Source of the DNA: Nitrososphaerota archaeon
GTDB taxonomy: Archaea; Thermoproteota; Nitrososphaeria; Nitrososphaerales; Nitrosopumilaceae
Assembly (NCBI GenBank): GCA_028867735.1
Contig: JAGWFW010000008.1
Location: 1-41,014 of the forward strand
Direction: 5' to 3'
DNA length: 41,014 bases
A program made the translations under genes and the position numbers. Numbering within the stretch: position 1 is the stretch's first letter; each line of letters starts with the position of its first letter. Shown one piece after another: positions 1 through 41,014 of the stretch. The notes under the pieces are model-generated. The model searched no databases and had not been told where the DNA came from. It saw nothing but the letters and a program-made list of their open reading frames with translations.

Positions 1-180
1 TATTGGGATGCTTATGGCAAGGCTATCTGTTGACTTGAAGTAGTAAAGAGACGATAAAGAAACTATCACTGATGCAATAACAATTGAGATTGCAAACGAG
101 GCGTATCGAGAAGACGGAGTAAATGTCGTAAGAGTATACCTTTTGTGTATACGAGATACACTGTCAGAGCTATCGGTCAT
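1..180 (-). CDS. N-terminal part of a membrane-anchored protein (partial, runs off the left edge)
   Basis: Manual translation of minus strand from ATG at 180: MTDSSDSVSRIHKRYTLTTFTPSSRYASFAISIVIASVIVSLSSLYYFKSTDSLAISIPI..., open to the window edge, with one hydrophobic segment. Its ATG overlaps the Sec61-beta stop (ATGA). Confidence 0.7.
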   Translation of the reverse strand, partial: MTDSSDSVSRIHKRYTLTTFTPSSRYASFAISIVIASVIVSLSSLYYFKSTDSLAISIPI

Positions 181-341
181 GGTGAGAAAAATATTTTCAA
201 AATCCACGACATGGCGATAAGTGCACTTGGAATAGCTACTACTATCTCCGGTTTTAGTTTGTATCCCTTAGTCTCATCTTCAAAGAATCTCAGAAGACCT
301 GCGCTTGATGCTGGCAGCGGTGCAGATTTCTTACTACTCAT
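177..341 (-). CDS. Preprotein translocase subunit Sec61-beta (archaeal SecG/Sbh)
   Basis: Manual translation: MSSKKSAPLPASSAGLLRFFEDETKGYKLKPEIVVAIPSALIAMSWILKIFFSP*. The 'PLPASSAGLLRFFEDET' segment and single C-terminal TM are typical of archaeal Sec61-beta. Too short (54 aa) for the supplied ORF track. Confidence 0.92.
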   Translation of the reverse strand: MSSKKSAPLPASSAGLLRFFEDETKGYKLKPEIVVAIPSALIAMSWILKIFFSP

Positions 342-380
342 GACACGTTTTTGACGCTTGTTTAAATAAATACCTTGTGG

Positions 381-767
381 CTATAGATTCTTGAGTCGCT
401 CCTTAAGTGTAATTATATCGTTGATAGACTTGAGTATCTGTTGCTGCTTTATGTGATCTTTCTCCTTCTCTAGCTCATCTGTAAGATCTTTTAGTTTTTG
501 ATCGAGTTTGTCGTATGGTGGAGAAGAGTTTTCTGTTTTATCCTGTGGTTTTTTTACATCCTGTAAAATCTTTTCTTCCTTGGCTTCTTTGCCACAGTTT
601 ACACAAAGTGCATCGCCATCCATCATTACCCTCACACCCTTACAATATGGACACGGATCACTTACTAGCGTAGCTCCCTTTAGAAGCATCTCCACAGCTT
701 TTTTTGTAAGATCCTTTGACACACTCTGAGTTACTTTATCTGCATAAAAAAAGATACACATGAACAA
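381..767 (-). CDS. Sjogren's syndrome/scleroderma autoantigen 1 (ZNRD2)-like zinc-ribbon protein
   Basis: ORF 128 aa; 'AVEMLLKGATLVSDPCPYCKGVRVMMDGDALCVNCGKE' matches the autoantigen p27 family; coiled-coil C-terminus. Confidence 0.8.
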   Translation of the reverse strand: MFMCIFFYADKVTQSVSKDLTKKAVEMLLKGATLVSDPCPYCKGVRVMMDGDALCVNCGKEAKEEKILQDVKKPQDKTENSSPPYDKLDQKLKDLTDELEKEKDHIKQQQILKSINDIITLKERLKNL

Positions 768-801
768 GGCTTAATAGTAGGACTTCAGCTTTTTATCTCG
801 A

Positions 802-1110
802 ATGGCGGTAATCTGCAATACTTGCGGACTTCCTAACGATTTATGTGCCTGTGGCGAACTCGAAAAAGATCAGACTCAGATTGTAGTTCGAATTGAAGAA
901 CGACGCTTTAGAAAAAAAGGTACCATGATTGAAGGGGTCAACCCAAAAATGAATGATCTTGGAAGAGTAGTCAGAGAATTGAAGGCAAGATATGCTTGCG
1001 GCGGAACAGTCAAAGACGGATACATCTTTCTACAAGGAGATCACAGAGATACAATCAAGGGAACTTTGGTAAAACTTGGATTTCCAGAAGCAAGCATAGA
1101 AGTTCATTGA
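802..1110 (+). CDS. Translation initiation factor aIF1 (SUI1 family)
   Basis: 102 aa; 'CNTCGLPNDLCACGE...VVRIEERRFRKKGTMIEGV...ACGGTVKDGYIFLQGDHRD' is a SUI1 signature. Confidence 0.93.
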   Translation: MAVICNTCGLPNDLCACGELEKDQTQIVVRIEERRFRKKGTMIEGVNPKMNDLGRVVRELKARYACGGTVKDGYIFLQGDHRDTIKGTLVKLGFPEASIEVH

Positions 1111-1117
1111 ATGAAAC

Positions 1118-2119
1118 TTGTTGCACACAGATAAGACAATCAGAATTTTATCCATCCCCTATTCTGCATTTGTAGCTGTAATTTTTGGAATAATGATCTT
1201 AGCCTTTCCCGTAGGGGCGTACCTTGTCTTTGACTCTGACGTTGGAAATAACATAAACTTTCAATATCCTTTAGACAGCTTCAATTTTTTTGTAGCGGGA
1301 ATCGGCTTCAAATTACCAATCTCTTTCCAACTTGGAGACGCATTCATCATTGCGTGGTCAGCTTATGCAGTGTTGTTTTCCATCTCATTTCTAGGCCCGC
1401 GTGGCAGTCTAACCAGAACGTTAACTGGAGTAATGTCAGAAGGTTGGCGAGAACTCAAAGAAAACGGCCTAGTCAATGCGATAACATGGCTTTCCATACT
1501 GATACTGCTTTCAGTCATGATAGATTTTGTGCAACAAAGTTTTGGTGTAAAGATAGAACCCCCCCAGTTCCAAAATGGATTGATCCAGTTTTTCCAGATA
1601 ACGGCATCTCCTTTGACAGAAGAGATAGGCTTCAGGGTGTTTCTCATAGGAATACCTCTGTTTCTCATCTTCTCTTACAGATCATCATGGAAACTTTTCT
1701 TCAAATCTCTATGGAGACCTGCCGCATACTTGCACATAACAGACTACAAAAAAACAATGGCAATAATAATTACGGTAGGCGTATTTTTTGGCGCGGCCCA
1801 CATAATTTCCGGAACACCGTGGAGCCCCGGAAAAATAACCCAGGCGACAATAGCTGGAATCATAATAGGATGGGTTTATGTCAGATACGGTTTAGCCCCC
1901 GCGATACTAATTCATTGGGGGACAAATTATTTCATTTATTCATACTTGTTTTTCATATCAACACTAAGCCAGACATCCATAACGTCAGAAATTTCAAATC
2001 CTTTTTCTGACACACTTGAACAATTGCTTCTGGTCACAGGCGCCATAGCAATAGCCATAAAAATCCTCCATTACATAAAGGCAAAACGAGAACAACTACA
2101 ACCCCCTACAGAGACATGA
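1118..2119 (+). CDS. CPBP-family intramembrane metalloprotease (CAAX protease-like)
   Basis: 333 aa polytopic membrane protein with 'TEEIGFRVFL', 'FGAAHI' and 'HWGTNYF' motifs of CPBP proteases. Confidence 0.85.
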   Translation: MLHTDKTIRILSIPYSAFVAVIFGIMILAFPVGAYLVFDSDVGNNINFQYPLDSFNFFVAGIGFKLPISFQLGDAFIIAWSAYAVLFSISFLGPRGSLTRTLTGVMSEGWRELKENGLVNAITWLSILILLSVMIDFVQQSFGVKIEPPQFQNGLIQFFQITASPLTEEIGFRVFLIGIPLFLIFSYRSSWKLFFKSLWRPAAYLHITDYKKTMAIIITVGVFFGAAHIISGTPWSPGKITQATIAGIIIGWVYVRYGLAPAILIHWGTNYFIYSYLFFISTLSQTSITSEISNPFSDTLEQLLLVTGAIAIAIKILHYIKAKREQLQPPTET

Positions 2120-2125
2120 GAATCA

Positions 2126-2761
2126 TCAAGTCAGAGCATTGCCGAGCAATCTAGACACTGGCAAATCATAACTCATTATCATATTCAGATCAGATTGATC
2201 ATCCACATCCAACATCATTCTCCTGATAAGCACAAGAGCGGGTACTGCATTTCTCATCTCTGCAGTGTTCAGATGTATTTTGTAGCTATCCTCGTCATAA
2301 TGGGTTTCCATCACATTTACTGGGGACCTATACAAGGCATTGGTACCGTCGAATCTTCGCGATGGCACAACAAGCACGCATCTATTTTGAAGTCTAAAGT
2401 CTAACAGGGTACGAATGTCTTCTGCTTGAATTAGCGGTATATCCTGAGGCAAAACTATGGTAGAGTCAAAACCCTCTTTTAACAAATAGTCATCTGCAAG
2501 TTTTACGGCATTGTTGACCCCAAGCTCTTCGTGGTCATAGATTTCCACTGCAGAAAACTTTTTTCCAATCCCAAGCGCGGCGTCGTCTCTGCTCACAATC
2601 AGGGTTTTTTCTACAATTTCAGATTGCGATAATGCCCCAAGTACAGATTCTAACATCACTCTACAGATTTTTTCAGTCTTTTCAGCAGATAAATTGAGCC
2701 GGGTTTTTGCCCTTGAAAAAGTCTTCACGGGAACTATTGCACCTATTCTCAAGTCAGACAT
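2126..2761 (-). CDS. cofC: 2-phospho-L-lactate guanylyltransferase (F420 biosynthesis)
   Basis: 'AIVPVKTFSRAKTRLNLSAE...LPQDIPLIQAEDI' CofC motifs; overlaps cofD by 8 nt. Confidence 0.93.
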   Translation of the reverse strand: MSDLRIGAIVPVKTFSRAKTRLNLSAEKTEKICRVMLESVLGALSQSEIVEKTLIVSRDDAALGIGKKFSAVEIYDHEELGVNNAVKLADDYLLKEGFDSTIVLPQDIPLIQAEDIRTLLDFRLQNRCVLVVPSRRFDGTNALYRSPVNVMETHYDEDSYKIHLNTAEMRNAVPALVLIRRMMLDVDDQSDLNMIMSYDLPVSRLLGNALT

Positions 2762-3674
2762 GCATTTGTTTTAAAATGAAGGATGCGAGAGCCTCTTCGT
2801 CTTTCTTTTCTTTCATTTTTATCTTTGTTTCATACACTTTCATGTCCAAGTTCTCAATTTTTCTGGTATGAAGCTTGTCAGCAGAGTCGATTATAATATT
2901 GGATGCCACTTCAGAATACATCTTGGCAAGGCCATATACTGATACCTCGATTCCTGCGGCTTCAAGGTATTTTGCCGCAGGCCCGCTTACTGCAGAATTA
3001 CCTATGAGCGGGCTTACAACTACGACCTTTTTCTTCGACTTGGACAGTTCTTTTCTGATTCCCTTGATGGACAGTATTGGACCAATGCTAGTTAACGGGT
3101 TACCCGGTGCAATAATTACCAGTTTTGAATCGTGAATTGCGTTTACTGCAGCAGGGTTTGCTCGTGCCTTGTCTGCGCCAAGATATTTTATCCCTTCAAC
3201 CTTATCCTGACCCTTGTATTTTACCCAGAACTCCTGCAGGTGCAGCTCTCCCTTGTTTGTTACTATTCTGGTTTCAACGCTATTGTCTGTTACAGGAATT
3301 ATCTTTGTGTCTACTGCAAACTTTTGGCACATCCATTCAGTAATATCTGAAAGATTTTTTCCATTCTTTAGCATGTTGGTTCTCATCAGATGAATTGACG
3401 CGTCTCTGTCACCTATCTTAAACCAAGTCTCTTCCCCAAGCATCTCCATCTGACGCAAAAACCCAAACGTATCTTTCTTTATTCCCCACCCCTTGTCAGT
3501 ATCAAGAATATCTGCAAGTCCGTAAAGCATTGTATCAATATCAGGACAAATGTAAAGTCCGTACAGCCAGTAATTATCCCCAACGTTTGAAATTACAGAA
3601 AGGTCTCGCGTTTGAGAAGCTATTCCTCTGACAAGTTTTACAGAGCCTGTTCCTCCCGCAAGAATTGTTATCAT
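2754..3674 (-). CDS. cofD: 2-phospho-L-lactate transferase (F420 biosynthesis)
   Basis: 'ILAGGTGSVKLVRG...ISNVGDNYWLYGLYICPDIDTMLYGLADILD...GWGIKKDTF' CofD signature. Confidence 0.95.
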   Translation of the reverse strand: MITILAGGTGSVKLVRGIASQTRDLSVISNVGDNYWLYGLYICPDIDTMLYGLADILDTDKGWGIKKDTFGFLRQMEMLGEETWFKIGDRDASIHLMRTNMLKNGKNLSDITEWMCQKFAVDTKIIPVTDNSVETRIVTNKGELHLQEFWVKYKGQDKVEGIKYLGADKARANPAAVNAIHDSKLVIIAPGNPLTSIGPILSIKGIRKELSKSKKKVVVVSPLIGNSAVSGPAAKYLEAAGIEVSVYGLAKMYSEVASNIIIDSADKLHTRKIENLDMKVYETKIKMKEKKDEEALASFILKQMHV

Positions 3675-3759
3675 TTTTCAGATCCCCCGAAAGTTACTAA
3701 GATGCCAAACATATTACTCTTGCCAATAAAAATTCAAAAATCATTATCTGCAAAAAATA

Positions 3760-5013
3760 ATGCTAAGATTTATTAGCGACTCAGAGAGTACTCGGAACGT
3801 GACTAGGAGACTATTAGTTACGTCAGTGTTAACAAGTTTGTTATTTTTCGGTGCGGTGTCTCCCAGTTTTGCAACAGTTAATTTTAGTGCTACGTTGCCG
3901 ATGGCGGGAAATCCTATTAATCCAACATATGATTTTGAAAAGAGTTTCTACATTGACTATCCTGCAGGAAGCAAGCTGCAAACCATACTTCAGGGTAAGA
4001 ACATGACAATAACGTTTGAGGATAACTCGACAAGTGATCCTGCCCTCAAAACTTTCATGCAGCAAATTAACACAGATATCGTATCAAATGAACACAGTAC
4101 AGCAGTCATAACAGATTTGGTTGTCGATTACCAGTTACTCATAAACGGATACTCAGATCACGCGTCTTTTGATTACAAAGTGGTACTTTCCCCCACAGTA
4201 ACAGGTTATATCTTGAACAAAGCCAGCGGAGACATACCGCAGACATTTGATGCATCTTGGATGGCATTTAATGCCAGCGCACCTGTCACAATAAAAACAA
4301 ACCAATACGGTCCAATAGAAATCAACTATCCAATAGATTCAATCAAGACTCAACTGCCAGACCTGTACAGTGCATTAAAGGGAACATACGCATTCACAGT
4401 ATTCCAAAGTCCAAACTTGTTCGACGCAACAGGACTATTCAGTGAACAGCCAGTAAACAAATGGGATGCACTCTTTGATCCAGCATACACTCTAACAGAG
4501 ACGGCAGGATACGGATACAAGGGACAAAAAACCGCAGTTACCACTTTCTCATCAGGCCTCAGTAATGCATTCTCAGGCACATTGCATGTAAACAACATTG
4601 ACCAAGACTTTACAGGTTCTGACGGTGTAAAATACCACATTTCAACAAAAGAACAGGCCAATGCAGGGACCATCAACATAGAAGGCCATGCAAATGCAAA
4701 CCAAGTCCAAGGAGGATGGACATTTACAAGCACGACTCAAGCTTCATCAACCACAAGTACAGCTACAGCTGGTGGTACATCCACCATGATGGTATACGGA
4801 ATGGCTGGGTTTGCAGGAGTCATCGCGGTGGTAATATTCATCTGGAGCAACAAAAAGATGAAGGAAGTAGTCCACGAAGTCGACACAGGCCCCATACAAT
4901 ACGAGACAAGACAACACTGGGCAGACAAGTTTGACGGAGTATCAAGCAGCCCAGTAAGCTCGGACAACCAGCCAAGCAATCAAGACGACAGGCCAAAAAG
5001 GTCAGCTATCTAA
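3760..5013 (+). CDS. Secreted/membrane-anchored protein of unknown function
   Basis: 417 aa; N-terminal hydrophobic signal, extracellular-type composition, single C-terminal TM (MAGFAGVIAVVIFIW) followed by a charged cytoplasmic tail. Confidence 0.8.
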   Translation: MLRFISDSESTRNVTRRLLVTSVLTSLLFFGAVSPSFATVNFSATLPMAGNPINPTYDFEKSFYIDYPAGSKLQTILQGKNMTITFEDNSTSDPALKTFMQQINTDIVSNEHSTAVITDLVVDYQLLINGYSDHASFDYKVVLSPTVTGYILNKASGDIPQTFDASWMAFNASAPVTIKTNQYGPIEINYPIDSIKTQLPDLYSALKGTYAFTVFQSPNLFDATGLFSEQPVNKWDALFDPAYTLTETAGYGYKGQKTAVTTFSSGLSNAFSGTLHVNNIDQDFTGSDGVKYHISTKEQANAGTINIEGHANANQVQGGWTFTSTTQASSTTSTATAGGTSTMMVYGMAGFAGVIAVVIFIWSNKKMKEVVHEVDTGPIQYETRQHWADKFDGVSSSPVSSDNQPSNQDDRPKRSAI

Positions 5014-5040
5014 AATTAAAAATCATTTTCAAATAAAATA

Positions 5041-5323
5041 GTGCGCGCCAGCTGTAACCCTCCTTCTGTTTTACGAGATTCAGCTATGCGGCCTACCTAA
5101 ACAAAGTGCAGCGCTTATTGTTTGATTTGGCCTTTCTCCATGTGGTACAGATTTTTCATTCCTTTACCGGGAATCTCAGGCATTGCCATCACAGTACGCC
5201 CCAGTTCGGATAGGTTTCTGTTCTGTTGCCAGTCATCTCTGACTATCCGTCTCCGGATCACATTTGCTGCATGGAGGGAGGAGTTTCCTCTGCCGAAGCA
5301 GCGCCTCATTCACCGGCTCGCAC
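5041..5323 (-). ncRNA. rnpB: RNase P RNA
   Basis: Minus strand has CR-I-like GAGGAAACTCCTCC (near 5290) and CR-V-like ACAGAAGGAGGGTTAC (5069-5054). These form P4: AAC[U]CCUCC pairs with GGAGGGUU (8 bp with bulged U). Termini pair as P1: GUGCGAGCCGG with CUGGCGCGCAC (one A-G mismatch). TATA-like box CTAAAATAG lies 27 nt upstream of the predicted 5' end. Length about 283 nt, archaeal size. Confidence 0.9.
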
Positions 5324-5345
5324 TATACCAAAGTCAGCCAAGATT

Positions 5346-5354
5346 CTATTTTAG
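5346..5354 (-). promoter_or_regulatory. TATA-like box A for rnpB
   Basis: Minus-strand CTAAAATAG centred about 27 nt upstream of the predicted RNase P RNA 5' end (5323). Confidence 0.6.
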
Positions 5355-5367
5355 CATTAGCAATATC

Positions 5368-7698
5368 CTACATTTTTGGTTCAAAATAGTCTTCGTGAGG
5401 AGTTGCCCCTTTCCTAGACTTGACCATTCCATAAGCCATGCGATATATTTTGTAAATAAAGCGGTTTTCCTTAAGTCTTGGGGCAATTACACTCCAAAAA
5501 TACCTAGCCCTTATTTTTGAAAACCTGGAATCACGTACTACAAATACACTGTATTTTGATTTTTCAACAATTGCCAAGGTCTTTGGGCTAAACGCCTGCT
5601 CGGGTTGATTCCCGGCCCCAACTATGACGATTTCAGGATCCTGGTTAAGATTACGCAATAGATCTTTGGTTACGTCCATGCTTGTAGGATAGATTCTTTC
5701 AACTGGAACTTTTTTCAGATCAAGATCAAACATTTTTTCGTTTATTCTGCTCAAGATGTCCCGTTCTTCTTCAGGTGATTCGACAACGCCCCTTACGATC
5801 CGTATCTTGCTATTCATTGAATTTGAAAAAGAGTTTGCTATTTCAAGCCCAAGATCAGAGTGCCTTCCCTTGTCATATGCAACAACAATGTGCGAGAGCT
5901 CCTTTTCAAATTCTTTTTTGATGTTTACTCCCATAATATCACATGTGGTAAGAGAGAGAAGCTTTCTGTTGTTTTTGAGATCATAGAAATCCATCACAAG
6001 AAGATTGATTCCTTGCTCTTCGGCAGTAGCAAGGATTGCCTCGGTTGTATCATGTGACAGCCTTACAAGATATCTATATTCCGAGAATCCGGGTTTTGTC
6101 TTCAGATCGTCAAAAGACTTCATGACCGGCTCGGCAAATCCATGAGCCATGGAAAGCGGAATCTGTATTGGTATTGTTGCCACATTCAGCAGAGATATTT
6201 CACCATCCTTTGATTTGGCTATTGATGATGCAATGGTAACAAGCTTTTCAATTGTTTTCTTGTTGAATACTACCATTATGCGATAATCTTTTCGCTGTTG
6301 CGGGCCAATGTTTGCAACAAGAGGCGCATAGTGCTCTATCTCTTTTTTTGCAATATATAGTTTGTATATTGAAAATCCTATCAATATCCACACTATAGCT
6401 ATTGCCCAGCTAATCGGATTGTATATCAAAAGAAATATTGCAAGACCAGCCTTGGCAAAAATCCCTATCAACGGCATGAGAGGAAACACTGGGATCTTGA
6501 ATCCATAGTCAAGCTTGTGCCCATAGAGTCTCCGGATGTTTATTCCTGCCCAGTTAACCTGTGTGAAAAGAAACAGGAACATGACTCCGGCCACAAGTGC
6601 CAGCTGCTCCAGAGGGAGCCAGGTTGCCATTATCAGCATGATAAAGCCAGAAGCTATGATTGCAAAATGCGGCGTGTGGAATTTTGGATGTATTGAACTG
6701 AATATGTATGGAAGGTTGTACTGCCTCCCCATGGCAAACGATACCCTGCTTGAAGAAAATGTGGTTGCACTCAGTGCTGCAATGCTTGACACCAGTCCGC
6801 CTACAAAGACAAGGATAGTGCCATACGGTATCAGATATTGTGCGGCTTTTCCAATTCCCAGGTCTTGATAGCCTCCTATGTACTGCCATACTTCAGTTCC
6901 AACCACGTCTGGCTTTAGCCCTCCAACAAAGACAAACGTAAACACGACATAGAGCGCCGTTACCACCCCAAGCGCTATGAAGATTGCCTTTGGTATGTTC
7001 TTCTTTGGATTTTTTACTTCTTCTCCTGTTTGTACAATTATTTCGTATCCCTCAAATGCGATGTAGGTAATTCCCATTGCCAAAATGAACCCGGTCATCC
7101 CGTGAGGTACAAAATTATGAAAGTTTTCGGCCCAGTTTGGATTGACAAAACCCAGGGCGAACAGGCCAGACACTATGAGAATTACAATTATTACAAGCTG
7201 AGCAATTGTAAGTCCGTTTCCCACGCGTCCTGTCAGCGATACTCCCCGATAGTTTACATATGTGAATATCACTATTGACGCCACCGCGATTATTTTTCCC
7301 AGAGGAATACCGCCATATTCCGGTGCAACGCCCAGGCTTGTAAGCAAACTGCCAAAAAAATCTCCGATTGAAACCGCATACAAGCTTCCTGCAATCATAT
7401 GCCCAAACCAGGCAATCCATCCACTGATGAATGCGTTTGGTCTTGGCAGTCCTTCTTTTACCCACCTGTAGCCGCCTCCTGCCTCTGGAAAGGCAGACCC
7501 GAGTTCGGCATATGTCAGTGCGGTAAAGAAACTTACAACGCCGCTTATTGCAAAAACAATGATAAGAGAAGGTCCTGATTCATTCATGGCAGGTCCTACC
7601 AAGTTAAAGATGGCCCCGCCTATCATAGCAGCAATTCCAATCATGGTTATATCCAGCAAAGATAGGCTGCGGACTAGCCCTGAATGCTCAGTTGTCAT
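5368..7698 (-). CDS. APC-superfamily amino acid permease with C-terminal UspA-like domains
   Basis: 776 aa; N-terminal APC motif 'LSLLDITMIGIAAMIGGAIFNLVGPAMNESGPSLI', about 12 TMs, then a soluble region of about 300 aa with USP features ('YRIMVVFNKKTIEKLVTIASSIAKSKDGEISLLNV', 'HIVVAYDKGRHSDLGLEIANSF', 'IVIVGAGNQ'). Confidence 0.9.
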   Translation of the reverse strand: MTTEHSGLVRSLSLLDITMIGIAAMIGGAIFNLVGPAMNESGPSLIIVFAISGVVSFFTALTYAELGSAFPEAGGGYRWVKEGLPRPNAFISGWIAWFGHMIAGSLYAVSIGDFFGSLLTSLGVAPEYGGIPLGKIIAVASIVIFTYVNYRGVSLTGRVGNGLTIAQLVIIVILIVSGLFALGFVNPNWAENFHNFVPHGMTGFILAMGITYIAFEGYEIIVQTGEEVKNPKKNIPKAIFIALGVVTALYVVFTFVFVGGLKPDVVGTEVWQYIGGYQDLGIGKAAQYLIPYGTILVFVGGLVSSIAALSATTFSSSRVSFAMGRQYNLPYIFSSIHPKFHTPHFAIIASGFIMLIMATWLPLEQLALVAGVMFLFLFTQVNWAGINIRRLYGHKLDYGFKIPVFPLMPLIGIFAKAGLAIFLLIYNPISWAIAIVWILIGFSIYKLYIAKKEIEHYAPLVANIGPQQRKDYRIMVVFNKKTIEKLVTIASSIAKSKDGEISLLNVATIPIQIPLSMAHGFAEPVMKSFDDLKTKPGFSEYRYLVRLSHDTTEAILATAEEQGINLLVMDFYDLKNNRKLLSLTTCDIMGVNIKKEFEKELSHIVVAYDKGRHSDLGLEIANSFSNSMNSKIRIVRGVVESPEEERDILSRINEKMFDLDLKKVPVERIYPTSMDVTKDLLRNLNQDPEIVIVGAGNQPEQAFSPKTLAIVEKSKYSVFVVRDSRFSKIRARYFWSVIAPRLKENRFIYKIYRMAYGMVKSRKGATPHEDYFEPKM

Positions 7699-7845
7699 GT
7701 AAACCTATCCGTGTGGAAAAAATGCTCGCATAAATCTCTACCCGTTTAAAACGTGATTACGAGATAGCGTTTGGCGTCCCAGAAAGACGTATTAGTTCGA
7801 TTTCAGGCCACCCCCAAAATCAAATCCAAGTATCCCTCAGATCTC

Positions 7846-8352
7846 TCAGCCTACAGACACTGATCCAAGCCCATAATCATCAGATATTTCGTAGATCTTT
7901 TCTTGAGTTTCCGCATTTGAATAATCTTTTAGGAGGTCACGGTTTAGCTCAAAAAACGTATGCCCCCACTTGAACTTGTTGAGTATGGCATGCGCCTGAT
8001 CGTCAAGACTCATGATGAAAAGAGTTGCTGCAATAGATTCCGCCGTGGTAAGTTTTCCAATCTTGGCATAGTTTACCGGATTTCCGGCAAGTAATGGAGG
8101 TAGCTTGCGAGAAAACCCCAGAAAATTTCTGGCAAATGTTTTTTGTGCAAGCTCCCAGGAGCAATCGATGGCAGTTATTGAACCTACAAGGTTTCCGTCC
8201 TTTTTCAGGACTATTTTTTCAGCAAAGGGATGCAAAACCATTGTCGCCTGTACAGTTTTCCTTACCTGTCTGGCCAGACCAAATTTTACCAATTTTGCGG
8301 CAGTGCATTTAGCAGGATCATCTTGCCGCAACATGAAGACTTGGACTTCCAT
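7846..8352 (-). CDS. Tsr3-like rRNA aminocarboxypropyltransferase (DUF367 family)
   Basis: 168 aa; 'IDCSWELA', 'RKLPPLLAGNPVNYAKIGKLTTAESIAATLFI', 'ILNKFKWGHTFFELN' are Tsr3 hallmarks. Confidence 0.9.
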   Translation of the reverse strand: MEVQVFMLRQDDPAKCTAAKLVKFGLARQVRKTVQATMVLHPFAEKIVLKKDGNLVGSITAIDCSWELAQKTFARNFLGFSRKLPPLLAGNPVNYAKIGKLTTAESIAATLFIMSLDDQAHAILNKFKWGHTFFELNRDLLKDYSNAETQEKIYEISDDYGLGSVSVG

Positions 8353-8413
8353 AGTATCACGGCACCTGTTGGAGAATTAACTGCATGAGATCTGGAATTG
8401 ATGAAACCGATTA

Positions 8414-11400
8414 TTATTTTGCCACATAAGTTACCTGATAGTAGAATCTAGACACCTGGTTATTTTTGATTATGTTTGCATGCCATTGGCCGTCCGTAAT
8501 TGAATCGTTTGCATTGGTTGGAAGAATGCTGAATTGTTGTATTCTCTGATTTGCACCAGAATATCCTACGAGGAACGATTCGTTTCCAATTTGCACATTC
8601 TGGTAGCTTGATCCCATATGATAGGTAGATTGCGATATCTTGCAATCGGCGGTAAGACCAATTATGCATGTACCGTCAGGAGAGTTAATCTTCATGCTTA
8701 CCAAGTTTTCATCTTCTGGGTTTACTCGAAGCAGGCCATCTATCTCCCTTGGATAATATGTCTGGTTGCCAGTTGTCTTTTCGCTCAAGTTTATTGTAAT
8801 TGCTGAATCTGAGATCATGTTTTCCTTATCTACAATCATGTATGGGGCAAGGCTTTTTTGCGTCGGTCCTATGCTTGTTGGAATCACTGTCAATTCCTGA
8901 GGCGCTTGGGTTGCGTTTGCAGGCGGTGGTGTCACCTGAGTGGCATTAGTTGTCTGTGTAACATTTCCCACAGAGGTTGTATTTTCCACAGGTAGTTGAT
9001 TAACTACTTGATAGTATGCGTTATAGCTTCCAAACGGCACTTGGGCCACTACGGTATAATTTCCAACGGCTGCAGATTTTGGAATTGCGTAATTGTAGCT
9101 AAATGAACCGTATTGATCAAATCGTGCTGTTGCATGCTGCAACGTGTTACCCATTTTTGATACAGCCTGCCCTTCACTCACTATTGTATCGTTTGCAAGC
9201 CCAAATGTAAGATATGTATTGTCAACAGATATGATATAGCTTGTCCTGCCCGTAATCAGGACCGTCTGACCTGGCAGGTATTTTTCATGATCCGTTGTTA
9301 TGAAGAGCTGGAGAGGTCCTGAGCCGACTACATACGGATTTGTCACATCAAACCTTATTGTGGAACTATATGTGAGATACTGGGCATAGATTTTGTATGT
9401 TCCTGCAGTCCAAGCTCCTGGCTGCATCGGTACCGATACATGAAATTGTCCGCCCTGATTCAGGGTGGCGGCATAGCGGTATGCTTCCTGCCCGGTTTGC
9501 GTGTAAATTGAGATTTGGACTTGGCTGTTTGAATACTGTGCGGCCACATTAGATTGCGGCAGTGTCTGCCCTGAAATGTTTACTACATCACTGTTGGCAT
9601 AACTTGGCTTGTCAGTCTCTATGACAAACGGTGTGATTGCAGTTTGATTTTGGGGGTTTGGAGAGACCTGGAAGAACAGTTGCGAGTTTCCATAGTCTGA
9701 ATTTATTGTAATTGAATAGATTCCATAGAGACTAGTCTGCGAATTAGCTCCAAACGATGATGCCCTGTTGGTTGTAAATGTTGATGCGGTGTTATATGCA
9801 GCCTGACTTGGTACCGTCCAATCCCATGAAAACAACCCATTATTCAAGGTTATAGGAGCAGTAATCGTACCGCCGTCAGGCTTTAAGAGTGTCAGGGTAT
9901 ATGCCGAAGTTCCTGTCAAGCTTGATAACTTACCAGTCAGATGCACTGTATCTCCAACCCCGTACACTTGTTTGTCAATACTAGCAACAATATTCTGCCG
10001 GGAAACTGTTGAGAGAGGATCTTGTATTGAAAAAGATGCCGAAGTGGCAAGTGAGTTATACGTTGCTTTGAGTGTATAGTTACCTTGTGCGAATATGCCT
10101 CTTTGAAGGGTTTGTGTAACAAGGAAGTGACCGTTAGTGTCTGGATAGGCGTAATATGTAAGTGGAGCTGGCGCAGTATTCTTGGCGACAAATATGTTTG
10201 CAGCTGGATTTTGATATGTCAATACAGTATATCCTGTTGAATTAATCACTACAATATTCACACTTGCCCCTCCGCTGCCAGTTTGACTAAGAGGATTTCT
10301 TACTTGGCCTGAAATCGATATGATATCTCCTATATTATATGATGTTTTGTCAGTAGTAATGTAAAATGGAGAGTTTGTCGATTGGTACGTTGAAGGATTT
10401 TGCGCTACAGCAAAATCAGCTTCCGCTTGTCCAAATCCCGATGTCAAGATAGCCCGATAGTTTCCTAGACCAGATTGTGAGCCAGGAATTGTAAGTTTGT
10501 ATACAAATGTACCATCAGATTGTACATTGACAAAAGTCTGCGTGGTACTAGTGTTTGGAACAATACCTCTATTCCCAATTTGGCTGGTGCCAGAAGAACT
10601 AGTCAGAAAAGACTGTACTATTTGCAGGCTAGGATTCAATCCATTATTTTGAAGTCCCATGGCATTTATGCGGCCACTAATTATGACCGTGTCTCCCAGT
10701 CCGTACACTGGTTTGTCAGTTGACATGATCACTGGAGTAGATTGTGTTGGTTGAGTCACTAGAGTGAAAGAAGCAGTAGATTTTGCTGTACCATAAGTTG
10801 CAATAATATTATAAGTTCCATAAATCGGATTTATACTGTTTATCATAATTCCTGAACTACTAGAATGTGATTGATACTGGCTGTATGTTGTAAAGTGACC
10901 CTGAGTGTTGGGATAGAGATTTCCTTGATATATCATGGTACCGTTTGGATCATAGACTTTGTAAGCAACAGGTGTCAGAGGAATTACCTGAGAGACATTT
11001 CCACTAAGTGTAATAGGTTGTAATAGCACATAGCTTGGTTTATCCGTATACACAGACATTGTAACTGCGGAAGCTTGTGTTGGTGGAACAAATGGTATTG
11101 AACTAAGCGTGAAACTGGTTGATGCGGTAACAGTGCCATATGACGCAGAAACCGTATATGCGCCTTCTTGTAATCCGGTGACTTGGCTTGCCTTTAGCGA
11201 CGTGCTAAACTGCATGTTGTTGTCAGGATACAGGGTGAATGTTTTTTGAAAACCTGCAGGTCCTGACACTATCAAGTTGACTGACAGCGGATAGCCTTGA
11301 ATTGGATTGTTTAGAAGTGTTGAAACTTTGCCGCTAATTGTTACAGTGTCTCCAAAAACATAGCTTGTCTTGTCTGTAGAAACCGTCATTGTATTAGCGG

Positions 11401-11932
11401 AGGATGCGGTAGTAGCAGGGGGCTGTCCATTAGATGAGCCTGGAGTTGCTGCTTTGAATACCCAGTCGCTTGAAGAGCCAGTATCGTATCCGTCATACAT
11501 CCTTTGCCAAGAGTTGCTTCCGCTCTGAGAATCGGTCAATGAAGGGGTTTGATCAATTACCGTGCCGTTGTTGCTTTTCAGTTGTATTGTTGCACCTGCA
11601 TGTGGAAACCAAAGAGGGCCCGAAGTTAGCATCATGAATTGCTTGCTCTGGATCATGGTGTTGGCTGGCACCGTATAGATTTGTTTGAGTCCGGTTGTAG
11701 CTCCAACTGTCCATCCCCCAATGTTTACAGCAGATCTGGTTGGATTGTACAGTTCCACCCAGTCTATCGGGTATTTGGTGTCATCCCCCATAGGATTTGT
11801 GTCAGCTTCGTTTATGACCACATGATTTGCTGTTGGGAAAACCTGCCCTAGGGCAGAAGACTGTACAATTAAAACTAGAATTAAAAATATGACAATAGTG
11901 TAGGATCTCAAGTATCTCATCTGTACTACCAT
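8414..11932 (-). CDS. Large secreted surface protein: N-terminal lamin-tail domain plus about seven Ig-like repeats
   Basis: 1172 aa; signal peptide; 'VVINEADTNPMGDDTKYPIDWVELYNPTRSAVNIGGWTV' is lamin-tail-like; repeated 'DKxxYxxGDTVxISGxV' units. Confidence 0.85.
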   Translation of the reverse strand: MVVQMRYLRSYTIVIFLILVLIVQSSALGQVFPTANHVVINEADTNPMGDDTKYPIDWVELYNPTRSAVNIGGWTVGATTGLKQIYTVPANTMIQSKQFMMLTSGPLWFPHAGATIQLKSNNGTVIDQTPSLTDSQSGSNSWQRMYDGYDTGSSSDWVFKAATPGSSNGQPPATTASSANTMTVSTDKTSYVFGDTVTISGKVSTLLNNPIQGYPLSVNLIVSGPAGFQKTFTLYPDNNMQFSTSLKASQVTGLQEGAYTVSASYGTVTASTSFTLSSIPFVPPTQASAVTMSVYTDKPSYVLLQPITLSGNVSQVIPLTPVAYKVYDPNGTMIYQGNLYPNTQGHFTTYSQYQSHSSSSGIMINSINPIYGTYNIIATYGTAKSTASFTLVTQPTQSTPVIMSTDKPVYGLGDTVIISGRINAMGLQNNGLNPSLQIVQSFLTSSSGTSQIGNRGIVPNTSTTQTFVNVQSDGTFVYKLTIPGSQSGLGNYRAILTSGFGQAEADFAVAQNPSTYQSTNSPFYITTDKTSYNIGDIISISGQVRNPLSQTGSGGASVNIVVINSTGYTVLTYQNPAANIFVAKNTAPAPLTYYAYPDTNGHFLVTQTLQRGIFAQGNYTLKATYNSLATSASFSIQDPLSTVSRQNIVASIDKQVYGVGDTVHLTGKLSSLTGTSAYTLTLLKPDGGTITAPITLNNGLFSWDWTVPSQAAYNTASTFTTNRASSFGANSQTSLYGIYSITINSDYGNSQLFFQVSPNPQNQTAITPFVIETDKPSYANSDVVNISGQTLPQSNVAAQYSNSQVQISIYTQTGQEAYRYAATLNQGGQFHVSVPMQPGAWTAGTYKIYAQYLTYSSTIRFDVTNPYVVGSGPLQLFITTDHEKYLPGQTVLITGRTSYIISVDNTYLTFGLANDTIVSEGQAVSKMGNTLQHATARFDQYGSFSYNYAIPKSAAVGNYTVVAQVPFGSYNAYYQVVNQLPVENTTSVGNVTQTTNATQVTPPPANATQAPQELTVIPTSIGPTQKSLAPYMIVDKENMISDSAITINLSEKTTGNQTYYPREIDGLLRVNPEDENLVSMKINSPDGTCIIGLTADCKISQSTYHMGSSYQNVQIGNESFLVGYSGANQRIQQFSILPTNANDSITDGQWHANIIKNNQVSRFYYQVTYVAK
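9274..11392 (-). repeat. Seven intragenic Ig-like repeat units
   Basis: Unit starts TDKTSYVFGDTVTISGK, TDKPSYVLLQPITLSGN, TDKPVYGLGDTVIISGR, TDKTSYNIGDIISISGQ, IDKQVYGVGDTVHLTGK, TDKPSYANSDVVNISGQ, TDHEKYLPGQTVLITGR, spaced about 320-380 nt. Confidence 0.8.
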
Positions 11933-12072
11933 TTCATCGTGGAAATTACAATTTTAGGTATTGATTGTGGAAAAGTTGAGCTAGTTGTTAATCCCCAATA
12001 TGCCATTGACCTCATTGGCCAGTATAGCCTCAAACTCATTATAAGCCGTGCGTACAATTCATCTTCCCATTC

Positions 12073-12321
12073 TTAGATGCCCTTGATACCATCACAGTTT
12101 GGGCATTTGTTCTGGTTTATCCGGGCTCCGCAGACTGCACACATGCCTTCCCCTACAGCTTTTTGGATTTGCTTCTTCCTTTGTTTGACAAACGTATGAA
12201 TTCCAAAGTATGTCGCAATTGCAATTATAATTGAATACACGGGAGCTACAAACGGCAGCAGACCTATCATCAGAAAGAAGACTCCCAGAATCAGCAGGAT
12301 CTCGCGTCTTTCAAACCCCAA
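12073..12321 (-). CDS. Small membrane protein with C-terminal zinc ribbon
   Basis: 82 aa, TTG start; hydrophobic segments and 'CAVCGARINQNKCPNCDG'. Confidence 0.7.
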   Translation of the reverse strand: MGFERREILLILGVFFLMIGLLPFVAPVYSIIIAIATYFGIHTFVKQRKKQIQKAVGEGMCAVCGARINQNKCPNCDGIKGI

Positions 12322-12856
12322 GTTGTCTTATGATGAAAAAATTTCAATAAATAGGTATGCCAGGCTCCGAGTCACTGAATTAACATTCATCTATCAATCA
12401 TGTCTCTAACTCTTCTTCATCGCCTGACTATCATAATTTGTGAAAGTCAGATAATAACCAATTGGATAATACACAAATAGAAAACGATTAGATATTACAT
12501 GTCTTTCAATCTAGAATGCGATCCAGCCCAATCGCAATTACTAATCTGTTCGTTTCACTGTATCCATTAGATTAAGAAAAACCTCGATTTCTTTAGATTT
12601 ACTCTCTGATTGTAAGTCAGGTGTATCTACCCCTAACTTTCTTATAATTGACGGTGTGTAATAGCATGATAATCAGCTATAACTCAATTAGCATAAAACA
12701 ATATGAGGGTTTGACCAATCTTTTATGTCTTTGAAAAAAGATACTTGTCACACTTCAAATAAAGTTTTACAAAAATTTTGATCGCAAATCTGATTGTGTT
12801 ATTTCGTAGTAATCCTACGCAATTCTTTAAACACATTAATTTTTTTCTAGATTCTA

Positions 12857-13528
12857 ATGACATCAAAACCAACAAGAACAACCGCAATTGCAAAAAAACC
12901 ATCTCTGACAATTCTTCTTGGTACTGCATTTGCCGTACTTACAATGATGCCGATTTCAGGCATTCCGCAAGCATCATTTGCTACCGGCAATGGCGCACCA
13001 AGTGGACCCCACTTTAACCTTAACATCATAGGGGTAAGCAATACACAGAACTATCCTACTGCAGACGGTAGTGGGGGTAATGTCATACATGTTCCACTAA
13101 AGGGACATTGTAACGTGGACCTTACACAAGGTACGAGTTTCTATGTATTAGACAACAATTGTATCGATGGAACAGCCAACTTCCAACTGCCTCCTACAAA
13201 TACAACTGGGGGCAATCCAGCCTATACAGTATGGGCCAGAGTTGTAGGCAAACCAGGAGGTTCAAGCAGCATGACGACCTGTGCCATAGATCTGACCACC
13301 GGAGACACGATTTGTTCTATTGGACAGACAGTAGCATTTGGCGGACACAACGGAAAATCAACATTTACCAATGTGACCACACAGCTTACTACACTCTGCT
13401 ATGTAGATCAGACAACAGGCAAGACAGTTTGTGTCAACATCTTCGATCCAACGTTTCAGAACTACTTCTGGTCGTATGACAATAATGGCAATAAAGTCTT
13501 GCAGTTAAGGTTCTATCCAACACAATAG
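12857..13528 (+). CDS. Secreted protein of unknown function
   Basis: 223 aa; basic N-terminus plus hydrophobic signal ('LTILLGTAFAVLTMMPISGIPQASFA'); Thr/Asn-rich, several Cys in the mature part. Confidence 0.75.
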   Translation: MTSKPTRTTAIAKKPSLTILLGTAFAVLTMMPISGIPQASFATGNGAPSGPHFNLNIIGVSNTQNYPTADGSGGNVIHVPLKGHCNVDLTQGTSFYVLDNNCIDGTANFQLPPTNTTGGNPAYTVWARVVGKPGGSSSMTTCAIDLTTGDTICSIGQTVAFGGHNGKSTFTNVTTQLTTLCYVDQTTGKTVCVNIFDPTFQNYFWSYDNNGNKVLQLRFYPTQ

Positions 13529-13680
13529 AATAACACTCCCAATTTTTTTTATTTTACAATAAAATTCTAGTTTGTTATATACTAGAACCATCATCAAGCT
13601 CGCCGTGCTAGTTACATAATTGTATCTTTGAATTAGTTTTAAAAAATGAGCCCACGCTGTCTTTATCCCCTAGAAAAAGA

Positions 13681-13754
13681 TGGGATCGGCCGGATTTGAA
13701 CCGACGACCTCAGGTACCCAAAACCCGAATCATGCCAAGCTAGACCACGATCCC
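13681..13754 (-). tRNA. tRNA-Pro (anticodon TGG)
   Basis: Reverse complement GGGATCGTGGTCTAGCTTGGCATGATTCGGGTTTTGGGTACCTGAGGTCGTCGGTTCAAATCCGGCCGATCCCA folds as a cloverleaf: 7-bp acceptor GGGATCG/CGATCCC, anticodon loop TTTGGGT, T-loop GTTCAAATC. No intron and no encoded CCA. Confidence 0.95.
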
Positions 13755-13838
13755 GATGTTGAATGCACCAAAAAGTCCCCAATTTAAGCTTCTCATAGCA
13801 TTGATTATTTTAAATAAGAAACACTTCAAGTGTAACCA

Positions 13839-14729
13839 ATGCAGGTTCAGGATTACATCAACGCAGGAAAGATTGCATCAGAGGTAAGAGAGAACGCAAG
13901 AAAAAAGTATCACGTTGGTTCCACTCTGTTTGAAATTTGTGAATCAATTGAAAAAGAGATAGGACAGAAGGGGGGCAAGTGTGCGTTTCCTGTAAATGCC
14001 AGTCTGAATGAAATTGCGGCGCATTACACTGCAGAGCCGAATGATTCCATAGTTGTAAAAGAAACAGATCTTTTAAAAATTGATTTGGGAGTTCAGATAA
14101 ACGGATACATTGCAGATACTGCGGTTACCGTATGCTACGACCCAAACTATGACTATTTGGTGCAGGCAGCAGAAGCAGCGTTAAAGGATGCAATGTCAAT
14201 AATGCGCGCGGGTACAAAATCAAGCGATGTCGGAAAGGCAATAGAGGGAACAGTAAAACAGATGGGCGGAATACCCATTGCAAATCTCAGCGGTCATTCT
14301 CTTGAACAGTATACCATTCATGCAGGAAAATCAGTGCCCAACATATGGTCCATAGGATCGTTTTCCTTCCAGTCAACCGAGGCGTATGCATGCGAGCCAT
14401 TTGTCACGACGCGTGACGGTCTTGGTTTTGTGCGCGAAGGCAGGACCCGAAACATCTTTTCCCTTGCAACAAGAAAGCGTTCAAAGGACGAAGACGCCAA
14501 CAGGATGATCGATTTCATCTGGCAGAAATTCAACATGCTTCCGTTTGCATTAAGGTGGATAGTAAATGAATGGGACGAAAAAACCGCAAAGTTGCTTTTA
14601 GACAAACTTGTCCAGAATAAAATAGTCAAGTCTTATCCGATTCTAGTAGAGGCAAACAACCAGAGAGTGGCACAGGCAGAACATACGTTTATCCCACAGG
14701 AGAACGGCGTCACTGTAACTACTATTTGA
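13839..14729 (+). CDS. Methionine aminopeptidase (type II, archaeal)
   Basis: 'KIDLGVQINGYIADTAVTV', 'NLSGHSLEQYTIHAGKSVPNI' and 'EAYACEPFVTT', M24 family. Confidence 0.93.
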   Translation: MQVQDYINAGKIASEVRENARKKYHVGSTLFEICESIEKEIGQKGGKCAFPVNASLNEIAAHYTAEPNDSIVVKETDLLKIDLGVQINGYIADTAVTVCYDPNYDYLVQAAEAALKDAMSIMRAGTKSSDVGKAIEGTVKQMGGIPIANLSGHSLEQYTIHAGKSVPNIWSIGSFSFQSTEAYACEPFVTTRDGLGFVREGRTRNIFSLATRKRSKDEDANRMIDFIWQKFNMLPFALRWIVNEWDEKTAKLLLDKLVQNKIVKSYPILVEANNQRVAQAEHTFIPQENGVTVTTI

Positions 14730-14910
14730 TGGGCTCGCCGTAGATTTTCAATACTGTCACTTGGCCGCTGTTGCACGATGTGCATTTACCAATCACCTTA
14801 AAAACATAGTCGCCTTCAGCAAATTTTCTTTTTTTGGATGCGTTACATGACATACACTGTTCAACAGTATACGGATCTAGTATCTCCTGTTTTTTTCTTG
14901 AGAATATCAT
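14722..14910 (-). CDS. Small zinc-ribbon protein
   Basis: 62 aa with CxxC pairs (CMSCNAS, CTSCNSG); 4-nt overlap with the upstream DUF1512-like gene. Confidence 0.75.
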   Translation of the reverse strand: MIFSRKKQEILDPYTVEQCMSCNASKKRKFAEGDYVFKVIGKCTSCNSGQVTVLKIYGEPIK

Positions 14911-16028
14911 TGTGATACACCTATCGTGTTTCCCACGCCAATCAATAGTACTGCCTGTCCCACTTTGGTAGTTTCTTTTATAATGTCGTAAATCTGTGAC
15001 GTGGTTTTTTCTGCAGCATCCGCAATCTCTTTTTTCATAAGCGTAATGGCCTCTTTGATCGATTGTTTTACCACAATTGCATAAATCGGTATGCCGTGTT
15101 TTGTGGCAACCTCTTCAATCTGAAACTTTTCGGTTCCAATACCGCCAATTGCCGCACCAAATCCTTGAGCTATGGATCCCGTCTCTTCCCCCTCAAGCTT
15201 TAAGGCTGCGTCAACCATTATTATGGCCACAGGTTTTTTCTCTGAGATGATTTTTTCAGCTGCTTCCCCGGGTTTGCCCACGGTTCCCGCAGGTCCCTCC
15301 GCTTTCAATAACAAGAGTTTTCTACCCTCATAGTCTTTTTCGCTCCAGACTGTTTCTTGTGCGGCTTGGGTTTTTTCTGTGCCAAGCATCATTTTGCCTA
15401 CAATCATAGGGCCTATCCCGTCTCCAATTGGCTGGCCTTGTTTGAATGCAGACACCGCAGTTTTAAGCGCGTCTGCTTCCTCCATGATAAACGGAATCAT
15501 CATCTGTAGCGGCAAGATAAGTGGAAAGTTGTTTTGTTTTTTTGCAGTGAGAAACATGTGCCTGACACTTTTGTAAAGCAGGTGTATTGTCGTAGCTACC
15601 TCTAGAATGTTCATTATCTTACTTGCTTCAAGCGTACTCAGCTCGGGTGCAAACGCCTTGACCTGGGTTTTTGTAAAGTCCTCTCTGCTTTTCATCATGT
15701 GCATGATTTTGGGAACTAGACCGTTAGGGTCCATGTCTACGGGCATTATTGTAAAGTATTCAAAATACCTGTCAAGCCTAGAAGGGATATCCCAGCTTGG
15801 TTTTATTGTAGTTTTGATATAATCTGCAAGTTCCTTTCTAGTGTCGTCTCGATACAGCTTTAGTTTTTCAAGAGACTTGTTGATTTCAGAGGAAGTAACC
15901 TGCAATTGGATTTTTTGACCATATAGCATAAAGACGAAAATTGGAACTATCCACACAAGCCACATCAGCGGATTAGAATTATCATTAGAGTTGAGAAGCT
16001 TGTCCAAATTCATACCTAGAAAATCCAA
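14907..16028 (-). CDS. DUF1512-like archaeal membrane-anchored protein
   Basis: 373 aa; N-terminal TM 'NPLMWLVWIVPIFVFMLYGQKIQLQ', 'GDGIGPMIVGKMM', 'KPVAIIMVDAALKLEGE', 'GFGAAIGGIGTEKFQIEE'; consistent with DUF1512 from memory. Confidence 0.75.
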   Translation of the reverse strand: MDFLGMNLDKLLNSNDNSNPLMWLVWIVPIFVFMLYGQKIQLQVTSSEINKSLEKLKLYRDDTRKELADYIKTTIKPSWDIPSRLDRYFEYFTIMPVDMDPNGLVPKIMHMMKSREDFTKTQVKAFAPELSTLEASKIMNILEVATTIHLLYKSVRHMFLTAKKQNNFPLILPLQMMIPFIMEEADALKTAVSAFKQGQPIGDGIGPMIVGKMMLGTEKTQAAQETVWSEKDYEGRKLLLLKAEGPAGTVGKPGEAAEKIISEKKPVAIIMVDAALKLEGEETGSIAQGFGAAIGGIGTEKFQIEEVATKHGIPIYAIVVKQSIKEAITLMKKEIADAAEKTTSQIYDIIKETTKVGQAVLLIGVGNTIGVSQ

Positions 16029-16109
16029 TATCGAAAAAGCTGGTACGAACCAAATTAAATCTTTGTGGAAAATTAAATTGTTTTTTAACCCAAGACTCTA
16101 AGAAACAAC

Positions 16110-17528
16110 ATGTTGCAAAGCCAGATAGGTCCAAGGCTTTCAGAAAAAACAACCTGCAATATATCATGGGATAGCATTACACTAGGCGCCTATTCGACTG
16201 ATGCCAGCTCTTACATAGTAAAACCTGCAGCAGTAGCCTTTCCCAGAAATGAAAATGACATGATCAAGATTCTGAGATTTGCATCGCGTCATAAAATTCC
16301 TGTCACTCCAAGAGGCGGGGGCACGGGCCTTGTTGGCGGGGCACTTGGAAGGGGAATAATTTTGGATATGAGACATTTCAATACAATCAGGGTTGGACAA
16401 GGGTCTGTACAAGTTGGAAGCGGCGTCTTCAAAGGAGAACTTGACAGGGTTTTAAGAAAGCACGGCAGGTTTTTTGGCCCAAATCCATCGGTCGGCCCAT
16501 TTTGTACTGTTGGCGGCATGATAGGAACCAACGCAAGCGGCAGCCACTCACTCAAGTATGGCAGCACCATAGACAATCTCATTGGCGTAAAAATTGTCAC
16601 ATCAAAAGGGGATCTTGTTAGTCTTCCCAGTAACAATATCATTGCAAAAAAAGTCCTAAAAATCACAGGCCCGGAAATCCAAAAACAATTCCCAAGAATA
16701 ACAAAAAACTCCTGCGGCTACAGGATTGACAAGGTGACGGCAAGCTCTGATACCCAGAAAATAATAGCCGGCTCGGAAGGAACTCTTGGAATAATTGTTT
16801 CTGCCAAGCTCAGAACAATAACTCTTTCAAAGCGAACTGTCTTGATTATAGTTTCATATAGGACTCTCAAGGAGGCTGTCGCAGATGTACCCAGAATTCT
16901 AAAGATTGGACCGTCATCAGTTGAAATAATAGATCATAACATTATACGATACATCAAGACACGGCTGCCAAGAGGAGCAAGATGCTTGCTTTTTGTGGAG
17001 TTTGATGACAATGTAACAAAAAAGAAAACAAAGGCCAAACACATGTTGTCGGACAGAATGGTTACGACAACCTCCGACCCCAAACAGATCAGACAGTGGT
17101 GGACGTATAGAAATTCAGCCCTGTCGTACAGCTTGAAAAGCGTTTCAAAACAGGAAACGGTTTCTTCGTTGATAGAAGACGCTACGGTTCCAGTTCACAG
17201 GCTGCCTCTTTTGCTTGACTTGGTCGAATACCTAACGTCAAAATACCCCATGAGAGTAATCACATATGGCCATGCAGGCAATGGCAATCTTCACATTAGA
17301 CCAATATTGAAGAAAAAAGACAGCCATTTACTGGGAAAGATTGCTCAAGAGTTTTTCTCCGGAGTCATAAGCATAGGAGGATCCATAACTGGCGAGCACG
17401 GGGACGGACTGGCTAGATCAAAATTTGTAAAGGCACAATACGGAAGTGAGATCTATTCTAGGTTTAGAAAGGTCAAGCAGATCTTTGATCCTGCCAACAC
17501 GCTCAATCCAGGCAAGATAGTCACCTGA
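16110..17528 (+). CDS. FAD-binding oxidoreductase, GlcD/D-lactate dehydrogenase family
   Basis: 'PVTPRGGGTGLVGGAL...ILDMRHFNTI', 'NASGSHSLKYGST', 'TYGHAGNGNLHIRP', 'GEHGDGLARS', 'FDPANTLNPGKI'. Confidence 0.9.
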   Translation: MLQSQIGPRLSEKTTCNISWDSITLGAYSTDASSYIVKPAAVAFPRNENDMIKILRFASRHKIPVTPRGGGTGLVGGALGRGIILDMRHFNTIRVGQGSVQVGSGVFKGELDRVLRKHGRFFGPNPSVGPFCTVGGMIGTNASGSHSLKYGSTIDNLIGVKIVTSKGDLVSLPSNNIIAKKVLKITGPEIQKQFPRITKNSCGYRIDKVTASSDTQKIIAGSEGTLGIIVSAKLRTITLSKRTVLIIVSYRTLKEAVADVPRILKIGPSSVEIIDHNIIRYIKTRLPRGARCLLFVEFDDNVTKKKTKAKHMLSDRMVTTTSDPKQIRQWWTYRNSALSYSLKSVSKQETVSSLIEDATVPVHRLPLLLDLVEYLTSKYPMRVITYGHAGNGNLHIRPILKKKDSHLLGKIAQEFFSGVISIGGSITGEHGDGLARSKFVKAQYGSEIYSRFRKVKQIFDPANTLNPGKIVT

Positions 17529-17568
17529 TGTTGCCAAAACGTTAGGTTGTCAAATAGATTTTTTGAGA

Positions 17569-17895
17569 TTATTTTATCTTTGTTCCAAGTGGGACATCTT
17601 CGTTGACAGTGAGCCAGAATGGCTTGTCGTTGAGGTCAGCGGCCAAGAGCATTGCGTTTGATTCTATTCCGGCAATCTTTCGAGGCTCCAAGTTTGCCAG
17701 CACTATTACTTTTTTCCCTGCCAGTTCTTCCGGTTGATAATATTCTGCACCGCCTATTATCACCTGTCTTTTTTCTTCGCCCAGATCTATTATGCCTTTT
17801 ATGATTTTAGACTTGCCGGGAATTTTCTCGACTTCGATTATTTTTGCCACACGGATTTCGAGTTTAGCGAAATCATCGTATGTTATAGGATCCAC
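17569..17895 (-). CDS. Stand-alone tRNA-binding domain protein (MetG C-terminal/Trbp111-like)
   Basis: 108 aa; 'FAKLEIRVAKIIEVEKIPGKSKIIKGIIDLGEEKRQVIIGGAEYY...VIVLANLEPRKIAGIESNAMLLAA'. Confidence 0.9.
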   Translation of the reverse strand: MDPITYDDFAKLEIRVAKIIEVEKIPGKSKIIKGIIDLGEEKRQVIIGGAEYYQPEELAGKKVIVLANLEPRKIAGIESNAMLLAADLNDKPFWLTVNEDVPLGTKIK

Positions 17896-18026
17896 AGAAA
17901 GACTTTTTTTGTCTCATTAAAATTGATTTCGAACCAAGTGAAAAGACGCGTCTTTCAGATTTGTCATATTCTAGATCCAATCATGCCATCTCACAAAATA
18001 AATAGGAATGCAGAATTCCTCAAGAC

Positions 18027-18443
18027 ATGGCCCAGATTCAAGCGTCAATTGAGATAAACGCCCCACTTGACAAAGTCTGGAACGTCGTATCAGACCTTGA
18101 TTCAGAGCCAAGATTCTGGAAGGGAACCAAGGAAGTACAAAATATATCAAAAGACGGCAATACAGTTACCCGAGAGGTTACCATTGCTTTCAAGGACTCA
18201 AAATGCATGCAAACTGTCACAATACAACCCAAGGAAAAAATTCATGCACAATTCACAAAGGGAATAATTGATGGAACAAAGACAATCTTGCTTGTACCAC
18301 AAGGCGAAAAGACAAAGCTTGAGGCTGTCTGGGACATCAAACTTACAGGTATGATGGGCATGTTCACAGGTATGGTCAGAAAACACATCCAGAGCGGCAC
18401 AGAGCAGGCACTACAAAGCATCAAAGAAGAAGCCGAGAGATAG
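18027..18443 (+). CDS. SRPBCC (START-like) family protein
   Basis: 138 aa; 'IEINAPLDKVWNVVSDLDSEPRFWKGTKEVQNIS'. Confidence 0.82.
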   Translation: MAQIQASIEINAPLDKVWNVVSDLDSEPRFWKGTKEVQNISKDGNTVTREVTIAFKDSKCMQTVTIQPKEKIHAQFTKGIIDGTKTILLVPQGEKTKLEAVWDIKLTGMMGMFTGMVRKHIQSGTEQALQSIKEEAER

Positions 18444-18446
18444 AAG

Positions 18447-19655
18447 ATGAATATTGCCGTAGACGTATTGAACTATGTTCTAGTTGCAATCATGACAGGT
18501 GTAGCACTAACCTGGATCCTCTTGATTAGATCAATGTGGGTAACATTTCGCGATTCTCCTTTCTTGGACAGGTTTGACTTAAAACCACATGGAACCCCAA
18601 AGGTTTCTGTCATTTTACCTGCAAGAAACGAAGAAAATTTTATTGCCAAATGCCTGAGCTCTTTGATTAGCCAGGATTATGAAAATTATGAAATAATTGC
18701 AATAGATGACACGTCGGAAGACAAAACGGGAGACATAATCAAGAAAATTGCCAAAGACAATCCCCGAGTCAAGTATGTACTTGCAGGACCAAAGCCCGAA
18801 AAATGGATGGGGAAGAACTGGGCGTGTGTAGAAGGTTTCAAAAAATCCACAGGCGAACTGTTGCTTTTTACAGATGCTGACACGACTCATTCCAGAAATA
18901 CAATCTCGCTTTCTGTCTCGCATCTGCTAAGTGAAAACTTGGACGCCTTGACTGTCATCCCAAAGATGCTTTGCCTTGACATTTGGACAAAAATCGCCCT
19001 GCCAGTATTATCTACGTTTTTGCACACGAGGTTTTCTGCGCTTAGAGTAAACGATTCCTCGAAAAAGACGGGTTATTTTTTCGGTAGCTTTTTCATCATA
19101 AAACGGGAAACATATTCCAGTGTTGGTATGCATGAAGGGGTAAAAAACGAGATAGTGGAAGACGGGGCGCTTGGCAAAAAAGTGAAAGAATCAGGATTCA
19201 ATATGAAAATGGTCCGTGGCGAACATCTAGTTGAGGCAGTGTGGGCAAGAGACTGGACAACACTATGGCACGCCCTAAAACGATTGATGGTTCCCCTGTA
19301 TTTTCAATCAAAAAGTGTAGCCATTGGAATCTTTGTAACTGTGTTATTTTTGCTGTTCGTGCCATTTCCAGCCATAGCATATTCGGTAGTATTTGAGTCT
19401 CTATCCACATCATTTACAGTCCTATTTGCAGTATCTTTGATTGCATCAGGACTGGTCTATCTTGCAAGCATCATGGATGCAACCAAGGGACTCGGACTTG
19501 CTATCAAGTATGCATTGTGTGCGCCTCTTGGAAGTTTCATAATTGTAAGCGGATTTGCAAGCGGAATTTTAAATGCAAAAAGTAGCAAGGCTGTGACTTG
19601 GAGAGGCAGGACATACTCCATGTCAGATACGGTTCAAAACTCCATTAGTCTGTAG
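18447..19655 (+). CDS. Family 2 glycosyltransferase, membrane-associated
   Basis: 'KVSVILPARNEENFIAKCLSSLISQDYENYEIIAIDDTSEDKT...LLLFTDADTTHS', C-terminal TMs. Confidence 0.9.
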   Translation: MNIAVDVLNYVLVAIMTGVALTWILLIRSMWVTFRDSPFLDRFDLKPHGTPKVSVILPARNEENFIAKCLSSLISQDYENYEIIAIDDTSEDKTGDIIKKIAKDNPRVKYVLAGPKPEKWMGKNWACVEGFKKSTGELLLFTDADTTHSRNTISLSVSHLLSENLDALTVIPKMLCLDIWTKIALPVLSTFLHTRFSALRVNDSSKKTGYFFGSFFIIKRETYSSVGMHEGVKNEIVEDGALGKKVKESGFNMKMVRGEHLVEAVWARDWTTLWHALKRLMVPLYFQSKSVAIGIFVTVLFLLFVPFPAIAYSVVFESLSTSFTVLFAVSLIASGLVYLASIMDATKGLGLAIKYALCAPLGSFIIVSGFASGILNAKSSKAVTWRGRTYSMSDTVQNSISL

Positions 19656-19722
19656 GAAAATTTTCCGGAATTTTATTTCCATTTAGAAAGAGGTTTAGAT
19701 GGGATCAAAACCTTAAACCGTA

Positions 19723-20634
19723 TTGACCCGGCTCGATGCAAAATCAACCAAGATAGGATATGCGTATGCAGTCCTATGCGCAGTTCTGGTCGGCTCTATA
19801 TCAACTGCTTCCAAACCCGTACTTGCAAACACCAATCCAATAATGTATGGTGCGCTGATATACCTGCTTGCAGCTCTTTCTTCAGTTCCATTATCATACA
19901 AAGTAAAAGGCTTTCAGGTAAAAGCAAGGGACTGGCCGCTTGTACTTGCAATAACCGTGTCAGGGTCCATACTTGCGCCAGTCTTGTTTTTCACAGGGCT
20001 TGAGCAAACCACTGCCTCAGATACCGCAGTCCTTTCCAACTCAGAGACAATATTCACAGTTCTTTTTGCATTGATTTTCTTCAAAGAAAAACTCGGGCCG
20101 CGAGGATATCTGGCCATAACATTGGTTCTGATCGGGGTTTTCATAGTTACTACAAATCTCCAGTTTTCAGGTTCTCTTTTTGATTTGAGAAAGGAAGGCA
20201 ATTTGTTGATAATACTTTCAATGGCCCTATGGGCACTTGACAACAACATAAGCAAGATTGCAGCCCAGCGCATTGACATATCAAGACTGGTCCAGCTCAA
20301 GGGCATCATCGGAGGTGGCATACTTTTCATTTTTGCGCTAGCGCTTAAAATTCCAATAGGTATCACGCCGTTCGAGGTTCCAAACTTGCTTCTGGTCGGC
20401 ATGGTAGGTTTTGGCATCGCGCTTTACTTGTTTTTGCACAGCCTTAGGAGGATAGGAACTGTAAAGACCATGCTTATCTATTCTACTGGCACAGTTTTTG
20501 GCCTGTTCTTTGCAGCCGTGTTTTTGCACGAAAATATTAGAGAATACCAGATTCTAGCGATCGCGCTTATGCTAGCAGGCATTTATCTTATCACTAAAGA
20601 GAGCCACAATGTGGAAAAACTGCATCAGGACTAG
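19723..20634 (+). CDS. EamA/DMT-family transporter
   Basis: 303 aa, about 10 TMs, two EamA-type repeats ('SNSETIFTVLFALIFFKEKLG', 'FAAVFLHENIREYQILAIALMLAGIYLI'). Confidence 0.87.
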   Translation: MTRLDAKSTKIGYAYAVLCAVLVGSISTASKPVLANTNPIMYGALIYLLAALSSVPLSYKVKGFQVKARDWPLVLAITVSGSILAPVLFFTGLEQTTASDTAVLSNSETIFTVLFALIFFKEKLGPRGYLAITLVLIGVFIVTTNLQFSGSLFDLRKEGNLLIILSMALWALDNNISKIAAQRIDISRLVQLKGIIGGGILFIFALALKIPIGITPFEVPNLLLVGMVGFGIALYLFLHSLRRIGTVKTMLIYSTGTVFGLFFAAVFLHENIREYQILAIALMLAGIYLITKESHNVEKLHQD

Positions 20635-20723
20635 TCATTAATTAGGAACTTGCCCGGTGTTGACTTGAACGATCTACCAGTTTATGCGCAAGATTAATCT
20701 ACATTCTGTCTTTTGGCATAACT

Positions 20724-20915
20724 ATGAATGCACTTAATCGCGGAGACATGGTACGGATAACAGACTCTGAGAGAGACGTCGACAAGATCTACACAATAAA
20801 AGAGATCAGAAAAATAAGAAGAGGCGGAATACTCTATCTTCTCAAATCATTAGATGAAGATGTTTTGCGCCTCTACTATGAGAACAAGGAATCGCTTCTT
20901 GAAAAAATCTCCTAA
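20724..20915 (+). CDS. Small conserved-type hypothetical protein
   Basis: 63 aa, ATG start, 'GDMVRITDSERDVDKIYTIKEIRKIRRGGILYLLKSLDEDVLRLYYE'. Confidence 0.6.
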   Translation: MNALNRGDMVRITDSERDVDKIYTIKEIRKIRRGGILYLLKSLDEDVLRLYYENKESLLEKIS

Positions 20916-20981
20916 CATGAATTTTTGATTTTCGACATACGAAACAAAATATTATATGACTACCGGCTATAACGCCCATCC

Positions 20982-22109
20982 TTGGATAAGACCAGTGTTA
21001 TTTTGGGTGGAATATACTGCGCTGTCGTACTTGTATTGATATCGGTTTTCATCATATCTCCGGCCAATCCTGATGCTTCACATCAGATGACCCAGGCCAA
21101 TCCTTTTGATCAGGCAATTATGAAAAACTCTCAGCTTAGTGTGGCAGATCTTTTCGCCAGGTCAGATCAGGGAGTAGTTCAAATCATAGTCAACAAGGCA
21201 AACAATTCTGCAGTTGACAGAGACATAGGCTCCGGAATTGTATACGATACCAGCGGACACATAATAACAAACAACCATGTGGTAGAAGACGAGGTTAAGA
21301 TCAGAGTTGTTTTTCATGATGGTCATTCTTTACCTGCCAAAGTGGTTGGTACTGATCCATATGCGGATCTGGCAGTAGTCAAAGTCGAACCCGGTTCCTA
21401 TGCTTTGTATCCTTTACCTCTTGGAGACTCGTCAGAGGTTAGAATCGGAGACCAAGTGGCAGCAATAGGTAACCCCTTTGGCCTAACAGGCTCGCTGACT
21501 TCGGGCATAGTAAGTCAGCTAGGCAGATTGCTTGACCCGCCAAACAGTTCCTTTTCCATACCAAATGTGATTCAGACTGACACCCCGATAAATCCTGGAA
21601 ATTCAGGCGGCCCTCTGCTTAACATGCAGGGTGAAGTAATAGGGATAAACACAGCAATTCAATCAGAGACAGGGGAATTTTCTGGAGTGGGTTTTGCAAT
21701 TCCATCCGATACAATGAAGAGAATAGTTCCAGACCTAATACAGACGGGCCATTACGAACATCCGTGGCTTGGCATAACCGGAATAAGCATTGACCCTGAT
21801 TTATCAGGCATGTTGCAATTGCCAACATCATCAGGTTTTCTCATTAATACAGTGGTTCCCAACACCGCGGCATCACAGGCAGGACTTCACGGATACAAGG
21901 AAACAAGAACCATCAACGGTACTCAATACAAAATAGGCGGCGACATCATCATTGCTGCAGACGGATACCCCATCAAAAAAATAGACGACCTGCTAAATTA
22001 TTTGCAGGATAAAAAATCAGTCGGAGACAAGCTGGTTCTGACAATAATTCGAGATGGTAAAAACATGCAGATTACACTTACTCTCCAGCAGAGACCAAAC
22101 CAATTCTAG
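20982..22109 (+). CDS. HtrA/DegP-like serine protease with PDZ domain (S1C)
   Basis: 'GSGIVYDTSGHIITNNHVV', 'DLAVVKV', 'TPINPGNSGGPLLN' catalytic triad, C-terminal PDZ, N-terminal TM. Confidence 0.94.
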   Translation: MDKTSVILGGIYCAVVLVLISVFIISPANPDASHQMTQANPFDQAIMKNSQLSVADLFARSDQGVVQIIVNKANNSAVDRDIGSGIVYDTSGHIITNNHVVEDEVKIRVVFHDGHSLPAKVVGTDPYADLAVVKVEPGSYALYPLPLGDSSEVRIGDQVAAIGNPFGLTGSLTSGIVSQLGRLLDPPNSSFSIPNVIQTDTPINPGNSGGPLLNMQGEVIGINTAIQSETGEFSGVGFAIPSDTMKRIVPDLIQTGHYEHPWLGITGISIDPDLSGMLQLPTSSGFLINTVVPNTAASQAGLHGYKETRTINGTQYKIGGDIIIAADGYPIKKIDDLLNYLQDKKSVGDKLVLTIIRDGKNMQITLTLQQRPNQF

Positions 22110-22147
22110 TACAAGAATAAATACAACTGCCTAAGCTACAAAACTAG

Positions 22148-23317
22148 TTGAGCAAGATAGTTCTGAAATCTGAATTATTAAACAAAATATTTGATGGAAG
22201 GCAGATTACAAATGACGAAGCTTATCAGATTTACCAAGAGGCTGAAAACAGTCCATCTGAACTTTACAAAGCATCACAGATTCTCAGAAACGAGAGAAAG
22301 GGGAAAAGAGTCACTTATTCAAGAAAGGTTTTCTTCAACCTGGTAAATCTATGCAGAGATACATGTTCTTACTGCACATACAAGGCAGAACCTGGAGAAT
22401 CAAAGCTATCCATGATGTCAAAGCAGGACATCTCAGATCTTGCTTCCATAGGCAGAAAGTACAGGTGCACCGAAGCACTGTTTGTTACAGGTGAAAGGCC
22501 AGAGCAAAAGTATGATGAAGCAAGGGCATGGCTGGCGGAGAATGGTTTTTCAAGTACCGCTGAATATCTTGTTCACGCATCAGAGGTTGCCCTCAATGCA
22601 GGCATATTCCCGCACACCAACGCAGGCAACCTGACAAAATCCGAGATGAACCAGCTGAAAAAAACTAATGTAAGCTTGGGTGTAATGCTTGAAAATTCAA
22701 GTGAAAGACTGGCGGGAAAGAACATGCCGCATGAGTTTGCCCCAAGCAAGAACCCAAGAGCGAGAATCCATGTCTTGGAAAATGCAGGCAGTCTGTCCAT
22801 ACCGATGACAACAGGCCTCTTGATAGGAATAGGCGAGAGTCCCTTTGAGTTAATTGATTCCATATTTACGCTAAAGTCAATTCATCAGAGGTACGGCCAC
22901 ATTCAGGAGATAATACTGCAAAACTTTCAACCAAAACCTGACACCATGATGCGAGATGTTCCAGGACCAGAGGAAAAATATTTCAAGATCCTAGTTGCCT
23001 TGACAAGACTAGTCATGCCAGAAATGAACATACAGATTCCACCAAACCTGTCTCCCAATTCCTATTCTGTCTTTCTTCAAGCAGGAATAAACGACTGGGG
23101 AGGAATATCACCTATTACTCCTGACTATGTAAATCCCGAGTTTTCCTGGCCTTCAATTGACACAGTGCAAGAAAACTGTAGAAACGCAGGATTTGATCTG
23201 AGGGCAAGATTTCCAGTGTATCCGGAATTCTTCCACATGGTGGATTCCAACTTGAAATCCAAAATGCTTGAAATAGCAGATTCTAATGGTCTAGTAAGTA
23301 TGGAGTATCTGAAATGA
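22148..23317 (+). CDS. cofG: FO synthase subunit 1 (radical SAM)
   Basis: 'FFNLVNLCRDTCSYCTYK', 'ALFVTGERPE', 'HTNAGNL', 'GISPITPDYVNPE'. Confidence 0.95.
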   Translation: MSKIVLKSELLNKIFDGRQITNDEAYQIYQEAENSPSELYKASQILRNERKGKRVTYSRKVFFNLVNLCRDTCSYCTYKAEPGESKLSMMSKQDISDLASIGRKYRCTEALFVTGERPEQKYDEARAWLAENGFSSTAEYLVHASEVALNAGIFPHTNAGNLTKSEMNQLKKTNVSLGVMLENSSERLAGKNMPHEFAPSKNPRARIHVLENAGSLSIPMTTGLLIGIGESPFELIDSIFTLKSIHQRYGHIQEIILQNFQPKPDTMMRDVPGPEEKYFKILVALTRLVMPEMNIQIPPNLSPNSYSVFLQAGINDWGGISPITPDYVNPEFSWPSIDTVQENCRNAGFDLRARFPVYPEFFHMVDSNLKSKMLEIADSNGLVSMEYLK

Positions 23318-24576
23318 CGCAGGTTGCCCTAGTTGATTCGCTTCTCAAGTATGCGGATCCTCTAATTGCCGGCATCTTGGACAGGGCATTGTCTGAAAAA
23401 GAGATAACTGTTGCAGAGGCCACAGGATTGTTTTCTGCAGAAGGGCTTGATTTTCACCTTTTGGCAATGGTTGCAGATGAATTGCGAAGAAGGAGAGTAG
23501 GAGACATTGTCACATACGTAGTCAATAGAAACATCAACTTTACCAATGTCTGCATAAAACAATGCGGGTTTTGCGCCTTTAGCAGAGACTTTCGCGAGGA
23601 AGAAGGATATTTCCTGCCAATAGAGGAGATAGTAAAAAGGGCAAGGGAGGCAAGGACCTTTGGTGCTACAGAGGTATGTGTCCAGGCAGGCCTTCCTCCA
23701 AACATGGACGCAGATATCTATGAAAACATTTGCAGGGCGATAAAAAAGGAAATTAACGATATTCACATACATGGATTTTCGCCAGAAGAGGTCCTGTATG
23801 GTGCGACTAGATCTAACGCCTCAATTGAGGAGTACCTGCATAGATTAAAGGAAGCTGGCGTGAACTCTCTTCCCGGAACTGCTGCAGAAATCTTAGACCA
23901 ACCATTGCGCGATAAAATCTCGCCTGGAAGAATCAGCGTAAAAAAATGGATCGAGGTGATAAAGACTGCGCACAAGATTGGAATCCCCTCCACTTCCACC
24001 ATGATGTTTGGCCATCTTGAGACAGCAGAAGACAGAGCAAAACACATTGGCATCATACGCGACATACAAAAGGAGACAGGGGGTTTTACTGAATTTGTCC
24101 CCCTTAATTTCATTCATTCTGAAGCCCCGATGTTCAAGGAAAAACTGCACGATGGCTTGAAGAACGGTGCGGACGGCAAGGATGCCATACTGACGCATGC
24201 AATCTCGCGTATCATGTTAAACAACCACATCAATAACATCCAGACGTCATGGGTCAAGGAGGGTACAAGCATGTCTCAGCTGCTGCTCACATGCGGAGCA
24301 AATGACTTTGGGGGTACCCTGATCAATGAAAGCATCTCAACTGCTGCAGGAGCAAAATATGGCCAGCTCATAAGGCCCCGCGAGATAAGGCGCCTTGTAA
24401 GAGAGATAGGAAGGACTCCCGCCCAGAGAACAACACGATACGACATAATCAAGACATACGATTCGAATGAGGAAGAAGACATGCTAGATACCGTGGAAGA
24501 TGCCGGCCGCTTTGGATCGTATCAAGAATTGATAAAGCTTGACAGGTACAGGTTCAAAAACAACAGGCGAGACTAG
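23314..24576 (+). CDS. cofH: FO synthase subunit 2 (radical SAM)
   Basis: 'NRNINFTNVCIKQCGFCAFSRD', 'EVCVQAGLPPNMDADIYENICRAIK', 'IHIHGFSPEEV', 'NDFGGTLINESISTAAGA'; 4-nt overlap with cofG. Confidence 0.95.
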   Translation: MTQVALVDSLLKYADPLIAGILDRALSEKEITVAEATGLFSAEGLDFHLLAMVADELRRRRVGDIVTYVVNRNINFTNVCIKQCGFCAFSRDFREEEGYFLPIEEIVKRAREARTFGATEVCVQAGLPPNMDADIYENICRAIKKEINDIHIHGFSPEEVLYGATRSNASIEEYLHRLKEAGVNSLPGTAAEILDQPLRDKISPGRISVKKWIEVIKTAHKIGIPSTSTMMFGHLETAEDRAKHIGIIRDIQKETGGFTEFVPLNFIHSEAPMFKEKLHDGLKNGADGKDAILTHAISRIMLNNHINNIQTSWVKEGTSMSQLLLTCGANDFGGTLINESISTAAGAKYGQLIRPREIRRLVREIGRTPAQRTTRYDIIKTYDSNEEEDMLDTVEDAGRFGSYQELIKLDRYRFKNNRRD

Positions 24577-25929
24577 TTGCCAGATTGCGAGCAGATTCTT
24601 CGCAAAGCATCAGCATTACACATTGACGAATGTGAAGCAGTATACGTCAAGAGAAAGATAATCACTGTTAGAATAACGGACTCTGAGATAGCAGAGATAA
24701 AACAAAATGACGAGCAAGGGCTGGGGGTACGATTAATACATGAAAAAAAGATCCTGTCCGCCTTTTCTACCAATGTTGAAACAGACCTGGTTGCCATGGC
24801 ACTGCAGACACAGTCCTTTCTCCAGTCAAAGTCTTTTTGGAAATCTCTTCCACATCCTTTGCAGTTTTCAGAGGTTGAAAAGACATACGATAAAAAACTA
24901 GAAGAGATCACGGGAAAAGAATCAATCGATATTGCAGGCATGATGATAAGCTCTGCATCTCATGAGAAAATAAAAAGAATTTCAGGGTCATTGAACATAG
25001 TGTCAGAAAATTTTGAGATTGCAAACACCAATGGATTGAATTGTGCAGACAAGGCCACGTACATTTCTGGTACCATCAATACGGACTCTGACCATGGGAA
25101 CACTGCGGTCAGCGGCATCGGAGCAATGTCTTGCAGAACAAAAGACTCCTTTTCACCTAACCAGATTGGAACGGAGTCAAGAGAGATGTGCATAGACTCG
25201 ATCAACCCTCAGAGTTGCGAGTCTGACACATATTCCATAATCTTTGAGCCATATGCAATAGGCGAGATGCTTGCCTTTGTTTTTGCTTCAAACTTTAACC
25301 TAAAGACATATTCTGAAAAACGAAGCTGCTTTGCAGAAAAACTAGGCAAAAAAGTTGCAGTAGAACAATTTTCCTTGGTTGACGATCCACACCATCCTGA
25401 CGGAATAGGGAGCAAGCCGTTTGATGATGAAGGAGTCCCCACGAAAACAAGATACCTGATAAAAGATGGCGTTTTTTCAGGCACTTATTCAGATTCGTTT
25501 TACGCGTTCAAAGAAGGCATGGAATCTACAGGCAATGCATCCAGGATGGGCACGCCCATGGGAAGAATTGCCAACCCCATTCCAACCCCAACCCCGCACA
25601 ACCTGAAGATAATGGAGGGGCAGATGAGCAGAGACGAGATGATTGGCAACACTAGGAGGGGCCTGCTTGTGGGAAGACTCTGGTATACGTATTCAGTAAA
25701 TCCAGAACGCGGAGACTTTTCATGTACCGCAAGAAGTGGAATAAGAATAATAGAAAACGGCAAGATAGCAAACGCAGGCAAGTCCGTAAGAATAGTGCAC
25801 AGCCTTCCCGCGCTTCTTCAAAACGTGTCAGGCATAGGAGATGACTCTAGAAATGTGCTCCAGTGGAGCGCGCTTCCCTGTGTTACTCCCTCAGTCAAGG
25901 TAGACGGAATTAAAGTAGCTCCAATCTAA
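24577..25929 (+). CDS. TldD/PmbA-family metalloprotease homolog
   Basis: 450 aa; 'FDDEGVPTKTRYLIKDGVFSGTYSDSFYA', 'NPERGDFSCTARSGIRIIENGKI'. Confidence 0.88.
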   Translation: MPDCEQILRKASALHIDECEAVYVKRKIITVRITDSEIAEIKQNDEQGLGVRLIHEKKILSAFSTNVETDLVAMALQTQSFLQSKSFWKSLPHPLQFSEVEKTYDKKLEEITGKESIDIAGMMISSASHEKIKRISGSLNIVSENFEIANTNGLNCADKATYISGTINTDSDHGNTAVSGIGAMSCRTKDSFSPNQIGTESREMCIDSINPQSCESDTYSIIFEPYAIGEMLAFVFASNFNLKTYSEKRSCFAEKLGKKVAVEQFSLVDDPHHPDGIGSKPFDDEGVPTKTRYLIKDGVFSGTYSDSFYAFKEGMESTGNASRMGTPMGRIANPIPTPTPHNLKIMEGQMSRDEMIGNTRRGLLVGRLWYTYSVNPERGDFSCTARSGIRIIENGKIANAGKSVRIVHSLPALLQNVSGIGDDSRNVLQWSALPCVTPSVKVDGIKVAPI

Positions 25930-26933
25930 TGGCTTGGCATAACAAACTGAAAACAGATTCCTATAACATAGAGCACCAATAACAGTATGCCAGAACGAAG
26001 GTCAAGCTTATTTCTGAACATTGGTATCAACGCAACAATGGTTATGACAGTTACAAGTATCATTTGATTTTCTAAAAGAGACGTGTTTGGTATTACAGTC
26101 CCAAATCCTTTGTAGGCTATTGCGGCAAAAATTGCCACGGCAAGCAGCAACGTATTGTTGACTATCTTTGAGCCAAGCACGTTTGCTACTGCTATTGACG
26201 CACCTTTGCTTCCTTTTCTTGCCAATAGTATCATCGATATCTTTTCAGGCATTTCTCCTGCAATTGGACTTATAATTATGGCAAGCATTACGACCGATAC
26301 TCCTGCGTCAGTAGCAAGCCCCTGCAGCGAGTTGACAAAAGGCTCTGCTCCAAAGAATATGCCCGCAGTACCAGCCGCAAAGAGCAACATTGAACGGGCA
26401 AAGTGTTTTTTCGATGTCTTTTGTGCTGCGTCTTCATGTAATTGGGATTCAAACCTTTCTTGCTCCTTTTCTTTTCGCATCTCGCGGTATGCGAGGTAGA
26501 GATAGGCTCCAAACAGCCCAGAGAACAGTATTGCGTCGCTAATATCATATCCGTTTACAAACGTAAGAGCTCCGACAACAGCAGTAACTACAAGAAGTAT
26601 TTTGTCTAGCTTAAACTCCTTGACATCTATGAATTTTTGAGGTGATTTTGACAGACGGGTGGTTGCAATTATCAGCATGACTGCCAGCCCCAATGTCATC
26701 ATGAAAAGATTGCTTCCAAGGGCAGAACCAATTGCGGTATCATAGGAACCTTCCTTTGCAGCGGCCACTACGATCCCAATCTCAGGCAGGGTGGTCGCTA
26801 TGCTAAGCAGGGTCCTTCCAACAAACCTTCCTCCCCATCGCTCCGACAAGTGTTCTGCCCCGGCAGATAGCAGCCAGCTTGATACGAGCAGTTCGCCCAA
26901 CCAGACCAGCAGCATGACAAAGTCATTAGTCAA
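25926..26933 (-). CDS. Sodium/calcium exchanger family (CaCA) antiporter
   Basis: Alpha-repeat-like 'SATTLPEIGIVVAAAKEGSYDTAIGSALGSNLFMM' (ORF: SIATTLPEIGI...) and 'ISPIAGEMPEKISMILLARKGSKGASIAVANVLGSKIVNNTLLL'. Confidence 0.88.
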   Translation of the reverse strand: MTNDFVMLLVWLGELLVSSWLLSAGAEHLSERWGGRFVGRTLLSIATTLPEIGIVVAAAKEGSYDTAIGSALGSNLFMMTLGLAVMLIIATTRLSKSPQKFIDVKEFKLDKILLVVTAVVGALTFVNGYDISDAILFSGLFGAYLYLAYREMRKEKEQERFESQLHEDAAQKTSKKHFARSMLLFAAGTAGIFFGAEPFVNSLQGLATDAGVSVVMLAIIISPIAGEMPEKISMILLARKGSKGASIAVANVLGSKIVNNTLLLAVAIFAAIAYKGFGTVIPNTSLLENQMILVTVITIVALIPMFRNKLDLRSGILLLVLYVIGICFQFVMPSH

Positions 26934-26986
26934 CCCGCAACTCCTGTCTTGAGTGCTTTTATTAAACGATAAAGAGAAAGAGGCAC

Positions 26987-27223
26987 TTACTGATCTTTGA
27001 CAATTATCATAGTGAGGGTGGACTTGATTCCATCCAGTTTTCTAATCTGTGAAGTTATGGTCTCACGCAAGGTCTCCATAGAGTCTGACTCGATTACCAT
27101 CAAGACATCATATACGCCATAGACAGGATATACTTCCTTGACGGTGGCAATTTTTTTAATCTCATTTACAATATGATTTTCCTTGCCAAGCTCCGCGTTC
27201 ATGAGAACAAAAGCGCTATGCAT
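26987..27223 (-). CDS. Stand-alone Lrp/AsnC ligand-binding (RAM) domain protein
   Basis: 'HSAFVLMNAELGKENHIVNEIKKIATVKEVYPVYGVYDVLMVIES'; no HTH. ORF track start is 27289, but internal ATG at 27223 fits the family better. Confidence 0.82.
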   Translation of the reverse strand: MHSAFVLMNAELGKENHIVNEIKKIATVKEVYPVYGVYDVLMVIESDSMETLRETITSQIRKLDGIKSTLTMIIVKDQ

Positions 27224-27377
27224 GCTGGACTTCGGTGCATCTTGGATAAAAACAAATTGCATCAGCCAAAAATAGCGTTCGCAACACAAATTTCATGCAC
27301 GGGGATTGACAGAAAGTTCCATTGTTCAAAAAATCTATGGAACAGCTCAAAAAATTCACCAGTAGATTAATAAAGTA

Positions 27378-27401
27378 CATTACCGTACCACTACCGTAAT
27401 G
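27378..27401 (+). promoter_or_regulatory. Candidate operator: dyad CATTAC-N12-GTAATG with internal ACCGTA direct repeats
   Basis: CATTACCGTACCACTACCGTAATG; right arm contains the ATG start codon (27399-27401) of the winged-helix gene; A/T-rich TATA-like segment immediately upstream. Confidence 0.5.
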
Positions 27402-27743
27402 AGAACAAGAATGACGTATATTCCACTTGAAGTGGCCGATCAGTTCTCGGACTTTATAATAAAAAGAGACGAGCAGGTTTTAGACTCGGTGAAGACACGT
27501 GCGCGAGATTTTAGTACAATCTCGATTCTCAAATTACTATATCAGCTAAGGTACAGCCCCATAACATTTTCAGACCTTTACGTGAAATCAAACATAAGGA
27601 TGAAAAGGTCTTTTCTGAACTATCTGCATTTTTGCATGGCATACAGATTCATAAGAAAAGAGCCGGCAGGTGCAAACATGGTTTATTTCATAACAGACAA
27701 GGGAAGGACAATGCTTGACCTGTTTACTCAAAAGACCGGCTAA
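27399..27743 (+). CDS. Winged-helix transcriptional regulator-like protein
   Basis: 114 aa; 'STISILKLLYQLRYSPITFSDLYVKSNIRMKRSFLNYLHFCMAYRFIRKEPAGANMVYFITDKGRTML'. Confidence 0.7.
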   Translation: MRTRMTYIPLEVADQFSDFIIKRDEQVLDSVKTRARDFSTISILKLLYQLRYSPITFSDLYVKSNIRMKRSFLNYLHFCMAYRFIRKEPAGANMVYFITDKGRTMLDLFTQKTG

Positions 27744-27806
27744 TTCCTGTCGCATCTAGACATACAATACAAAATTCTTTTATCCCAAGCAACAGGAGCA
27801 GATTCA

Positions 27807-28829
27807 ATGGGAGTAACGTACAAGGACGCGGGAATTGACATCAATAAGATAAAACAAAGCCAGGCAAGCATAGGCAGGCTAATCTCGTCCACTCACAAGC
27901 TGCAACAGGGGATAAAGACAATGTCTGGTTTTGGCCATTATGCAGGGATAGTCGAGATTCCGGGCGGAAAGATGCTGGCCACCCATACGGACGGAGTCGG
28001 TACCAAGGTAATAATTGCGCAGATGATGAGAAAATATGATACCATAGGCATAGATTGCGTAGCCATGAATGTGAACGACATCATATGCATTGGAGCCGTG
28101 CCAGTTTCATTTGTTGATTATATCGCAGCAAACAAAAATGATCAAAAAATATTCAAGGAAATTGTACGGGGTCTTGTCAGGGGTGCCAAAAAATCCAAGG
28201 TTCCAATAGTAGGTGGAGAGACTGCCATACTGCCTGATCTCATAGCAGGGAAAAACTTTGCTTTTGATCTGGCAGGAATGGTGGTCGGGATTCTTAGCAG
28301 GCAAAACATGGTTCTTGGAGATAACATAAACACGGGTGATGTAATAATCGGAGTGAAGAGTAGCGGGCTGCACTCCAATGGATATTCACTTGCAAGAAAG
28401 GTCTTGCTTTCAAAATATTCTTTGCGTGATAAGATAAGAGGGCTTGGAGTTTTAGGCGAGGCGCTTTTGGAGCCGACCGAGATTTATGTTCAGCCAGTGC
28501 TTGAGGCAATCAGGGAATGTGACATACACGGGCTTGCACACATAACTGGAGGATCTTTTACCAAGCTTTTGCGCCTCAAAAAAGCTGGATATGTATTAGA
28601 CAGCCTCCCCGAGCCTCCAGAAATATTTCAGATCATAGAAAACCAGGATGTAGAAAAAGAGGAGATGTACAGGACATTTAACATGGGAATCGGTTTTTGC
28701 CTGATTGCACCGGAGGAAGAAGAGGAAAGAATCAACGAGACATTCAAAAAACACGGGATGCACAGCAGGCAGATCGGAGAGATCAAGGACAGGAAAGGAG
28801 TCTTTGTAGATTCTCTGAAGATAGCGTGA
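27807..28829 (+). CDS. purM: Phosphoribosylformylglycinamidine cyclo-ligase
   Basis: 'YKDAGIDI', 'LATHTDGVGTKVIIAQMM', 'IGIDCVAMNVNDIICIGAVPVSFVDYIA', 'GGETAILPDL', 'GLHSNGYSLARKV', 'HITGGSFTKL'. Confidence 0.95.
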   Translation: MGVTYKDAGIDINKIKQSQASIGRLISSTHKLQQGIKTMSGFGHYAGIVEIPGGKMLATHTDGVGTKVIIAQMMRKYDTIGIDCVAMNVNDIICIGAVPVSFVDYIAANKNDQKIFKEIVRGLVRGAKKSKVPIVGGETAILPDLIAGKNFAFDLAGMVVGILSRQNMVLGDNINTGDVIIGVKSSGLHSNGYSLARKVLLSKYSLRDKIRGLGVLGEALLEPTEIYVQPVLEAIRECDIHGLAHITGGSFTKLLRLKKAGYVLDSLPEPPEIFQIIENQDVEKEEMYRTFNMGIGFCLIAPEEEEERINETFKKHGMHSRQIGEIKDRKGVFVDSLKIA

Positions 28830-28830
28830 T

Positions 28831-29055
28831 TTACAGCACCAGCAGTGTCATGGTTGTCAGAACATGAGGGATTTTTCTTATCTGCATGACCGTGTTTTCC
28901 AGCTCTTTTGTAGTGCCCGCCTCTATTTTGCAGACTATATCATATAGCCCCATTACAATGCTTACTTCCCTCACATGAGGCGTGGTCACTATGCGCTCGT
29001 ATGTTTGGACCTCTCGTCCCAAGTCGCAGTGAATCGCCACATAGCCAATTGTCAT
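28831..29055 (-). CDS. Stand-alone Lrp/AsnC ligand-binding (RAM) domain protein
   Basis: 74 aa; 'GYVAIHCDLGREVQTYERIVTTPHVREVSIVMGLYDIVCKIEA'. Confidence 0.82.
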   Translation of the reverse strand: MTIGYVAIHCDLGREVQTYERIVTTPHVREVSIVMGLYDIVCKIEAGTTKELENTVMQIRKIPHVLTTMTLLVL

Positions 29056-29141
29056 TTCCGCATACTCCGGATGTTATGATTGTCTTGATTGCCAAAAAGG
29101 GTTTTGTTTTAGCACGCTCAGATTAGGATTTAATACCCAAC

Positions 29142-30743
29142 TTGTCAAAGCAATGCGTGCAGCAGATAGGGATAAGCTTTGAGGACGCGTGCAGGGAAAT
29201 TTCTCACAGCCTGCTTGCAATAGCAGAGCCCACAAACAAAGATGTAAAGCGTGAGGTAAAGCGAGTCTGCATCAAGTATTCACTAGAGAGGATACCAAGA
29301 AATTACGAGATTCTTGCATCAGTGAGCGGACAGGATTTTGCCAAGCTCCAGAGGGCACTTGTCAGAAAACCTGTCAAGACTGCCTCCGGGGTTGCAGTAA
29401 TTGCACTCATGCCAAAGCCATATGCTTGCCCCCACGGAAGATGCACGTATTGCCCGGGAGGAATTGAGTTTAACACGCCTAACAGCTACACAGGCCGCGA
29501 ACCCTCTACACAAAATGCAATATTGAACAGCTATGACCCAAAAAAGCAGGTTCTTGACAAGCTTGAACACCTGATTGGATACGGGCATGACAGTACGAAA
29601 CTTGAGCTAGTTATTGTAGGGGGCACGTTTCTTTTCATGCCAAAGGACTACCAGATGTCATTTATCAAGTCGTGTTTTGATGCGCTAAATGGGTTTGATT
29701 CAGCAGATTTAGAGTCTGCCAAGAAAAATAATGAAAATGCAAACATCAGAAATGTCGGGTTTACCATTGAAACAAAACCAGACTATTGCAAGACTGAACA
29801 TGTAGACTGGATGCTTGACTATGGAATAACAAGAGTTGAGATCGGGGTACAGAGCCTTCATGACAGGGTGTACCAGATTGTCAACAGGGGACACACGTTC
29901 CAGGACGTGGTAGAGTCATTCCAGATATCAAAAGACGCAGGATACAAGATTGTAGCGCACATGATGCCGGGGCTTCCAACCATGACTCCCGAAGAAGATA
30001 TCGAGGACTTTGAAAAGTTGTTTTCAGATCCTGTCCTAAAGCCAGACATGCTAAAGATTTACCCAACGCTGGTCCTTGAGAATACTCCGCTCTACGAATC
30101 TTACAAGGAAGGCAGGTTTTTGCCGTATTCTCATGATGACATGATCAAAGTTCTAACCGAAATGAAAAAGACAATCCCAAGATGGGCAAGAATAATGAGG
30201 ATGCAGCGCGAGATATCATCAGACCAGATTATTTCAGGCCCCAACCTTGGCAACCTGCGCCAGATAGTTCAGCAGAATCTCAAGAAACAGAACCTTTCCT
30301 GCAAGTGCATACGATGCAGGGAGGCTGGCTTGTCTGACGGCTCAATTAACATCGACGACATCAGGATGAACAGGGAAAGCTACGAATCTTCCGGCGGACA
30401 AGAGATATTTCTTTCATATGACGACTCAAAGGACAAAATATTCGGGTTTTTGAGGCTGCGAAAACCAAGCAGCATGGCTCACAGAAGCGAGGTCTCTGGC
30501 AATACATGCATAGTAAGAGAGCTCCACGTATACGGAAAATCACTCAGGCTTGGCGAGCGCGACAAAGACGGGATACAGCATCTAGGGCTTGGGAAAAAAT
30601 TGATGAAAGAGGCGGAAAGAATTTCAAAAGAAGAGTTTGATGCAAAGAATCTGCTTGTCATAAGCGCTGTCGGGACAAGAGAATACTATAGAAAACAGGG
30701 ATACGCATTGCGCGGTCCGTACATGTCAAAGGAATTGGTATGA
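29142..30743 (+). CDS. Elp3-type tRNA uridine(34) acetyltransferase (radical SAM + GNAT)
   Basis: 'RKPVKTASGVAVIALMPKPYACPHGRCTYCPGG', 'FTIETKPDYC', 'GVQSLHDRVYQIVNRGHTFQDV', C-terminal GNAT 'ELHVYGKSLRLGERDKDGIQHLGLGKKLMKEAE'. TTG start. Confidence 0.95.
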   Translation: MSKQCVQQIGISFEDACREISHSLLAIAEPTNKDVKREVKRVCIKYSLERIPRNYEILASVSGQDFAKLQRALVRKPVKTASGVAVIALMPKPYACPHGRCTYCPGGIEFNTPNSYTGREPSTQNAILNSYDPKKQVLDKLEHLIGYGHDSTKLELVIVGGTFLFMPKDYQMSFIKSCFDALNGFDSADLESAKKNNENANIRNVGFTIETKPDYCKTEHVDWMLDYGITRVEIGVQSLHDRVYQIVNRGHTFQDVVESFQISKDAGYKIVAHMMPGLPTMTPEEDIEDFEKLFSDPVLKPDMLKIYPTLVLENTPLYESYKEGRFLPYSHDDMIKVLTEMKKTIPRWARIMRMQREISSDQIISGPNLGNLRQIVQQNLKKQNLSCKCIRCREAGLSDGSINIDDIRMNRESYESSGGQEIFLSYDDSKDKIFGFLRLRKPSSMAHRSEVSGNTCIVRELHVYGKSLRLGERDKDGIQHLGLGKKLMKEAERISKEEFDAKNLLVISAVGTREYYRKQGYALRGPYMSKELV

Positions 30744-32329
30744 TGGAAGAACAGAAAATAATCGGAAAGGGAACATGGATAGACAAGCTTGCAGACGAGC
30801 TTCTTCAGAGAGAAAAGTTACTTGGACGAAGCACGGACATCATAAGAGTTGAAAGCGGCCTTGGCGCATCCGGCATTCCCCACATTGGAAGTCTCGGAGA
30901 TGCAGTCAGGGCGTATGGCGTAAAGATGGCACTTGAAAACATGGGATACAGGTCAGAGCTTGTCGCGTATTCAGATGATCTTGACGGGTTAAGAAAGATA
31001 CCCGAGGGGCTCCCGGACTGGCTAAAAGATCACATTGCCAAGCCTGTCTCGTTCATTCCCGATCCATTCGGATGCCACGACTCGTACGGCTTGCACATGA
31101 GCAGCCTTCTTCTTGACGGACTTGACAAGCTTGGAATCAAGTACAGGTTTCAGAGAGGGGTCGATACGTACAGGAACGGCCTGCTAAAAGATCAGATTCA
31201 TACAATCCTTACAAACAGCAAAAAAATCGGAGAAAAAATTGCAGAACTTGTAGGACAGGAAAAATACCAAGAAGCACTGCCCTACTTTCCGGTTTGTGCA
31301 AACTGCGGCAGGTTATACACCGCGGTTGCTTACGAATATCTTCCAGACGAGAAAAAGATCAAATACAAATGCAGTAGCACTACGATAGGTTCCAAGGTTC
31401 TGGACGGATGCGGACATGACGGAATAGCCGACATCACAAAGGACCTTGGAAAGCTTGCATGGAAGGTAGAGTTTGCCGCAAGATGGCAGGCGTTTGACAT
31501 TAGATTTGAGGCATACGGGAAAGACATCATGGACTCGGTCAAGGTCAACGACTGGGTTGCAGACGAGATACTTGGCTTTCACCACCCAACGCATGTAAAA
31601 TACGAGATGTTCCTTGACAAGGGAGGCAAAAAGATATCCAAATCACTTGGAAACGTGGTGACCTCACAGGCATGGCTAAGATATGGAACCCCAAGGTCCA
31701 TCCTGCTTCTCCTATACAAGCGAATCACTGGCACGCGCGAGGTCGGCTTTGAAGACATACCCGCACTGATGGATGAATACCATGAGCTTGAGAACATTTA
31801 CTTTGGAAAGATAAAGCTCGACAACGAGGCAAAGACAGTCAAGACAAAAGGCCTGTATGAATACGTGAACCTGCTAAATCCCCCAAAAGGCCAATCGCCC
31901 TACGCAAATTACAGGTTGCTGATACAGCTGTGCAAGATATTCAGGGAGGACCGAGTTTCCAAGGTGGCAAAAAAACTTGTAGAATACAGGACGATAAGCG
32001 AGCCGTCTGCAGAAATCGATCAGCTGATAACACTGGCGGGAAATTATGCAGATGATTTTGACAAGCCGGCCAAGGTAGAAGTGCAGATTGATGATGCGAC
32101 AAAGAAGGCATTGTCAGAGCTTGCAAATATTTTGTCTGTTGACAGCGAGCCTGCTGATCTGCAAAATGACATATACCAGATTGCAAAAAACAACGGAGTC
32201 CAGCCAAAGGACTTTTTCAAGATTTTATACCAGATAATACTGGCTGCGGAAAGAGGACCAAAGCTTGGACCGTTCATACTAGACATTGGAAGAAAAAAAG
32301 CAGCTGCTGTCATCTCTGAGCACCTCTAG
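30740..32329 (+). CDS. lysS: Lysyl-tRNA synthetase, class I
   Basis: 'GLGASGIPHIGSLGDAVRAY' (HIGH) and 'DKGGKKISKSLGNV' (KMSKS-like); class I LysRS architecture; 4-nt overlap with elp3. Confidence 0.94.
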   Translation: MMEEQKIIGKGTWIDKLADELLQREKLLGRSTDIIRVESGLGASGIPHIGSLGDAVRAYGVKMALENMGYRSELVAYSDDLDGLRKIPEGLPDWLKDHIAKPVSFIPDPFGCHDSYGLHMSSLLLDGLDKLGIKYRFQRGVDTYRNGLLKDQIHTILTNSKKIGEKIAELVGQEKYQEALPYFPVCANCGRLYTAVAYEYLPDEKKIKYKCSSTTIGSKVLDGCGHDGIADITKDLGKLAWKVEFAARWQAFDIRFEAYGKDIMDSVKVNDWVADEILGFHHPTHVKYEMFLDKGGKKISKSLGNVVTSQAWLRYGTPRSILLLLYKRITGTREVGFEDIPALMDEYHELENIYFGKIKLDNEAKTVKTKGLYEYVNLLNPPKGQSPYANYRLLIQLCKIFREDRVSKVAKKLVEYRTISEPSAEIDQLITLAGNYADDFDKPAKVEVQIDDATKKALSELANILSVDSEPADLQNDIYQIAKNNGVQPKDFFKILYQIILAAERGPKLGPFILDIGRKKAAAVISEHL

Positions 32330-32331
32330 CC

Positions 32332-32526
32332 ATGGCACACAGCGAACACAACAGACCCAAAGGAAGCGGCATGGTCATGATTGCAATAGGAATACTGATT
32401 TTTGTATTTGCCCCAGGCTACTTTAAAAACGACCTGATTGGAGGCATGGCCATAATCATATTTGGTTTTGCCATAGGGGGTCTTGGGTTTTACATAAGCT
32501 TCTTCAAGAAGAAGAAAACTGCCTAG
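32332..32526 (+). CDS. Small membrane protein
   Basis: 64 aa with two hydrophobic helices; immediately downstream of lysS. Confidence 0.65.
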   Translation: MAHSEHNRPKGSGMVMIAIGILIFVFAPGYFKNDLIGGMAIIIFGFAIGGLGFYISFFKKKKTA

Positions 32527-32584
32527 TTTCTTTATTTCTTGAAAAAAGGAATGCTTTTCTTACCATGAACAACAAGTTCTACCA

Positions 32585-33409
32585 ATGGGGCTCTTTGGCC
32601 GCTCAAAGAAAGAAACCGACAAGGAAGAAAGTTCAAAAGACAGCGTACAGGAACGCAGTGTAGAACAGGATCAAAAAGAACAATTGCAAGGCGAACTTGC
32701 CCAGATAAAAAACGACATACAAGAAAACATCCTCACGCTTGATTCGTATGCACGTGAGCTTGACGGAATAAAAAGCGAGATTGATGCAGCTGCAAAAGAA
32801 TCCCAGTCAGTCAAGAGCGAGCTGCATTCCCTAAAATCAGAGACTGCCACAATTAAAAAAGAGCGCGAGTCAACGCTTGACCAGATCAAGGCGGCCAAGG
32901 CAGAACTTGACATGATAAAGTCGCAGTACACCCAGAAAGAGGCAGAGGCGGCAAGGCAGCAGGTCCAGCGCATAAAAGACGAGATATCATCAATCGAATC
33001 TCAAAAAGAAGACAAGGCCGGGGAACTTGAGGAGATGCAATCAAAGATAGACCAGTGCAAGAAGGAGATCAGGGAGGAAAGCGAAGCAGTTCAAAAAGCA
33101 AGAACTGAACTCGAGTCCCTAAAATCACAGCAGGAATTGAAGAAAAAAGAAGTGATAATAGTGAAAAACGAGTTGGAGTTTATAGAAAAGGAACTTGCGT
33201 CAGTAGGGAGGAAGGACGATACCAAAAAAGTTGTAGAAGCCGCAGGAGCAGTAACGGCTGCACTCAATTCAAAATACGAGGCCGTGAAAAAGGAGATTGA
33301 CATAGTAAAAGCTGCACTGACAAGAACAAGGGAAGAATATGAAGATGCCAAAAACGAGATAAGTTTACTCAAAGGCAAGCTTGAGAGTCAAAACTCGGCA
33401 GACCAATAA
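32585..33409 (+). CDS. Long coiled-coil protein (SMC-like composition, no ATPase motifs)
   Basis: 274 aa, heptad-rich E/K/Q/S repeats, N-terminal 'MGLFGRSKKETDKEE'. Confidence 0.75.
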   Translation: MGLFGRSKKETDKEESSKDSVQERSVEQDQKEQLQGELAQIKNDIQENILTLDSYARELDGIKSEIDAAAKESQSVKSELHSLKSETATIKKERESTLDQIKAAKAELDMIKSQYTQKEAEAARQQVQRIKDEISSIESQKEDKAGELEEMQSKIDQCKKEIREESEAVQKARTELESLKSQQELKKKEVIIVKNELEFIEKELASVGRKDDTKKVVEAAGAVTAALNSKYEAVKKEIDIVKAALTRTREEYEDAKNEISLLKGKLESQNSADQ

Positions 33410-33415
33410 CCGGGC

Positions 33416-34900
33416 TCACTTGGTATGAACTAGTGTCTTGACAACAGATTTTCTCAAGAACACGGCCAAGCCTATTGATGCAATTGACACAATCGTGGCA
33501 CAGAGAAATATCAAATTGTAGGAATCAGGCGTCGGAAATGTGCCTGCTATTCCTGCAAGCGATGTCCTATGAGTCTGCATAAACATGCCAGCCATTGCTG
33601 GACCTATAGATGCCCCAATTATTCTAATTAGAGTACTCATCCCTAGCGATACTCCGACATTTTGTTTTGGAGTTGCAAGCATGATTACATTCATCGAGCC
33701 TACGTTGATAAGAGATAATCCCGTGGACAGGATTGCAAGACTGACAGAAATTGTAAATTCTGTGGAATGGTACAGCAAAAGGCTTGCAAATCCTGCAGCA
33801 CCAATCACGCTGCCTGCAATTATCGGTTTTGTTGAACCAAGTTTTGAGATGATAAACCCCGAAGTTGGTCCAAAGATAAGCAGAACGAGTGCAAATGGCA
33901 GTTGCACGTTTGCAGTAGCGACAGGCTCCTCTCCAAATCCAAGCGGAACAGGACTTCGGACCAACACAGGTATTGTCTGGAAGACCATGAACATGGACAT
34001 GCCCACAATCATTATCATGACATTTGCCGGAAGTATTGTCTTATTGAGCAATATCTTTAGATCTATCAGCGGGTTTGTAGATCTCTTTTCAATTATTACA
34101 AAGAGCACCATGTAGACCACGCCGATTGCAGCAAGACCAAACATCGTAGAGGACGATACCGAGTCTCCAGTCTCAACAAAAGTCAGTGCCATCAAAAAGG
34201 CAGTTACGGAGACTGCCAGGGTCACCGCACCCTGGATGTCTATGCCGTTTTTCGAACGGCCGACAGTGGGATTAGTCCCTTCTGCCCTCCATTGCGGATG
34301 GACCTCGTTTACGTGTATGAATTTCCGCACCACTGCTATCAACGCCAATACAATCGGAATTATTGAGAAGAAGGTTGCCTGCCAGCCATAGTTTTGAATC
34401 AAGTGCCCGCCTGCAACAAGTCCTACTACCGCACCGGCTGCAAACATGGATGTTATCACTCCCTGTCCTATGGCAAGCTTTCGCATCGGGAACTGTTCCC
34501 TTATCAAACCAAATGCAATTGGGAACATAGACATGCCTATTCCCTGAATCACCCTGACTGCAAGCATCTCATAGATGTTTGTGACAAACCCCCCAAGTGA
34601 TACCCCCACTGCATAAATCATTATTATGGTAATCAGCATCTTTTTCTTGCCATAGATATCGGACAGTTTTCCCGCAATCGGAGTCATGATTGCGCCTGCC
34701 ACAAGATATGTTGTAAGGATCCATGAGGATATGCTATACGAAATATGAAAATCTTTGATGAGGTCCGGAATTGCCGGCACTAGCATCGTTTCGGCATACA
34801 TCACCATGGTTGCAAGAAGACTGAGTATGATGAGCGTCTTCCATGCAGTAGACGATATTTTATCAGAAGAGACTTCCTTCGGGTTCTTTGACATTACCAT
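33416..34900 (-). CDS. MFS multidrug transporter (DHA2/EmrB-like)
   Basis: 494 aa; 'SYSISSWILTTYLVAGAIMTPIAGKLSDIYGKKKMLI' MFS motif; about 14 TMs. Confidence 0.9.
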   Translation of the reverse strand: MVMSKNPKEVSSDKISSTAWKTLIILSLLATMVMYAETMLVPAIPDLIKDFHISYSISSWILTTYLVAGAIMTPIAGKLSDIYGKKKMLITIIMIYAVGVSLGGFVTNIYEMLAVRVIQGIGMSMFPIAFGLIREQFPMRKLAIGQGVITSMFAAGAVVGLVAGGHLIQNYGWQATFFSIIPIVLALIAVVRKFIHVNEVHPQWRAEGTNPTVGRSKNGIDIQGAVTLAVSVTAFLMALTFVETGDSVSSSTMFGLAAIGVVYMVLFVIIEKRSTNPLIDLKILLNKTILPANVMIMIVGMSMFMVFQTIPVLVRSPVPLGFGEEPVATANVQLPFALVLLIFGPTSGFIISKLGSTKPIIAGSVIGAAGFASLLLYHSTEFTISVSLAILSTGLSLINVGSMNVIMLATPKQNVGVSLGMSTLIRIIGASIGPAMAGMFMQTHRTSLAGIAGTFPTPDSYNLIFLCATIVSIASIGLAVFLRKSVVKTLVHTK

Positions 34901-34910
34901 TTATTTCATC

Positions 34911-35390
34911 TCAAAGTTTCTTTCTTGGCGCAGCAATCACTGCATCAACCTCAAAATATGCAGATAGGTTTTTTGATATCTTGCGCAATGTTTCCATCGT
35001 AGTCACAAGTTCATCTTCCGATATGTCCTTTGTAGAAACCTTACGTATATGCAAGGCGCATCCCATCATCGAGTTCCACAAAGAATCCGCGCGTGAAGTC
35101 AGGTATATCCTGTTTACTCTCCTGTCTTTGGAATCCGGTTTTCTTTTTAGCAGCCCTTCCTTTTCCATTTTGTCAATTACTGGCACAAGCGTTGCCCCTT
35201 CTACTCCGACCTTGTCTGCAATCTCTTTCTGTGTCAGTCCCGGATGCTGGATAAGTGTTACAACCACCCTCCATTGGCTGATTGTCACGCCCACATTCTT
35301 TCTCAGTTCCAAGTCCAGAGTTTTTTGAAAGGCCTTTGCAGTGCTGTTTACTACAAACCCTACGCTGGTTTCAAAGTCGTATTTTGCCAT
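34911..35390 (-). CDS. MarR-family transcriptional regulator
   Basis: 159 aa; 'TISQWRVVVTLIQHPGLTQKEIADKVGVEGATLVPVIDKMEKEGLLKRKPDSKDRRVNRIYLT'. Confidence 0.92.
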   Translation of the reverse strand: MAKYDFETSVGFVVNSTAKAFQKTLDLELRKNVGVTISQWRVVVTLIQHPGLTQKEIADKVGVEGATLVPVIDKMEKEGLLKRKPDSKDRRVNRIYLTSRADSLWNSMMGCALHIRKVSTKDISEDELVTTMETLRKISKNLSAYFEVDAVIAAPRKKL

Positions 35391-35395
35391 ATCAC

Positions 35396-35422
35396 TTAGA
35401 CGACTAATGATTAGCTGCCTAA
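35396..35422. promoter_or_regulatory. Candidate MarR operator: two tandem TTAG-N4-CTAA boxes
   Basis: TTAGACGACTAA-TGA-TTAGCTGCCTAA; 15-bp periodicity; lies between the marR start (35390) and TATA-like CTTAAAATAG on the minus strand. Confidence 0.55.
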
Positions 35423-35487
35423 CTATTTTAAGCCTTGCAACAGGACAACGATCTCTTTATATCGTCCAGCAGGCCTGAGTCGTATCT

Positions 35488-36066
35488 GTGACAAAGAAGG
35501 AGCCAAGCGTAATTGGTGTCAAGGTCCTAGAACAAAACGGAGTCAACATAAAGGAGTTGATAAGCGCCCTAGTTTACAACGCATCGGTAGAGTTTACCGC
35601 ATATTATTATTTTACAAACCTCAGGGCCCACTGCACTGGAATGGAGGGCGAGTCTTTGAAGGGAGTCATTGAAGATGCAAGACTCGAGGACCTGAGCCAC
35701 TTTGAATCATGCCTTTCAAGAATTTATGAGCTTGGAGGCAAGCTGCCGCTTGACGCACAGACATTTATCAAAATGTCTGGCTGCGAATTTTTGCAGCTTC
35801 CCCCAAATCCAGCCGATACCAAGGCAATCCTTGAAAAATGTCTCAAGGCAGAGCAGGGCGCCATTGTAAACTGGAACAGGGTGTGCAAGATGACACTTGG
35901 AAAAGATCCTGCAACGTATGATGTCGCAAAGGACATACTCAGAGAAGAGATAGAACACGAGGCATGGTTCCTTGAACTATTGCACGGCAGGCCTTCCGGG
36001 CACATGAGAAGAAAGTATCCCGGAGAAAGACCCCACACCCAGAAACATTCCAGGGCACTTGGCTAG
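35488..36066 (+). CDS. Ferritin-like/Dps-like diiron protein
   Basis: 192 aa; four-helix pattern with 'YNASVEFTAYYYFTNLRAHC', 'EDLSHFESCLSRIYELGG', 'LKAEQGAIVNWNRVC', 'REEIEHEAWFLELL'. GTG start; TATA-like TTTATAT about 30 nt upstream suggests leaderless. Confidence 0.8.
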   Translation: MTKKEPSVIGVKVLEQNGVNIKELISALVYNASVEFTAYYYFTNLRAHCTGMEGESLKGVIEDARLEDLSHFESCLSRIYELGGKLPLDAQTFIKMSGCEFLQLPPNPADTKAILEKCLKAEQGAIVNWNRVCKMTLGKDPATYDVAKDILREEIEHEAWFLELLHGRPSGHMRRKYPGERPHTQKHSRALG

Positions 36067-36094
36067 TCGAAAAGAAGGCAAGAAATTTCCGTAA

Positions 36095-37096
36095 CTAGTT
36101 TAGATCCTTGTCTTTTTCCGTCTGGATTTTAATCTCTTTTTTTAGTGCGGTGTATCGGTTTCGTATGGTTACAGATGTGATTCCGGATGCCTTGGCGATT
36201 TCAAACTGAGTTTTCTTTTCGCCGTTTAGGATGCATGAAAGATACAGAGTAGCGGCAGCTAGCGCCATAGGGTTTTTGCCTGCCGAGATTCCCTTTTCAG
36301 ACAGTTGCAAGAGAATCTTCAATGCTTCTCTTTGCGCCTTTTCACTTATGTTTGCCTCATGTGCTATCTTGGTTACAAATTCTGCCGGGTTTGACGGATC
36401 AAGAGACATCTCAAGTTTTTCAATCAGGTTTCTGCATGCCCGGCTGACCTCCTTCTTGCTCACGTTGGCCGCCCTAGAGATATCAATGAGAGAACGCGGG
36501 ATATCGGTTTGCCTGCATGCCAGATATACCGAAGCACACATGATTCCCTTTGCGCTGCGACCTATGGTTATTCTCTTTTGCATTGCTTTTCTGTACAGAT
36601 ATGCAGAATTTTCCACTGTTGAATCTGGAAGACCCAGTTTTGTTTTTAGCGAATAGAGAAGCAAGAGTGCAGACCGCAGCGTGCGATTAGATGACGCTGT
36701 CCTGCTTCTGCTGTTGAGCACTTTGAGCCTGCCAAACGTGTTCTTCATGTAGCTAGACAGCGAGCGTCCCATGGCGTCCTTGTCTGAGATGACCGTCATC
36801 ATGCCCATATCATACATGGCAAGCGATTGCTCCGGCCCGGTTCTTGCCTTTGAAATAAACTCTGATGCATCGGAGATGTGTTCGGGGTTTGGATCTATGG
36901 ATCTTTCAAGCAGCACAAATCCGCATGAGCCACAAATTATCTCACCTGACGAAGTATCCGTGATTATTGGTGCGCCCTTGCATCCTCTGGTCGGACATTT
37001 TGGGGATGCAATGTCCAAGGCTTCCATCCTCTTTGAGGTGACATCCATACAGTTGGAATCACCATAAAGAATCTGGGTCTTGTTTGTCTTTGCCAT
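36095..37096 (-). CDS. tfb: Transcription initiation factor TFB (TFIIB)
   Basis: N-terminal Zn ribbon 'CPTRGCKGAPIITDTSSGEIICGSCGFVL', two cyclin folds. ORF track start 37108; internal ATG at 37096 forms a TAATG junction with the upstream gene and is preferred. Confidence 0.93.
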   Translation of the reverse strand: MAKTNKTQILYGDSNCMDVTSKRMEALDIASPKCPTRGCKGAPIITDTSSGEIICGSCGFVLLERSIDPNPEHISDASEFISKARTGPEQSLAMYDMGMMTVISDKDAMGRSLSSYMKNTFGRLKVLNSRSRTASSNRTLRSALLLLYSLKTKLGLPDSTVENSAYLYRKAMQKRITIGRSAKGIMCASVYLACRQTDIPRSLIDISRAANVSKKEVSRACRNLIEKLEMSLDPSNPAEFVTKIAHEANISEKAQREALKILLQLSEKGISAGKNPMALAAATLYLSCILNGEKKTQFEIAKASGITSVTIRNRYTALKKEIKIQTEKDKDLN

Positions 37097-37551
37097 TAAT
37101 TCATCCACAACCTCTCAGCTACAGGAATGTCGCACTCGAATCCCTCGGATCTTCTTTTTATCAGGTCAGCCGCAAGTTCGGCTTCGGCTTGGAATAATTC
37201 TGCAAGTCTTTTTGAATCATGACGTCCTATTCCAGGAAATTCATAATTCATCTGGATCTCAAGCAGCGTTGTTTGGCCCAGAGGAAACAACAGGATATCC
37301 CTTGTGCCTGATATCACTCCGCTGACCCACCGTGTCTGGATTCTTTCCACCGGATGAATCGTTAGTACTTGGATGCAGACATTGTCCCTGCCAAGTATTA
37401 CTTCACGTGTAACTGCATTTCCATTCCTAGAAAGGTTCCTGACTGACGTTATTCCTCTCCAGAAATAAGAGTCATCATCTATTCCAGATACAACTTCCCA
37501 CACCCTTTCCCGTGTGGCACCGACTCGTAGCCTTGTCTTGATTTTTACCAA
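37096..37551 (-). CDS. SRPBCC (START-like) family protein
   Basis: 151 aa; 'ATRERVWEVVSGIDDDSYFWRGITSVRNLSRNGNAVTREVIL' aligns with the 18027..18443 protein. Confidence 0.8.
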   Translation of the reverse strand: MVKIKTRLRVGATRERVWEVVSGIDDDSYFWRGITSVRNLSRNGNAVTREVILGRDNVCIQVLTIHPVERIQTRWVSGVISGTRDILLFPLGQTTLLEIQMNYEFPGIGRHDSKRLAELFQAEAELAADLIKRRSEGFECDIPVAERLWMN

Positions 37552-37712
37552 CGTCTTGTTTTAGGTGAATTTAGCATAAATCTTGGTAAGTATACACTGC
37601 AACACATAGGGCCGGGAGCGGCACCTGATTTTATTTGTGTGATGGAATTAGCTGTTTGTTTCTAAAAATTGATTTGGTGTACCTATAAGACTGCGAGGTT
37701 TGATTTCTTTCA

Positions 37713-38297
37713 ATGCCGCCAGACTCCAAACACAATTTAGCAGACATTGTTTACAGTCAGAAGAAAAACATTGAGAAGCCAGACAAGGAGACTCTAGGCT
37801 ACATCAAGGACGAGTTAGACGAGCCAAAACACAGGATAGCAAACCCACTTCTTTTTGCAAAGACAAGAGAAGTGCTTGGCAACATAATATCAAAGCGGAT
37901 GAAAACATCGGGAGGCACCGACATTGACTGGCTGATTGAACACAACGGAGGATTCATGATTTTCGAGCTCAAGATATTTCATGATGACAGGATACTTGTT
38001 TCAAAAGCACAGATGATTGCCTATGAAAAACTGTATGCAAACCTTCCCAAGTGTCACGTGCTTTTCATAGGACATGACGACATTGATTTTTCAGAGTTGA
38101 ACGATCCAGTGTGGCTGTTTGAAATGAAAGAGTGGAAATCCATGTCCATACCGCATGTGGAGGACAGTCTGGTCGATCCCGCGTATAGTGAGAACGAGAT
38201 TACTGGATACAGGATAGAAAGAGATTTCATGGAAAGAATCGACGTCAAGATACTCAGAGACAAGATAGATTCAATCTGGAACGAGTTTGAGAGATAA
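37713..38297 (+). CDS. Hypothetical protein, possible PD-(D/E)XK nuclease-like fold
   Basis: 194 aa; 'SGGTDIDWLIEHNGGFMIFELKIF' resembles D-x(n)-ExK; following 'AQMIAYEKLYANLPKCHVLFIGHDD'. Confidence 0.55.
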   Translation: MPPDSKHNLADIVYSQKKNIEKPDKETLGYIKDELDEPKHRIANPLLFAKTREVLGNIISKRMKTSGGTDIDWLIEHNGGFMIFELKIFHDDRILVSKAQMIAYEKLYANLPKCHVLFIGHDDIDFSELNDPVWLFEMKEWKSMSIPHVEDSLVDPAYSENEITGYRIERDFMERIDVKILRDKIDSIWNEFER

Positions 38298-38332
38298 ACT
38301 GGGAAGATAGTGGTTCGGGATATCCCAGTTTA
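38295..38332. repeat. Perfect 10-bp inverted repeat, 18-nt loop, at a convergent gene junction
   Basis: TAAACTGGGA (38295-38304) ... TCCCAGTTTA (38323-38332); left arm contains the TAA stop of 37713..38297. Confidence 0.8.
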
Positions 38333-38342
38333 GACCCAAGAG

Positions 38343-38459
38343 TCAGGATTCTGGCCAGTTGGCCCCACAGCTGGGACATGTTCCTCGAAATCCTTTGTAC
38401 TTGGCGCTGTAGTGTATTGAGGCGTCCTCAGAGCCGCATCCCGTGCATTCTATTTTCAT
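38343..38459 (-). CDS. 38-aa zinc-ribbon microprotein
   Basis: Manual translation: MKIECTGCGSEDASIHYSAKYKGFRGTCPSCGANWPES*; two CxxC knuckles. Confidence 0.75.
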   Translation of the reverse strand: MKIECTGCGSEDASIHYSAKYKGFRGTCPSCGANWPES

Positions 38460-38565
38460 GCATAATATTGTCATTTCCCGCATATGTCCCATCTTCAACA
38501 TGTTAGCTTACAAATAAGAAATCTAGCTGAATACAACCTATCTGGCATTTTGCATATTGTAATAC

Positions 38566-38715
38566 ATGCAAAATAAGCTTGAAGTAGAAAAACCCAGCGT
38601 ATGGAAAATGCAGGTTCGCGCGTCATTTAGGAAAGTGATTGCCTTTGATCTGCTATTTCTAGGTCTTGGGGCCATGGTGGGGGCAGGAATCCTCGCTGCA
38701 ATCCTACACCTGTAG
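38566..38715 (+). CDS. 49-aa single-pass membrane microprotein
   Basis: Manual translation: MQNKLEVEKPSVWKMQVRASFRKVIAFDLLFLGLGAMVGAGILAAILHL*. Confidence 0.6.
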   Translation: MQNKLEVEKPSVWKMQVRASFRKVIAFDLLFLGLGAMVGAGILAAILHL

Positions 38716-38796
38716 GATTGTTTCTTTATTTTTAGAAAATCTTGATGGAAACTGTCTTGTATCTTAATATAATGTGCGCCAAGATCAAAAGACCGT

Positions 38797-39075
38797 TTGG
38801 ATTTTAAGCAGAAAAAACGGATAAACATGTTTGCCATACTGGTTGTTCTAATGATAGCGGTACCAGAAATTGTGGCACATTTTTATTTTGACGCACAGAG
38901 ACACCCTGTGACATCATCTATTGATACCGCGCTTTCTCTTACCGACAAACAGCACAGCATGTATGTAAATGGGGATACAAGATGCCACCTAGTTCTCAAA
39001 AATGATACCACCGCCACAAATGTGAGCAGGGCAGCCGGGATTCAGGGACAGTATGCAGTTTATTCCTGCACATAG
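38797..39075 (+). CDS. Small membrane-anchored hypothetical protein
   Basis: 92 aa, TTG start, N-terminal TM 'MFAILVVLMIAVPEIVAHFYF'; TATA-like 'CTTAATATAA' upstream. Confidence 0.5.
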   Translation: MDFKQKKRINMFAILVVLMIAVPEIVAHFYFDAQRHPVTSSIDTALSLTDKQHSMYVNGDTRCHLVLKNDTTATNVSRAAGIQGQYAVYSCT

Positions 39076-39106
39076 TATGTTTTTCCGTTGTTTTCAAAAT
39101 GCAGTG

Positions 39107-39238
39107 TTACGGCAATTCGCTTGATTCAGGTGCACAGTGCTTGTGGACCCATTTTCCAGATGGTGTTTTCGATATTTCTGCGCCCACGCTGATTTCTGCT
39201 TTGCATTCAGAGCAGGTTGTCTTGAACTTTGCTTTCAT
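39107..39238 (-). CDS. 43-aa Cys/His microprotein (probable zinc binding)
   Basis: Manual translation: MKAKFKTTCSECKAEISVGAEISKTPSGKWVHKHCAPESSELP*; CxxC...HKHC pattern. Confidence 0.65.
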   Translation of the reverse strand: MKAKFKTTCSECKAEISVGAEISKTPSGKWVHKHCAPESSELP

Positions 39239-39346
39239 GATCTTCTAAAGCGTCATGAGTAGATAAGTAGATGTGTTTGTTTCCCGGCTTTCACATGTTA
39301 GGCACAATAGAAATTTTGAATATATGGCACAATTCATATCAAAAGA

Positions 39347-40276
39347 GTGAAAGTCTTTCCCAAGTTTGCAAGATATTGTTTTTTGGTTCTTTTTTTGGCA
39401 GTTTTATTTATTCCTGCCAATGCGACTCAAAATAACATCACAGACTCGAATATTCAGCTTGGCCTGAACTATCCAGACATAGTAGTGCAGGGAAAGCAGT
39501 TTGTCCTATCGTCCGTTGTCAAGGCCACTGCTGATCAGGTATCAAACATCACAGTTACAATAACCTGCCCCGAGCTGCAAATCGAACACAATAGCTTTCA
39601 CCTTGACAAGCTTGCAAAAGACTCTACCCTAGGAAACGATTTCAATTCCACTGTAAAGAGTAGTGTTCCAGACGGGAACTTTGTTGCAAACGTAGAAGTG
39701 GATTATTTTGTAAAGGGGTTTTTCGATTCACAGCCAGTAAGACACACGGTCACGCAGACGACGCAGTTCCTAGCCGCATCCAAGCCTTCCCTCTCGCTTA
39801 ACCTCCAGACTCCAAGCGATGTGTTTTCAGGAGAGCCATTTTCCATAAAGGGTACAATTGTAAACCAGGGGTCGGGGGCGCACAACATACAGCTTTCGGT
39901 ATTTTCTTCAGAGCTGCAGATTGAGGGAAAAAAATCTCTTGCAGTCACGGACCTTGATGCAGGCAAATCTACTGACTTTGAGTTTGTTGTGCAGACACAA
40001 AAGAATTTGGGAGATCCGATACATGCAGTTGTTCATGTGAATGGGACGTATTCTGATGACGGTGGAAAAACATACTCCATAGACAACTCGTTCAATGTCT
40101 TTGCAAGACAGAGGGGCATGCTTGAGATAGGCGATGCAAATGGAATTTGGGTAGGACAGTTCTTCATTGCTCCGGTTGTAGGAGTTGGGACAATCGTGTC
40201 AAGCGTGATAGGATTCATGATATTTCTGTGGCACTACAGGAACAAGAAAAAGAAACGCAAGACAAAAAAATCATGA
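39347..40276 (+). CDS. Secreted, C-terminally membrane-anchored protein with CARDB/Ig-like domains
   Basis: 309 aa; signal peptide, 'SLNLQTPSDVFSGEPFSIKGTIVNQGSGAHNIQLSVFS', C-terminal TM plus KKKKRKTKKS tail. GTG start. Confidence 0.78.
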   Translation: MKVFPKFARYCFLVLFLAVLFIPANATQNNITDSNIQLGLNYPDIVVQGKQFVLSSVVKATADQVSNITVTITCPELQIEHNSFHLDKLAKDSTLGNDFNSTVKSSVPDGNFVANVEVDYFVKGFFDSQPVRHTVTQTTQFLAASKPSLSLNLQTPSDVFSGEPFSIKGTIVNQGSGAHNIQLSVFSSELQIEGKKSLAVTDLDAGKSTDFEFVVQTQKNLGDPIHAVVHVNGTYSDDGGKTYSIDNSFNVFARQRGMLEIGDANGIWVGQFFIAPVVGVGTIVSSVIGFMIFLWHYRNKKKKRKTKKS

Positions 40277-40378
40277 TTTTCACATTTTGAGAAATAAACA
40301 AATTTTCAAAATGAACTGCTCTTTCTTGGAACACTGCACATCATCCTTAAATTACCACCTCATATTTGTGAGAGTTGG

Positions 40379-40732
40379 ATGGGTATGTCAAAAACATTGA
40401 TTTACGGTGGAATTGGAGGAGGGGCTGCGGTGGCAGTTGCCGTCATAGTTCTTCTTGTGGTCCACACAAACACGCCCCAATACGCACTGTCTCTTGACGC
40501 AAGTAGTGAGATGCAGATGGGAGTAGGCTCTGCCATACGCCTTTATGTTACCAACACAGGGTCGTCACCCCTGACCAACCTCAAGGCAGACTATGGAACA
40601 ACTTCCGATAGCATTCCGGAGCTGGATCCGGGTCAGAAAATAATGCTGTCTCCCCCCGCTGGCTCGAAGATGGTGACGGTTACAGACGATCAGGGGATAA
40701 CGGCGGCAAAAGACTTTAGCTCCATGAGCTAG
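40379..40732 (+). CDS. Small membrane-anchored extracellular protein
   Basis: 117 aa; N-terminal TM 'GGIGGGAAVAVAVIVLLVVH', then a beta-rich domain. Confidence 0.65.
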   Translation: MGMSKTLIYGGIGGGAAVAVAVIVLLVVHTNTPQYALSLDASSEMQMGVGSAIRLYVTNTGSSPLTNLKADYGTTSDSIPELDPGQKIMLSPPAGSKMVTVTDDQGITAAKDFSSMS

Positions 40733-40788
40733 GGTACAGAATCAACCCAACTCCATACTTTTTATTTTGGCTGCTTCAACGGTAGAAA

Positions 40789-40884
40789 ATGAAAAAATGC
40801 TCAAAATGCAGCGGCACTCTTTTCGATATTGGAAAGAAATTTGTGTGTACCAGATGCGGACACGAGAGACTGGCAAAAAAATAA
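40789..40884 (+). CDS. 31-aa zinc-ribbon microprotein
   Basis: Manual translation: MKKCSKCSGTLFDIGKKFVCTRCGHERLAKK*; paired CxxC. Confidence 0.65.
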   Translation: MKKCSKCSGTLFDIGKKFVCTRCGHERLAKK

Positions 40885-40941
40885 AGCCGGTTTTTTTATT
40901 TTTTGATAAACCCAATTGCCTTTTGATTATTTTGTTATGTG

Positions 40942-41013
40942 TCAGAGTCCCTCAGGGAACTGGTAAAACGACGGTACGTTTGGAGGCGTTTGTCCGTATA
41001 CAATTGCAATCTC
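40942..41013 (-). CDS. C-terminal end of a protein running off the right edge (partial)
   Basis: Minus-strand open frame ...EIAIVYGQTPPNVPSFYQFPEGL*; only 23 aa visible, no family assigned. Confidence 0.4.
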   Translation of the reverse strand, partial: EIAIVYGQTPPNVPSFYQFPEGL

Positions 41014-41014
41014 G

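Follow-up and report, generated by a model that had tools for sequence, protein, structure and literature searches.

Transfer RNAs are trimmed by the enzyme RNase P, whose RNA part is encoded by the rnpB gene. In the window analysed here, a continuous stretch of 41,014 nucleotides of archaeal DNA, the two motifs from which the core of that RNA is built lie on the minus strand beneath two predicted open reading frames, and one base pair of the core is exchanged relative to Escherichia coli. This arrangement raises the question of whether the locus is a functional rnpB gene or a set of protein-coding genes, and of whether the exchanged pair is a peculiarity of one lineage or a form of variation that the ribozyme core generally tolerates.

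An archaeal rnpB gene on the minus strand

As the original prediction had proposed, an archaeal RNase P RNA gene occupies 5041-5323 on the minus strand; it is genuine, complete and present in a single copy. A covariance-model search of the window returned a match to RF00373 (RNaseP_arch) at 5321-5043 with a score of 170.5 bits (E=5e-49), about twice the curated threshold of 84, that covers the full model from 1 to 288; the gene ends in Table 1 lengthen this Rfam core (5043-5321) by two P1 pairs. It is the sole RF00373 match in the source genome (1.65 Mb in 266 contigs), an assembly that is 84.7% complete, and no clear rnpB lies elsewhere in it, in line with a single RNase P RNA gene per genome. 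A search for CR-I and CR-V at the expected distance from each other gave one match in the window and none in 100 shuffles. The 5' and 3' ends of the RNA are joined by P1, in which 10 pairs flank one A.G mismatch, as predicted for a helix that closes the molecule. The minimum-energy fold is only slightly better than those of shuffles (z of -1.7) and lacks P4, a pseudoknot that is beyond the folding tool's model.

Table 1. Positions of rnpB, its core elements and the neighbouring features in the window
Feature	Position	Strand	Basis or remark
rnpB, archaeal RNase P RNA	5041..5323	-	RF00373, 170.5 bits; P1 read from sequence
P1 5' strand, GUGCGAGCCGG	5313..5323	-	sequence, Rfam alignment
CR-I, GAGGAAACUCC, P4 5' strand	5290-5280	-	Rfam alignment, motif pattern
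C68	5283	-	E. coli numbering
Bulged U69	5282	-	E. coli numbering
CR-V, ACAGAAGGAGGGUUA, P4 3' strand	5069-5055	-	Rfam alignment, motif pattern
G358	5058	-	E. coli numbering
P1 3' strand, CUGGCGCGCAC	5041..5051	-	sequence, Rfam alignment
TATA-like box TAAAATA, about -27	5347..5353	-	congeneric upstream regions
Spurious ORF inside rnpB, 64 aa	5115..5309	-	no Pfam match; congener sense frames with stops
Spurious antisense ORF over rnpB, 132 aa	5122..5520	+	no Pfam match
ORF of 417 aa	ends 5013	+	flanks rnpB
Amino-acid permease gene	ends 5368	-	flanks rnpB; weak Usp match

Under E. coli numbering, CR-I and CR-V of the window pair as A66-U360, A67-U359, C68-G358, C70-G357, C71-G356, U72-A355, C73-G354 and C74-G353, giving eight pairs and the bulged U69, which is exactly the P4 helix first written for this locus. 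The E. coli M1 RNA (rnpB, RF00010), on whose annotated 377-nt sequence the numbering was checked (A66 A67 G68 U69 C70 C71 / G356 G357 C358 U359 U360), has the same CR-I/CR-V core and the same bulged U69, but carries G68-C358 where the window carries C68-G358. The window thus lacks the bacterial-type pair at this position, and the difference is compensatory, with the flanking pairs and U69 intact. The archaeal RNase P RNAs of RF00373 resemble the window over the full length of the model, from CR-I to CR-V and including P1 and P4 with its bulged U69, whereas the model consensus at 68-358 is g/c in lower case and the window has C-G. In the Infernal convention a lower-case consensus letter denotes weaker conservation. 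In the RNase P/MRP consensus, CR-I has no fixed base at positions 67-68, such that variation at 68 would already be allowed; a literature search for a CR-I consensus string with 67-68 open found nothing. The Methanocaldococcus jannaschii RNase P RNA resolved by cryo-EM likewise has the catalytic pseudoknot, in which the uridine of P4 lies close to the 5' end of the tRNA; that structure is from another archaeal lineage, and the available text of its description makes no mention of a 68-358 swap (PMC6565675).

Upstream of the RNA, the TAAAATA box anticipated in the original prediction lies 24-30 nt from 5323. The window and all 14 congeners shown have this box, amid sequence that is mostly divergent among them. 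Conservation of the box within variable surroundings is as would be expected for an archaeal promoter, and the rnpB of the window is presumably transcribed.

The two ORFs, of 64 and 132 amino acids, could be taken for real genes that overlie a decayed or non-functional copy of the RNA, and they are indeed present over rnpB. Neither, however, was matched in a Pfam search of 5115..5309 (-) and 5122..5520 (+), and each sense frame is interrupted by at least two stops in all 15 of the congeneric RNAs, with one antisense frame open across the RNA in three of the 15. In addition, the RNA is the only copy in the genome, has a strong full-length covariance-model match, and is preceded by a conserved promoter box, all of which make a decayed copy beneath real genes extremely improbable. 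The ORFs had been suspected of being spurious from the outset, and rnpB is the gene at this locus. A comparable case is known from a marine study, where a euryarchaeal RNase P RNA was likewise misannotated as an antisense gene (PMC5069720).

Between positions 381 and 37108 the window also encodes SUI1, CofC, CofD and CofG (F420 synthesis), TFB, class I LysRS, ELP3 and a ribosome-biogenesis protein that has an RLI-like domain, and carries a tRNA-Pro(TGG) at 13681-13754. The presence of TFB, SUI1, CofC/CofD/CofG, class I LysRS and a type II methionyl aminopeptidase in the window shows no more than that the DNA is archaeal; its phylum is probably Thermoproteota and its class Nitrososphaeria.

States of the 68-358 pair across archaea and bacteria

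The exchanged pair had been thought unusual and perhaps specific to the lineage of the window. RNase P RNAs were searched for in 150 genomes of the window's class, 81 from across its phylum, 39 of the Asgard phylum (sampled around a Thorarchaeota genome), 41 from the phylum to which a Thermoplasmata genome belongs, and four targeted families. Only part of the matches were retrieved as sequence, and seven sequences were left unresolved by the automatic P4 finder. Among the 252 resolved archaeal sequences, for which percentages are biased by the inclusion of the targeted families, the 68/358 states are C/G in 168, U/A in 29, G/C in 28, U/G in 8, G/A in 7, and A/G and C/A in one each, with 10 sequences having a bulge-less P4.

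Within the window's order, C-G was found in 83 of 85 sequences and U-A in the other two; the other orders of the class have C-G in 19 of 24, and the rest of the phylum (n=71) has 51 C-G, 7 U-A, 6 U-G, 7 bulge-less and no G-C. Canonical G68-C358 was found in none of the 180 resolved sequences of the phylum. C68-G358 is fixed in the window's family (65 of 65 sequences) and in most other families of the phylum. G67-C359 accompanies U-A or U-G at 68-358 in families f20, f25, f40 and f4, and C-G in f8, f9, f10 and f39. C68-G358 is therefore the prevailing state of the window's order and phylum, and was probably inherited from an early ancestor. A sequencing or assembly error as the source of the swap is ruled out, as the same pair is fixed in the congeners and the order.

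Outside of the phylum the picture is more varied. The Asgard sample (n=30) is mixed, with 12 C-G, 8 G-C and the remainder in other states, and the sample from the Thermoplasmata phylum (n=42) has 20 G-C, 16 U-A, 3 C-G and a remainder of other states.

Some genomes have more than one RNase P RNA-like match. For instance, G274 has two above-threshold matches 2 kb apart on one contig (C306:3601-3893 and 5738-6031), and G154 has two on different contigs (C13:5044-5349 and C16:26196-26488). G009, which already has a strong rnpB, has a second divergent match on the minus strand (L101, C6:4875-5163) that at 81.1 bits falls just below the cut-off and may be assembly contamination.

A pattern for the swapped P4, built so as to leave out the type seen in the window, was run over 84,980 species genomes and yielded 66 stretches, about 63 of them with a complementary P4. 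Among the carriers are Desulfurococcales-type archaea, Thorarchaeota, Njordarchaeota, Thermoplasmata, mollicutes (Spiroplasma, Mesoplasma, Ureaplasma) and WOR-3. When 17 of the stretches were tested against Rfam, 14 proved to be members of RF00373, RF00011 or RF00010, with the mollicute and WOR-3 carriers confirmed by RF00011 and RF00010. Three of the 66 (L135, L152 and L156) were rejected as false, having no Rfam match and a P4 that is not complementary. In a sample of 40 genomes of the bacterial class that holds Spiroplasma, a simple finder resolved 22 of 30 sequences, 19 with G-C and 3 with C-G.

Judged from these sequences, the P4 swap is recurrent and not confined to one lineage. Its presence in every one of the 65 sequences of the window's family, set beside G68-C358 in E. 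coli, might suggest a rare lineage-specific innovation that alters the active site, but a state that is the norm across a phylum and that turns up again in Asgard archaea, in Thermoplasmata and in WOR-3 and mollicute bacteria makes such an innovation very unlikely, and the wide distribution outside the window's own archaeal group rules out confinement to it. On this one point the original prediction did not hold. Since the 68-358 pair varies across archaea and some bacteria, it is not a defining feature of RNase P RNA.

The pair nonetheless behaves as a pair. Positions 68 and 358 can pair in 81 of 88 distinct family-level haplotypes, whereas 2000 shuffles, which ignore relatedness, average 63 and never exceed 71; positions 67 and 359 pair in 93 of 93, where the shuffles, again without regard to relatedness, average 62. 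On a FastTree phylogeny with the P4 letters masked, the 68-358 pair changes at least 29 times, or 9 times if only C-G and G-C are counted, although a tree from a 280-nt RNA is weak and both the number and direction of changes are approximate. Covariation among C-G, G-C, U-A and U-G supports the pairing of P4 and marks nothing new. Taken together, it is close to certain that the window carries the rnpB of an archaeal RNase P whose CR-I and CR-V form P4, that pairing at 68-358 is needed and base identity is free, and that C68-G358 is usual in the phylum and has arisen repeatedly elsewhere.

The catalytic core and exceptions to the bulged U69

By homology with RNase P enzymes of solved structure, CR-I and CR-V would pair as P4 and position catalytic Mg2+ at the bulged U69, and the RNA, together with archaeal protein subunits, would cut the 5' leader from pre-tRNAs; position 68-358 would require pairing but no particular base identity. 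We infer that the window RNA is catalytic and that its holoenzyme has this composition. Accounts of the core place P4 within the catalytic pseudoknot and have the bulged U help to place catalytic Mg2+ (PMC6565675, PMC11221534). At positions 67 and 68 the reported metal contacts are made by phosphate oxygens of the backbone (PMC4919922), which would fit a pair at 68 that changes freely so long as pairing is kept.

Work in E. coli assigns large catalytic roles to both U69 and the position of the bulge, and mutation of U69 (U69A) lowers catalysis by its RNase P more than 500-fold (PMC11221534); the P4 bulged U is termed universally conserved in reports from 2019 (PMC6565675) and 2025 (PMC12710915). 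The archaeal survey includes 19 genomes, from three separate groups, with a bulged A in place of U69: family f34 of the window's phylum (5 of 5 resolved; L185, L330-L333), one Asgard genome (L243), and a family of the Thermoplasmata phylum (13 of 17; L282, L289, L334, L335, L337-L339, L341-L346). Within the last family, L335 has C68-G358 and its relatives have U68-A358, all beside A69, so that position 68 is paired and A69 is the bulge. A further 10 genomes, in three further groups, have a fully paired P4 from which U69 or its neighbour is missing, namely genus g83 of f38 (6 of 6; L230, L355, L356, L358-L360; GGAACCCCCUC/GAGGGGGUA), one f36 genome (L214), and one Asgard family (3 of 3; L255, L256, L347; GAGGAAAUCC/GGAUUA). 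In the U69 column of Rfam's own alignment, L185 and L335 carry an A, and L256 shows a deletion.

The A69 and bulge-less genomes each have a single RNase P RNA match. With low scores of 65-102 bits, the g83 RNAs are divergent in general. The g83 genome G212 encodes Rpp21 (E 3e-19), Rpp29 (E 5e-25) and L7Ae (E 3e-33), which speaks for the continued use of an RNA-based RNase P, with L7Ae weighing less because it is also a ribosomal protein; a crude motif search of G212 found neither Pop5 nor Rpp30, a result that is not evidence of absence. On balance, we lean towards the reading that several archaeal clades with a single recognisable RNase P RNA have, in nature, exchanged U69, a metal ligand, for A or lost it, in which case the ribozyme could work without it.

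In other RNAs, position 68 is unable to pair with 358 (L089-L091 and L099 of f7; Asgard L252, L266, L267 and L269; and L296). Here, 358 is an A or G that could pair with U69, an arrangement consistent with slippage of the P4 bulge by one nucleotide to position 68 via a U68-U69/A358 intermediate; the alternative is a plain mismatch adjoining U69. A literature search found no discussion of the P4 swap or of exceptions to U69, though older papers on the universal core may contain an earlier report.

Implications for annotation and for the ribozyme core

For the window, the annotation is corrected, with rnpB replacing two ORFs. For the phylum, C-G is the norm at a P4 pair, 68-358, that is maintained by pairing and not by base identity. 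If the exceptions to U69 are true, RNAs that naturally have A69 or lack the bulge would make it possible to test directly how archaeal protein subunits, or other changes, compensate for the missing uridine.
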